Positions 1 to 50,306 of a DNA stretch of 50,306 nucleotides are shown piece by piece (position 1 is the first letter of the stretch; every line of letters starts with the position of its first letter). The notes under the pieces are model-generated. The model was not told the DNA's origin, searched no databases, and worked only from the letters and a program-made list of their open reading frames with translations. The stretch is from a virus, in the IMG/VR virus record IMGVR_UViG_3300042383_000480, positions 1 through 50,306 of that record. One strand, written 5' to 3'. A program made the translations under genes and the position numbers.

Positions 1-2168
1 ATTACTTGTAAGTTATTTAATAGATTACCCTCACGGTTATCTACTTTCACCCCCGATAATTTTATTACATGTGCTTGTTCTGGTGAATGGACTGGTTCAC
101 TTGGGTCTTTACTGGTAATTAACATTAATACATGTTTCAAATCAGACTCTGATGCTTTTGGACATTCACCATCTTTGAATGCTTTAGCTACTTTTATTTT
201 AGCTTTAGTTCCACCAATTGTAAAGTTATCTTCAGTGTCATTCCAAAATCCACTAATAACGTCTTTAAGTTGTTGAATACCACTTTCACTAGTGTTGGAT
301 TCTTCTTCAGTGTATCCACATTCCATTGGTGTTAACCCGCATTCTCTGATAGCATCGCGCAATGTCATTCCTTCTGAAAAAGGGGTGTCCAATGTTGCGC
401 CTGATTCTTTAACTTTAATAAATTTAGCAATTACTTTAGCTTTTCTATTAACGCTTTCTGCGATAGGAGCAGGTTGTTGACCTTGTGGTGGTATAACACC
501 TGGAGCAGATGGCATAGTACCAGGGGCAGGTGGTATTGCTTCTGGAGCAGGTGGAACTTCACCAGCTGGTGGGACCGCTTCAGGTGTAGGTGGCAATGCT
601 TCTGGAGCAGGTGATTCCGCTGGTGGAGATAATTCCCCGCCACCAATTTCTTCTGGGCTATCATTTTCCAATTCTGGTAGCAATGGTATCAATTTTGGAT
701 TTCTATCTAAAATGAAATCTTTAATTTCTTTACGAATCTCGGCATCAGTGTTAAGAACTTGAATTCTAGCAGTTAACGCTGGATCATCAATTATGCCTTT
801 TAATGATAGTACACCTGGTGTACCACCCGCCAATTCAGCAGCTAATAAGGTATTCAAATTTTGAATGGCTCTGTTTCTAGCACCAGGATTCGGACTAAAT
901 AGTTCATTTCTATCTTCATTAACTATGCTTTCTAAAAATGATTCTAGGGCCAATTCTGGATTTAAGGATTCGTCTTTTTTCCCGAATTTTTCTTTCCATT
1001 CTTTATCACGTTGTACCATTTCTGCATCAGCTTTTGAATGGCGCTCTGCTTTTTCTTTTTTACCTTTTTCCCAGTATGCAGTATCACCGAATCCTGCTTT
1101 ATTAAGTTGTTGTTGTAAACCTTTTTTACCAAACGCCTCATCCAACACTGCATCAGCATCTAACTCAATTACTGGTAATTCGCTTTCATCAATAATTTTA
1201 TATAGGAATGGGAAGGCCGAAGTCAATTCTTCATTAAATGTACGAACGGTTAGTCTATCAATCCAATCATTTTTAATTTCTTCTGGAATCATACGTTCTT
1301 TAGATTCCTCAAATGATTCAGCAAATTGTTCATAATAAGATGCACGTTGTAAATGCTGGCATTCTTTTTTTACTTCTTCAATACGTTCCATTACACGATT
1401 AGTAATAGATCCCATTGATTCTGAAATTTGATCTTGACGGCCAACATAATTTTTAAATTTTTTTAGTTGGTTTAATTCTTCACTTAATCCAGTGATATGT
1501 TTACCGATTGCATCATATGGATTTCCACCATGTTTGATATGTTCTGCCAATGCACGAGCACCATGTAAATGTTTATATGGATATTTGAATCGTTCGCCAT
1601 CAGCATTTTCAATATAAATGCTTTCTATATGCATTGATCGGCCAGCGGCTACATTTGGATTAATTGGTTGGCTATGTTTAACGATAAGACGAGCCTCACC
1701 TAAATTTTGGTAGCTTATTCTGCTAGTACCAAACATTTTATTTTCCATAATTGGTGATTCCTTTGGTAGTTCTATTTTAGTTATTTTTGGTTTTGCTTGG
1801 AATTGATAATCACGCTTATCTAAATTACTTTTCCCAATGTTTTGTACATCGAAGTTTAGTAATCTGGTTTTTGCAAACTTTCTAAATGAACGAATAAAAT
1901 CATATGCATTTTGGTGCATAGTTTTTACTTCTTGACTTAATTCTCCACTGATTTGCACAACAACCCCATCTTCTTCATCCAATGTAATAGCAATTGTCCC
2001 AAGTGGGTTACCATCTTCTTTATATTCGAATTCAAAAAATCTAGCACGTGGTATATCACTTTTCTTAGTTAATACTTGTGCGTTTTCATCCCCGATTGTA
2101 ATATCTGGGAAGCGTGTTTGTATTTTACCATATAGATCTTTGGCAATTTTATCTAAATTATTTTCCAT
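1..2168 (-). CDS. Large conserved virion-region protein of unknown function (3' end outside window)
   Basis: The frame is open from ATG at 2168 to the window edge (722 codons seen, no stop), so the C-terminus is missing. I do not know its function. Its start MENNLDKIAKDLYGKIQ is followed by a globular part. From about residue 140 comes a segment with the phrases GEARLIVKHS and HIESIYIENADGERFKYP, which I believe recurs in unnamed proteins of T4-like cyanophages. Long charged helices follow. At about residues 505-565 there is a Pro/Ala/Glu-rich linker of repeated PEA(I/V/L)PP units, then another globular part. It sits just after terL: a GATAAATA late-promoter motif overlaps the terL stop codon 4 bases before this ATG, and there is no clear Shine-Dalgarno. 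The context suggests a late, virion-associated or assembly protein. Confidence 0.8.
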   Translation of the reverse strand, partial: MENNLDKIAKDLYGKIQTRFPDITIGDENAQVLTKKSDIPRARFFEFEYKEDGNPLGTIAITLDEEDGVVVQISGELSQEVKTMHQNAYDFIRSFRKFAKTRLLNFDVQNIGKSNLDKRDYQFQAKPKITKIELPKESPIMENKMFGTSRISYQNLGEARLIVKHSQPINPNVAAGRSMHIESIYIENADGERFKYPYKHLHGARALAEHIKHGGNPYDAIGKHITGLSEELNQLKKFKNYVGRQDQISESMGSITNRVMERIEEVKKECQHLQRASYYEQFAESFEESKERMIPEEIKNDWIDRLTVRTFNEELTSAFPFLYKIIDESELPVIELDADAVLDEAFGKKGLQQQLNKAGFGDTAYWEKGKKEKAERHSKADAEMVQRDKEWKEKFGKKDESLNPELALESFLESIVNEDRNELFSPNPGARNRAIQNLNTLLAAELAGGTPGVLSLKGIIDDPALTARIQVLNTDAEIRKEIKDFILDRNPKLIPLLPELENDSPEEIGGGELSPPAESPAPEALPPTPEAVPPAGEVPPAPEAIPPAPGTMPSAPGVIPPQGQQPAPIAESVNRKAKVIAKFIKVKESGATLDTPFSEGMTLRDAIRECGLTPMECGYTEEESNTSESGIQQLKDVISGFWNDTEDNFTIGGTKAKIKVAKAFKDGECPKASESDLKHVLMLITSKDPSEPVHSPEQAHVIKLSGVKVDNREGNLLNNLQV

Positions 2169-2172
2169 AAGT

Positions 2173-2180
2173 TATTTATC
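2173..2180 (-). promoter_or_regulatory. Late promoter motif GATAAATA before the left-end gene
   Basis: The minus strand reads GATAAATA, one base from the T4 late -10 element TATAAATA. It contains the TAA stop of terL, and only four bases separate it from the next ATG, so a transcript from it would have almost no leader. Confidence 0.55.
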
Positions 2181-4755
2181 CAAAATAAGATGAAACATAT
2201 AGAGGTAACGGTGGTTCCCATTCCTCGTTAGCTTGACCATTTACACTCAGCATATCCATCACAGTTGGATCCCATTCTGAAAGAATTTCACTCATACGAA
2301 TTACTAATAATGCTGCGGATACAAGGTCATCATGTTGTCCTGGCTTGGCTTTAAAGCTTACACCAGCAGCAATAAATGACTTCATTTCACTAAGTAACGC
2401 CCTGCTATTTACAACCATTTTATCTTCTTCTACTAAAAATTTTAGCCTAGAACATGCTGCAATCTTGTTATTAAAGGTTGTGTTAAAGCCCTTTCTAAAC
2501 TTTTTAACATGGCCTTTTCTTACTGGTTCACTTAGAAATAACCCTGGAAAAGTTTCTTCACCAAGGTCTGCTATAACAATTAAAGCAGCTTCACCAACTG
2601 TATTGTTTTCGGTTGACCAATAGATATTATTAGTATGTTCCATTCCAATTTCATCTTGGATATATCGTAATATGTCACGAAATAGTTTTACTTGTCCTTG
2701 AATAGGAGTAATATTATGCTGCCATTCTGCAATTTGTGTAAACGAAGGTAATTCAAACACTTGGATAGCACCATAATCACCACCAGTGCCCAAACTAGGA
2801 TCTAACGCAACCATATACAAATGATTTGGTGTTGGTTTTTTATACCATCTAACTTGTCCCATTTTGAATATCGGTTCTTTTCCAACCAATTCAGCTAATT
2901 TAAGACTGCTGATAAGTGTTTCGTCATATACCAAGAATTCACAATTATATTCTCGGCGAAAACGTTCTTCACCTATACGTCCAAGTTCTTCTTTTTTCCA
3001 ATTTTCATCACGGTCTGGATGATCCCACCACTCAGATTTAAACCCATGGAATCCATTTCGTCCTAAATTATTACCGGTTTCATCACCGAATTCATCAAAC
3101 ACATCTTGACTCTCTTTCCAAATAATAGCAAATTGGTCTTCATCAGAGTTAGGAGTGCTAGTAATAATAGCTCGTCCACCAGTTGCAAGGGTTGGGGAGA
3201 TTGATGTCCAAAATTCATTAGCAATATTTGGTTGCACGAACGCAAACTCGTCACAATAAAGTAATGAAATAGACATACCCCTACCGGTAGTGCCAGTTGT
3301 TGTTTGACTTACTATTCTTGATCCATTTTCAAACTCAATACTACCTTTATTATAACTTGTTACCCCGGCTCGTAGATAATCTGGACACAACTCATATCCA
3401 TATCTTATACGTTGCATAATTTCTTGTGCACCAGTGTACTTATGTGCTGCAACAAGAATTGTTTGATCTGGGTGGAACATTGCATACCATAACAAATATG
3501 CCGAAGCACAAGTTGTATTATGTGTTGGTATCATTGTTTTACCACATAAAAACATATGCTCATCATTATCAACTTGGATGCATCTTACTGGAACTGAAGA
3601 TGTTTTAGTGATTTTGTTTATGTATAATCTAGTGTTTTTTACATGGCCTTTGCACAATAACTGTCTTTCAGCTTTTCTTTTCAACTTAAACACTATATAT
3701 TTTGTTGTGGAAAATTTTAATGTATAATAATTCACACCATTTATAATTTTACAAGAACATCTTGACTTAATTCCAAGTGATGATAATATTGTCCTTACTT
3801 GTTCTATTAATTTAAAGTTCTTTTGATAAAATTCACAATTCCCTTTTTTTGTACAGCTTCCATCAGTATCCATCAATCCACGAAGTAATTCTAGCCGTTG
3901 ATCAATTGATGAGAACACATAATCAGTTGGTATATGTTTATTTTTTAATAGATTGTTTCCGTTCAATAATGTCCGTAGTCCTATAATGTTTCTACGTTCA
4001 CTATTATTGCTATTTACGGATGGTTCAGATACTGTATATCCAGATTCAGATATATATTGAATCATTTCTATATTATCTATATTTGATTGAACGTATCTAC
4101 CATCACCAGAATATCCATCACCAAGCCACAATCCTAATATATATGGATGAATTGGCAATGACTTATACTCGTATTGAACAGGTTCTGTAATATCTATATA
4201 TAATCCTTGTTCTAATGAATGCGTATCCTTATATTTTTTTATTTCATCAGTAGTAAGAATTTTTGATTTATTACTCCAATTTGCTGTACTAACTTTCCAT
4301 AAGTGTTCTGCATCCGCAATAATAGATTCTCCATTATCGAATTCTACTTCATAACATGTATGATTATACATAATTTCAGTAGCAAACGTAACAGTAGTGG
4401 GGTTTCCCATATTACTTAATATAATATCACCAACTTGAATATCACCCATAGTTGTCCAACCACTTGGTGTTGGAATGGGTGTATTTAGACTTAATGCTTT
4501 TCCACTTTGACGAGGTAGCATGTTGATATTAAATCGATAATTATGATAACTATTTAATAATCCTTCTTGGTACTCAAATGGTTCGAATAATAGCTTACCC
4601 TTAACTGAATGTTGTATATAAAAGAATTTTCTTGCAAAGTACAAGTATCCATTCTCTTGATCCATACACGCAAGCATATCCTGAATTTGAGATTCCGTCC
4701 ATTGTTGTTTTATGTGTGCTTTCTTAGTTAAAGCACCTTCGATTGATTTTGCCAT
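2176..4755 (-). CDS. terL: Terminase large subunit (gp17-like) interrupted by an intein
   Basis: This is the ATP-driven DNA packaging motor and headful nuclease. The precursor is 859 residues; removing the 327-residue intein leaves about 532, compared with about 610 for T4 gp17. Walker A is PRQSGK (81-86), continued after the intein by TT (414-415). Walker B is ISLLYCDEF, with D502 and E503, and the coupling motif is ITSTPN (531-536). The C-terminal RNase H-like nuclease has its acidic residues in MVALDPSLGTGGD (D652), STENN (E716) and GQHDDLVSAA (D809/D810). A terminator lies upstream of the start, and a weak TGTAAATA late-promoter-like motif ends 5 bases before the ATG, without a clear Shine-Dalgarno. 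Because the intein splits the ATP-binding loop, the motor should be inactive until splicing occurs. Confidence 0.97.
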   Translation of the reverse strand: MAKSIEGALTKKAHIKQQWTESQIQDMLACMDQENGYLYFARKFFYIQHSVKGKLLFEPFEYQEGLLNSYHNYRFNINMLPRQSGKALSLNTPIPTPSGWTTMGDIQVGDIILSNMGNPTTVTFATEIMYNHTCYEVEFDNGESIIADAEHLWKVSTANWSNKSKILTTDEIKKYKDTHSLEQGLYIDITEPVQYEYKSLPIHPYILGLWLGDGYSGDGRYVQSNIDNIEMIQYISESGYTVSEPSVNSNNSERRNIIGLRTLLNGNNLLKNKHIPTDYVFSSIDQRLELLRGLMDTDGSCTKKGNCEFYQKNFKLIEQVRTILSSLGIKSRCSCKIINGVNYYTLKFSTTKYIVFKLKRKAERQLLCKGHVKNTRLYINKITKTSSVPVRCIQVDNDEHMFLCGKTMIPTHNTTCASAYLLWYAMFHPDQTILVAAHKYTGAQEIMQRIRYGYELCPDYLRAGVTSYNKGSIEFENGSRIVSQTTTGTTGRGMSISLLYCDEFAFVQPNIANEFWTSISPTLATGGRAIITSTPNSDEDQFAIIWKESQDVFDEFGDETGNNLGRNGFHGFKSEWWDHPDRDENWKKEELGRIGEERFRREYNCEFLVYDETLISSLKLAELVGKEPIFKMGQVRWYKKPTPNHLYMVALDPSLGTGGDYGAIQVFELPSFTQIAEWQHNITPIQGQVKLFRDILRYIQDEIGMEHTNNIYWSTENNTVGEAALIVIADLGEETFPGLFLSEPVRKGHVKKFRKGFNTTFNNKIAACSRLKFLVEEDKMVVNSRALLSEMKSFIAAGVSFKAKPGQHDDLVSAALLVIRMSEILSEWDPTVMDMLSVNGQANEEWEPPLPLYVSSYFG
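3517..4497 (-). mobile_element. Class 3-type intein with LAGLIDADG homing endonuclease inside terL
   Basis: Precursor residues 87-413 (327 aa) interrupt the terminase Walker A loop exactly after the lysine. The intein starts ALSLNTPIPTPSGWTTMGD (block A, with Ala rather than Cys/Ser at position 1) and ends MIPTHN before a +1 Thr. It has the triad that defines class 3 inteins: Trp at block B position 12 (W153 in AEHLWKV), Cys at block F position 4 (C392 in VRCIQV) and Thr at block G position 5 (T411 in PTHN). Between the splicing blocks are two LAGLIDADG motifs, LGLWLGDGYS (207-216) and LRGLMDTDGS (291-300), both keeping the acidic residue, so the homing endonuclease may be active. The junctions are inferred by comparison with uninterrupted terminases. 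Confidence 0.93.
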
Positions 4756-4760
4756 ATTCT

Positions 4761-4768
4761 TATTTACA
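4761..4768 (-). promoter_or_regulatory. Weak late promoter-like motif before terL
   Basis: The minus strand reads TGTAAATA, seven of eight matches to TATAAATA, between the terminator U-tract and the terL ATG five bases further on. Placement is good but the match is imperfect. Confidence 0.35.
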
Positions 4769-4770
4769 TA

Positions 4771-4796
4771 AAAAAACGGACCAAGGCCCGTTTTTT
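4771..4796 (-). terminator. Rho-independent terminator between the DUF5710-like gene and terL
   Basis: Minus-strand RNA forms ACGGGC-CUUG-GUCCGU, a stem with one G-U pair and a CUUG tetraloop, flanked by an A-run and followed by seven U. It lies just after the stop of the gene ending at 4819. Confidence 0.85.
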
Positions 4797-4818
4797 ATTG
4801 TTTTAGCTTTATTTTTTA

Positions 4819-5940
4819 TCAAATTTTTGGAAATTGTGATTTTGCTGATCGTCCTGCATCCATGTGATACCATTTTTTAGCATCTGGATCCCATCTCATC
4901 CCTTCACTCTTTGCCGCATCTTTTTGATTAAATGGAACTTTATGATAAATCTTTCCACCTGCATTGGATGGTGCGGATGATGCTACCGGTGCTGCTGCTT
5001 GAGCGGCTGGTTTCGCTGCTGGTTTCGCCGCTGGTACATATGGTGCTTTATCGTCAACTGGACCTAAAAATTTTTCAAGATGTGTTGGATCCAATTTACC
5101 GTTTCGAAGATCGTTAATAAGAGCATTTTTAGTACCCCAAATTAAGCTTCTATACTTTTCATAATTAGGATCATTTTTTCTAATAGCCTGTGCATATCGT
5201 TTTGCTTTTTCTTCACCAGTTACTACTTTTGGGTAACCGTTTGACATAATGAATTTTTCTTTATTTGTTACAAAATAATACATTCGTTCATCAAACTGCT
5301 TACGAGCAGGCTCATCTTCACCTGCACTTTTTTCAGCAGACCATTCATCATGATCACGTTTCATACCACGAATAACATCACCGCTATCGTGTCCACTAAA
5401 TGCTTCATTTAGCTTTCTTTCTTTAATTTCTTTATAGTGACCACGTAATTGATTAACTAATGATTCTTTGACATTCCAAGGATTACCGCCGCCAGCTTGC
5501 TTTGCAGCTTCTTTTCCTTTACCATGTAAATCATCACCCATTCCAATAACCGCATCGATTGCATATGTCATTTTATCCGATCCACCTGGAACTGAATTTT
5601 CATAATCATCAGTAAATAATACATTAGCCGAATCATCTTCTTCAGGTTCGTCAGGTTCAAATGTTATTTCTGGTTCTGCTGGTTCTTCATCTGGTTCACC
5701 AATAACTACAGCGTGTTCTTCATCACCGGCAGCATCATTGATATTTCTTAAAATATCCATCAAATCGCGAATCCCATTCGCTCCTTGGCCATTAATGGTT
5801 ACATTCATATTAACTGAATCTTGTTGCTTTGGATGACCAGATTCTGCTGCATCTTGACATGGACATTCATCCAATAATTGGTTTTCATTTAATCCACTGT
5901 CAATATTTGATATTTTTTTATACAAATCTAAAAAGTTCAT
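4819..5940 (-). CDS. Unknown late protein with C-terminal DUF5710-like domain
   Basis: This is a protein of 373 residues with no known function. I chose the start MNFLDLYKKISNIDSG at 5940 because AAGGAAA precedes it; the frame stays open upstream to 6009, but that part overlaps the preceding gene and has no ribosome site. The N-terminal third is acidic, with EPDEEPAEPEI-type runs. The middle is charged and helical. An Ala/Pro-Lys linker (AAKPAAKPAAQAAA) leads to a C-terminal 45-residue unit, KVPFNQKDAAKSEGMRWDPDAKKWYH. This matches the small DUF5710 fold, which is seen in phage and plasmid DNA-handling proteins. It lies one base after the stop of the upstream gene and ends at a strong terminator, so it is the last gene of the gene 4-terS unit. 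Confidence 0.85.
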   Translation of the reverse strand: MNFLDLYKKISNIDSGLNENQLLDECPCQDAAESGHPKQQDSVNMNVTINGQGANGIRDLMDILRNINDAAGDEEHAVVIGEPDEEPAEPEITFEPDEPEEDDSANVLFTDDYENSVPGGSDKMTYAIDAVIGMGDDLHGKGKEAAKQAGGGNPWNVKESLVNQLRGHYKEIKERKLNEAFSGHDSGDVIRGMKRDHDEWSAEKSAGEDEPARKQFDERMYYFVTNKEKFIMSNGYPKVVTGEEKAKRYAQAIRKNDPNYEKYRSLIWGTKNALINDLRNGKLDPTHLEKFLGPVDDKAPYVPAAKPAAKPAAQAAAPVASSAPSNAGGKIYHKVPFNQKDAAKSEGMRWDPDAKKWYHMDAGRSAKSQFPKI

Positions 5941-5941
5941 A

Positions 5942-6571
5942 TTATTTTCCTTTATATGGATCTGGTAGTACTGTTTTTTTTGATCCGATTGGACTAATAG
6001 AATTTTCAACTTTACCAGTGCTTGATACCGATTTTTCAGAAGGTACTGATTTTGCTAATAATTGATCATTAACACCCTTATACTGTGTACCGGTTTTTTT
6101 AGTTTTGCTCAATTCTTTTAATAGAGACATAACTTGTTTATCCCCCACCAATGATTGATGGTCAGATTTTTCATATTCTTTAGTCAATAATGCTTCACCT
6201 GAAGGGTGATTCGGGCAATATTGATTATTGATTTCTTCTTCTTCTTGTTCTTTTAAGTTACGAACTTTGACGCAGCTATGTGTAATTTTCAATGCTTCAG
6301 CAACTAAGTCACGGATTTGGTTACTTGTTACTGGATATTTTACACTTACATCATATAATGTAACTCCAATATTGCTGTGATCTGGAAAATCAACTTGTGA
6401 TTCTTGTATTGGTGTAGTTTTAGCATCCGATAAAGAGTCAACATCAAATCTTGCTAACGCTGTCTTTATTTTTGCTGATGCACCAGTTTCTACGTCACCC
6501 GCAATCTTTATTTTAAATTCATAATTTTGTTTGCTTTCTAGCAAATATTCTTTTAATGATTTTTTAGTCAT
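5942..6571 (-). CDS. Conserved T4-like phage protein of unknown function
   Basis: This is a 209-residue soluble protein with no signal peptide or membrane segment. It starts MTKKSLKEYLLESKQNYEFK, a form of opening (a Lys-rich helix ending in an E-F-K strand) that I associate with unnamed virion-region proteins of marine T4-like phages. Residues 1-105 look like an alpha/beta domain (IAGDVETGASAKIKTALARF, GVTLYDVSVKYPVT). The last 90 residues are low-complexity Lys/Ser/Thr and probably disordered. A late motif AATAAATA at 6590-6597 and a GGGA ribosome site precede the ATG. It lies between terS and the DUF5710-like gene, which suggests a packaging or head-related role, but this is inference only. 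Confidence 0.75.
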   Translation of the reverse strand: MTKKSLKEYLLESKQNYEFKIKIAGDVETGASAKIKTALARFDVDSLSDAKTTPIQESQVDFPDHSNIGVTLYDVSVKYPVTSNQIRDLVAEALKITHSCVKVRNLKEQEEEEINNQYCPNHPSGEALLTKEYEKSDHQSLVGDKQVMSLLKELSKTKKTGTQYKGVNDQLLAKSVPSEKSVSSTGKVENSISPIGSKKTVLPDPYKGK

Positions 6572-6589
6572 AATGTAATCCCAATCTTA

Positions 6590-6597
6590 TATTTATT
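6590..6597 (-). promoter_or_regulatory. Late promoter motif AATAAATA
   Basis: The minus strand reads AATAAATA 18 bases before the ATG at 6571, leaving room for a short leader with GGGA. It lies in the 36-base gap after terS. Confidence 0.45.
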
Positions 6598-6607
6598 CTT
6601 TTTTTAA

Positions 6608-7087
6608 TCATTTCATGTTCTTTAGTTTTTCAATTAAAGAGTTACGATCTGTAACCATGAATCCATCACCTTGAATTGTGATCCCATTATCTTCACTACT
6701 GGTGTCATTATCCAACTTCTGTTTTTTAAGCTGGAGTTCAATCATTTTAAGTTTTTTATCAATCTTAGCGGATTTTGCATCAATGGCGTTTTTAAGCATG
6801 GTTGATGCCACCTCAAATAATCTAGCTGAATACCTTGCCTCAACATTCATACCAAGATCCATTAGATCTTCGTATGCATTTGCTGCCTTTTCTGCTAACT
6901 CATCAAACTCGGTGTCACTTAAATCACCTAGGCCAGTCACGGGTGGTAATGCAGCTGAGATTTTATCAAAATCAGACATACTCCTAAAATTTATAGGCCC
7001 TGCTTTAACTGGTTTTTTCTTTTCTTCCTGTTTAGTAATTTCTTTACTAGATGGTAAATTTAATATCTCTTCTAGCTTTCGAGTCAT
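6608..7087 (-). CDS. terS: Terminase small subunit (gp16-like)
   Basis: This is the DNA-recognition subunit that regulates gp17 during packaging. The 159-residue frame starts MTRKLEEILNLPSS at 7087, after the ribosome site AGAAGGAAC six bases away; an in-frame ATG at 7135 lacks a site and lies in the endonuclease remnant. The core AYEDLMDLGMNVEARYSARLFE...MLKNAIDAKSAKIDKKLKM is the long antiparallel helical pair typical of gp16 proteins in T4-like phages, and it is followed by a coiled Lys/Gln helix. The length is close to that of T4 gp16 (164 aa). Unlike in T4, it is not next to terL: two unknown genes lie between. The C-terminus GFMVTDRNSLIEKLKNMK probably contacts gp17, by analogy. Confidence 0.85.
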   Translation of the reverse strand: MTRKLEEILNLPSSKEITKQEEKKKPVKAGPINFRSMSDFDKISAALPPVTGLGDLSDTEFDELAEKAANAYEDLMDLGMNVEARYSARLFEVASTMLKNAIDAKSAKIDKKLKMIELQLKKQKLDNDTSSEDNGITIQGDGFMVTDRNSLIEKLKNMK

Positions 7088-7361
7088 TTTTGTTCCTTCT
7101 TTTTCAAATATGCAAGTCTTCTTGCTTCTGGCCAAGGTTTACCTTTTAGATGCCCGCATTTTTTTCTTTGTTCTTCTGTTCGAGTTTTACCAGTATTAGC
7201 TTTTGAAATCTTATCTCTCCTCAGCTTTCGGGAGATGAACATGAATTTTTCATTCTATTATTCATTTCTTCGATTGTCATTGATGCACATAGTGTTTTTT
7301 GATAATCACTAATTAGTTTTTTAGATTTTTCAGAATGCTTTTTTGGCCGCGAACTACGCCA
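7084..7361 (-). pseudogene. Frameshifted NUMOD3-type homing-endonuclease remnant
   Basis: Between the gene 4 stop and the terS start, the minus strand holds coding-like sequence in two frames. Right after the gene 4 stop, in its frame and with no start codon, it reads RSSRPKKHSEKSKKLISDYQ...NNRMKNSCSSPES, stopping at 7221. The other frame then continues KISKANTGKTRTEEQRKK...KGKPWPEARR to a TGA at 7084 that overlaps the terS ATG. Both parts resemble NUMOD3 DNA-binding modules (K-I-S-x-A-x-x-G-K-x-x-T/S-E-E-x-x-K) found after GIY-YIG or HNH homing nucleases. No nuclease domain remains. A 52-codon ORF starting at ATG 7242 covers the second half and could still be translated, but it has no ribosome site. 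The simplest reading is a degraded free-standing homing gene. Confidence 0.6.
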
Positions 7362-7802
7362 TTATTTAGCTTTTCCATTATGAAACAAATCATTTTCATT
7401 TAATACTCTAAATGTAATACCATTTTGTTTACACCATATTTGTGCTGCTTTCCATTTTGCTTGATTTTTAATAAACAATGCTTGATTGACTTTACTTTTA
7501 CCAACCTTTTCTAGTAATTGTTGGCTAGCAGGTTTAATTTCAATGAGATCAATTTGTAGTTTGTTATTCTTATCCAAATATTGGATGAAAAAATCTGGGA
7601 CATATACTGTATTTTTACCAGTCAATGGATTACGATATGGAATGGATATTGCTTCACTTGCCCATTTTTGAATGGCAGGACTATTATCACAATAATGCAT
7701 AAATGAAAATTCCCAACTACTTCTGTATATTGGTGGTTTATTTCCTATATATTTTTGAGGATTTTTTGGAACAAATTTTCCTTTTGCAAAATTATGACTC
7801 AT
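7362..7802 (-). CDS. 4: Head completion protein (gp4-like, TnsA-type nuclease fold)
   Basis: The 146-residue product matches the T4 gp4 head-completion family, which has an endonuclease-like fold and acts on filled heads before tail joining. Visible family features are the start MSHNFAKGKFVPKNPQKYIGN, the segment IYRSSWEFSFMHYCDN, the nuclease-like core YVPDFFIQY...IDLIEIKP with spaced acidic and lysine residues, and the end NQAKWKAAQIWCKQNGITFRVLNENDLF. The length is close to that of T4 gp4 (about 150 aa). Its ATG overlaps the TGA of the gene upstream (ATGA), so the two are probably translationally coupled. A TAGGAAT ribosome site is also present. Confidence 0.9.
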   Translation of the reverse strand: MSHNFAKGKFVPKNPQKYIGNKPPIYRSSWEFSFMHYCDNSPAIQKWASEAISIPYRNPLTGKNTVYVPDFFIQYLDKNNKLQIDLIEIKPASQQLLEKVGKSKVNQALFIKNQAKWKAAQIWCKQNGITFRVLNENDLFHNGKAK

Positions 7803-8167
7803 ATCAAAATATTCCTAGTTTCATATGTGTTTTCTATTGATGCAATACGATAACCCAATAAACTAGTTTTCTCTCTCGATGCGTTTAGTACTTGTGCAAC
7901 GATTTGACTAAGTTGAATATCTGTCAATGTTTTTAATGAATCAATTAATTCAAATACATTAACATTATCAATCCGAGCTTGATTCAATAAAACAATTGAG
8001 GTTGCTCTTGCACTTTCAAGATCAAACTCTCGTTTTAAAAAGAACCCAACAGTTGCATCAATTTGATTACTTGGAAAAGTGATTTCATGATTGAAAAAGT
8101 TATCATAAAATTGTTTTACTTCACTAGATGAGTCCGTAAATTGTACTGATGGTAAATTACTAGCCAT
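7799..8167 (-). CDS. Small conserved virion-region protein of unknown function
   Basis: The product is 122 residues long and largely helical, without signal peptide or membrane segment. The phrases FPSNQIDATVGFFLKREFD and NVNVFELIDSLKTLTDIQLSQIV resemble a small protein that sits next to gene 4 in several marine T4-like phages, where it has no assigned role. An AGGAT ribosome site precedes the ATG. The gene starts four bases after the upstream stop and overlaps gene 4 by four bases, so it belongs to the 9164-to-4819 unit. A structural or assembly role is likely from position only. Confidence 0.8.
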   Translation of the reverse strand: MASNLPSVQFTDSSSEVKQFYDNFFNHEITFPSNQIDATVGFFLKREFDLESARATSIVLLNQARIDNVNVFELIDSLKTLTDIQLSQIVAQVLNASREKTSLLGYRIASIENTYETRNILI

Positions 8168-8171
8168 GTTA

Positions 8172-9164
8172 TTATCCTAATTTTACTTGTGTTGCCACGG
8201 TTGGGGCATTTGCGGTTTCATTAATTGGAAATGCAATACCTTGAATACCATTTATAGCCGGTTTTGTATCAGCCGCTGTAGCTAAATTATTTATAATACC
8301 AGTTGTACCAAAAATATTTAATCCATTCGTATTTTGATATGTATTAATTTGTTGTATGATCGTATTAACATTAGCATCTGGATTATTAAGTGTGTTAGTA
8401 AATGTTGGACTAACTGATGTAATGTTAGGATCTCCTGTCAATGGACTCGGTGTAGAATCGTAATGCTCTAATGCAAACCCATTGACTTCATCACTTGTTA
8501 CTTTACCTGACCCGTAAGCAATTGATTCAAATAGCAATGACATTGAAAAATCATGTAATGTATTTTCTGAATATGCTAGCTTATTATGATCCCATTTTTT
8601 AATAATAGGATTTATAAGTTTATAGCTCACAAATTCATGTCTAGCCATTTGATATACAGTTATATAATTAAAAAATGGTGATGTACTACCATTGTCCAAT
8701 CCATAAGGAGCCGTTATAAAATTGGAATTCCTAGTTGCATTTCTATTATATGCACCAGGTGATTGTGCAGAATTTGAATCAGCATAGTAATAACTATAAT
8801 AATTTTGCCAAACTTTGTTTATCAATCCCATATTATCATCATGAAATATTAGGTTAATTTCACCAGGTTTATGCTGATATTGAACAGCTTTTTTTCTATT
8901 ATATTGATTAACCAAGTCAGCTGAAATCTCAAATTTAGGTAACTCTATAGATTTAACCAACATACCAATCTCATTACGATGCCTATTAATCAATGCCGCA
9001 TCTTTACATGCATTTTGGTTAATATTAAACGCAACATGATATAAGTATTTGTGTTTTGGTGCTAGACGAAATTGATCATCAACAAATAGTCTAGCCGCGT
9101 GTTGTTGATCACGCAGATAGATATTTGTATCATCATGTAAGAATTTATTAGGTGTAAATGACAT
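8172..9164 (-). CDS. Tail-tube-fold virion protein (baseplate/tube-initiator candidate)
   Basis: The product is 330 residues long. The N-terminal two-thirds look like the tail-tube fold: GMLVKSIELPKFEISADLVNQ is followed by a YNRKKAVQYQHKPGEINLIFHDD strand pair and the helix MGLINKVWQNYYSYYY, the same order as in gp19 tubes. T4 baseplate proteins gp48 and gp54, which cap and start the tube, share this fold, so one of these roles is the best guess. The last 100 residues are Asn/Thr-rich and low in complexity. A terminator lies between this gene and the tube gene upstream. An AATAAATA motif directly before the ATG may start its own late transcript. No Shine-Dalgarno is visible. Confidence 0.75.
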   Translation of the reverse strand: MSFTPNKFLHDDTNIYLRDQQHAARLFVDDQFRLAPKHKYLYHVAFNINQNACKDAALINRHRNEIGMLVKSIELPKFEISADLVNQYNRKKAVQYQHKPGEINLIFHDDNMGLINKVWQNYYSYYYADSNSAQSPGAYNRNATRNSNFITAPYGLDNGSTSPFFNYITVYQMARHEFVSYKLINPIIKKWDHNKLAYSENTLHDFSMSLLFESIAYGSGKVTSDEVNGFALEHYDSTPSPLTGDPNITSVSPTFTNTLNNPDANVNTIIQQINTYQNTNGLNIFGTTGIINNLATAADTKPAINGIQGIAFPINETANAPTVATQVKLG

Positions 9165-9169
9165 ATCAG

Positions 9170-9177
9170 TATTTATT
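9170..9177 (-). promoter_or_regulatory. Late promoter motif AATAAATA before the tube-fold gene
   Basis: The minus strand reads AATAAATA five bases before the ATG at 9164 and downstream of a terminator. A start at the usual distance would make the mRNA nearly leaderless. Confidence 0.45.
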
Positions 9178-9214
9178 CATTAATTAACTTCGCAGTTAAT
9201 ACATAGACAATAAA

Positions 9215-9234
9215 AAACCCACTTTCGTGGGTTT
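9215..9234 (-). terminator. Rho-independent terminator after the tail tube gene
   Basis: Minus-strand RNA has the stem AAACCCAC/GTGGGTTT closed by a GAAA tetraloop and followed by U residues. It lies eight bases after the stop of the tube gene. Confidence 0.9.
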
Positions 9235-9242
9235 CTTATATA

Positions 9243-9875
9243 TTAAGCACCTAATGCGTTAGTTGTACCACGGACTTGTTTAAATCCTGGTGCTCCTAAA
9301 CTAGCCGATGCACCAACTTGAACACAGTTATCTGGTTGTATCGAAAGTTCGATCATAAGTGGTGTACTTTCTTTGTATGCTAATGCTGTTTTGTTCCAGT
9401 TTGTTTTTTGAATGTAGCATCCATAACATTCCCATGTTTCCAAAACATTTGGAGTATCAGCACCATTACCACCATCTAATATTTCAATACGCATTGTGAA
9501 TTTGTAATCGCCTGCAGATGCTGCTGAACTTTGTTCAAAGAAATCAAATTGCTTTTGATTTTGTTCACCAACTAATTTACTAACTGCACCAGTAACATCA
9601 TCACGAATAGATACGGTCATTGCCCCCCATTTTGGTTTGCTAGCATAATGAATAGTACTATTATATACATCAATAGTTTGATCGGTATATTCCAGGCTTG
9701 GACGCTGTGCATCATTAACTTGTTTAGTTAACTCGGTTGTGCTTCCAGAAACCCCGAAGTTTTCCAACGAGATTCTGAAGCGATATGCCAATTTAGGCAT
9801 TAATAAACCCTGGGTGCTAGCACTTTGGTCAGATGCTAGCGGAACTGTAAAATTTGATAGAGCTGCTATTGCCAT
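9243..9875 (-). CDS. 19: Tail tube protein (gp19-like)
   Basis: This is the major subunit of the inner tail tube through which DNA leaves the head. The 210-residue product has the typical opening ending SQGLLMPKLAYRFRI-like (here TQGLLMPKLAYRFRISLENFG) and the strand phrases ELTKQVNDAQRPSLEYTDQ, WGAMTVSIRDDV, FFEQSSAASAGDYKFTMRIE and ETWECYGCYIQ. Together these match tube proteins of T4-like cyanophages. The length is a little above T4 gp19 (163 aa). It follows the sheath gene by 13 bases with a TCTCC-complement ribosome site (GGAGA), and a strong terminator ends the 18-19 unit. Confidence 0.93.
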   Translation of the reverse strand: MAIAALSNFTVPLASDQSASTQGLLMPKLAYRFRISLENFGVSGSTTELTKQVNDAQRPSLEYTDQTIDVYNSTIHYASKPKWGAMTVSIRDDVTGAVSKLVGEQNQKQFDFFEQSSAASAGDYKFTMRIEILDGGNGADTPNVLETWECYGCYIQKTNWNKTALAYKESTPLMIELSIQPDNCVQVGASASLGAPGFKQVRGTTNALGA

Positions 9876-9888
9876 TATATTCTCCTAA

Positions 9889-12800
9889 TTATGCTTGACC
9901 AAGTTTAGCAATAGCGCCAGTATTTTCTAAACGTAATGGAATATAGATGAATTCCACTGCTTTTACTGGTTCGATTGCGATGTCAACATAAAGCTCATTT
10001 GCATCAATTCTTGATGGTGTATTGTTTGATGTATCACAAACTACCAAATAATCATATAATGCTCTTTGTCCTACCAATTCTAGTAAGAAGCTTTCAATTT
10101 GTTGTTTAATTTCATTTCTTGTAATAGTATCATTTGGTTCAAAAATATATGGTTTTGCAATTCTTGATAATTGTACACGTAAGTAAATTACTAATCGTGC
10201 AACATTGATACGATCTAATGAACTGGCCACTAATTGACGAGTTTTTTGTCCATAGTTAACTAACCCAGTACCAGAAATATATGTAATTGGATTAACATGG
10301 ATATTTGCCAATGTATCACGCTGTCCATTATTTAACGCAACTGATCTAAATTCCCCCTCAGCATCAATATAACCAACCGAAGATGCATTAGTAATACCAC
10401 CGCGTCTTACACCAGCTGGTGCAAACCAAGGATAACTTACATTATCACTTAATGCAATTGTACGTAGCATCATGTGGCTAGGTGGGACCGAAATGTGATT
10501 ACCAATATTATCAGTTGTATAACCCCATGGATAGAATACTCCAAGATATGGATCAGTTGAAACCAAACCATCTGCATTATCTTCCAATGCATTATTAATA
10601 TTATTACCCCAGTTACTTAATGTGGTAGCATCTGGTGTCAGTCTTGCTGGAGTATCACCGACAATAAATGCGGTTAAACCACGATCATAGTTCAGACTAA
10701 TTAAAGGTTTAATCAATTCCGAATACCCAGGAGCAGCAATTAAGTTAAAGACACGATTATCTTCATCTCTGATTTGTTGGTTGCTATTAACTAATTCAGT
10801 CAATGATTGTAATACAACAGTACGTTGTGCAATTCTTCCAAATGAACCAGATCCATCAGCTTGATTTGCTGCCTCACTAATCCAACGGTGTGGATAATAG
10901 TTAGACATCAACTCGTCATTGTTATAACGTTGATTATTGCTTAATACATCAATATAGTTGTAAACATATTTTTTAATATTGAATCCACTACGGCGAAGAT
11001 TCCATAACAACATACCTTTTGGATATAATGCTGGATTTGGTGCATCAGGATCTAAGAAATTACTTGTTAATAAGTCAACAATTGAACTTGGATTTGCTGA
11101 ACGGCCATTAGTATCCCATCTTGCATCATGGAATAGAACCCCATTTTCAGTAGTTTGATCCGAGTTATCAACCAATACCCATTGTTTAGTTAGATAATCA
11201 TATTTGTAAATCAATGGATAATTTTCTAAATCAGCTGTACTAATCCATAAATCACCATTTTTTAATTCAGTTAACCCATCAGATTGTGTAGTTGGAGCAG
11301 TTGCACTTACAATAGGACCTTGGCTATCAGTTGCACCAACACCATTACCTAAGTTTACATTACGATATCCAACCCATGTTGTACCATTGTGAACTAATAT
11401 ATCAACATCTTCAATATTACCGTTGTACCATAATTGACCATTTGCTGTTAAAGTAGTTGGTGCATTTGAACTTGCTGTTGCAAAAGATTTAGTTTTATCG
11501 GTTGATGAAACTGAAGACCAATTACTAGCAACATATGTACCAGCGATACCAGAAGGTGCTGCGTAGAAGTTTGCAGTAGAAGTTACTGAATATAATTTAG
11601 ATACTGGAGTATGTGATCCATCTACGAATGTAATTTCTCCACCTTTAATGTGGCTAATAACTACTTGATTAGTTGTTGTAGCAGATGCTACTACATTAGT
11701 AAATCCAGCTGCATTAATTTGGCTAACAATTGCTTCGATTACCGTCACCGCAGTATCTCCATTTGTAACAGTAAATGATAAAGATTTAGCAGAATCACTA
11801 TTTTCAGCAATTGTAAATGTATAGGTGTTTGCAGCAAATGTTGAATTTGTTACAATAGCAGATGTGACAGTTGTTGGTCCAACACTAGCACGGCGATACA
11901 ATTTAAAATCTGCATATTGTGGATGAACAATACTATTTTGAGTTACAGTAGCACCTGAATCATTATATTTAACATACATTGTGTTAATAGGTAAGTTAAT
12001 ACCTCCACCAATTGCGTCCAATCCATCAATAGCATCTATATTATTTGCATATAGTGATACAGTAGCCGGTGTCCACTGAGCTGCTTTAGAATTATATTGA
12101 TTCACAAACCAGTGTGCTCCAGAATTTGGAGTAGTTGTTTTAATCCAAACTGCACCAGAAGCAATTCCGTTGTTAGATCCAGTATTATCAATTGCTTTGA
12201 ATAATGGGATTTGTGTATGGGAACTAATTTGTAATGCTGGTGCTAAAAATGTTCCAGTAGTTTCACCAGTAGCTAAAATACCAGTTGCTATTGCAGCAGA
12301 TCCAGAAATTACTAAGTTTGGCCCAGTTGAGAATAATTGTAACTTATTATTTACAATACCAGCAGAAATCTTAGTAGTTGTTGTCTGTGCATTAATCGCA
12401 GTTACAAGTGTACTTAAATTTGTAACACTTGTCATGGTAATAGTTGTAGTATTGATTGTTAATGTATCAGATGATCCGACTGTTATTGCACTTTGAAGTT
12501 TTGAACCTTGCGCGGTTGGCCAACTTGCAACCCATTCGGTTGATCCAACTTCAACCCATTTAACACCAGATGCTGATGTTGTAATTGGTTTTTTAAACCA
12601 TAGATTAATAAGACCAGAGACTGCAACAATTGCATAACTACCGATTGCACCAAAACTAGCTTTTGGAGTATAATCTTGCCCAGCAAAATCAACAACATAA
12701 TTAGGATCAGTAATAACAGATGGTTTTTGGACAGTAAAAGATTGTCCACCTGCTACAGTAGCTGGATTTGCATCCCATTGAAAAATACCGTATTGAGTAT

Positions 12801-13224
12801 CAGCAGTATCAATCCACACGGTTCCATCTACTGGCAGACCGGCAGGTGCATCAGCAGATTCTTCAAGTTGTGATAAATCAATATCACCACGAACTACATA
12901 CGCACTATTGCTTACACCTAGAAAGCTGTATGCGGCTTGTAAACCATATTCGTTTAATTCACCAGCATGAACTGGATTATTGTTAGCATCAGTTTGGAAA
13001 ATCGGAGTTCCAAAAGTATCTGATAAATCTTTTTGGCTAGTCATTAAATAAACTTGACCAGCATTTGCTTTTAAAGTACCTGGTGCAATACCTGTACCTG
13101 AACCGTTTTGCTTATTTTCGGCAGAAGCAACAACGATTAATGGAACTGTACCCGGTGCGGAAGGGGTGTAAAAACTTTCGTCAATTACAGTAACGCTTAC
13201 GCCTGGTGATTGAAGTTGAGCCAT
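9889..13224 (-). CDS. 18: Contractile tail sheath protein (gp18-like), enlarged
   Basis: This is the sheath subunit that contracts to drive the tube into the host. At 1111 residues it is far larger than T4 gp18 (659). Residues 1-115 are the standard N-terminal part: SPGVSVTVIDESFYTPSAPGTVPLI at the start and NEYGLQAAYSFLGVSNSAYVVRGD further on. The C-terminal third is also standard, with SSLDRINVARLVIYLRVQLSRIAKPYIFEPND and ELYVDIAIEPVKAVEFIYIPLRLE forming the interlocking strands. About residues 120-680 hold extra surface-type domains rich in Thr/Ser/Asn, including repeated short W-x-x-x-T-T-x-W pieces and an Ig-like beta stretch. A GGAG ribosome site precedes the ATG. Such insertions probably decorate the outer sheath surface. 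Confidence 0.95.
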   Translation of the reverse strand: MAQLQSPGVSVTVIDESFYTPSAPGTVPLIVVASAENKQNGSGTGIAPGTLKANAGQVYLMTSQKDLSDTFGTPIFQTDANNNPVHAGELNEYGLQAAYSFLGVSNSAYVVRGDIDLSQLEESADAPAGLPVDGTVWIDTADTQYGIFQWDANPATVAGGQSFTVQKPSVITDPNYVVDFAGQDYTPKASFGAIGSYAIVAVSGLINLWFKKPITTSASGVKWVEVGSTEWVASWPTAQGSKLQSAITVGSSDTLTINTTTITMTSVTNLSTLVTAINAQTTTTKISAGIVNNKLQLFSTGPNLVISGSAAIATGILATGETTGTFLAPALQISSHTQIPLFKAIDNTGSNNGIASGAVWIKTTTPNSGAHWFVNQYNSKAAQWTPATVSLYANNIDAIDGLDAIGGGINLPINTMYVKYNDSGATVTQNSIVHPQYADFKLYRRASVGPTTVTSAIVTNSTFAANTYTFTIAENSDSAKSLSFTVTNGDTAVTVIEAIVSQINAAGFTNVVASATTTNQVVISHIKGGEITFVDGSHTPVSKLYSVTSTANFYAAPSGIAGTYVASNWSSVSSTDKTKSFATASSNAPTTLTANGQLWYNGNIEDVDILVHNGTTWVGYRNVNLGNGVGATDSQGPIVSATAPTTQSDGLTELKNGDLWISTADLENYPLIYKYDYLTKQWVLVDNSDQTTENGVLFHDARWDTNGRSANPSSIVDLLTSNFLDPDAPNPALYPKGMLLWNLRRSGFNIKKYVYNYIDVLSNNQRYNNDELMSNYYPHRWISEAANQADGSGSFGRIAQRTVVLQSLTELVNSNQQIRDEDNRVFNLIAAPGYSELIKPLISLNYDRGLTAFIVGDTPARLTPDATTLSNWGNNINNALEDNADGLVSTDPYLGVFYPWGYTTDNIGNHISVPPSHMMLRTIALSDNVSYPWFAPAGVRRGGITNASSVGYIDAEGEFRSVALNNGQRDTLANIHVNPITYISGTGLVNYGQKTRQLVASSLDRINVARLVIYLRVQLSRIAKPYIFEPNDTITRNEIKQQIESFLLELVGQRALYDYLVVCDTSNNTPSRIDANELYVDIAIEPVKAVEFIYIPLRLENTGAIAKLGQA

Positions 13225-13247
13225 AATATATTCTCCATGAACAATGT

Positions 13248-13274
13248 CTAAATAGATCTCTTTGTGTATTTAGT
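13248..13274. promoter_or_regulatory. Inverted CTAAATA repeats between sheath and HNH genes
   Basis: CTAAATA on the plus strand at 13248-13254 faces TATTTAG at 13267-13273 (ACTAAATA on the minus strand from 13274). Both resemble late promoter cores TATAAATA with a changed second base, and each points to a gene (HNH on plus, sheath on minus). The matches are incomplete, so this is tentative. Confidence 0.3.
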
Positions 13275-13291
13275 AAATTTCAGGGTTTTAT

Positions 13292-13684
13292 ATGGCGATA
13301 AGGGGTATAAAAAGGGATAATAAAGGGGTGATATCAATAAATATTAATATGAGACCACTATGTAAATGCGGATATAGACCAGCAGCGATAAATTATATAA
13401 AGAATGAAAGAACTTATTATAGAAAACTATGTGAAACTTGTTTAAAGAATGGGTTATATCATGGCATACCCAGATGGTTTCGGTCTGGGTATACTATAAA
13501 AAATCAATGTGATAAATGTGGATATAAATCGCAATATACAGAAATATTTGCGGTATTTCATGTTGATGGAAATTTAAACAATTGTAGACCAAGCAACCTT
13601 AAAACAGTGTGCTCCAACTGTCAACGGATACTACATCTAGAAGGGATATATTGGAAGCAAGGGGATCTTCATCCTGACCTATAA
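13292..13684 (+). CDS. Small zinc-binding HNH-like protein
   Basis: The product is 130 residues with four CxxC-type knuckles: CKC (24-26), CETC (47-50), CDKC (73-76) and CSNC (107-110). The last pair closes an HNH-like core HVDGNLNNCRPSNLKTVC, with H90, N94 and N102. Similar proteins occur in T4-like cyanophages and are usually called HNH endonucleases, but whether they cut DNA is unclear. CAGGG lies eight bases before the ATG. It is a single plus-strand gene among minus-strand genes, and its last 86 bases overlap the dNMP kinase gene tail to tail. It could be a free-standing homing nuclease or a small DNA-binding regulator. Confidence 0.8.
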   Translation: MAIRGIKRDNKGVISININMRPLCKCGYRPAAINYIKNERTYYRKLCETCLKNGLYHGIPRWFRSGYTIKNQCDKCGYKSQYTEIFAVFHVDGNLNNCRPSNLKTVCSNCQRILHLEGIYWKQGDLHPDL

Positions 13685-14291
13685 CGTGTGTCTGTACACT
13701 ATTATATAAGTCTGAAATAGATCCATTATTTTCTATAATTACATCGAATTCTAATCCATACCAAGCCCACTCACTTTCGTGAACACCATAACGTCTTAAC
13801 AATATTGATTTACTAATACTATCACCACGTAATGCATCTTTAACATATGGGTGCCAGTCTGGTTCTGGACCACGTTTTACCCGGATGATTTTCCCACCAG
13901 CTGCCCTAATTGCTTGAAATTCATTTGGGAATCTACAGTCTGAAATGACTATATTATCTTTACTTCTTCGAAGTTTATTTTCAAGACTAGCAATCCAAAT
14001 ATCTTGGTGAAACCCATCACGACATACCTCAGTTCCCCAATTTTGTAAAACCCATCGAGGTGTTATGTTTATCCCAAGTCTTTTTGTCCACCATTCATCT
14101 TGCTTTTCTCGCCATACACGAGATTCTTGTGTTCGGCCTTCAAGTAGTGTCCTGTCCCATCCGAATATTACTGACACCGCATCTTTTAATGATGCGGCAA
14201 ATGATTCACATCTAAAACTGTGAAAATTTGCTAGATAGTCCGCTACCGTACCTTTCCCAGATCCAATTGATCCGACTACACCTATAATCAT
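13599..14291 (-). CDS. 1: Deoxynucleoside monophosphate kinase (T4 gene 1-like)
   Basis: This enzyme phosphorylates dNMPs to dNDPs with ATP, feeding nucleotides to phage replication. The 230-residue product (T4 gp1 is 241) has the P-loop GSIGSGKGT (7-15) and the lid/substrate region WDRTLLEGRTQESRVWREKQDEWW. It also has WVLQNWGTEVCRDGFHQDIWI, typical of this family, and the strand IVISDCRFPNEFQAIRAAGG. An AAGGAG ribosome site and an exact TTGACA-N17-TATAAT promoter lie upstream, so it can be expressed early by host RNA polymerase despite its place among late genes. The C-terminal 28 residues are encoded antisense to the HNH gene and may be a non-conserved extension. Confidence 0.95.
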   Translation of the reverse strand: MIIGVVGSIGSGKGTVADYLANFHSFRCESFAASLKDAVSVIFGWDRTLLEGRTQESRVWREKQDEWWTKRLGINITPRWVLQNWGTEVCRDGFHQDIWIASLENKLRRSKDNIVISDCRFPNEFQAIRAAGGKIIRVKRGPEPDWHPYVKDALRGDSISKSILLRRYGVHESEWAWYGLEFDVIIENNGSISDLYNSVQTHVIGQDEDPLASNISLLDVVSVDSWSTLF

Positions 14292-14301
14292 ATTACTTTC
14301 T

Positions 14302-14345
14302 CCTTGTAACCATAGTATTATATCAAATGATTACAAGGATGTCAA
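14302..14345 (-). promoter_or_regulatory. Consensus host-type promoter with flanking palindrome for dNMP kinase
   Basis: The minus strand carries TTGACA (14345-14340), a 17-base spacer and TATAAT (14322-14317), an exact sigma-70 consensus. A palindrome with arms CCTTGTAAnCAT / ATGnTTACAAGG (14302-14338, 13-base centre) brackets the -10 box, so a bound dimeric repressor would block it. The left arm should lie upstream of the transcript start, so the symmetry looks like a DNA operator, not an RNA hairpin. Confidence 0.8.
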
Positions 14346-14348
14346 TCA

Positions 14349-15137
14349 TTATCCTAAAACAAAGTAATAACCCGTTCCACCAGAAATCAATGTTTCGAGT
14401 TCTTTATCCAACGCAGCTAATTCTTCTTTTGCAGCCGATTTTAAATCATTACCATTAAGCGTTATACCACCGCTTGTTGGCCCAGCTATTGATGCAAATA
14501 AACTTCTAGCTTCACCAAGCATCATTTTACATGTTGCCAAGGTATAATCACGCAACCATTGTTTAGCGTAAATATCAGTTAATAATACAAAGTCAGGTCT
14601 GAAATTGTATGATTGAATTAGTATTTGTTCACCTTGTGCAAATGGTCTTTGTAAAATATCTAATAAGTGACTAGTTGGTTTCCATTTAAATTCAATATAA
14701 CTACCAAACATACGTCCAACTAGTTTTTGATATCCTGCAAATAATTCATAAGTTGCTAATCCACCCATCATACTACCACTCATTAAGTAGGTATTCGTAT
14801 ATGCCAAGTTAAATGGTTCAAATAATGTACCACCACCGCCCATACCGGATCTTGATCCGATTGCACGTCTAAAAACTTGTCTAACTTCAATAATTTCGTC
14901 AGGAAGTCTATATTCATTTTGATCTTGAATTAATTCCAAGAAACTATAGCTTTCTTCAACGGCATTTGGGCTGCGTTGTCTATATCGGGTTAATGCTCGA
15001 TCAAGAGCAGTTTCATAGTGAATTGGATCCAAGTCAATATCGATCATTCCATCACCTAACATAGCTTTTACATAATCAAAAACTTTGTTACGTTCGATAG
15101 TTGATGTGGTAGTTGTATCTGTAAGCAGTTCAGTCAT
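14349..15137 (-). CDS. 13: Neck protein (gp13-like head completion)
   Basis: This protein forms part of the neck that joins the filled head to the tail. The 262-residue product has the family phrases DYVKAMLGDGMIDIDLDPIHYETALDRAL, EESYSFLELIQDQNEYRLPDEIIEVRQVFRR and LATYELFAGYQKLVGRMFG, and ends with the helix-rich AKEELAALDKELETL and GYYFVLG. It resembles gp13 of T4-like cyanophages. A GATAAATA late motif and GGAG ribosome site precede the ATG. It is divergent from gene 14, its neck partner, with a shared palindromic promoter region in the 56-base gap. The early promoter of the dNMP kinase gene begins four bases before its stop codon region ends. Confidence 0.88.
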   Translation of the reverse strand: MTELLTDTTTTSTIERNKVFDYVKAMLGDGMIDIDLDPIHYETALDRALTRYRQRSPNAVEESYSFLELIQDQNEYRLPDEIIEVRQVFRRAIGSRSGMGGGGTLFEPFNLAYTNTYLMSGSMMGGLATYELFAGYQKLVGRMFGSYIEFKWKPTSHLLDILQRPFAQGEQILIQSYNFRPDFVLLTDIYAKQWLRDYTLATCKMMLGEARSLFASIAGPTSGGITLNGNDLKSAAKEELAALDKELETLISGGTGYYFVLG

Positions 15138-15153
15138 AATAGTTCTCCAACTA

Positions 15154-15161
15154 TATTTATC
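15154..15161 (-). promoter_or_regulatory. Late promoter motif for gene 13
   Basis: The minus strand reads GATAAATA and is followed by a leader with TTGGAG before the ATG at 15137. It is one half of a perfect 17-base palindrome with the plus-strand motif. Confidence 0.7.
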
Positions 15162-15162
15162 T

Positions 15163-15170
15163 GATAAATA
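15163..15170 (+). promoter_or_regulatory. Late promoter motif for genes 14-15-Nudix
   Basis: The plus strand reads GATAAATA, 23 bases before the TTG start of gene 14. It mirrors the minus-strand motif across one central base, giving back-to-back late promoters. Confidence 0.7.
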
Positions 15171-15193
15171 TCATATAACACCGGAGAATTACG

Positions 15194-16600
15194 TTGCCAC
15201 GTCTAAGCATGTACAAACCCGAAAAGGGAAATAATTACAAATTTATAGATCGTCAGATTTCAAGAATGTTTCAAGTTGGTGGAACTGATGTTTATGTCCA
15301 TAAATATTTAGGGCCATCTATTGCCGACTCTGGGACTGCAGATCAACCAATATATGATTCTGTTTCTAATACCAATATTCAAGATATGTTATTACTAGAA
15401 AACCGTGATAGAAAATATGAACCAGAAGTGTATCGTATTAGGGGATATTATAACGTTGAAAATATTGATTTCAATTTGAGTCAATTTGGATTGTTTATCG
15501 ATAATGATACCTTATTCATGACTGTGCATATCAACGATTTCATTAATTATGTTGGTAGAAAACCAATTAGTGGTGATGTAATTGAAATACCACATTTAAA
15601 AGATGATTTTGCATTAAATGATTTTGATGTTAGTTTACCAAGATATTATGTAGTAGAAGATGTTGGCCGTGCTAGTGAGGGATTTTCTGTAACATGGTTC
15701 CCACATTTGTACCGTTTACGTATCACCAAAATTACAGATAGTCAACAATTTTCTGATATTCTTGATTTACCAGCTGGTGAAAACACCGAGTTAACAGTAC
15801 GTGATATTTTAAGTACACGAGCTAAAGAATTAGAAATTAATGATGCCGTAATCCAACAATCTGAAATTGATGCACCAATGAGCGGATATGAAACTAGACA
15901 GTTTTATACACTATCAGTTGATCCGATAACAGGTAAACCATTAATACATACCGTTGATGATATGAATTTAGATGCAAGCAGTTCATCTATTTTAACCAAT
16001 GACAATACGGTAACTCCTTTGAGAACAGGATATACTGGTTATCTGGTTGGGGATGGATGCCCTGTAAATGGGTATGACTTTGGTATTGGCATACAATTTC
16101 CAGCAAACGCGGGGGTTGATGATTTCTTTTTGAGAAATGATTTTATACCAAACCGACTATTCAAGTATGATGGGGATAAATGGATTAGAGTAGAAGATTC
16201 AGTTAGAATGTCAATGACTAACAATGATACTAGAAATACTCTGAAAACTAGTTTTATTAATAATACAAAATATACTTATAACAATGCAGTTGGTTCAGAT
16301 TTTGTAAAATTAAACAAAAATACTATTATAATTGATACGAATATTAATTACACCACTTGCTTATATGTTGTATTAAAAATGGACGTACATGAACTAGATT
16401 TTGTTGTTTCAAACCATGCTGGGATTATATCATCGTATTCAGTAAATGGAGTTAATAAAGTTAGAATACATTTACCATTAATCGATAGTGAACAACAATC
16501 GATCCCATATACAGGTGCATGGAAGGTGACATTATATAATCACAGAGAGTCACAACGTCAAAGTTTATCCAAAGCACTTAGACCAGATGCGAATTTTTAA
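15194..16600 (+). CDS. 14: Neck protein (gp14-like)
   Basis: This neck/head-completion subunit pairs with gp13. It has 468 residues, compared with 256 in T4. The N-terminal half matches the family: NNYKFIDRQISRMFQVGGTDVYVHKYLG, RDRKYEPEVYRIRGYYNVENIDFNLSQFGLF and GDVIEIPHLKDDF. The C-terminal half adds DDFFLRNDFIPNRLFKYDGDKWIRVED and further beta strands, an extension also seen in marine relatives. I chose the TTG start because GGAG lies seven bases before it; an ATG five codons in (15209) is the alternative. It is the first gene of the plus-strand unit 14-15-Nudix. Confidence 0.9.
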   Translation: MPRLSMYKPEKGNNYKFIDRQISRMFQVGGTDVYVHKYLGPSIADSGTADQPIYDSVSNTNIQDMLLLENRDRKYEPEVYRIRGYYNVENIDFNLSQFGLFIDNDTLFMTVHINDFINYVGRKPISGDVIEIPHLKDDFALNDFDVSLPRYYVVEDVGRASEGFSVTWFPHLYRLRITKITDSQQFSDILDLPAGENTELTVRDILSTRAKELEINDAVIQQSEIDAPMSGYETRQFYTLSVDPITGKPLIHTVDDMNLDASSSSILTNDNTVTPLRTGYTGYLVGDGCPVNGYDFGIGIQFPANAGVDDFFLRNDFIPNRLFKYDGDKWIRVEDSVRMSMTNNDTRNTLKTSFINNTKYTYNNAVGSDFVKLNKNTIIIDTNINYTTCLYVVLKMDVHELDFVVSNHAGIISSYSVNGVNKVRIHLPLIDSEQQSIPYTGAWKVTLYNHRESQRQSLSKALRPDANF

Positions 16601-16608
16601 GGAATACT

Positions 16609-18069
16609 ATGTTACATTTTTATGATGGGCAATTAAGACGATATATTACACAAACTATTAGATTTTTTAGTAATTTCGTAGTTAAGTATGGAGATGGATC
16701 TCTCCACAGAATACCGGTATTATACGGAGACCAAGATAGACAAGTTGCTAGTGTAATTAGACAGAACTCAGAAAATATTATCAATGCTGCTCCTAGAATT
16801 GCGATTTATATTTCTGGATTAGAATTAGATAGAGATCGTCTTGCAGATGCTACGTATGTTGGAAAATCACATTTTAGAGATCGTGATATCGATCCAGCTA
16901 CAAATACATATTTGAATACACAAGGTAGAAATTATACTGTAGAAAAAATAATGCCAACCCCATTTAAACTATCGATGAAAGTTGATATATGGGCAGCTAG
17001 TACAGATCAAAAGTTTCAAATTTTAGAACAAATTTTAATATTTTTTAATCCAAGTGTTGAATTACAAACATCTGATAACTACCTAGATTGGACCAGTTTA
17101 ACAGTATTAAATTTAGATCAAATTAATTGGTCAAGTAGGCAAGTTCCAGTAGGGAATAACTTAGCAATCGATATAGCCACATTAACTATCGACACACCAA
17201 TTTGGTTGAGTGCGCCGGTTAAAGTAAAACAGTTAGGTGTTATTACCAACATTATTACAAGCTTATATGGTTCCGTAGAAACTAGCCCAACTGGTTATAT
17301 TGAAGGATTAGGCATTGATACCGCTGAACCAACTATTACATTTTCAGATTTACTAAGCCAGGAACGGATCACAATTGACCAATATAGTATTTTAGTTTAT
17401 GGGAATGCAGTTTCATTGTTAGGGTCAAGTGTACCATCAGCACCACTAACATGGAGTGAAATAATTGATTTATATCCAGGAAAATTTGTATCAGGGGTTA
17501 GTTCAATTTATTTATTACAACCAGATAATTCACAGATTGTTGGCACAATTTCATTAGATCCAGTAAATTTAGATAATTTAATTGTATCATGGGATACTGA
17601 TACATTAGTTTCTAATACTGGGATAGATAGTACTGGAAAATTAGATTATAACCCAGGTTATAATGCGACTGGTAGTTATAGACCAGGTAGTACTGGCACG
17701 TTTGACGCAATCGTTAATCCATTAACTTATAATCCAAAACGCCCAAATAATGAATCAATCGATCAGCTTATAGAAGTTGGTACTAGGTTTTTAATCGTTG
17801 AAGATATTGGTAGTGAATTAAATGAAGATGGCCCAGATGCGTGGAAATCATCAGGCAATCTTGATTTTATTGCACATGCTAATGATATTATTGAATGGTC
17901 AGGTACTTCGTGGAATATAATTTTTAATTCAACAGTATCTTCTAATAATAATGTAATGATATGGCAAACTAACATATATACTGGTGTACAGTATTTGTGG
18001 AATGGTATTTCATGGGTTAAGAGTTTTGATGGCGAATATAGTGAGGGGAAATGGCACTTAGTACTATAA
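16609..18069 (+). CDS. 15: Tail sheath stabiliser/completion protein (gp15-like)
   Basis: In T4, gp15 caps the finished tail and docks to the neck. The N-terminal 200 residues match: MLHFYDGQLRRYITQTIRFFSN, HRIPVLYGD, AAPRIAIYISGLELD, PTPFKLSMKVDIWA and KFQILEQILIFFNP. The protein is 486 residues against 272 in T4. The added C-terminal part has a repeated W-x-x-x-W pattern (DIIEWSGTSWNIIFN, YLWNGISWVKSFDGEYSEGKW) that looks like small beta domains on the surface. AAGGAA precedes the ATG. It starts nine bases after gene 14 and overlaps the Nudix gene by 19 bases. Confidence 0.9.
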   Translation: MLHFYDGQLRRYITQTIRFFSNFVVKYGDGSLHRIPVLYGDQDRQVASVIRQNSENIINAAPRIAIYISGLELDRDRLADATYVGKSHFRDRDIDPATNTYLNTQGRNYTVEKIMPTPFKLSMKVDIWAASTDQKFQILEQILIFFNPSVELQTSDNYLDWTSLTVLNLDQINWSSRQVPVGNNLAIDIATLTIDTPIWLSAPVKVKQLGVITNIITSLYGSVETSPTGYIEGLGIDTAEPTITFSDLLSQERITIDQYSILVYGNAVSLLGSSVPSAPLTWSEIIDLYPGKFVSGVSSIYLLQPDNSQIVGTISLDPVNLDNLIVSWDTDTLVSNTGIDSTGKLDYNPGYNATGSYRPGSTGTFDAIVNPLTYNPKRPNNESIDQLIEVGTRFLIVEDIGSELNEDGPDAWKSSGNLDFIAHANDIIEWSGTSWNIIFNSTVSSNNNVMIWQTNIYTGVQYLWNGISWVKSFDGEYSEGKWHLVL

Positions 18070-18500
18070 CTGATAAGATTGTGTGCAGTGGAGCATTGTT
18101 TTATTCAATATCTACTAGACGATTTTTATTAGTTCAAAAAGCAAGAGGAAAACATAACGGGACATGGGGGTTAGTTGGTGGTACAAATTTAGCTAACGAA
18201 AACCCGTGGCAAGGATTACAAAGAGAAATTATTGAAGAGATAGGGGTTGAGCCAGTCATAATCAAAACAATACCAATTGAAACATTTGTATCCAACGACA
18301 CTGTGTTTAATTTTCACACATTTTTATGTGTTATAGACAATGAGTTCATTCCTACGTTAAGTGATGAACACTGCGGATGGGCTTGGTGTACTATTGAATT
18401 AGCACCCAAGCCTCTTCACCAGGGGTTGAAAAATAGTTTTTCTAATAAGATAATTAGAACCAAACTCCAAACTATTTTTGATATTATTGACTTAATCTAA
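18051..18500 (+). CDS. Nudix hydrolase
   Basis: This 149-residue pyrophosphohydrolase has a perfect Nudix box GX5EX7REUXEEXGU: G44, E50, then REIIEEIGV at 58-66, whose glutamates bind the catalytic metal. The substrate could be a nucleotide-sugar, a dinucleotide, an oxidised dNTP or an mRNA cap-like end; the sequence does not decide. The C-terminal WAWCTIELAPKPLHQGLKNSF is like GDP-mannose or ADP-sugar type enzymes. Its start lies inside the end of gene 15, so translation is probably coupled. Its 3' end meets the glycosyltransferase gene tail to tail with nine bases of overlap, and no terminator is visible between them. Confidence 0.93.
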   Translation: MALSTITDKIVCSGALFYSISTRRFLLVQKARGKHNGTWGLVGGTNLANENPWQGLQREIIEEIGVEPVIIKTIPIETFVSNDTVFNFHTFLCVIDNEFIPTLSDEHCGWAWCTIELAPKPLHQGLKNSFSNKIIRTKLQTIFDIIDLI

Positions 18501-20273
18501 ATCCCAATCTTCGCCATGTAAAAATTCTACATTAGTTTGTTTGAAGAAGGTTGTGTAATACTTAATTTTTTGTTCATAAAATTCTATATTATCAAAAAAT
18601 CTTTCATGAAATTCTACGTATATTTTATCAAAATAATTGTATACGTTAGATGATATAATATCATCCAACACCTTAAATTCACTACCTTCAATATCCAATT
18701 TAAGAATTATACGATGCGAATTATCAAATTTATTGATAATAAAATCTGAAAATTTTATAGCCCCAATCATTAGTTGGGCATCATTATATAAAAATTGATC
18801 ATTGTATTTTATATCTTTTTCAGGGGGGTTTTCTAACACATTAGACCCTAAATGTGTATAATCATTGGTATATGTATAAGCACAATTCACAGTTACTAGT
18901 TCAGTTTTATCATAAACTGCTTTATTTAAATGCGTAATGTTAAATCCAGCACTGATATATTGGTTATATATTTCGTTTGATTTTTGATATACATATGGGT
19001 TAGCTTCAAATGCATAACATTCCCATGTTGAATTAATATTATACTTTTTAACAAATTGAGAAAATCCTTGAAACATATGCGTACCACAATCTATATATAC
19101 ATTTTTTCTTTTTTGTTCTAGTATTGGATAGATATAATCTTGGACTGGGTACTGTTTTCTTAACCAGTCTAATTCATCACGAGTATCATTTGGTTCATAC
19201 CACCCTTTACCAGTATATATATTCAATACTGATTGAAAATATTCTTCATACATTTTTGCGACACGGTTCATCGAAAAATTATTCATAGCCCAATCTCTAC
19301 AATTTTGTGGGTTTATTCTATCAATATTTTTTGCTGCCCAAGTAAATTGTTCAAATGTTCTGCATCGATACCCAGTTACCCCATGAATGTTATTTTCCGT
19401 GAATGCACCCCAATCAGTTGTGATAGTTGGCGTACCAGAGAACAAACATTCAACTTGTACGCCACCAAATGGCTCATTATACATACTAGCAACGAATGCG
19501 CCTTTTGCATTAGCCATAAGTTCACGGCGTGTCTCAACATCTGCATATCCAATTACATCCACATGGTCTGGGATCACGTCATAACCACAATCTTGTAATG
19601 AATTTTGTCCTGCAACTTTTAATCTTGCACCAATTTCTTTAGTTGCTTGGATAGCAATATGGATGCCTTTACCTTCATAAACACGCCCAATGAATAAGAA
19701 ATAATCTTCTTTAGTATCTTTGTATGTGAAATCATCTGGATCAAAATAATTAGGAATTACAACATCATACCAATCTTGTTTACATGTCCCAACAGACTCT
19801 AATCCGTAATATGCATGATATATTGCGTATGATTCAAAAATTTTAAACCTAGCCCAATGGCCACCTGAATAACCGATCCCTGGTTCAACACAAATTAAAT
19901 CGGGATGTGCATCACAAATCGTGCGTACACCTGAACCCCAGAATGGTAGAATAAAATCATTTTTTTGTTTTCTTGTTTGAATTTCATTTATTGCATTTTT
20001 ATAAAACGTTTGATATGCATGATCACCTAAATCATATTTAAAAAAATGCTTCCGCCAATCATGATTACCGTAAGATACTTTCCAATCGACTGATGACAAT
20101 ACCGTCACATGCTCAGTGCAGGTGAGATCGGATTCTTCATGCCCATAATGAATAACTGTGTGACCGATCTCCGTCATCATTTTACAGAACTTAACTACTT
20201 TTTGAGTATACGCACATGCGATGTACTCTCTACTGGATACCGTATGTGGTAATCCCAATACATGAAATCTCAT
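18492..20273 (-). CDS. Glycosyltransferase (GT4-type) fused to FkbM-type methyltransferase
   Basis: This is a bifunctional 593-residue enzyme. Residues 1-345 are a GT-B glycosyltransferase: FLFIGRVYEGKG (193-203), the domain-closing GYADVETRRELMANAKGAFVAS, and the retaining-enzyme pair E267-x7-E275 in EPFGGVQVE, followed by SGTPTITTDWGAFTE. Residues about 390-593 are a SAM-dependent FkbM-family methyltransferase: NVYIDCGTHMFQGF, CYAFEANPYVYQ and LKLDIEGSEFKVLDDI. Together they could add and O-methylate a sugar. AAGGAG precedes the ATG. An exact sigma-70 promoter covered by a palindrome lies upstream, along with a late-like motif. Possible targets are the neighbouring Thr/Ser-rich fibres or the host surface. 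It has no signal peptide or membrane helix. Confidence 0.92.
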   Translation of the reverse strand: MRFHVLGLPHTVSSREYIACAYTQKVVKFCKMMTEIGHTVIHYGHEESDLTCTEHVTVLSSVDWKVSYGNHDWRKHFFKYDLGDHAYQTFYKNAINEIQTRKQKNDFILPFWGSGVRTICDAHPDLICVEPGIGYSGGHWARFKIFESYAIYHAYYGLESVGTCKQDWYDVVIPNYFDPDDFTYKDTKEDYFLFIGRVYEGKGIHIAIQATKEIGARLKVAGQNSLQDCGYDVIPDHVDVIGYADVETRRELMANAKGAFVASMYNEPFGGVQVECLFSGTPTITTDWGAFTENNIHGVTGYRCRTFEQFTWAAKNIDRINPQNCRDWAMNNFSMNRVAKMYEEYFQSVLNIYTGKGWYEPNDTRDELDWLRKQYPVQDYIYPILEQKRKNVYIDCGTHMFQGFSQFVKKYNINSTWECYAFEANPYVYQKSNEIYNQYISAGFNITHLNKAVYDKTELVTVNCAYTYTNDYTHLGSNVLENPPEKDIKYNDQFLYNDAQLMIGAIKFSDFIINKFDNSHRIILKLDIEGSEFKVLDDIISSNVYNYFDKIYVEFHERFFDNIEFYEQKIKYYTTFFKQTNVEFLHGEDWDLD

Positions 20274-20292
20274 TTTATCTCCTTTTTTAAAA

Positions 20293-20326
20293 GTTTCATT
20301 ATATCATAGCATAATGAAACTGTCAA
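20293..20326 (-). promoter_or_regulatory. Consensus host-type promoter with overlapping palindrome for the GT-FkbM gene
   Basis: The minus strand has TTGACA (20326-20321), a 17-base spacer and TATAAT (20303-20298). A perfect inverted repeat GTTTCATTAT-N8-ATAATGAAAC (20293-20320) fills the spacer and the -10 box, as an operator would. In read-through RNA from the fibre genes it could also fold as a hairpin before UUUU. Confidence 0.8.
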
Positions 20327-22246
20327 CTATTTATTAAGTATGTTTTCTTGGAGATATTCAATCTGAACTTGACGTTCTTTAATTGCTTGTATTAGCAATG
20401 GAACCAATTTTGAATATTGAACAGTTAAATAATTTTCACCGGATTTGCTATAACCAGCAGCATCCATGTCAATTGGGGCTATGGTAACTGCTTCCGGCAT
20501 AATTTTTTGTATTTCCTGTGCTATCACACCAACCTGATTTGAATAATCATAATATCCAAAAGTCTCTGCAAATTTGTTTTGTGTATACCGAACACCAGAT
20601 ATTTGATTGAGTAGGGTTAATGCGTTTTTTATTTCAATAATATTTTCTTTTAATCGTTTATCAGAATAAAATGCAGTAATGTCATTGGTTGCAACAATTT
20701 CCCCTATTGTACCAGTTGGTGATGTACCAACCCCTAATGAGTTAAAATTTTTAGAATCAGTGGTTGATATTAGGCCAGTAGCACCGGTGGCTCCTTGCAG
20801 TCCAGTTGCACCAGTTGCTCCGGTGGCTCCCTGTAGACCCGTTGCGCCTGTTGCACCCTGTGGACCGGTTGCACCCGTTGCGCCTGTTGCACCCTGTGGA
20901 CCGGTTGCACCCGTTGCACCAGTATAGCCAGTTGCGCCTGTACCGCCATTAAACCCAGATGCACCGATTGCACCGGTTGAACCAGTATATCCCAATACAC
21001 CATTTGGTCCAGGTATTCCGGTTAATCCACGTGTTCCACTAGAGCCATTAATCCCATCTGATCCGACTGGTCCCTGTGTCCCGGTTGCACCATTTGACCC
21101 GGTTGGGGTTAACCCTGTGGCACCGGTTGCACCGGTTGCGCCAGTAGCACCAGTAGCACCGGTTAATCCAACGTATATTAGTCCAGTTGCCCCTATTTTT
21201 CCAGTATTGCCAATATTACCCTGCGTTCCAGATGGCCCAGATGCTCCGGTAGCACCAATCCCCGATAATCCAATAGCGCCAGTATTTCCAGTTTGTCCTG
21301 TTATGCCAGTAGATCCTGTGTATCCGGTACCTATATTCCCTTGGTAACCGGTTGCGCCAGTTGATCCTTGGTATCCAATTGATCCGATAACCCCAGGAAC
21401 CAATGCTCCAAATAATCCAGTGATCCCTTTAACACCTGATGATCCAGAATTCCCGGATTGGCCGTTAAGTCCAGTTGCACCAACACTAACCCCAGTTGCG
21501 CCATCAACCCCATTTGGACCGGCTACACCAGTGGCACCGGTTGTACCTGGAACTTGGCTACCAGGTATTCCAGTTGGACCAGTTAGTCCGGTAAACCCGG
21601 TTAGCCCAGTTACACCAATTGGGCCGGTTGCGCCATTTCCCGTTATTCCGATAATTCCATTGATACCGTCAACTCCATTTGGTCCAGTAATACCGATATC
21701 GACAGATCCGGTTGCTCCTGTTTTACCAATATAGCCAGTTGCACCGGTTGTTCCTTGCAATCCCACGGTGGTTTCAGTACCATTATACCCTTCTGGGCCT
21801 TGATTACCAGTTTCACCATTATTACCGATAATGCCAATTACACCGGTTGAACCTTGTGTAATTTTGCCCATTAGCCCATTTGATCCAGTTAAACCAGAGA
21901 CACCACTAATACCAGATGATCCGTATATTCTAAAACCAGATAACCCAATATTACCGGTGGTTCCGCTAGTAACACCAATACCGGTTGCGCCCTGTGGTCC
22001 GGTTGATCCAATGCCACCCAATAATCCATTTGGACCGGTGGCACCAGTTGGGCCAGACCCCGTTAATCCAATGCTGCCTTGTGCACCTAATATTCCATTT
22101 GGTCCAGTGGCACCCCTATTACCATTTGCACCGGTTGCTCCTTTGAATATAGAAGGTGATCCAATCCAATTACCATCGGTGTCTATAACATCATCTGCAC
22201 CAACAGTTAATCCATTTTTTATATCAAAACTAACTTTTATAGCCAT
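20327..22246 (-). CDS. Collagen-like tail fibre with C-terminal S74 chaperone domain (copy 1)
   Basis: This fibre protein has 639 residues. The N-terminal 35 residues ([25 protein letters not shown]) resemble the attachment segment of its neighbour. About residues 38-500 are uninterrupted Gly-X-Y triplets, mostly GATGATG with some Gly-X-Asn-Gly, predicting a collagen-type triple helix. From S528 the tail SDKRLKENI...[17 protein letters not shown]...[17 protein letters not shown] is an intramolecular chaperone of the peptidase S74 family, which helps trimerisation and normally cuts itself off just before the Ser. It starts two bases after the stop of the paralogous gene, with no separate ribosome site, so translation is probably coupled. 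Confidence 0.92.
20328..20335 (-). promoter_or_regulatory. Late-like motif AATAAATA before the GT-FkbM gene
   Basis: The minus strand reads AATAAATA across the stop codon (TAG) of the upstream fibre gene. It would give a second, late start for the downstream gene. Confidence 0.4.
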
Positions 22247-22248
22247 AA

Positions 22249-24198
<1,950 letters not shown>

Positions 24199-24222
24199 GG
24201 TTCACTATCCCCATTAATTACT

Positions 24223-24230
24223 TATTTATA
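24223..24230 (-). promoter_or_regulatory. Late promoter TATAAATA for the collagen-like fibres
   Basis: The minus strand has an exact match to the T4 late -10 element. It contains the TAA stop of the upstream gene and lies 24 bases before the GTG start. Confidence 0.75.
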
Positions 24231-25911
24231 CAGCTAATGACTGCCTTAATGTTTTGACGGTTGTTAAAGAATACACTGGTGTAAAATATAAATTAACTGA
24301 TCCGGCGGTAATTGTTGCATCAAATGACCCGAGTGACATATTTGTAAATATTTCTCCATATTGTGCTAGATATACAGTCCCGCCATCATGAATTAATAAT
24401 AATTCTATTACATGATATCTTATTGAATTTGTTATTTGTACAAGGTATTTTGCAGATCGGTAAGCAGCTGCCCCAAAAGTATCAATAGCTGTTTTAGTTG
24501 TATTACTAATACTGGTGACTGTTAAAATACCAGGTGTAGCAGATGTTAAAATGCTTCCATCTGGAAATCTGACACCAGATGAAGTTTCAATGACACCATT
24601 AACCATTAATGCTGAACTATGTGAATTTATACTAGTACCAATTAATACGTTGCCGTTTAATTGTGTAACAGTAACTAAATTATTACCAATGACTACTTGA
24701 TTGTTTGCTGTAATTTGTGCACCATTACCAATCGCTGTTGAATTTGTTAACCCATCAACCGTTGCACCAGTTTGGTATCCAATAAATGTATTATTCGAGC
24801 CAGACGTATTAGTAACTATTCCGATACCTACACCAGATAATGATCCTATTGCAACATTGTTTGACCCGGAAGTATTTTGGTTTAATGCTAAGACACCTGA
24901 TGAAACATTTTCTCTACCAGTAGTGGTTGAGTATAGTGAGTTCGTTCCAATTGCTATATTATTACCACCAGATTGGGAATTATATAAAGCATTTGCACCA
25001 AACGCGGTATTATTAGCACCAGACATATTTGAATATAATGCACCATATCCAACTGAAGTATTATAATTTCCAATTGTTGTTGAATACGCAGAGCCAAACC
25101 CAACTGCTGTATTACCAGATGCAGTTAAGTTACTATATAATGAATTAGAACCAATACCAGTATTAAAATTACCAGTAGTATTTGAATGTAATGCATTTAC
25201 ACCGTTTGCAATATTATCAGATCCAGTTATATTAGATACTAATGTCTCAGCACCTATTGCAGTATTTTGAGAACCAGAAGTATTGACTGATAATGCATAG
25301 CTACCAAGTGCTGTATTATTTAAACCAAAAGTGTTACTACTTAACGAATTATTACCAACGACCGTATTGGATATGACTGATGAATTTCCTAATCCAATAC
25401 TTACATTATTAATTTTTGCATCCCCGTTAACTTCTAATCTATGAGTAGTTGGAGATTGTCCTATACCGACTTTACCATTTGAATCAATCAATAATGCAAC
25501 AGTTGAATTTGTTGATAATCCTAATTTATTTGTACCAGCTAAATATAATCCATTAGATGGTACTGTTGAACCAGTTGGTACGAATCTTGCCGCTGTAACT
25601 TTTCCAGATACAGTAAGATCTGTTCCAGAAAATAATAAATTTTCAGTAGTACTAATTACACCAGTACTATCCAAATATAATATGCTATTATTGATACCGT
25701 TTGAAAATGTAAACCCACCGGTAACTGGAATGTTAACAGTTCCAGAACCTTTTGGTGTTAATGTAATACTTATATCATCATCTATACCTTCGGCAGCAAT
25801 GTCTACAGCATTTCCAGATGCACTTCCTTTTAAATGTATATAATTATCATAGTATGACCCAATAATAGCACCACTAGGTACATTAAAATCTCTAATAGTA
25901 GTTGTTGACAT
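24226..25911 (-). CDS. Tail fibre with YadA-like head repeats
   Basis: This adhesin-like fibre has 561 residues. After an N-terminal virion-binding part (about 1-170), residues about 180-400 hold some 14 short repeats of the form SGxNNTAIGxxALYSNT. This is the left-handed beta-roll motif of trimeric autotransporter heads, also common in phage fibres. Next comes VMVNG-type strand sequence, then a C-terminal domain RSAKYLVQI...ELLLIHDGGTVYLAQYGEIFTN, which is shared with the proteins at 31282 and, split, at 26005. AAGGA precedes the ATG. A TATAAATA promoter directly behind a strong terminator gives it an independent late start. Confidence 0.88.
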   Translation of the reverse strand: MSTTTIRDFNVPSGAIIGSYYDNYIHLKGSASGNAVDIAAEGIDDDISITLTPKGSGTVNIPVTGGFTFSNGINNSILYLDSTGVISTTENLLFSGTDLTVSGKVTAARFVPTGSTVPSNGLYLAGTNKLGLSTNSTVALLIDSNGKVGIGQSPTTHRLEVNGDAKINNVSIGLGNSSVISNTVVGNNSLSSNTFGLNNTALGSYALSVNTSGSQNTAIGAETLVSNITGSDNIANGVNALHSNTTGNFNTGIGSNSLYSNLTASGNTAVGFGSAYSTTIGNYNTSVGYGALYSNMSGANNTAFGANALYNSQSGGNNIAIGTNSLYSTTTGRENVSSGVLALNQNTSGSNNVAIGSLSGVGIGIVTNTSGSNNTFIGYQTGATVDGLTNSTAIGNGAQITANNQVVIGNNLVTVTQLNGNVLIGTSINSHSSALMVNGVIETSSGVRFPDGSILTSATPGILTVTSISNTTKTAIDTFGAAAYRSAKYLVQITNSIRYHVIELLLIHDGGTVYLAQYGEIFTNMSLGSFDATITAGSVNLYFTPVYSLTTVKTLRQSLAV

Positions 25912-25940
25912 CTGAATCCTTTTTAAAATATCGTACTATA

Positions 25941-25948
25941 TATTTATA
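25941..25948 (-). promoter_or_regulatory. Late promoter TATAAATA for the YadA-like fibre
   Basis: The minus strand has an exact late element five bases after the terminator stem and U-tract, with a 29-base leader that contains AAGGA. Confidence 0.78.
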
Positions 25949-25953
25949 TAAAA

Positions 25954-25984
25954 AAGGGTGTTATCCATGATAGATAACACCCTT
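25954..25984 (-). terminator. Strong rho-independent terminator after the 1750-residue fibre
   Basis: Minus-strand RNA forms a perfect 12-bp stem AAGGGTGTTATC/GATAACACCCTT with a 7-base loop followed by six U. It lies 20 bases after the stop at 26005. Confidence 0.92.
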
Positions 25985-26004
25985 GATAGTGTACTAATTA
26001 AGTA

Positions 26005-29000
26005 TTAAATATACTCAATCATTTCCTTTTCTATCTTAATTGTAGTTTTTTGGACTGCCCCCAATGCTGGGTTTGGTGCAACACTACTAACGGTTGTTCC
26101 TGCATTCGCAGATAGTTGAATGTTATATGGAGCGGTTGCATTTGGTGCAGCTGTATATGTAACTATAGTACCGTTTGTTTCTAACACTGCATATTCAGTA
26201 ATATAAATATTTGGTGTTCCAGATATTGCAATTGCACCAGTTGTACCGGTAAAGTTAGCACTCATTGTAGCGGTTGAACCAGATATACCAGTAATATAGG
26301 TATTAGCAGGTACACCAGCACCAGTTATATACATCCCTGGGTATAAAACACTTCCAGCATTTGTTGGTGTTGAGACCGTAAATGTTGCAGAACCATTTGT
26401 TAATGATGGACTAGCTGCATAAGTTGGATTAGCTACATATGCTTGCATAACCGTATTCAATGCCAATGTTGCAAGTGTGGTACCAATAGTTACAGAAACC
26501 CCTGCTGAAATTGCAGTAATAACACCAACACCAGTTGCAGATCCGGCAATAACATCCGTTGCAGGTGCAGCTGGTGTTAAAATTGAAATAGTCATGCCAA
26601 TATACAACCCATTTGTATTTGTAGTTGATATAGTTGCAGATCCTGATACAGCAGTAGTAATCATAAATATGCCAAATGGTGCATCATGTGTTACCAGTAA
26701 TTCAGAACTTTGTGATCTAGTAGATGATGCCCCAATTTGATTTGCTTGTAATACATATTTTGCAGAACGATGTGTACTAGTCAAAAACAACCCAGCTTCA
26801 TTTGGATTAATTGCTGAAATATTTGTAATAGTACCAGCAGTTGGTGTTGATCCACCAGTTACTTGATAAGTAATGGTACGCCCAGTCACGGCAGTAACTA
26901 ATACAGATGTTGGTGTTCCACCATATAACGTACCAGCTCCATTGGTTGCAGTTAATGATGCACCAACCGCAATGTCATTCGTTGACCAAACTCCATTACC
27001 AGATAAGGTAATAACAGCAGTCCATGGGCCAGTTCCGGTAATTGATCCAATAGTAGCGGTGATTGCGCCACTAGTTGGTACAATAGTATCAATAACCAAT
27101 GCTGAACCAGTAGTTGATCCCATATCAGCAATAGTTGTGTTAATTGAACCAGAGTTACTTAATACCCATGCAGCGGTAACAACCTCATTACCAGATGCAG
27201 ATTGGCTTGGAGTAACACCTAGTTTAACGACACCATTATTCCCAGTGGTTAATGATGATGGTCCTATTACGATACTACCGGACACACCTGTAAAGATATT
27301 AGCTGTACCTGTAGTTACATTTGTTGATAATGCAGCTGTACCAGTTATACCATTACCATTAATAGTTAATGTACTATTTGCAGTAGCTAAACCAATCGAT
27401 ACTGCTTGTCCGCCAACCGTAACTGCACCAGTTACACCAGTAAAAATATTTGCAGTACCGGTTGTAACATTGGTACCTATTGTAGCTATACCCGTTGTAC
27501 CATTACCGTAAATATAAACAGTTGAGTTACCAGCATTTGTACCAGCATACACAGTTGTTGCTGCACCACCAATATTTACAGTGCCAGTTACACTAGTAAA
27601 AATATTAGCAGTACCGGTTGTAACATTGGTACCTATTGTAGCTATACCCGTTGTACTATTTCCTCTAATATTTACAGTAGAATTACCAGTAGCTACGCCA
27701 ACATTCATAGTTGATGCAATTCCACCGATATTTACAGTACCAGTTACACCAGTAAAAATATTTGCAGTACCAGTAGTTACATTGGATGTTATGGTGGCTA
27801 TGCCTGTTGTGTCATTCCCTCTTATAGTTACTGTACTATTTGTGGTAATTGGCCCGACTGTTAAGTTACCGCCAGTTACAACAGCACCAGTGCCACTTAA
27901 ATTAAGTGTTCCGGTTGTACCAGTAAATAAGTTAACAATACCTGATGTAACGTTAGATGTAACAGTTGCGGTACCAGCTGCACCGTTTGCATTGACAGTT
28001 AATGTTGTATTGTTACTGGTTGTACCAATTGTAGCATTACCTTGAGTAGTTAATACACCAACCGCAGTTGTACCGGTAGCTGCACCAATAGTTATAGTAC
28101 CAGTAATAGATGTAAATATATTTGCAGTACCAGTTGTAACATTTGTACTAACAGTTGCTGTACCACCAACTGCACCACCATAGATATATACGGTACCTGC
28201 ACCAGAAGTTGAACCTAAGTTTAATGTGGTTGCAGCTGCTGCCGATTTAGCAAGGTTAATTGTTGTTGCAACATTAGCTAAATTTAATGTAGCCACATTT
28301 GCGCTGAATATATTTGCAGTAGTTACACCTGCTGTTCCTGCGATAGTTGCATTAGCTGCACCAGCTAATGTTAATGTTGTATTACCAGTAGCTTCGGTAC
28401 CAATATTAAATGAGACCCCACCAGTACCAAAGTTAAAACTACCAGTTGCATTAACTGTTGGGAAGAAACTTACTCTTGTAGCAGCATTCGATGCATCTAA
28501 TTTAGCTATTACCGAACTGTTTGGAGTAGTTGGAGTGCCTGAATTAAATTGAATAACATTGGTTGTTGCTACGCTTGATGTACTACCAAGGTAAACAACT
28601 GAATTATTAGTTGATCCACCAATATTAACACTAGTTAAATATGCACCTAAATTTAAGGAAGTATTAGATGAAGTGTTTGGTAAAGTAAATGTAGCAGCTG
28701 GTGATATAATATTACCAGTAGTTAATGTTAAATTTCCAGTAACGGCTAATGTTCCACCTAAACTAGTATTACCGGCGGCGACTAGTAACGCATATGGCGT
28801 AGTAATTGTTGCATTTCCAGTAGCTACAGGTGCATTAGCTATATATAATGATGAAGCAGTAGAATATGTTGCCGCCGAATAAGAATTGATAGTTGTTTGA
28901 CCAATTCTAACAATAGCAGCATTACCACTTGTCCCATTATTATCATAAATGGTTGAGTTTGGAACAGAAATTGCAGCACCTGTAGTTACTGATAATTTAC

Positions 29001-31257
29001 CACTTCCAGATGATGCATTAGGTAATGATGTACTAGGTACGGCATAAAGACCTGCGCCACGTATTGTCCCATACATTCCACTGAAAATACCACTATTTAA
29101 TGATGTTTCAGATCCTTCTTGATAGAATTCAAAAGATTGTGAGTCATTCGCCCAACCGGAAAATGCAAATCTATCAGAAAAAATAACACGTCCAGAATTA
29201 AATGTTGCGATACTCAGTGCTGGTGTTGAGAAAGTAATACTTGCACTAGTTGAGCCATTTCCGGTTGCTGTTAAAACTTTTGTTGATGCCCCTGCTGGAT
29301 ATCCAGTAGTGTTGAATGCACTATTTGTATCAGTAAATCCGGCTAAACTAATTTGTGATCCAACAGTTAATAATGGCTGTGGTTGAGTGTTGGTGGCATT
29401 TGTGCTGAATGCATATGTAACAGTTGCTGTATAAGAACTAATAGTAGTACTTGAAACTGTACCTAAATCATTACTTAATGTCCATGTTGTACCAGATCCA
29501 CTGACTATATACACGCCTATATTAGGACTAGATAACCCGGTATACCAGATATACTGACCAGCAGCGACACCGGTTCCAGATGAAAGTGTTAATACTGTAC
29601 CAGAAATACTACCAGTTGTAGACCATGTTGATGAAATTGCTGCAGCAGATACTGAGCCAGCTGGAATTTCAGTTGCAATAGTTACTACCGGAATATTATT
29701 TGCAGTTAAAGCAGTTGTGGTACTATTAACATATGATACTGTACCAGATGATGATGCTGAAACAGAATATGTACCATTGTATCCGGCTGCGCTTGCACTA
29801 GTAATAGTAATCCATGAGTTTAACGCAGATGCACCTGACCCGGCCTGAACTGGCAATGTTAACCCATCGTGTGCTAATGTAAGAGTCACTGTACCAGTAT
29901 TTGTTGCCAATGATGCAACGGGGATATCTTTACCAGCTGCCGCTAATCCATTATTAAAATTATGATATTTTAAACCAGAATCTTTGCTGTTATTTGAAAC
30001 GATAAATCCATTACCTGGTTTATTTAAATCTAAAACGGAGTCAGAATAATTAGCGTTTGTTGTTATTATATTGGTAAGTCCACCAGTTACAGTAAATGTA
30101 CCATTAACAAGTAAATTTCCGCCGATTTGAGTAGTACTAGAACTATTACCAATTAAAATATCAAGAACAGACGATGATGGTGAGTTTAAAATACCATATG
30201 ATGTAACGCCGCTTGCGGAAGTTATACCAGTACCGGCAGTACCAGTACCACCAAGTGATGCGGAAAGATAATTAATAAATGTTGAATTTGGGTTACTTAA
30301 ATCCAATTGTCCATAGGTTGGTGCCGTATTTAATCCATTAGATAACAGTACCTGCCCAACAGCAACATCATTTAACCCACCCAATGTACCGAATGAGTCA
30401 GCGGCATAGATTAATGCACCCTTTGAGAATGCACCAGAAATACCACCGTTACTTGCTGCGATTTGTGCTGCGGATTCTGCCATCCAGGATGATGATGATA
30501 CCGCACTAAATCTAACAGTAGAATTGGCAGTTATTGCATAAAATGCGTTATTTGCTAAACCATTGATTGATGAAGCAACCCCTGCAGTAACACTTGCAGC
30601 ACTTAACTGGGTACTAGGTACTTTATCAACAGAAAATTGTGTTGAACTAATAACACTAACAATTTTTGTATTTGCAGCAAATACACCAGTACCACCCGTT
30701 ACAGTAACAGGTAATCCTGCTTGTAAACCAGTGGTAGTACCAGAAGATAATGTAACTATTTTTTCTGCAGTTGTTCCGATGGCCCCGGATGATGAACTAG
30801 TAGCAGATAATACAACTGGTGCTAATGGATATACATATATCGGGTTAGCTGTGTTGTTAATAATAACAGTTGATCTACCCGCAATTGGTGGAGGTAACGT
30901 AACACCATTGTATGGTGCCGTAGTTGCCGAGCTACTATTTACAAATGCTACATCCATAGTAACAGCGGTTGCTGTTCCTTGGGTTGTTCCAGCAGCAGTA
31001 TATGTTGCGGTCATTGGGGTCATTGTAGAATCAGTATATGCAACTGTTCTTCTTACGATTGATGATCCCAATAACGCCGAATTAGTATTTGTTGAGTTAC
31101 CTTCATTAACAAATAAATTATAACCATCCCATTCAACCGAACCATTGTTAAGTGCTGTTAAATTAACACCTGGTTGGAATGTCATTGGTGATTGAGAGGC
31201 TGTACCTGCTGGTAGACTAATACCAGTTCTAACTAAAAATTGTCTGTTCGTTGACAT
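26005..31257 (-). CDS. Giant repetitive fibre / virion surface protein
   Basis: At 1750 residues this is the largest protein here. The start MSTNRQFLVRTGISLPAGT is a fibre-type anchor. The body is almost entirely Gly/Thr/Ser/Ala/Asn beta-repeat. The middle-to-end part has near-identical units of the form TGIATIGTNVTTGTANIFTG (nucleotide period 156 bases at 27452, 27608 and 27764), as in a long beta-solenoid. The C-terminal domain HRSAKYVLQAN...SSELLVTHD...NIYITEYAVLE is the one seen in two neighbours, but about 150 residues are inserted in its middle. There is no enzyme motif. AGGAG precedes the ATG. It is probably a tail or side fibre; its cellular target cannot be read from the sequence. 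Confidence 0.88.
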   Translation of the reverse strand: MSTNRQFLVRTGISLPAGTASQSPMTFQPGVNLTALNNGSVEWDGYNLFVNEGNSTNTNSALLGSSIVRRTVAYTDSTMTPMTATYTAAGTTQGTATAVTMDVAFVNSSSATTAPYNGVTLPPPIAGRSTVIINNTANPIYVYPLAPVVLSATSSSSGAIGTTAEKIVTLSSGTTTGLQAGLPVTVTGGTGVFAANTKIVSVISSTQFSVDKVPSTQLSAASVTAGVASSINGLANNAFYAITANSTVRFSAVSSSSWMAESAAQIAASNGGISGAFSKGALIYAADSFGTLGGLNDVAVGQVLLSNGLNTAPTYGQLDLSNPNSTFINYLSASLGGTGTAGTGITSASGVTSYGILNSPSSSVLDILIGNSSSTTQIGGNLLVNGTFTVTGGLTNIITTNANYSDSVLDLNKPGNGFIVSNNSKDSGLKYHNFNNGLAAAGKDIPVASLATNTGTVTLTLAHDGLTLPVQAGSGASALNSWITITSASAAGYNGTYSVSASSSGTVSYVNSTTTALTANNIPVVTIATEIPAGSVSAAAISSTWSTTGSISGTVLTLSSGTGVAAGQYIWYTGLSSPNIGVYIVSGSGTTWTLSNDLGTVSSTTISSYTATVTYAFSTNATNTQPQPLLTVGSQISLAGFTDTNSAFNTTGYPAGASTKVLTATGNGSTSASITFSTPALSIATFNSGRVIFSDRFAFSGWANDSQSFEFYQEGSETSLNSGIFSGMYGTIRGAGLYAVPSTSLPNASSGSGKLSVTTGAAISVPNSTIYDNNGTSGNAAIVRIGQTTINSYSAATYSTASSLYIANAPVATGNATITTPYALLVAAGNTSLGGTLAVTGNLTLTTGNIISPAATFTLPNTSSNTSLNLGAYLTSVNIGGSTNNSVVYLGSTSSVATTNVIQFNSGTPTTPNSSVIAKLDASNAATRVSFFPTVNATGSFNFGTGGVSFNIGTEATGNTTLTLAGAANATIAGTAGVTTANIFSANVATLNLANVATTINLAKSAAAATTLNLGSTSGAGTVYIYGGAVGGTATVSTNVTTGTANIFTSITGTITIGAATGTTAVGVLTTQGNATIGTTSNNTTLTVNANGAAGTATVTSNVTSGIVNLFTGTTGTLNLSGTGAVVTGGNLTVGPITTNSTVTIRGNDTTGIATITSNVTTGTANIFTGVTGTVNIGGIASTMNVGVATGNSTVNIRGNSTTGIATIGTNVTTGTANIFTSVTGTVNIGGAATTVYAGTNAGNSTVYIYGNGTTGIATIGTNVTTGTANIFTGVTGAVTVGGQAVSIGLATANSTLTINGNGITGTAALSTNVTTGTANIFTGVSGSIVIGPSSLTTGNNGVVKLGVTPSQSASGNEVVTAAWVLSNSGSINTTIADMGSTTGSALVIDTIVPTSGAITATIGSITGTGPWTAVITLSGNGVWSTNDIAVGASLTATNGAGTLYGGTPTSVLVTAVTGRTITYQVTGGSTPTAGTITNISAINPNEAGLFLTSTHRSAKYVLQANQIGASSTRSQSSELLVTHDAPFGIFMITTAVSGSATISTTNTNGLYIGMTISILTPAAPATDVIAGSATGVGVITAISAGVSVTIGTTLATLALNTVMQAYVANPTYAASPSLTNGSATFTVSTPTNAGSVLYPGMYITGAGVPANTYITGISGSTATMSANFTGTTGAIAISGTPNIYITEYAVLETNGTIVTYTAAPNATAPYNIQLSANAGTTVSSVAPNPALGAVQKTTIKIEKEMIEYI
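27280..28200 (-). repeat. Tandem beta-solenoid repeats in the giant fibre gene
   Basis: Several imperfect copies of a unit encode GIATIGTNVTTGTANIFT followed by a VNIGG strand. Three adjacent copies are spaced exactly 156 bases (52 codons) apart; outer copies diverge in length. Confidence 0.75.
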
Positions 31258-31281
31258 CCTATTGTCTCCTATATTCTATAT

Positions 31282-34200
31282 TTAGCTATAAAACCTAAAT
31301 AATGATACCGTCATATTACTAGTATAATTCGGTGTAAAAATCAAACTCACATTACCATCTACAATAGTTGCCGAAAAAAATCCCATTATAGAATCAGTAA
31401 ATTGGATACCATATTCAGTTAAGAAGATATCAGTTCCATCATGAACCAGTAATAAATCTTGGCCAGAAATAGAGAACGGAGTGGCATCCAAATCTTTAAT
31501 TTTAATAATATACTTTGCCATATCAGCAAATGATGTTGTAAACGAATCTACAACGGTTGGTTCTCCATTAATTACTGGAACATCAATGGTAGAATCATAT
31601 CTATCAGACGACACGATAGTAAATGACCCATGTGCAGGGGTTGTTCCACCTATAATTGTATTGTCAATAGTCCCACCAGTAATTTCAACATTATCGCTAA
31701 TAACATTTGCTTCAATTGTTCCAATTGCACCAGTCACTATATTGTTAGTTATTGTTGCATTAGGGATGATGGTGAACGCATCAGATGATTGTCTATACCC
31801 AAAAAATCCAGTTCTGTTTAATAATATATAAGTTGGTGTTAAATTATAAACCCCACTACCTAATTGGAATGTTACTGTAATATTAATTGAAGTTGAAGTA
31901 GGAGATGCAGTGCTAATAGCCCATGAATTATTTAATGAATCAGGTGTTGTTCCAATAAAAGTGATATAGTCATTTGTTGTAATACCAAGATTTTCAACAG
32001 TATCATTAAATGTAACAACAGTTGTGTTAGTTGTTCCATCTGATGTTACAACTACTGAAACAACATGTGCTGTTAAATCAATATTGGTATCAAATTTTAC
32101 TCCAACATCATTTTCTGTATGAAGTGTATTTGCTTCTGGACCAACTGATATAATTGGGTCAACTACACGCAATGTACTTTGTGCTACCAATGGTAATTGT
32201 GAACTAACCTGAGTTGATCCGACTGACAATGCATATGTTTGATTAGGATAAAATTTAATATCCCCATATATAGGATCTGCAGAAAGTGTAATAAAATTTG
32301 CATATTGCAAATGATTATTATTTTGATTGACCATCATTAACAATCTATTATCTTGATTATAGCCAATAGATAATGAAGGGGTTAATGCAACTGTTGCATC
32401 ATACATCGTTACGTTTGGCGATAATTCAGTAATATATGGTTGTGAACCAGTTTTTAAAGTACCATATAAATCGTTAAAATATCCTTTATTCCATTTGAAT
32501 GATGATGAACCAAGATTTATAATGTTAGTTGTTTCAGGTATAATACTTCCAACACCGGTTATACCAAGTTTTAGATTAGTATCTAATACTGTATTTTTAA
32601 TTATATTACCATTTATTGATATATTATCTACCTGCAAAGAGGTTAATATACCAAGACTAGTAATATTTGGTTGGGCTGCATTTGTAACATCCGCCGCATG
32701 TAATGCAGTACCATTTAAGTCTCCATGAAACGTAGGTGCATGAACCCCGTACCCAACATAAAGCGTTTTAGCAATACCAACACCTCCGGCTACTTTAAAT
32801 GCACCGGTTGATGGGGATGTACTATCAATTGTACTAGTAACTTGTACAGATCCTGTCCCAGATGTAGATAACAACATATCTCCATTTGTTATTACATTTT
32901 GAATCGTATCTTGTGAAATTAAAAAATTACCAATATTAACAGTTGGATAGGATTGACCGCCACCAACAACTTGATCAACATATGCTTTTGTTGCGACATC
33001 TTGTCCAGAGGTTGGATCGATCACGTTGGTAATCTTACTGTTTGATGCATTAATTACACCCGTTCCATTTGGGTTTAATACTAGGTTTTGATCAGTGTTT
33101 ATACTACTAATAGCATTGCCATTAAATATTAAATCATTAATTTGTACAATACCTTGCACATTTCCACCACCAACCAATGGTAAATAATTATTTTCTAAAT
33201 ATTTTGATACAGCATATTGTGTTGGAGTAGTGAATTGGTCTTTAAATCCGGTACTAGAAATAAGTCCAATATCGTTACTAATTTCTTTAAGCTGTACACC
33301 AGATGGTACACCATCTCTAATCAATGGCCCAATAGCACCAACATTAGTAAAATTAAACGTACTAGCATTCATAGTAGTGGTATTAGTAATCATATTGATA
33401 GAAAATACATTACCAACTTGGTATGTTCCACCTTGATCAATGCTAGAATAATATATTCTTCCAGTATTATTTTCAGTAATTTGATTATTTTGATTTGCCG
33501 CACCATTATTAGTTGGTAATGCATTGTAAGTTACACCAGATCCAACAAAATTAAATTTGTGGCTATTCGCAGTAATTACACTAGAGAAGTAAAATTTTGC
33601 AGTCCAATTAGATAACACATATGGTAATTCTGGGTATGCTTTAATAAATGAGTTTGTTCCAATAATAGGAGTTGTATTTGTTATCAGTAGATAATTTGGG
33701 TTTCCTCCAAAATGTACAGCGGTACCAGTAATAGGAGATTGTGTTAAACTTCCAACTGGTATTTCGGATACCCCAGATATACTAGCAATCGCAATTGCTG
33801 CGGTTGTACTACTTCCAACAAATTGTATTGGCGGAATAGTGGTGTATCCACTACCTTGATTTGTAATAACCACATTAGTTACAGACCCATCTGATATAAC
33901 TGAATACCCACTTGCAACAGTCCCAGTATATAATAAAACTGCACCACCGTTATTTTCACTTCCAGAAGTATGGATTGGTGGGGATATAATATCAAGAATA
34001 CCAGTAGTTGTAACCAAATATAATCTGGTTTCGTAGTATATTTGAGTATTAGCTAAAACTGTAGCCCCTGCTTGCCACTCAGTACCAATTTTAATTTCAG
34101 GAGCAACAAGGTAATCAGTGCCGCCATCAGTTATCGAAATTGCACTTAGAAAACTGAATAATGATTGACTAACAATAGCATTATCCACATATGGTGTACT

Positions 34201-35160
34201 ATAATAGTTAGAACTCACTAATCCCAAATCACCATATTCTGTTGTACAGCCATTCAATGTTATATTTGCACCATAGTTGGCTTTCACACCAATATTACAA
34301 AATTTTGTAGTACTATCATTGACTTCAAGCGATACATTATATTCAGCAAGGATTCCGATCCCACCCTGGTTTGTTGCTATAAAATGATCAACAACAACGG
34401 TTTTTACATACGATTCACTGGAAATAATTGATCCATCGATATGTATACCCCCTCCACCAGCTGCTTGATCAACACGTTTCAATGTATTAGGTACATCAGC
34501 ATCTAATAATGGTATTTTTCGTGGTGAGATCAATTCATTTTGAACTGTTTGGAATGGAACAAATAATGTTCCATCATTCAAAAATGGTCCTGAAACACTT
34601 TCACAACTTTTAATAAGTGGTGGGGTTTTAATAACAATTCCATTAACTATAGAAAATGCATAGGATGGGGCTTTATGATTTTGTACGGACAGATTTTCAA
34701 CAACCGACCCACTATTCAAATAAAATACATTCAATGATGGATTCTGTGGAATTACCACGACTCGTGATTCGTATCCAATAATACTAACATTTTCTGGAAT
34801 TATTAATGGATTATTTTCAATATATACCCCAGCAAATACAATAATAGACGTGCCAGCGGTAGCAACACTTAATGCAGACAATAGTGTTTGTTTAGGTGAT
34901 GCTAATGATGATCCTGTGTTACTATCGTTACCATTTTTTGATACAAAAATAACGTTCTTTGTAGGAATAGTATTAGTAATAAGTGAACTTTGAGGAACCC
35001 ATGAGGTCTTTCCATCCACGTTCCCAATTAAAATACTATTATTAACTGTTGGTCTACCCAACGCCGGTTGTGCTTGTCCTAACGAAACATATTCATATCT
35101 GTTTATGGTAAGTTGCGTTGCTGGTACTACTTTTGTTCTTCCACTTAATAAATTAGGCAT
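31282..35160 (-). CDS. Beta-helical virion structural protein with modular insertions
   Basis: The product is 1292 residues. Residues about 65-330 look like a right-handed parallel beta-helix of pectate-lyase type: VIFVSKNGNDSNTGSSLASPKQTLLSAL, ASPKQ, VYIENNPLIIPENVSIIGYE and later GGGIHIDGSIISS. Inserted cassettes follow, such as QIYYETRLYLVTTTG...SPPIHTSG and ITNQGSGYTTIPPI. The middle holds fibre-type GVGIAKTLYVG and AATKAYVDQVV-like pieces. The C-terminus MAKYIIKIKDLD...DLLLVHDGTDIFLTEYGIQFTD is the domain shared with the proteins at 24226 and 26005. Its ATG overlaps the stop of the upstream gene by eight bases, so the two are coupled. It is related to the protein at 38361. A baseplate or fibre part is likely. 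Confidence 0.85.
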   Translation of the reverse strand: MPNLLSGRTKVVPATQLTINRYEYVSLGQAQPALGRPTVNNSILIGNVDGKTSWVPQSSLITNTIPTKNVIFVSKNGNDSNTGSSLASPKQTLLSALSVATAGTSIIVFAGVYIENNPLIIPENVSIIGYESRVVVIPQNPSLNVFYLNSGSVVENLSVQNHKAPSYAFSIVNGIVIKTPPLIKSCESVSGPFLNDGTLFVPFQTVQNELISPRKIPLLDADVPNTLKRVDQAAGGGGIHIDGSIISSESYVKTVVVDHFIATNQGGIGILAEYNVSLEVNDSTTKFCNIGVKANYGANITLNGCTTEYGDLGLVSSNYYSTPYVDNAIVSQSLFSFLSAISITDGGTDYLVAPEIKIGTEWQAGATVLANTQIYYETRLYLVTTTGILDIISPPIHTSGSENNGGAVLLYTGTVASGYSVISDGSVTNVVITNQGSGYTTIPPIQFVGSSTTAAIAIASISGVSEIPVGSLTQSPITGTAVHFGGNPNYLLITNTTPIIGTNSFIKAYPELPYVLSNWTAKFYFSSVITANSHKFNFVGSGVTYNALPTNNGAANQNNQITENNTGRIYYSSIDQGGTYQVGNVFSINMITNTTTMNASTFNFTNVGAIGPLIRDGVPSGVQLKEISNDIGLISSTGFKDQFTTPTQYAVSKYLENNYLPLVGGGNVQGIVQINDLIFNGNAISSINTDQNLVLNPNGTGVINASNSKITNVIDPTSGQDVATKAYVDQVVGGGQSYPTVNIGNFLISQDTIQNVITNGDMLLSTSGTGSVQVTSTIDSTSPSTGAFKVAGGVGIAKTLYVGYGVHAPTFHGDLNGTALHAADVTNAAQPNITSLGILTSLQVDNISINGNIIKNTVLDTNLKLGITGVGSIIPETTNIINLGSSSFKWNKGYFNDLYGTLKTGSQPYITELSPNVTMYDATVALTPSLSIGYNQDNRLLMMVNQNNNHLQYANFITLSADPIYGDIKFYPNQTYALSVGSTQVSSQLPLVAQSTLRVVDPIISVGPEANTLHTENDVGVKFDTNIDLTAHVVSVVVTSDGTTNTTVVTFNDTVENLGITTNDYITFIGTTPDSLNNSWAISTASPTSTSINITVTFQLGSGVYNLTPTYILLNRTGFFGYRQSSDAFTIIPNATITNNIVTGAIGTIEANVISDNVEITGGTIDNTIIGGTTPAHGSFTIVSSDRYDSTIDVPVINGEPTVVDSFTTSFADMAKYIIKIKDLDATPFSISGQDLLLVHDGTDIFLTEYGIQFTDSIMGFFSATIVDGNVSLIFTPNYTSNMTVSLFRFYS

Positions 35161-38100
35161 TTGCGGTCTCTAATATGCTAAGAGTAACTTTTAACCCGCT
35201 AGATTCACTAGCGTAAGCTACTATACTATCAAATGATTCAATAATCATTTTCCCTTGTATTAATGATGCAGAGTCATTAGGCGGAATTGAAAATTCCTTA
35301 ACGATTTCTGTAACAGTATCACCCGATTGATATCCATTTAATGTTGCTGGGTCAGCAAATACTGGTAAATTACGATAATGGGCAAATGTAACCGTGATTG
35401 TGTGGTTAGTTACATTTGATACTTGCGCCATTAATACGATACCAGTAACCCCCGGAGGTGCTGTATAAATTTTTGTTGTATTTGGTGTATTTAATGAATC
35501 CATATACCCAATAACTTCGGCAATTATATAGTCTTTATTTGCCATTAATAAATTGAATCCCTTAACTATGTCAGTATTAGTTGACGCAGTTAACCCAATA
35601 GGTACCCTTGTTGGTGCCATTGATGGACCAAGATTTATAATTGGATATAATGTATTTGAAATTAAATTATACATTGATGTAACAACTGAGGTGGTTGATG
35701 GTTGCAATGATATAAACATTTGAACATCTGTTTGGTAAGGGGCAGTTACATACTTTGTACCATTTAATTCATTTTGTACAAATGGTTGTGTTAATCTAGT
35801 ATTTTGTAACACCCCAGCCATCACAATTCCCATATAGTTATAAGCATTTAATGTATCTGTTTTTTCTGATGCAACGACCGATGTGGTAGATGAATTATTA
35901 TAATAATAAACCCCTGCTTGTATAGCTTGTCTATTACCTGAATGTTCTAGATCAAAACGAATACAATCAACAATGAACCCGATGTCACGTTTACAAAAAT
36001 CAGCAGTTGCTGTACCATTACCGGTACCAGCAGTCACTGCAGTAAAAGTGGATCCATGTGTATATGTTATTCCAGTTGTACCAGCAATCGTATTCCAATC
36101 GGTTGTTGTTCCAACGTAATCAACTGTGTAAACGTTACCAGGAATAAACGATCCAGCATCATATCTTGTTACATATGTGAATCCAGATTGAGTAGTTGTA
36201 TTAATATATTCAATTACCTCTGCTTTCAAGAAATTTTTATTAGCTAATAATATTTCAAATGCATTAATAGTTGATGTATCAATAGATGGTTCTAAACTAA
36301 TTGGTTTAATTTCGGTTGCAGTTGATGGACCATTTAGAATTATATTAGTAATTAAATCAATATTTTTCTCAGCAATTTCAGATTGTAAACTAGTTCCGTA
36401 TGATGTTGTAATCACTTGTTTAACATCATTTTGGTAAATACCGGCAACTGGTTGGCCTTCAATCACCATTTTTACTAGATCTTTCAAGTAGTTGTAAGCA
36501 GATATTGATTGTGAAACTTCATCAGATACCCCATATGATCCATATGAAGAAATATTGGTAGTAGAAACATTTTGATTTTTATTAACGGTCCAAGTAGTAC
36601 CACTACCACTAACAATATATGTACCAGCAATTACATTATTACCACTAATGTATTGGCCTTTTGCAATAACTGAATTTGGAGCTAATCCACTGATGGTCAA
36701 CGTAGTTCCAGAAATATAACTTGATGTTGACGAAAATTTTGCAGTAGTTATACTAATAGGGGTGCCAATATTATGAACATTACTAACTGTCCATGTAGTC
36801 CCACTTCCACTGATGATGTAAGTACCATCAGTAATTCCAGATCCAGTTATATATTGTCCTTTAGCAACTGTACCAACTAAGGTTCCACCAATTGTCAATG
36901 TTGTTCCAATAATCATACTTGCAGTTGATGTAAAATATGGTAATAATGGTATAGATGAGATTGCAGTTGTAGCAACGTTCTGTGTATTGTTGACCGTCCA
37001 TATCTTTCCAGATCCACCTGTAATATATGTCCCAGAAATAACGTTGGTTCCTTGTAAATATTGTCCAATTGCTATTGTTCCCGAAATAACTCCACCCACT
37101 GTCAAAGTAGTTCCAGAAATAGTGCTTTCAGTTGATGTAAATTGTCCAGAATTTACCGATAACTGGGATGCATTCGAAAATTCATAATAATAAGTTCCTG
37201 CTTGGATTGATTGTCTATTTCCACCATAAATTAAATCAAAACTAATACAATCAATAATGTAGCCAACATCACGATAACAATTATCTCTATTATATACAAA
37301 GTTATACCAGATTGATGCACTAGAGGTAGCAATAGCTATATTATTTGATATCCATGCATCTATTTCTGATTGTACAAATTTTTTATTAGCCTGAATAAGT
37401 GAGTATACGTCAAGCAACAACTCATCAGTAGTAATCAATCCATTGGATATTATTTGGTCAGTTACACCATTTGTACCATTATTAATTATCCCAGTAATAA
37501 TACCGAATAACTCATTAATAGTAGTTGAGTAGGTATCACTTACATACAAAGTAGTATTTGTAATTTGTGTTAATGTATTACCGTTTGACGCAGTTATTGA
37601 TTGGTTAGAAATAATGTCCAGCATCATTGATTTAATATAATCAATTGCTGCAAGTGTTTGGAGGGCTTCTGCAGGAATACTAGTATTCCCTTGTCCCCAA
37701 TATTGTAACGCTGAGAAAGTTGATTGGGTTGATCCACCAAATAATAAATCAAATGCCAATGAATCAATAATCAATCCAGTATCTCTGGCACATTTTACTT
37801 GATCATATTTGTACCCTGTATAGAACATATCATCAACGAATGCTTTTACTTCTTCTTGTAAAAACGCCTTATTACTCCCAAGTAAAGTTGAAGCATTTAG
37901 CATACCTGAATCAGATACTACCATAGAATTTGGTTCAATTTTATTAGTTGTACCTGCTATTCCATTTTCGATAATATCAATAATTAGATTAAATTCAGAC
38001 TCAATGATATCAACCGCTGCATCACTTCCAGCAGTCCCTAACACTTGTGTTTCGGTATTACCAGGAGTTGGTGAAACTAATTCACTTTTAGCAATTTTTA

Positions 38101-38347
38101 ATGCTACTTTTTTAGCATGTTCCATCGCTGCAAGTGTTTGAAAAACTTCACCTGGGATTTTTGTTTTACCTTGTGACCAATATTGCACAGCTGCAAAAGC
38201 GGTTTGTGTATTACCACCGTAAAGCAAGTCAAATGCAATTGAATCTATAATCAATCCAGTATCTCTAGCACATTTTGCTTGATTATATTTCAGTGTTGTT
38301 AACACTGATGTTTTTGTTTTAAACGTATTTAATGGTATTAATGCCAT
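35153..38347 (-). CDS. Virion structural protein with repeated helical C-RD-G domains
   Basis: The product is 1064 residues. It is built from four copies of a helical unit with the signature C-x-R-D-x-G-x-I-x-D-x-x-x-F-D-L-x-x-G-G-N (for example KCARDTGLIIDSIAFDLLYGG and FCKRDIGFIVDC). Copy 3 is split by three beta modules, GTTLTVGG...GQYLQG...GTYITGGSGKIWTVN, encoded at about 36540-37150. Copy 4 is split by a SFIPGNVYTVDYVGTTTDW...FTAVTAGTGNGTA module at about 36000-36160. The end is a separate beta domain. The signature occurs three more times in the upstream gene at 38361. AGAGGAT precedes the ATG. I know similar unnamed structural proteins in marine T4-like phages; the role is unproven, but fibre or baseplate attachment is the natural guess. 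Confidence 0.85.
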   Translation of the reverse strand: MALIPLNTFKTKTSVLTTLKYNQAKCARDTGLIIDSIAFDLLYGGNTQTAFAAVQYWSQGKTKIPGEVFQTLAAMEHAKKVALKIAKSELVSPTPGNTETQVLGTAGSDAAVDIIESEFNLIIDIIENGIAGTTNKIEPNSMVVSDSGMLNASTLLGSNKAFLQEEVKAFVDDMFYTGYKYDQVKCARDTGLIIDSLAFDLLFGGSTQSTFSALQYWGQGNTSIPAEALQTLAAIDYIKSMMLDIISNQSITASNGNTLTQITNTTLYVSDTYSTTINELFGIITGIINNGTNGVTDQIISNGLITTDELLLDVYSLIQANKKFVQSEIDAWISNNIAIATSSASIWYNFVYNRDNCYRDVGYIIDCISFDLIYGGNRQSIQAGTYYYEFSNASQLSVNSGQFTSTESTISGTTLTVGGVISGTIAIGQYLQGTNVISGTYITGGSGKIWTVNNTQNVATTAISSIPLLPYFTSTASMIIGTTLTIGGTLVGTVAKGQYITGSGITDGTYIISGSGTTWTVSNVHNIGTPISITTAKFSSTSSYISGTTLTISGLAPNSVIAKGQYISGNNVIAGTYIVSGSGTTWTVNKNQNVSTTNISSYGSYGVSDEVSQSISAYNYLKDLVKMVIEGQPVAGIYQNDVKQVITTSYGTSLQSEIAEKNIDLITNIILNGPSTATEIKPISLEPSIDTSTINAFEILLANKNFLKAEVIEYINTTTQSGFTYVTRYDAGSFIPGNVYTVDYVGTTTDWNTIAGTTGITYTHGSTFTAVTAGTGNGTATADFCKRDIGFIVDCIRFDLEHSGNRQAIQAGVYYYNNSSTTSVVASEKTDTLNAYNYMGIVMAGVLQNTRLTQPFVQNELNGTKYVTAPYQTDVQMFISLQPSTTSVVTSMYNLISNTLYPIINLGPSMAPTRVPIGLTASTNTDIVKGFNLLMANKDYIIAEVIGYMDSLNTPNTTKIYTAPPGVTGIVLMAQVSNVTNHTITVTFAHYRNLPVFADPATLNGYQSGDTVTEIVKEFSIPPNDSASLIQGKMIIESFDSIVAYASESSGLKVTLSILETANA
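36540..37150 (-). repeat. Three tandem beta-module cassettes
   Basis: Three consecutive copies of a unit of roughly 60 residues share the pattern SGTTLT(V/I)GG...GQYI.G...GTYI.SGSGTTWTV..NQN. They interrupt the third helical repeat of the host protein. A related unit is found in the giant fibre gene (about 29450-29640). Confidence 0.75.
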
Positions 38348-38360
38348 GTATTAAATCCTC

Positions 38361-41300
38361 TTAACCTTCAATTGCTAATATAAACGGAGTTATTTCTGCA
38401 AATAAACTTTTTTGGAATGTTCTTCCGCTTAGAACACCAGTTGCCTGACTGATTACCAATCCAGGTCCAATTCTAAAATCACCATTCTGATCAGTAGATG
38501 TGAAAAATACTTTCCCACCATCCAACATGTTTACTTCATTTGGTTGTTTTGGATCAACTCGACCAACTTGTGGGAGTGCACCATAATTTGTTCCAGCACC
38601 AACATATTCAAATAGGTATCCAGATGCCGACATATAACTTCTTTGGTAAAAATTAACTATCGCACCATCTGGGAATAAATTGTAATCAGTAACACTATCT
38701 TCCAATGTAACAATATGATATGTACCAGGTCTTGAAAAATATGATAATGCTGAGTATACTGCATTATAATTTCCACCAGCCACTAAATCATATGCAAGAT
38801 TAGTACATATTAATGCTACATCTCGTCTGCATTTAGTTGAATTGTAGATCAGTCTATACCAATTTGATTCTGGTATAGCTAATGCAACCTGTGACTTAAT
38901 AAAAGCTGTTATTTCTTCTACAAAAAATTGTAAATTTTTCAATATTAATTGTGCAGCATCCCCATCAGATGGTACAACTTGACCAACTTTAACAGGGGTT
39001 GGTGCTGATTCATACCCATTCTTCAATGTATCAATTACTATATTTATCAATGTTTCAACTCTATTAGCTGATGCGGTGCCATCGTATGCAGTATCCAATA
39101 CTTGTTCTACATATGTTTGGTTAACTTCAGTTGGAGTATTTGAAATTACATTCAATAGTAATGTACTTAAATACTGCAATGATGCAACTTCTGGATTATC
39201 CGAATCGAGACCAGTATTTGTTGTAATTTGTGCAGTTGGTAGAATACTATCGCTTGCATTAATACTTGTTTTATCGGATCGTAATGACGGATTATTGGAT
39301 GGTTCACTTGATAATATAGTATAATATGCCTTTCCGCACGTAAATAAAGTAAAATAACTTGGATTATTTACGTCACCACCAGATAATTTAACTGGTTTAT
39401 TAAAATAAATGGTTTCGGGCCCAATGTCACTAATAATTGTTCCATCTTGTAAATAAGGCGTAAATTCATTTGTAACTGGATTTGTTACACCATAACTACC
39501 ATATTGATCTCTAACGTATACTGTTTGACCAATATACATGTTATCAACCTCAATGCCAGACAAAAATAATGATCCAGCAGTAATAGTAGGAAAAGTAATA
39601 GTTGCTGTTAAAAATCCCGATTTTCCTTGTGCATTTACATAAGTAATAGGTGGTTCTACTTCCATCATTAGCGCAATATGTGGTCTATTCGCAGTATCTG
39701 GAACAAATACGCACACTCTTTGTTTGTACGGAAAGAACCCAGATTGATAATTTATATTATATTCAAATGATTTTGATATATCATTAAATGAAGATGCAGA
39801 CGGATTATATACCGTCCCTGAAAATTCACGCGGTCCATATCCCTTTGAAATCATACAGTATGTCCCAAAGTTGGCGTTTGAGTTTGTGATAGAGGCAATA
39901 CCACCATTATCCGCTTGTACCGCAATTGAGCTAAAAATGGTAAATACTGATACTAACTGAACATATCCACGGTTAGTTACTCGAACCCCGCGTCCACCCT
40001 GATTCACTTGTGTGAAAGCATCTGCTACGAATGATCTAACAGGTGAATTATCAGTAACAACATCACCATCAATTAACATTCCACCCATAGCACCCCATGG
40101 ATCACAGCGTCTATTTGCCCAGACATCAGGTATATTTGCGTCAATTAATGGATATACGGTAGTGAAACCAAAGTACAAGGTAGAGAAATTACCTATACCA
40201 ACAGTTGGTTTGTCTAATACAACACTATATTGAGTTCCAGTTTGAAGTGAAACAGACACAACTTTAGTTGATTGTTGAACATTATCCGCACTAACCCCAG
40301 TTGCAGAAAATAATGCAGTACCAGAATATTTGATTGGTGCTACTTCGACCCCGTTATTAACTATGTTAGAAATAATTTGCATATTTCTTACGATAGTTGG
40401 TACTGTTATAATTCCATTTGTTAAATTTTCTGTTTCAGTATTAGCTACTACTTTAATTTGTGTTTGATTATTTCCGGTAGTTTTTATAACAGTGTCACTT
40501 TTAACAATACTTTGTAATACATCAGAAATTCGGGTAAATGCATCAGTACAAATAGTTAATTCAAGTTGTTGTAAAACAAGTTCAGTTGCTCGATAATATG
40601 AAGTACCAATTTCAATTGCACGTGAGTTTCCACCTAACAATATATCTTGAGAAATGGCATCAACTATATATCCAGTATCTCGTTCACTTTTATCTGGATC
40701 ATAGATAAATGATGGATATTTTGATGAAATATATGCAGTGATTTCTTTTTGAATAAACACTTTATTCAATTGTATTAATATTTCCGCACTATCTAACCCA
40801 AATTCTGGCCCAGTGCTATAATATATTGTTGGTGCATTAGCAATATCATCTATAATTTTTTTAATTATTCCAATATTTTTAGTAAACGGTATCAATGCAA
40901 TATTACCACCGGTTAAAGTTGGATTAATCCATTGAAGAGTTACATTATCACCAGATACAATATTTGGGGCTTGGGTATTATTTACGATGGATGCAATCAG
41001 AGTAACAATATAATTCAATGCTGACTTAGTTTGTTCTGTTTCACCAGCAATATAACTTACAACACCATTCCAGTATGCAACACCCGCTTGAACGGATTTT
41101 GAATTGCCGCCAAATGTTGTATCAAATAAGACATGCTCTATAATTGTAGCGATATCACGTCTACATTTTTCCCTATCATACACAAAAGTAGGATATTGTT
41201 GAGCAATATATTCTAAAACTTGCTCTTGAATAAATTTAACATTTGCAAGAATTAATGTTCTTGCTGAAAAGAAACCTTGTTGTTGTGGGGCTGTATTAAT

Positions 41301-42200
41301 TGACATACCTGGTACAATAGAACCGTATGACACATCAACAGTTATTTCATTTAATCCCTCGGTGAAGGTTGTTGTCCCAATAGCTTCTGGTACTTGAACT
41401 GTTTGATTTGGGATAAACATTGAGCCATCATACAGCCATGGTCCAGTTTGGTTAGTACAGTTCTGAACATATGGTGATTTATATACAGTAATTTTACCTG
41501 TTTTTAATTTATAATTCGATATTGTTGCGGTTGCATTACTAGAAATGGTAATTTGTGTTCCAGAATCAATTGATACCACAGTTGCCCCAGTTGGTATGAA
41601 ATTACCAGCATTATCTATGCCTATGATTTCCATACCTATAACAATATTGTCAGTTGAACTAATACCAGTAATATAACTACGTTGATCAGTGATAGTTCCA
41701 GTAAATGAAAATCCATAATTTATTGGAAATGATACTGTATACGCACCACGATCTAAATTAGGATCTACAATACCACTCCTACCATTAATAAACTGTAGTT
41801 GTGCTAGATAGCATGAGCTATTAACATGGAATAGATCTTGTGTTTTATTAATAGGTTCTAACATGGTTGTTCTTAAATCGCTACCAATTACTGATGTATA
41901 TGGTTTGATAACAATAGGATTATTTTCATAATAATGTCCTGATGCAACTTTAATTGTAGTACCAGGTTGATATAATGGAGATTTAACTGCACCGCTTACC
42001 GTTCTGCAAGCTCTTGTAGGATCTTGTGCTGAACCATCATTAGTATCAGTTCCATCCATAGTTACGTATAATACATTGGTTACTACTGGCGCTGTACCAT
42101 ATGGCTTTCCATTAACCAAAAAGTCACTATCAATTACTGTTTTACCAGAATTTAATTTAACTATGTAATCGCCTTGGTCAACATTTATTACTCTTGACAT
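38361..42200 (-). CDS. Beta-helical virion structural protein with C-RD-G domains
   Basis: The product is 1279 residues. The N-terminal part is a pectate-lyase-like beta-helix (VLYVTMDGTDTNDGSAQDPTRACRTV, IKVASGHYYENNPIVIKPYTSVIGSD), clearly paralogous to the protein at 31282. Three helical units of the type seen in the downstream gene are embedded (KCRRDIATIIEHVLFDTTFGGN, SERDTGYIVDAISQDILLGGN, KCRRDVALICTNLAYDLVAGGN). The C-terminus (GAGTNYGALPQVG, GGKVFFTSTDQNGDFRIGPGL) also has a counterpart in the middle of the 31282 protein. AAGGAG precedes the ATG, and an 8-bp hairpin lies between the upstream stop and this start. It is likely a baseplate or fibre-network protein. Confidence 0.87.
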   Translation of the reverse strand: MSRVINVDQGDYIVKLNSGKTVIDSDFLVNGKPYGTAPVVTNVLYVTMDGTDTNDGSAQDPTRACRTVSGAVKSPLYQPGTTIKVASGHYYENNPIVIKPYTSVIGSDLRTTMLEPINKTQDLFHVNSSCYLAQLQFINGRSGIVDPNLDRGAYTVSFPINYGFSFTGTITDQRSYITGISSTDNIVIGMEIIGIDNAGNFIPTGATVVSIDSGTQITISSNATATISNYKLKTGKITVYKSPYVQNCTNQTGPWLYDGSMFIPNQTVQVPEAIGTTTFTEGLNEITVDVSYGSIVPGMSINTAPQQQGFFSARTLILANVKFIQEQVLEYIAQQYPTFVYDREKCRRDIATIIEHVLFDTTFGGNSKSVQAGVAYWNGVVSYIAGETEQTKSALNYIVTLIASIVNNTQAPNIVSGDNVTLQWINPTLTGGNIALIPFTKNIGIIKKIIDDIANAPTIYYSTGPEFGLDSAEILIQLNKVFIQKEITAYISSKYPSFIYDPDKSERDTGYIVDAISQDILLGGNSRAIEIGTSYYRATELVLQQLELTICTDAFTRISDVLQSIVKSDTVIKTTGNNQTQIKVVANTETENLTNGIITVPTIVRNMQIISNIVNNGVEVAPIKYSGTALFSATGVSADNVQQSTKVVSVSLQTGTQYSVVLDKPTVGIGNFSTLYFGFTTVYPLIDANIPDVWANRRCDPWGAMGGMLIDGDVVTDNSPVRSFVADAFTQVNQGGRGVRVTNRGYVQLVSVFTIFSSIAVQADNGGIASITNSNANFGTYCMISKGYGPREFSGTVYNPSASSFNDISKSFEYNINYQSGFFPYKQRVCVFVPDTANRPHIALMMEVEPPITYVNAQGKSGFLTATITFPTITAGSLFLSGIEVDNMYIGQTVYVRDQYGSYGVTNPVTNEFTPYLQDGTIISDIGPETIYFNKPVKLSGGDVNNPSYFTLFTCGKAYYTILSSEPSNNPSLRSDKTSINASDSILPTAQITTNTGLDSDNPEVASLQYLSTLLLNVISNTPTEVNQTYVEQVLDTAYDGTASANRVETLINIVIDTLKNGYESAPTPVKVGQVVPSDGDAAQLILKNLQFFVEEITAFIKSQVALAIPESNWYRLIYNSTKCRRDVALICTNLAYDLVAGGNYNAVYSALSYFSRPGTYHIVTLEDSVTDYNLFPDGAIVNFYQRSYMSASGYLFEYVGAGTNYGALPQVGRVDPKQPNEVNMLDGGKVFFTSTDQNGDFRIGPGLVISQATGVLSGRTFQKSLFAEITPFILAIEG

Positions 42201-42216
42201 TTATACTCCTTAGATA

Positions 42217-42236
42217 GAGGGTTCTTGCGAACCCTC
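42217..42236 (-). other. Intergenic hairpin with GCAA loop
   Basis: Minus-strand RNA forms a perfect 8-bp stem GAGGGTTC/GAACCCTC closed by a GNRA-type GCAA loop, 16 bases before the ATG at 42200 and without a U-tract. It may be a stability or processing element, not a terminator. Confidence 0.65.
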
Positions 42237-42252
42237 AGTTGTTATGTTTTTA

Positions 42253-43215
42253 TTAAGTGTTTGCGATTTGTACGTTTACACCGGTTGCTAAGTATGGTTG
42301 TACTGGATAAGCTTTAGTACCGCTCGCTCCATTCATTGTCCATTCAACAGCTGCACCAGTTGCAAACTCCCAGCCAGAACCACCAGTTGCTTGGGTTAAA
42401 GTTGCTTTATGGGCAGTCAATTTAGTAACATAATAAGTTTTGCTACTTGCATCAGTTGCAATAATATTAGCTTCACCAGCTACTAACGATCCAGATGCTT
42501 TTGCAACTAATTTAACGACACCAGTATTAGTACCGTCTGTTACTTTATAACGATTGGTAGATACTTGTTTGATAATATCAACTAATACGGCAGAACCACC
42601 GGTTAGATAAGCAGTCATACTGATTGCGTTTTCTTGATTTCCAACTGTACCAACAATACCGGTATCAACTAACATGTTTACAGTTGGCGTACCTGGTAAT
42701 GTTGCGGACCCAGCAAATGATGCAGTTGCATCAACTGAGTGTGAATAACCAGAACCTTGTTTTGTAATTGTGATAGATTTAGCACGATATGTAATTACAA
42801 TTGTAGCTAAAGTTCCAGTACCACCGGTAACTGCCTGTGCACCAGCTGCCAATGCAGTGAATGAACCACGGTTAACTGGTGTTAATCCAGTAATTGAACC
42901 AGAACCGTCAACAGTAATACTAAAAGTTGCACTTCCTACACTAACAACATCAGTAACAAGGTATCCGGAACCTGCGTTACCACCAACAACTGTTGCACTT
43001 AAAACTTCTGAAACAACTGTACCAGTTGCAGTTTCAGCACCTTCTGCCAATAAATCTGGATTACTGAAAGTAATAGTTGGACGAACGGTATATGATCCCA
43101 ATGTGCCCAGTGTAACACTAGCGACTGAAGTACCACCGATGCCAGAATCAGTAGTTGAGGTAGATGAACCGATGTTACGGTTGCCGAAATATTTTTTATT
43201 TAAAGGTCTTCCCAT
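42253..43215 (-). CDS. Virion structural protein of unknown role (MGRPLNKKYFGN family)
   Basis: The product is 320 residues. The opening MGRPLNKKYFGNRN is a phrase I associate with a structural protein next to the fibre genes in marine T4-like phages. The body is Gly/Thr/Val/Ala-rich beta sequence with short repeats of the kind GGNAGSGYLVTDVVSVGSA, QGSGYSHSVDATASFAG and LGSYTVRPTITFSNP, the same GSGY cassette as in the 31282 protein. The end GGSGWEFATGAAVEWTMNG...VQPYLATGV forms a final beta domain. An AGGAG ribosome site is present, and a GATAAATA late promoter lies about 90 bases upstream, after the capsid gene terminator. It is the first gene of the long fibre unit. Confidence 0.8.
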   Translation of the reverse strand: MGRPLNKKYFGNRNIGSSTSTTDSGIGGTSVASVTLGTLGSYTVRPTITFSNPDLLAEGAETATGTVVSEVLSATVVGGNAGSGYLVTDVVSVGSATFSITVDGSGSITGLTPVNRGSFTALAAGAQAVTGGTGTLATIVITYRAKSITITKQGSGYSHSVDATASFAGSATLPGTPTVNMLVDTGIVGTVGNQENAISMTAYLTGGSAVLVDIIKQVSTNRYKVTDGTNTGVVKLVAKASGSLVAGEANIIATDASSKTYYVTKLTAHKATLTQATGGSGWEFATGAAVEWTMNGASGTKAYPVQPYLATGVNVQIANT

Positions 43216-43301
43216 TTGATTGTCTCCTATGACGTTTTGGGTCTACGCAGTGGGGTACTGCATAAATCTTGAATTATTTCAAGACATATTAATAGACAAT
43301 G

Positions 43302-43309
43302 TATTTATC
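43302..43309 (-). promoter_or_regulatory. Late promoter GATAAATA for the fibre unit
   Basis: The minus strand reads GATAAATA in the 173-base gap after the capsid gene terminator, about 86 bases before the ATG at 43215. The rest of that gap shows no other gene. Confidence 0.65.
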
Positions 43310-43341
43310 CAAAATACAATAATAGTATTTAGATAATAAAA

Positions 43342-43361
43342 AAGGGCACCTAAGTGCCCTT
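43342..43361 (-). terminator. Rho-independent terminator after the major capsid gene
   Basis: Minus-strand RNA has the perfect 8-bp stem AAGGGCAC/GTGCCCTT with a 4-base loop followed by a U-run. It lies 27 bases after the capsid stop codon. Confidence 0.9.
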
Positions 43362-43388
43362 CCTTATAAGTTACACTTAAAGTATAAA

Positions 43389-44555
43389 TTAGCTAAAACG
43401 AACGTTTGCGCTAGTAATTCTAACTAAACCTAAGTAGTCAGCAGCATTACCTAAAGATGATGCTGTGTTGCTCAACTCTACGTAACCGTAACGAGTTAAG
43501 AAGCTAACAACTGGTTCAAATGTAGATGGATCTAACACAACACCACTGCTCATTAATGGGATATATGGGCAGTAGAACGCTGGAGCATCAGATTCTGAAG
43601 CACCTTTGTAACCAACCAAGATATCGGTTGCATCATTTGCGTAGCTGTTTACATAAACTTTCAATGCATTGTTTAAAGTACCAACAAATTTTGTGTTAGT
43701 TGGAGCTTCAAAAGTACCTTCTGTAGTACGAGCAAAAGCTGAAGTAGTAGCAGATTGTAAAATTGTTAATGCAAATGGAGAAACAACAGCATAGTTACCA
43801 GCACCACGGCGTGTACGTTGTGCAATCAAGTTGCTTACACGGTTGATTTGGATTGCCAATGCAGCATGTTCGTCACCAACGAAAGTTGCAGTACCAGAAA
43901 CTTGTGCTTGATCATAAGTTTGTGTTGGTGTACCAGCTAAGTTGATTAAAGAACTAATAATTTCTTGGTCAATTTCAGCTGTAATTTCTTGTGCCAACGC
44001 AGCCATAATTTCTGCTTCAACGTCAATACCTTGTTGTGCTTGAGCATCTTGTGCTGCTTCAAATGTCCAACGAGCACTCAATTTACGAGTTTTCGCTTCA
44101 ACAGTTTGTTTCAAGATTTGGATGCTCATTCTTTTACCAGCAACACCTTCTAAAGACGCAGTTGATGATGCACCAGCTGGGCTTGAATCGTTACCTGAAT
44201 ATGCTTCCGCAATTTTGAATGGTGATAATGCTTCTTCACCTGCAGTTACGCCAGTTGCATTGTCTGCATAACGTACACGCAATGTGTGAATTTGGCCAAC
44301 AGGACCGGTCATTGGTTGAACACCAACTAATTCGTTAGCAATAACGGTTGGCATAACACGGCGAATTACTGGTAAAATTACACGGTTTAAAGTTGCAACG
44401 TTACCTGCAGATGTACCACCAGCAGTTGCGCTTTCTGATAAGTATCTACGAGTGTTTTCTAAAGTAACACCCATCATTGTTTTTTTAGTTCCCTGTAGAC
44501 CTTCTAATAGGGCTTCTTTCGTTTCCGCCCAACGGCCATTAAGTAGTTCTGACAT
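43389..44555 (-). CDS. 23: Major capsid protein (gp23-like)
   Basis: This HK97-fold capsid subunit is 388 residues, shorter than T4 gp23 (521). Family phrases are IRRVMPTVIANELVGVQPMTGPVGQIHTLRVRYA, GKRMSIQILKQTVEAKTRKLSARWTFEAAQDAQ, IDVEAEIMAALAQEITAEIDQEII and SPFALTILQSA. The part corresponding to the T4 insertion domain seems reduced. A likely gp21 cleavage site (L-x-E) is LSE41-SATAGG, which would remove the first 41 residues and leave about 347. AAGGAG precedes the ATG 17 bases after the scaffold stop. The terminator that follows isolates the head unit from the fibre genes. Confidence 0.97.
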   Translation of the reverse strand: MSELLNGRWAETKEALLEGLQGTKKTMMGVTLENTRRYLSESATAGGTSAGNVATLNRVILPVIRRVMPTVIANELVGVQPMTGPVGQIHTLRVRYADNATGVTAGEEALSPFKIAEAYSGNDSSPAGASSTASLEGVAGKRMSIQILKQTVEAKTRKLSARWTFEAAQDAQAQQGIDVEAEIMAALAQEITAEIDQEIISSLINLAGTPTQTYDQAQVSGTATFVGDEHAALAIQINRVSNLIAQRTRRGAGNYAVVSPFALTILQSATTSAFARTTEGTFEAPTNTKFVGTLNNALKVYVNSYANDATDILVGYKGASESDAPAFYCPYIPLMSSGVVLDPSTFEPVVSFLTRYGYVELSNTASSLGNAADYLGLVRITSANVRFS

Positions 44556-44572
44556 TTAATTTCTCCTTAAAT

Positions 44573-45661
44573 TTAAAGCCCAGCGAGTCTACGGATATCT
44601 ATAATGTTTGATTCCGATTCGCTGCTACGATTAGTTTTGGAAGTTTTATTTCCAGTTATTTCTTTAGCTTCTACGAGTGCTTGTCTCTTTTGAGGAGCAT
44701 TGCCAGCAATAACCGCTGGAAGGTACTTTTCGAAACTTTCAGTTAATTTAGAAGTTTTTACACTTTCCATTAATTCACTCATGATTGAACGCTGTTCACT
44801 ATTTAGAGGTGATAGTAATTCGCCCATGATTTCTTTTCTTTGTTGAGCTTCCTTCAACATACGAATTTCTGCTTGTTTACTTTCTAAGATTTTCTCTGCA
44901 GATAAAACAGCTTTAGCTGCCTCTTGCATTGCTTGATCTTTCATGTCTATGACTTTGAGTAATTTAGCAGTTTCGGATTTTTCGTTCAAATAACTGGTTT
45001 GATATTCTGCTGCAAATGCTTCGAATAATTTACGACCGAATTCTGAACGGCGAGCTGCTTCGATGTCTTCTTTAAGAGATGTAATTTCTGAGCGTAAGCC
45101 CTTGTTTACAACACTTTCAACCATTTTTGCAGCACGATGAACAAACTGTTCTTTTACTTTTTTGATTTCTTGACGACCTTCACGTAAAACTCTTACTTTG
45201 GTTTCCGCCAATTCCTCTTTATCTTTATAGAACTCTGTAATTTCTTGAGCTAGAGCTTCAACTACGAAATTTTCTAGAGTTTCAAATTTACTAACCATTT
45301 GCATTTGATCTTCGTGCAATTCTTTAACTTCTGATGCTAATTGACGTGTTACGAATTTTTTCATAACATTAGCACTTTCAGTCATTTTTTTAGCATACTT
45401 AACTTTCATTTCTGCTAATTGTCTACGATCTTCTGCGAATTCTCCGATTTCACCAACAAGTTGATCAGAGATCATACGATCTACTGCTTCAATCATGGTG
45501 TTTTTATCGTGTTCGTATTTTTGTGCAAACTCTTCACGTAATACTTGAGCAACTTGTTCACGATTTTCTAAAATCTTACGATCCCAAGCTTGTTCAATTG
45601 ACTCTTTGATCTCTCCAGAAATCACGTTGTTTTCAAATAATTTGTTTAATGCTTCCAACAT
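44573..45661 (-). CDS. 22: Prohead scaffold / core protein (gp22-like)
   Basis: This is the major internal scaffold around which gp23 assembles and which gp21 then degrades. The 362 residues are nearly all charged helix with long coiled-coil stretches (EDRRQLAEMKVKYAKKM, HEDQMQMVSKFETLENFV, KDKEELAETKVRVLREGRQE). The opening MLEALNKLFENNVISGEIKE is characteristic of the family. The length compares with 269 in T4 gp22. GGGAG precedes the ATG. An 8-bp hairpin lies 26 bases upstream, inside the end of gene 21. Gene order 21-22-23 is as in T4. Confidence 0.93.
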   Translation of the reverse strand: MLEALNKLFENNVISGEIKESIEQAWDRKILENREQVAQVLREEFAQKYEHDKNTMIEAVDRMISDQLVGEIGEFAEDRRQLAEMKVKYAKKMTESANVMKKFVTRQLASEVKELHEDQMQMVSKFETLENFVVEALAQEITEFYKDKEELAETKVRVLREGRQEIKKVKEQFVHRAAKMVESVVNKGLRSEITSLKEDIEAARRSEFGRKLFEAFAAEYQTSYLNEKSETAKLLKVIDMKDQAMQEAAKAVLSAEKILESKQAEIRMLKEAQQRKEIMGELLSPLNSEQRSIMSELMESVKTSKLTESFEKYLPAVIAGNAPQKRQALVEAKEITGNKTSKTNRSSESESNIIDIRRLAGL

Positions 45662-45674
45662 GTGATTCTCCCTA

Positions 45675-46301
45675 TTATTGGAGGTTGCCTATTATATTTA
45701 ATAGGCTCTCTTTGAGATATTTTTGCGCCATCGGATCACCCTTCACTTCTTGCGCTATACGCAATGCACTATAACCACCTTTATTGTTTAAAAGGTGTTC
45801 ATAAATTGGTGTAGGATATGCTCCTGGAGCACTGGGCTGAGCTACCATATCTACTGTGATAATCTCAAAATCTGATACTTCATTTGAACCGTCATTACTG
45901 ACATTTCCAGAACCTCTAGAGGAGACACCTAATTTAACGCCGCTTTCCAACATTGTTTTAATTAGTTGTCCCATAGGGGTTGGCAAGATTTTAAGCTTGC
46001 CATAACCATTTGGACCATCCATCCACATATTAGTTATCATATGTGATACACGGTCCAAATTTATTTTTAGATCATCTGGATGATCTACTTCTCCGAGTAC
46101 GGAATAACCGTTCTGAATCTGATCATTAAGGGTCTTAACAGCCTTGCTAATCTCACTCACAGGGTAAACACGTTGATTTGCATTGCGGATACCTCCTTGA
46201 ATGCAGATACCCGACATATGCAAGTTTTTACCTTCTCTATCGTCAGATTCAACGATTATCTGTGCTTCGTTAAAACTTAGATTTTCTCGGAGATGCAACA
46301 T
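45675..46301 (-). CDS. 21: Prohead core protease (gp21-like)
   Basis: This serine protease sits in the prohead core and cuts scaffold and capsid proteins after L-x-E-type sites. The 208 residues show the catalytic His in GEVDHP (H74) and the catalytic Ser in LGVSSRGSG (S127 or S128), followed by FEIITVDMVAQPSAPGA, the typical substrate-binding end. The length matches T4 gp21 (212). No strong ribosome site is visible; the start lies just after the stop of the core gene upstream, so coupling is likely. Confidence 0.95.
   Translation of the reverse strand: MLHLRENLSFNEAQIIVESDDREGKNLHMSGICIQGGIRNANQRVYPVSEISKAVKTLNDQIQNGYSVLGEVDHPDDLKINLDRVSHMITNMWMDGPNGYGKLKILPTPMGQLIKTMLESGVKLGVSSRGSGNVSNDGSNEVSDFEIITVDMVAQPSAPGAYPTPIYEHLLNNKGGYSALRIAQEVKGDPMAQKYLKESLLNIIGNLQ
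45687..45706 (-). other. Hairpin at the end of gene 21
   Basis: Minus-strand RNA can form the perfect 8-bp stem GCCUAUUA/UAAUAGGC around AAUA within the last codons of gene 21, 26 bases before the gene 22 ATG. It might tune the 21/22 expression ratio. Confidence 0.5.
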
Positions 46302-46304
46302 ATC

Positions 46305-47177
46305 TTACTTGCCGCCTATAATGCTTTTATCAGCAACTGATTTTTCACCAGCGCCTTTCTTTTCAGCACCATGGCCTTTGCTCACCGAATTTAATTTAGG
46401 TGCTTTTGAGTTACCAGGTACGTTTACGTTGCCACTGTTTAATGGTTTTGTGCTTGGGTTTAATAGACCGCCTTGTGTTCCGCCTTTGGTTTCATCAGCT
46501 GAACGGCCAATCACTTTGCCACCCATATTATTTTTCATGTTATCAATAACTGATTTGTTATTAACGCCATTGTCACCATGTTTTGGTAATGCAACTTTGT
46601 TTACATATTCCATAAATTGTTGGAATTCTTCATCAACAGCATCTCCATCGTGGTGATAGTGGTGAATTTCTTTAACTTCTTGATCATCGTCACCCAAGTC
46701 AGCTCCGAATTCATCTTCTTCACCTGCTTCGTCACCAAATGCTGGTTCTTCTTCGCCGCCGAACATATCGGCGTGTTCTGGTTCGCTTTCTTCACCAGAT
46801 AACAATTCTTCGAATTCAGCTTTCAATTCTTCCAAAGCATCTTCCAAATCAAGTACGCGGTCTTCTAAATCACCGTCACCTTCTTCGTCATCTTCTTCAT
46901 CGCCAAATGGGTTTTCTGAATCATCTTCTGAATCGTCTTCTTCATCACCAAATGCGTCTACTGCATCATCGTCTTCGCTGTCATCTTCCGCAGGTTCGTC
47001 AGAAGATTCTTCTTCCTCTTCCTCTTCTTCAGCACCAGGAAAATCTGATTCTAATAATTCTTCGTAAATTTCACGTGATTTTCCAACAACAATGTTGTGG
47101 AAAATTTCTTTCGCTGTTTCTTGATCTTCATTGATCAAAGCTTCTAGCATAGCTTCAAATTGTGCGCGATCAGTCAT
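46305..47177 (-). CDS. Acidic prohead core protein (gp67/68-like)
   Basis: The product has 290 residues and sits between portal and protease, exactly where T4 has core genes 67 and 68. The N-terminal 45 residues (FEAMLEALINEDQETAKEIFHNIVVGKSREIYEELL) are a conserved helix pair of this family in T4-like phages. Residues about 50-175 are extremely acidic Glu/Asp runs, and a short HHYHH stretch follows. The C-terminal 90 residues are Lys/Gly/Asn-rich and basic. This charge split fits an internal core component that is cut by gp21 and left in the head. A perfect AGGAGG ribosome site and a TATAAATA promoter directly after a terminator lie upstream. Confidence 0.85.
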   Translation of the reverse strand: MTDRAQFEAMLEALINEDQETAKEIFHNIVVGKSREIYEELLESDFPGAEEEEEEEESSDEPAEDDSEDDDAVDAFGDEEDDSEDDSENPFGDEEDDEEGDGDLEDRVLDLEDALEELKAEFEELLSGEESEPEHADMFGGEEEPAFGDEAGEEDEFGADLGDDDQEVKEIHHYHHDGDAVDEEFQQFMEYVNKVALPKHGDNGVNNKSVIDNMKNNMGGKVIGRSADETKGGTQGGLLNPSTKPLNSGNVNVPGNSKAPKLNSVSKGHGAEKKGAGEKSVADKSIIGGK

Positions 47178-47225
47178 GTTTATCCTCCTATGATATCTAC
47201 ATGCAAGGCTGTATCTTATTTACAA

Positions 47226-47233
47226 TATTTATA
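47226..47233 (-). promoter_or_regulatory. Late promoter TATAAATA for the head core-protease-scaffold-capsid unit
   Basis: The minus strand has an exact late element touching the U-tract of the terminator before it, 48 bases upstream of the ATG at 47177. It should drive the 67/68-21-22-23 unit. Confidence 0.8.
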
Positions 47234-47235
47234 AA

Positions 47236-47278
47236 AAAACGCCTTATAATAGTTAAAAAACTGTATTTTTGGCGTTTT
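47236..47278 (-). terminator. Terminator-like hairpin after the small gene
   Basis: Minus-strand RNA pairs AAAACGCC with GGCGTTTT around a 27-base loop that contains an inner AGTT/AACT pairing, followed by seven U. The long loop makes it weaker than the other terminators. Confidence 0.65.
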
Positions 47279-47279
47279 A

Positions 47280-47519
47280 TTATGCAGGTTGTGCCGGTGC
47301 AGGGGCGTACATGCTATGAATAAAACTTAATTCACTTTCTTGTTCCAAAATATGAGCTTCGCTGCTTTTACGAATCTCATTAATTTGTCTCAAAGTTAAT
47401 CGAGTTTTTCTAGTATCACCTCTGTGCATAGTGCTTTCGTCATGCTTTGGGTCATAACGTAAGTCACTAGCCACTTGCCTAGTATCTGGATCAATATAAA
47501 ATAATTCTCTTAAAATCAT
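47280..47519 (-). CDS. Small conserved protein between portal and core genes
   Basis: The product has 79 residues. The phrases ILRELFYIDPDT, DPKHDESTMHRGDTRKTRLTLRQINEIRKSSEAH match a small protein found at this place in T4-like cyanophages; it has no assigned function. It is charged, helical in its second half, and ends with PAPAQPA. A GATAAATA motif overlaps the portal stop codon four bases before the ATG and no Shine-Dalgarno is visible, so it is read either from portal mRNA or from a nearly leaderless late transcript. A head-assembly role is inferred from position. Confidence 0.82.
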   Translation of the reverse strand: MILRELFYIDPDTRQVASDLRYDPKHDESTMHRGDTRKTRLTLRQINEIRKSSEAHILEQESELSFIHSMYAPAPAQPA

Positions 47520-47523
47520 AATG

Positions 47524-47531
47524 TATTTATC
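47524..47531 (-). promoter_or_regulatory. Late promoter motif GATAAATA after the portal gene
   Basis: The minus strand reads GATAAATA, overlaps the portal stop codon (TGA) and ends four bases before the ATG at 47519, the same spacing as the motif after terL. Confidence 0.55.
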
Positions 47532-49281
47532 ACATTGGGCTCACGGGGGGTGGATTTTGCCCCATTCCAGGTGCTGCGCCTGGAACATTACCAGTTGAAT
47601 CTGGTAGTAGATCTCCTTCCATTTCTGGAGGTATGCCTAGATCCCCGGCCATACCTAAATCACCTTCAATACCACCAGCGGATAAGCCAGCACTTCTCAT
47701 TTCACCTGCTGAATCTGTGTGGGTTGGTTGACCTTTACCAGATTCTTCTCCCCATAAACGTTCGTTTTCTGCCATTTCATCTTCATTTAATCCTAAGAAT
47801 CGTTTCATAGCGAAACGTTTACTCATATATGGTAATTGTTGAATGGTGTTAAATGTGTTAATGCGTTCAGTATCTAATGCAGCCTGTCTTGAACTAGCAA
47901 AATTGAGTGGTGGGTTGAATGATAATTCAAATAAATTCGAATCAATGTTTACACCACGTGAATGCATATATGATTTAAATTCAATATCGAATACTTCAGT
48001 GATTAAGTTTTGAAGTCTCTCGCAATATTTGTTAAATCTCAATTCTTGAATATATGCAGTACCAACACGACCATCATTAAATGATGCTTGACTGTCATCC
48101 GCACCAGTAGGTAAATATGAACTTGGAATTCGTAAACCACGGAATAATTTATTTGTGAAATATTTTAAATCATCAATTTCACCTAAATTAGTACCACCTG
48201 GTAATACATCAACTTTACTACCACGTCCATCAGCAGTCATTGGAAAGAAATAATCTTCGTTAATTGATAATGGATTATATGCACTATCAATAACGTTTTG
48301 CCCACCACCAGATTGACTTGGAATACGTCTTTGATGAATTTCATTTTTTACACGTTCAACAAATGCCATAGCTAAATGACTAGGCATATTACCAACATCA
48401 ATATGGAATACACGTCTTTCTGGAGCACGTTGAATACGATAAATTAAAATTGCATCTTCTAATAATTCTTTTTGTTTATATACTTTGAAGACATTTTCTA
48501 ATAAACTATTACCAAATGGATAATTATTATCCAAGCCTTCTGATAAAGATAAGTGAATAACATGTTCAGCATTTATTGCGTGTTCGGTTTCCGCTAATCC
48601 CCAGCGACTACCAGAACTACTAGTTGGATATGCACCAGATGTGCCACGTTGGGTTGAATTAGCGCCTAAGTAGCCGCTACTTGGAATAACTCCGCCACCA
48701 TTTTGTCTTGGATTAACATTTGGTGTAATTTGTGTTGCAACTAAATTTTCAAAATTTGGTGCCAAATCTTTAATAATATACTGTTCAGGTTTTTTACCTT
48801 CACTTTCATTAACAATAATTTTAATAATTTTACTAGGATCGACCCATGACCATTTTTGTGTTTCTGGATCTCTAATAAAAAATGCATCACCATATTTAAA
48901 TACATTTCTAACAATTCTAAAAATTCGTGTGTCAAATTGTTGAATTTTACACCATTGTTGTAAATATTCTCCCAATATTCTAACTTCAGAATTTGTAGCC
49001 TTACTGCGCCATTTAACTGAAAATGGACTTTTTTTATCTTTCAATTTATCTGTACAAAATTCTGCTAGAATATCGAGCGCAGCATTAACTTCTGGATCGC
49101 TATCCATTACTTCATATTGTTGATATCTATCAACTCTATTTGGACTACCAGTATATACATCTGGTAAATAACTAGAATAATTTGTTCTAGCGGGACCAGC
49201 TTTTGCTAATCCATTGGCACCTGATAACGGGCTTAATGAATTACCAACATCTACTGGTGTAAAGTGTTTTTTCCATGACAT
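47530..49281 (-). CDS. 20: Portal vertex protein (gp20-like)
   Basis: This protein forms the twelve-fold ring at the unique head vertex that starts capsid assembly and serves as the DNA channel. The 583 residues (T4: 524) include YQQYEVMDSDPEVNAALDILAEFCT, RIVRNVFKYGDAFFIRDPE, RIQRAPERRVFHIDVGNMP and FFPMTADGRGSKVDVLPGGTNLGEIDDLKYF. Also present are IPSSYLPTGADD and the final clip-side helix MSKRFAMKRFLGLNEDEMAENERLW. All of these are typical portal phrases. The Gly/Pro/Met-rich last 60 residues are probably disordered. AAGGAA precedes the ATG, which lies 11 bases after the stop of the tape-measure-like gene. Confidence 0.96.
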   Translation of the reverse strand: MSWKKHFTPVDVGNSLSPLSGANGLAKAGPARTNYSSYLPDVYTGSPNRVDRYQQYEVMDSDPEVNAALDILAEFCTDKLKDKKSPFSVKWRSKATNSEVRILGEYLQQWCKIQQFDTRIFRIVRNVFKYGDAFFIRDPETQKWSWVDPSKIIKIIVNESEGKKPEQYIIKDLAPNFENLVATQITPNVNPRQNGGGVIPSSGYLGANSTQRGTSGAYPTSSSGSRWGLAETEHAINAEHVIHLSLSEGLDNNYPFGNSLLENVFKVYKQKELLEDAILIYRIQRAPERRVFHIDVGNMPSHLAMAFVERVKNEIHQRRIPSQSGGGQNVIDSAYNPLSINEDYFFPMTADGRGSKVDVLPGGTNLGEIDDLKYFTNKLFRGLRIPSSYLPTGADDSQASFNDGRVGTAYIQELRFNKYCERLQNLITEVFDIEFKSYMHSRGVNIDSNLFELSFNPPLNFASSRQAALDTERINTFNTIQQLPYMSKRFAMKRFLGLNEDEMAENERLWGEESGKGQPTHTDSAGEMRSAGLSAGGIEGDLGMAGDLGIPPEMEGDLLPDSTGNVPGAAPGMGQNPPPVSPM

Positions 49282-49292
49282 CGTGTATTCCT

Positions 49293-50306
49293 TTATCTTG
49301 AATTTAAATTCGGGGATAGTTGTTTTGTGACTCTATATTGTTTTGTACTAGTATCTAATAGTTCAGAAGTTGTGGCAGCTAATCTCCCCATTGTTGTATT
49401 TAACATTCTCAGCTGTTCATCAATTTCTTTTAATGTAACTGTTCCAAAAGTGTTAATTTGTGGAATTTCTTGTACTTTATTTGGTTGTTTTCCTTCATTT
49501 TCAATTGGCTTCTCTTCTTTTTGTACAATATTTGTCATATTATTTTTCATTTCACTCATCATATTATCAACAAATTTAAAATTAGTATTCCCCATTTGTG
49601 ATTGCATATCTGATAAAAATGCATTTAATTTTTCACGTGGAATTACTGCTTCATTACCATGTAATGTTACATCTTCCCCTGCACCAAAATTGCCACCAAA
49701 CCAATCACCAAACAAAGCTTTAGAACCATCAGCCATCGATTTTTTATTCGTTGGTTCAGCTTGTTCTTTGTTTGATTTATTTTTTTCGATAGTTTCTACT
49801 TCTGTCTTACCACCTGGATTCACAAATAAAGTTCCAATTTTTATAGAATCGGTAGTCATCGTTGTAATATGGCCAGCCATTTCTGAACCTATATATAGAA
49901 GTCTGTTAAGATTTTTAAATAATTCTCCTCTACGAATATCATCTTCTATTCTATCTGCTTGTTCACCAAATGCTCGCTTAGAAAATGGTTTACCATTTTG
50001 TACATTTTTCAAATCTTCTATACTACCTGATCTTAATACAGCAGCACCAAATCGTTCATTAGTTGCTTGTAATATTTCATAAAATTTCACATGTGCATCG
50101 GAAACTCTAGACATTGATTTAATGTATAATTCAGTTGCTGCTGCTCCAGCACTTTTTTCGTTAGTTAGTGGATCTCTATTTTCTTGTCTGCTTTTAATCG
50201 TTGCTTGTGCTATTTCGTTTGCTTTCGCATATGATACGTTGCCTTCTTCAGCAATTTTTGCTAAACTTTCGCGGTAATTTTGCGCTGACAACCATGCTGC
50301 TCTCGC
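49293..50306 (-). CDS. C-terminal part of a tape-measure-like or virion structural protein (5' end outside window)
   Basis: The frame is open at the right edge of the window (ARAAWLSAQNYRES...), so the true start is outside and the TTG at 50291 is probably internal. The 338 residues seen are mostly charged helix. One motif, FGAGEDVTLHGNEAVIPREKLNAF, resembles the glycine-rich GNEAVIP element near the end of many tail tape-measure proteins. A Lys/Glu/Asn-rich linker and a final coiled coil (IDEQLRMLNTTMGRLAATTSELLDTSTKQYR) follow. It precedes the portal gene by 11 bases in the same direction. A tail length ruler is the best guess; an internal head protein is possible. Confidence 0.65.
   Translation of the reverse strand, partial: ARAAWLSAQNYRESLAKIAEEGNVSYAKANEIAQATIKSRQENRDPLTNEKSAGAAATELYIKSMSRVSDAHVKFYEILQATNERFGAAVLRSGSIEDLKNVQNGKPFSKRAFGEQADRIEDDIRRGELFKNLNRLLYIGSEMAGHITTMTTDSIKIGTLFVNPGGKTEVETIEKNKSNKEQAEPTNKKSMADGSKALFGDWFGGNFGAGEDVTLHGNEAVIPREKLNAFLSDMQSQMGNTNFKFVDNMMSEMKNNMTNIVQKEEKPIENEGKQPNKVQEIPQINTFGTVTLKEIDEQLRMLNTTMGRLAATTSELLDTSTKQYRVTKQLSPNLNSR

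What the first reader, a model, noticed from the sequence alone, without database searches (positions are those of the whole stretch)
3517..4497. Class 3 intein splitting the Walker A loop of the terminase
The intein lies between the P-loop lysine (PRQSGK) and the following TT, starts with Ala and has +1 Thr. It carries the class 3 triad: Trp (B:12), Cys (F:4), Thr (G:5). Class 3 inteins are a known minority with a proposed phage origin, but one in a T4-like terminase with two intact LAGLIDADG motifs looks uncommon. Because the ATPase cannot bind ATP until splicing, packaging is tied to splicing.
Basis: partly seen in the sequence, partly recalled or inferred. Interest (0 to 1): 0.8.

Follow-up and report, generated by a model that had tools for sequence, protein, structure and literature searches.

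The report
Mobile class 3 intein in phage terminase
A T4-like environmental phage carries a self-splicing, self-copying protein insert (an intein) in the ATP-binding loop of its DNA-packaging motor; the insert belongs to a common, known kind, but relatives show unusually clear sequence traces of it having recently jumped between phages.

Summary
TerL (gp17-like, 859 aa, 2176-4755 minus) contains a 327-aa intein at residues 87-413 (window 3517-4497), between the Walker A lysine and Thr-Thr. It has Ala1, the class 3 triad Trp67/Cys306/Thr325 (precursor 153/392/411), His65, His326-Asn327 and Thr+1. An AlphaFold2 model matches solved class 3 DnaB inteins (Z 22, 1.4-1.7 A) plus a two-motif LAGLIDADG endonuclease. 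It is not rare: same-site relatives occur in RaK2/K64-1, Krischvirus and cyanophages; one capped scan found at least 588 relatives, and all of the 80 best sit at this site. New here: direct traces of homing. The intein is 99% identical at DNA level in phages whose exteins are synonymously saturated. L017 has exteins close to L023's, but the window's intein, with a short donor-type tract on both sides (P=7e-6), as co-conversion predicts. Empty, active, decayed and class 1 split inteins share this one site within the clade. Some relatives' TerL genes are fractured into up to four ORFs by three split inteins. Splicing is necessarily required for the P-loop. No evidence shows that it regulates packaging; a conserved Cys48-Cys306 pair, a redox trap in mycobacterial DnaB, makes that testable.

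The parts
2176..4755 (-). terL (T4 gp17-like large terminase) precursor, 859 aa
4498..4755 (-). N-extein, residues 1-86, ending PRQSGK (Walker A Lys)
3517..4497 (-). class 3 intein, 327 aa, ALSLN...MIPTHN (precursor residues 87-413)
4297..4299 (-). Trp153 (intein Trp67), triad position B:12
3580..3582 (-). Cys392 (intein Cys306), triad position F:4, inferred branch-point nucleophile
3523..3525 (-). Thr411 (intein Thr325), triad position G:5
3517..3522 (-). His-Asn (intein His326-Asn327), C-terminal cleavage
3514..3516 (-). Thr414, +1 nucleophile and Walker A Thr of the spliced TerL
4354..4356 (-). Cys134 (intein Cys48), partner of the redox trap in M. smegmatis DnaBi1; Cys in 62 of 70 distinct same-site inteins
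4114..4140 (-). LAGLIDADG motif 1 (ILGLWLGDG), catalytic Asp213 (intein Asp127)
3859..3888 (-). LAGLIDADG motif 2 (LRGLMDTDG), catalytic Asp298 (intein Asp212)
2179..3516 (-). C-extein, TTCASAY...: rest of ATPase (Walker B LLYCDEF) and RNase H-like nuclease, uninterrupted here

Best explanation
This is a full-length, mobile class 3 intein. After translation its Hint domain excises itself: Cys306 (precursor Cys392) attacks the Lys86-Ala87 bond, the acyl group passes to Thr+1, and Asn327 cyclises. This joins GK to TT and so makes the Walker A loop whole. The embedded LAGLIDADG endonuclease cuts uninterrupted terL genes at the P-loop DNA during co-infection, and repair copies the intein in together with a few tens of flanking bases. 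The element is best seen as a selfish homing gene parked in an essential, conserved codon pair. Shown: anatomy, predicted fold, conserved triad, intact endonuclease acids, uninterrupted alleles, recent lateral transfer and a co-conversion tract in a relative. Inferred: chemistry of splicing, DNA cleavage and cut position.
For: Alignment to class 3 DnaB inteins over both splicing halves, E about 1e-30. Model pLDDT 87, pTM 0.84; Z 22 and rmsd 1.4-1.7 A to 6bs8/6riy, Z 26-28 to PI-SceI, LAGLIDADG I-DmoI also matched. WCT, His65, His326 and Asn327 in 87 of 87 same-site inteins; both endonuclease Asp in 80 of 87. Intein synonymous difference 0.015 and 0.045 against L014 and L017, while flanking exteins differ by 0.55 and 0.48. 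L017 exteins are 88-92% identical at DNA level to L023's, but its intein is 73.6% identical to L023's and 98.6% to the window's. Co-conversion: within 30 nt of the insert, window-L017 mismatches are 2/60 versus 91/459 beyond (P=6e-4), and L017-L023 mismatches 16/60 versus 29/459 (P=7e-6). Endonuclease pN/pS 0.10 against L018. The TerL tree needs at least 8 occupied/empty changes.
Against: No splicing or cleavage was measured. The close relatives' sequences come from metagenome contigs. The co-conversion case rests on one contig, L017; its left junction is repeated in the independent assembly L013, which may itself be a chimera. L014 shows no such tract.
Confidence: 0.92

Rival explanations
1. 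The intein is a regulatory switch: splicing is held back by a signal, for example oxidation pairing Cys48 with the catalytic Cys306, so DNA packaging starts only when conditions or timing are right.
For: The P-loop is broken in the precursor. M. smegmatis DnaBi1, one of the closest solved relatives, forms a Cys48-Cys118 disulfide that blocks splicing. The equivalent Cys48 is present in 62 of 70 distinct same-site TerL inteins.
Against: Uninterrupted, class 1 and split alleles occur in the same phage clade. Cys48 is needed for splicing itself in DnaBi1, so its conservation has another explanation. Cys48 is missing in RaK2 and nine other loci.
Confidence: 0.1
2. The near-identity of the intein across phages reflects whole-terL or long-segment recombination rather than endonuclease-driven homing.
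For: Phages recombine readily; L013 joins an L017-like left half to a window-like right half.
Against: In L014 and L017 only the intein, plus in L017 tens of bases, is shared; both exteins are diverged by about 15-28% at DNA level.
Confidence: 0.06
3. The insert is a terminase-specific domain or a non-splicing remnant.
For: None found.
Against: Precise insertion between Lys and Thr, many uninterrupted relatives, all splice residues invariant.
Confidence: 0.02

Closest known systems
TerL inteins of Klebsiella phages RaK2, K64-1 and relatives (PMC5259590)
   Same: Same site GK|TT in a T4-like jumbo-phage TerL, class 3 triad, LAGLIDADG domain; 40-44% intein identity
   Different: Only distantly similar in sequence; RaK2 has Met instead of Cys48. 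No homing evidence is given for them in the papers read.
TerL1-a intein site of mycobacteriophages (PMC5050341)
   Same: Inserted between the invariant Walker A Lys and Thr of a large terminase
   Different: Other terminase family (Terminase_1).
Class 3 DnaB inteins MsmDnaBi1 (6bs8) and MchDnaB1 (6rix, 6riy)
   Same: WCT triad, Ala1, DxxH, Cys48, P-loop host site (reported for MsmDnaBi1); 46-47% identity in the Hint domain, rmsd 1.4-1.9 A
   Different: Solved forms lack an endonuclease and come from a helicase; MsmDnaBi1 has Ser+1.
Inteins in Krischvirus gp17 (ECD7, Makalu_002) and Synechococcus phage B23 terminase
   Same: Same site and class, 36-48% identity
   Different: Distant phage hosts; some records label the gene 'replicative DNA helicase DnaB'.

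Membership tests
Class 3 intein | No Cys/Ser/Thr nucleophile at position 1 | tested here: met
   Ala1; Ala in 81 of 87 same-site relatives
Class 3 intein | WCT triad: Trp B:12, Cys F:4, Thr G:5 | tested here: met
   Trp67, Cys306, Thr325 align with DnaBi1 Trp67, Cys118, Thr137; 87 of 87 (loci were found with patterns that contain the Trp and the Cys, but the loci found by TerL similarity were not)
Class 3 intein | Block B His, block G His-Asn, +1 Cys/Ser/Thr | tested here: met
   His65, His326, Asn327, Thr+1
Class 3 intein | Hint fold | tested here: met
   Predicted model: Z 22, rmsd 1.4-1.7 A to 6bs8 and 6riy
Class 3 intein | Branched thioester on F:4 Cys; splicing activity | not testable with these tools
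   needs expressed precursor
LAGLIDADG homing endonuclease | Two motifs with catalytic acids, LAGLIDADG fold | tested here: met
   Asp127 and Asp212; LAGLIDADG_3 over cut-off; I-DmoI and PI-SceI folds
LAGLIDADG homing endonuclease | Genetic trace of homing (uninterrupted alleles, transfer, co-conversion) | tested here: met
LAGLIDADG homing endonuclease | Site-specific DNA cleavage | not testable with these tools
   needs purified protein
T4-like large terminase gp17 | Split Walker A restored on excision, Walker B, RNase H-like nuclease, T4-type neighbours | tested here: met
   Terminase_6N and 6C, gp17 structures; gp15, tail sheath, gp20 and gp23 homologues in the window

The most novel reading that the evidence does not exclude
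TerL splicing is a redox- or timing-controlled checkpoint: the conserved Cys48-Cys306 pair lets the intein hold the packaging ATPase off until the cell is suitably reduced, so that the selfish element has become a packaging switch in this phage clade.
Probability: 0.08. Interest if true: 0.7.

Novelty: new member of a known kind. Interest (0 to 1): 0.38.

Why it matters
The intein itself is ordinary. What is useful is the natural experiment around it. One clade of environmental phages shows one insertion site in every state (uninterrupted, active, decayed, replaced by a class 1 split intein), and one pair of relatives preserves a co-conversion tract of tens of bases. This makes the homing cycle of class 3 inteins, and competition between inteins for one codon pair, directly testable with known donor and target sequences.

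Tried and rejected
1. I first read the separate CBB_274/CBB_275 terminase genes as a split intein, because the tblastn match began at residue 395. Reading the proteins showed that CBB_275 has an uninterrupted GKTT loop, so that idea is withdrawn; Agrobacterium phage Atu_ph07 is split. 2. L013 as proof of recombination: rejected, since a contig joining an L017-like left half to a window-like right half through a shared intein is what a chimeric assembly looks like. 3. Co-conversion in L014: tested, not seen. 4. Rarity of the intein: rejected. 5. A first tblastn script failed for a wrong option and returned no hits; repeated correctly. A tree script failed on a naming error; repeated. In one search the rows for L018-L022 were out of frame and are not used; one search gives the right values. 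6. Three papers on class 3 and split inteins were not held, so the priority of the fractured TerL arrangement could not be checked in full.

Full report
WHAT IS THERE. The window is a 50,306-base viral contig (IMG/VR record). Its minus-strand ORF 2176-4755 encodes an 859-aa T4 gp17-like large terminase. Neighbouring genes include homologues of the T4 tail-sheath stabiliser gp15, a tail sheath C-terminal domain, capsid gp23 and portal gp20. Residues 87-413 are inserted exactly between the Walker A lysine and Thr-Thr; T4 gp17 aligns on both sides and joins at 87|414.

THE CLASS. Both ends of the insert align with crystallised class 3 DnaB inteins of Mycobacterium. Published positions of M. smegmatis DnaBi1 are Trp67, Cys118, Thr137, His65 and Asp62 (PMC6195587); here they are Trp67, Cys306, Thr325, His65 and Asp62. 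Position 1 is Ala, the last residues are His-Asn and +1 is Thr. Across 87 TerL inteins at this site the triad, His65 and His-Asn are invariant. Part of that set was found with patterns that contain the Trp and the Cys, but the members found through TerL similarity alone agree. An AlphaFold2 model of the intein with 30 flanking residues on each side (pLDDT 87, pTM 0.84) matches 6bs8 and 6riy at Z 22 with rmsd 1.4-1.7 A, and PI-SceI over the whole length at Z 26-28.

NOT RARE. The same-site intein is found in RaK2, K64-1, fENko-Kae01, Krischvirus ECD7-like phages, Synechococcus phage B23 and Alishewanella phage Slicko01. A capped scan of viral contigs returned at least 588 relatives, and all of the 80 best are at TerL GK|T/S. 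Published work reports that 82.5% of 1701 class 3 inteins have LAGLIDADG motifs (PMC7891396), that the TerL1-a inteins of mycobacteriophages sit at this same Lys|Thr spot (PMC5050341), and that the RaK2 and K64-1 terminases hold an intein with a LAGLIDADG domain (PMC5259590).

HOMING. The window intein is about 99% identical in DNA to those of L014-L017, while the exteins around it are 72-85% identical. Intein synonymous difference is 0.015 (L014) and 0.045 (L017), against 0.55 and 0.48 in the flanking exteins. L017 and L023 are sister sequences on the TerL tree: their exteins are 88-92% identical, but their inteins only 73.6%, and L017 lacks two further inteins that L023 has. Bases that tell the window from L023 switch to window type mainly next to the L017 intein, from about 28 nt left to about 54 nt right of it. 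With fixed 30-nt flanks, window-L017 mismatches are 2/60 near and 91/459 far (P=6e-4), and L017-L023 mismatches 16/60 near and 29/459 far (P=7e-6). This is what co-conversion during homing predicts. L013, from another metagenome, repeats the left junction, although L013 itself may be a chimera. The endonuclease is under constraint between the window and L018 (pN/pS 0.10). L027 has lost both catalytic Asp (LGAG and DSIG) but keeps all splicing residues, as expected for the decay phase of a homing cycle.

ONE SITE, SEVERAL GUESTS. On the tree of 91 TerL exteins, 53 are uninterrupted at the P-loop, 33 carry class 3 and 5 carry class 1 inteins, with at least 8 changes of occupancy. The class 1 guests include split inteins (L066, L164, L188, Atu_ph07) and, outside the tree, a mini-intein in Vibrio phage VPALA. 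Further split inteins interrupt Walker B (LLY|CDEF) and RE(Y/F)N|CEF. In L066/L067 all three sites hold split inteins, so TerL is encoded in four ORFs with endonuclease-like genes between the pieces at two of the sites.

MECHANISM. Inferred from class 3 chemistry (PMC7891396; PMC6195587): Cys306 attacks the Lys86-Ala87 bond, the acyl group moves to Thr+1, Asn327 cyclises, and GK is joined to TT. Because the Walker A loop is split in the precursor, TerL should not bind ATP before splicing. That is a dependency, not evidence of regulation. A regulated version is testable: the Cys48 that locks DnaBi1 by a disulfide to its catalytic cysteine, called non-conserved in that paper, is present here and in 62 of 70 distinct same-site TerL inteins. 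Since Cys48 is also needed for splicing in DnaBi1, its conservation does not by itself show a switch.

VERDICT. Observation confirmed; class assignment confirmed at sequence and predicted-fold level; rarity not supported; regulation unproven. New member of a known kind, in an evolutionary setting that shows homing unusually directly.

Noticed in passing
L066:1225-6216 and L067 (same coordinates; also L159, L160): TerL is fractured into four ORFs by three split inteins (P-loop class 1, Walker B, REFN|CEF), with endonuclease-like genes between pieces at the first two sites; full-length TerL would need three trans-splicing reactions. Each N-intein piece is only about 36-40 aa, like the published atypically split TerL inteins.
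   Followed up: partly
L023:3001-8441 (also L026, L161, L162): Class 3 cis intein at the P-loop plus split inteins at Walker B and REYN|CEF with free-standing endonuclease-like genes (one is DUF7487).
   Followed up: partly
L163-L178: Split inteins at Walker B (LLY|CDEF) are widespread in this TerL clade; L178 has a contiguous 462-nt version with no stop, a possible cis form of the split ones.
   Followed up: partly
L009:797-2988 (Agrobacterium phage Atu_ph07): The two annotated terminase genes are the halves of one TerL divided at the P-loop by a split class 1 intein (Ser1, ...LSHN|TT).
   Followed up: yes
L072:3211-5418 (also L073-L075, L078): Class 3 mini-intein beginning with Pro at the P-loop, plus a second, LAGLIDADG-containing intein further along the same TerL.
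   Followed up: partly
L123, L155, L156: Inteins with the full class 3 triad but Ser at position 1: a natural test of whether position 1 can regain a nucleophile.
   Followed up: no
Escherichia phage records PP400778, PP358550, PQ306574: TerL genes are labelled 'replicative DNA helicase (DnaB)', probably because annotation matched the DnaB-like intein inside them.
   Followed up: no
L013: Contig with L017-like sequence upstream and window-like sequence downstream, switching inside the shared intein: chimera or recombinant.
   Followed up: partly
window 18492-20273 (-): Glycosyltransferase plus FkbM methyltransferase fusion lying among virion structural genes.
   Followed up: no
window 9889-13224 (-): Very long (1111 aa) tail sheath protein with a flagellin-hook IN motif besides the sheath C-terminal domain.
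   Followed up: no
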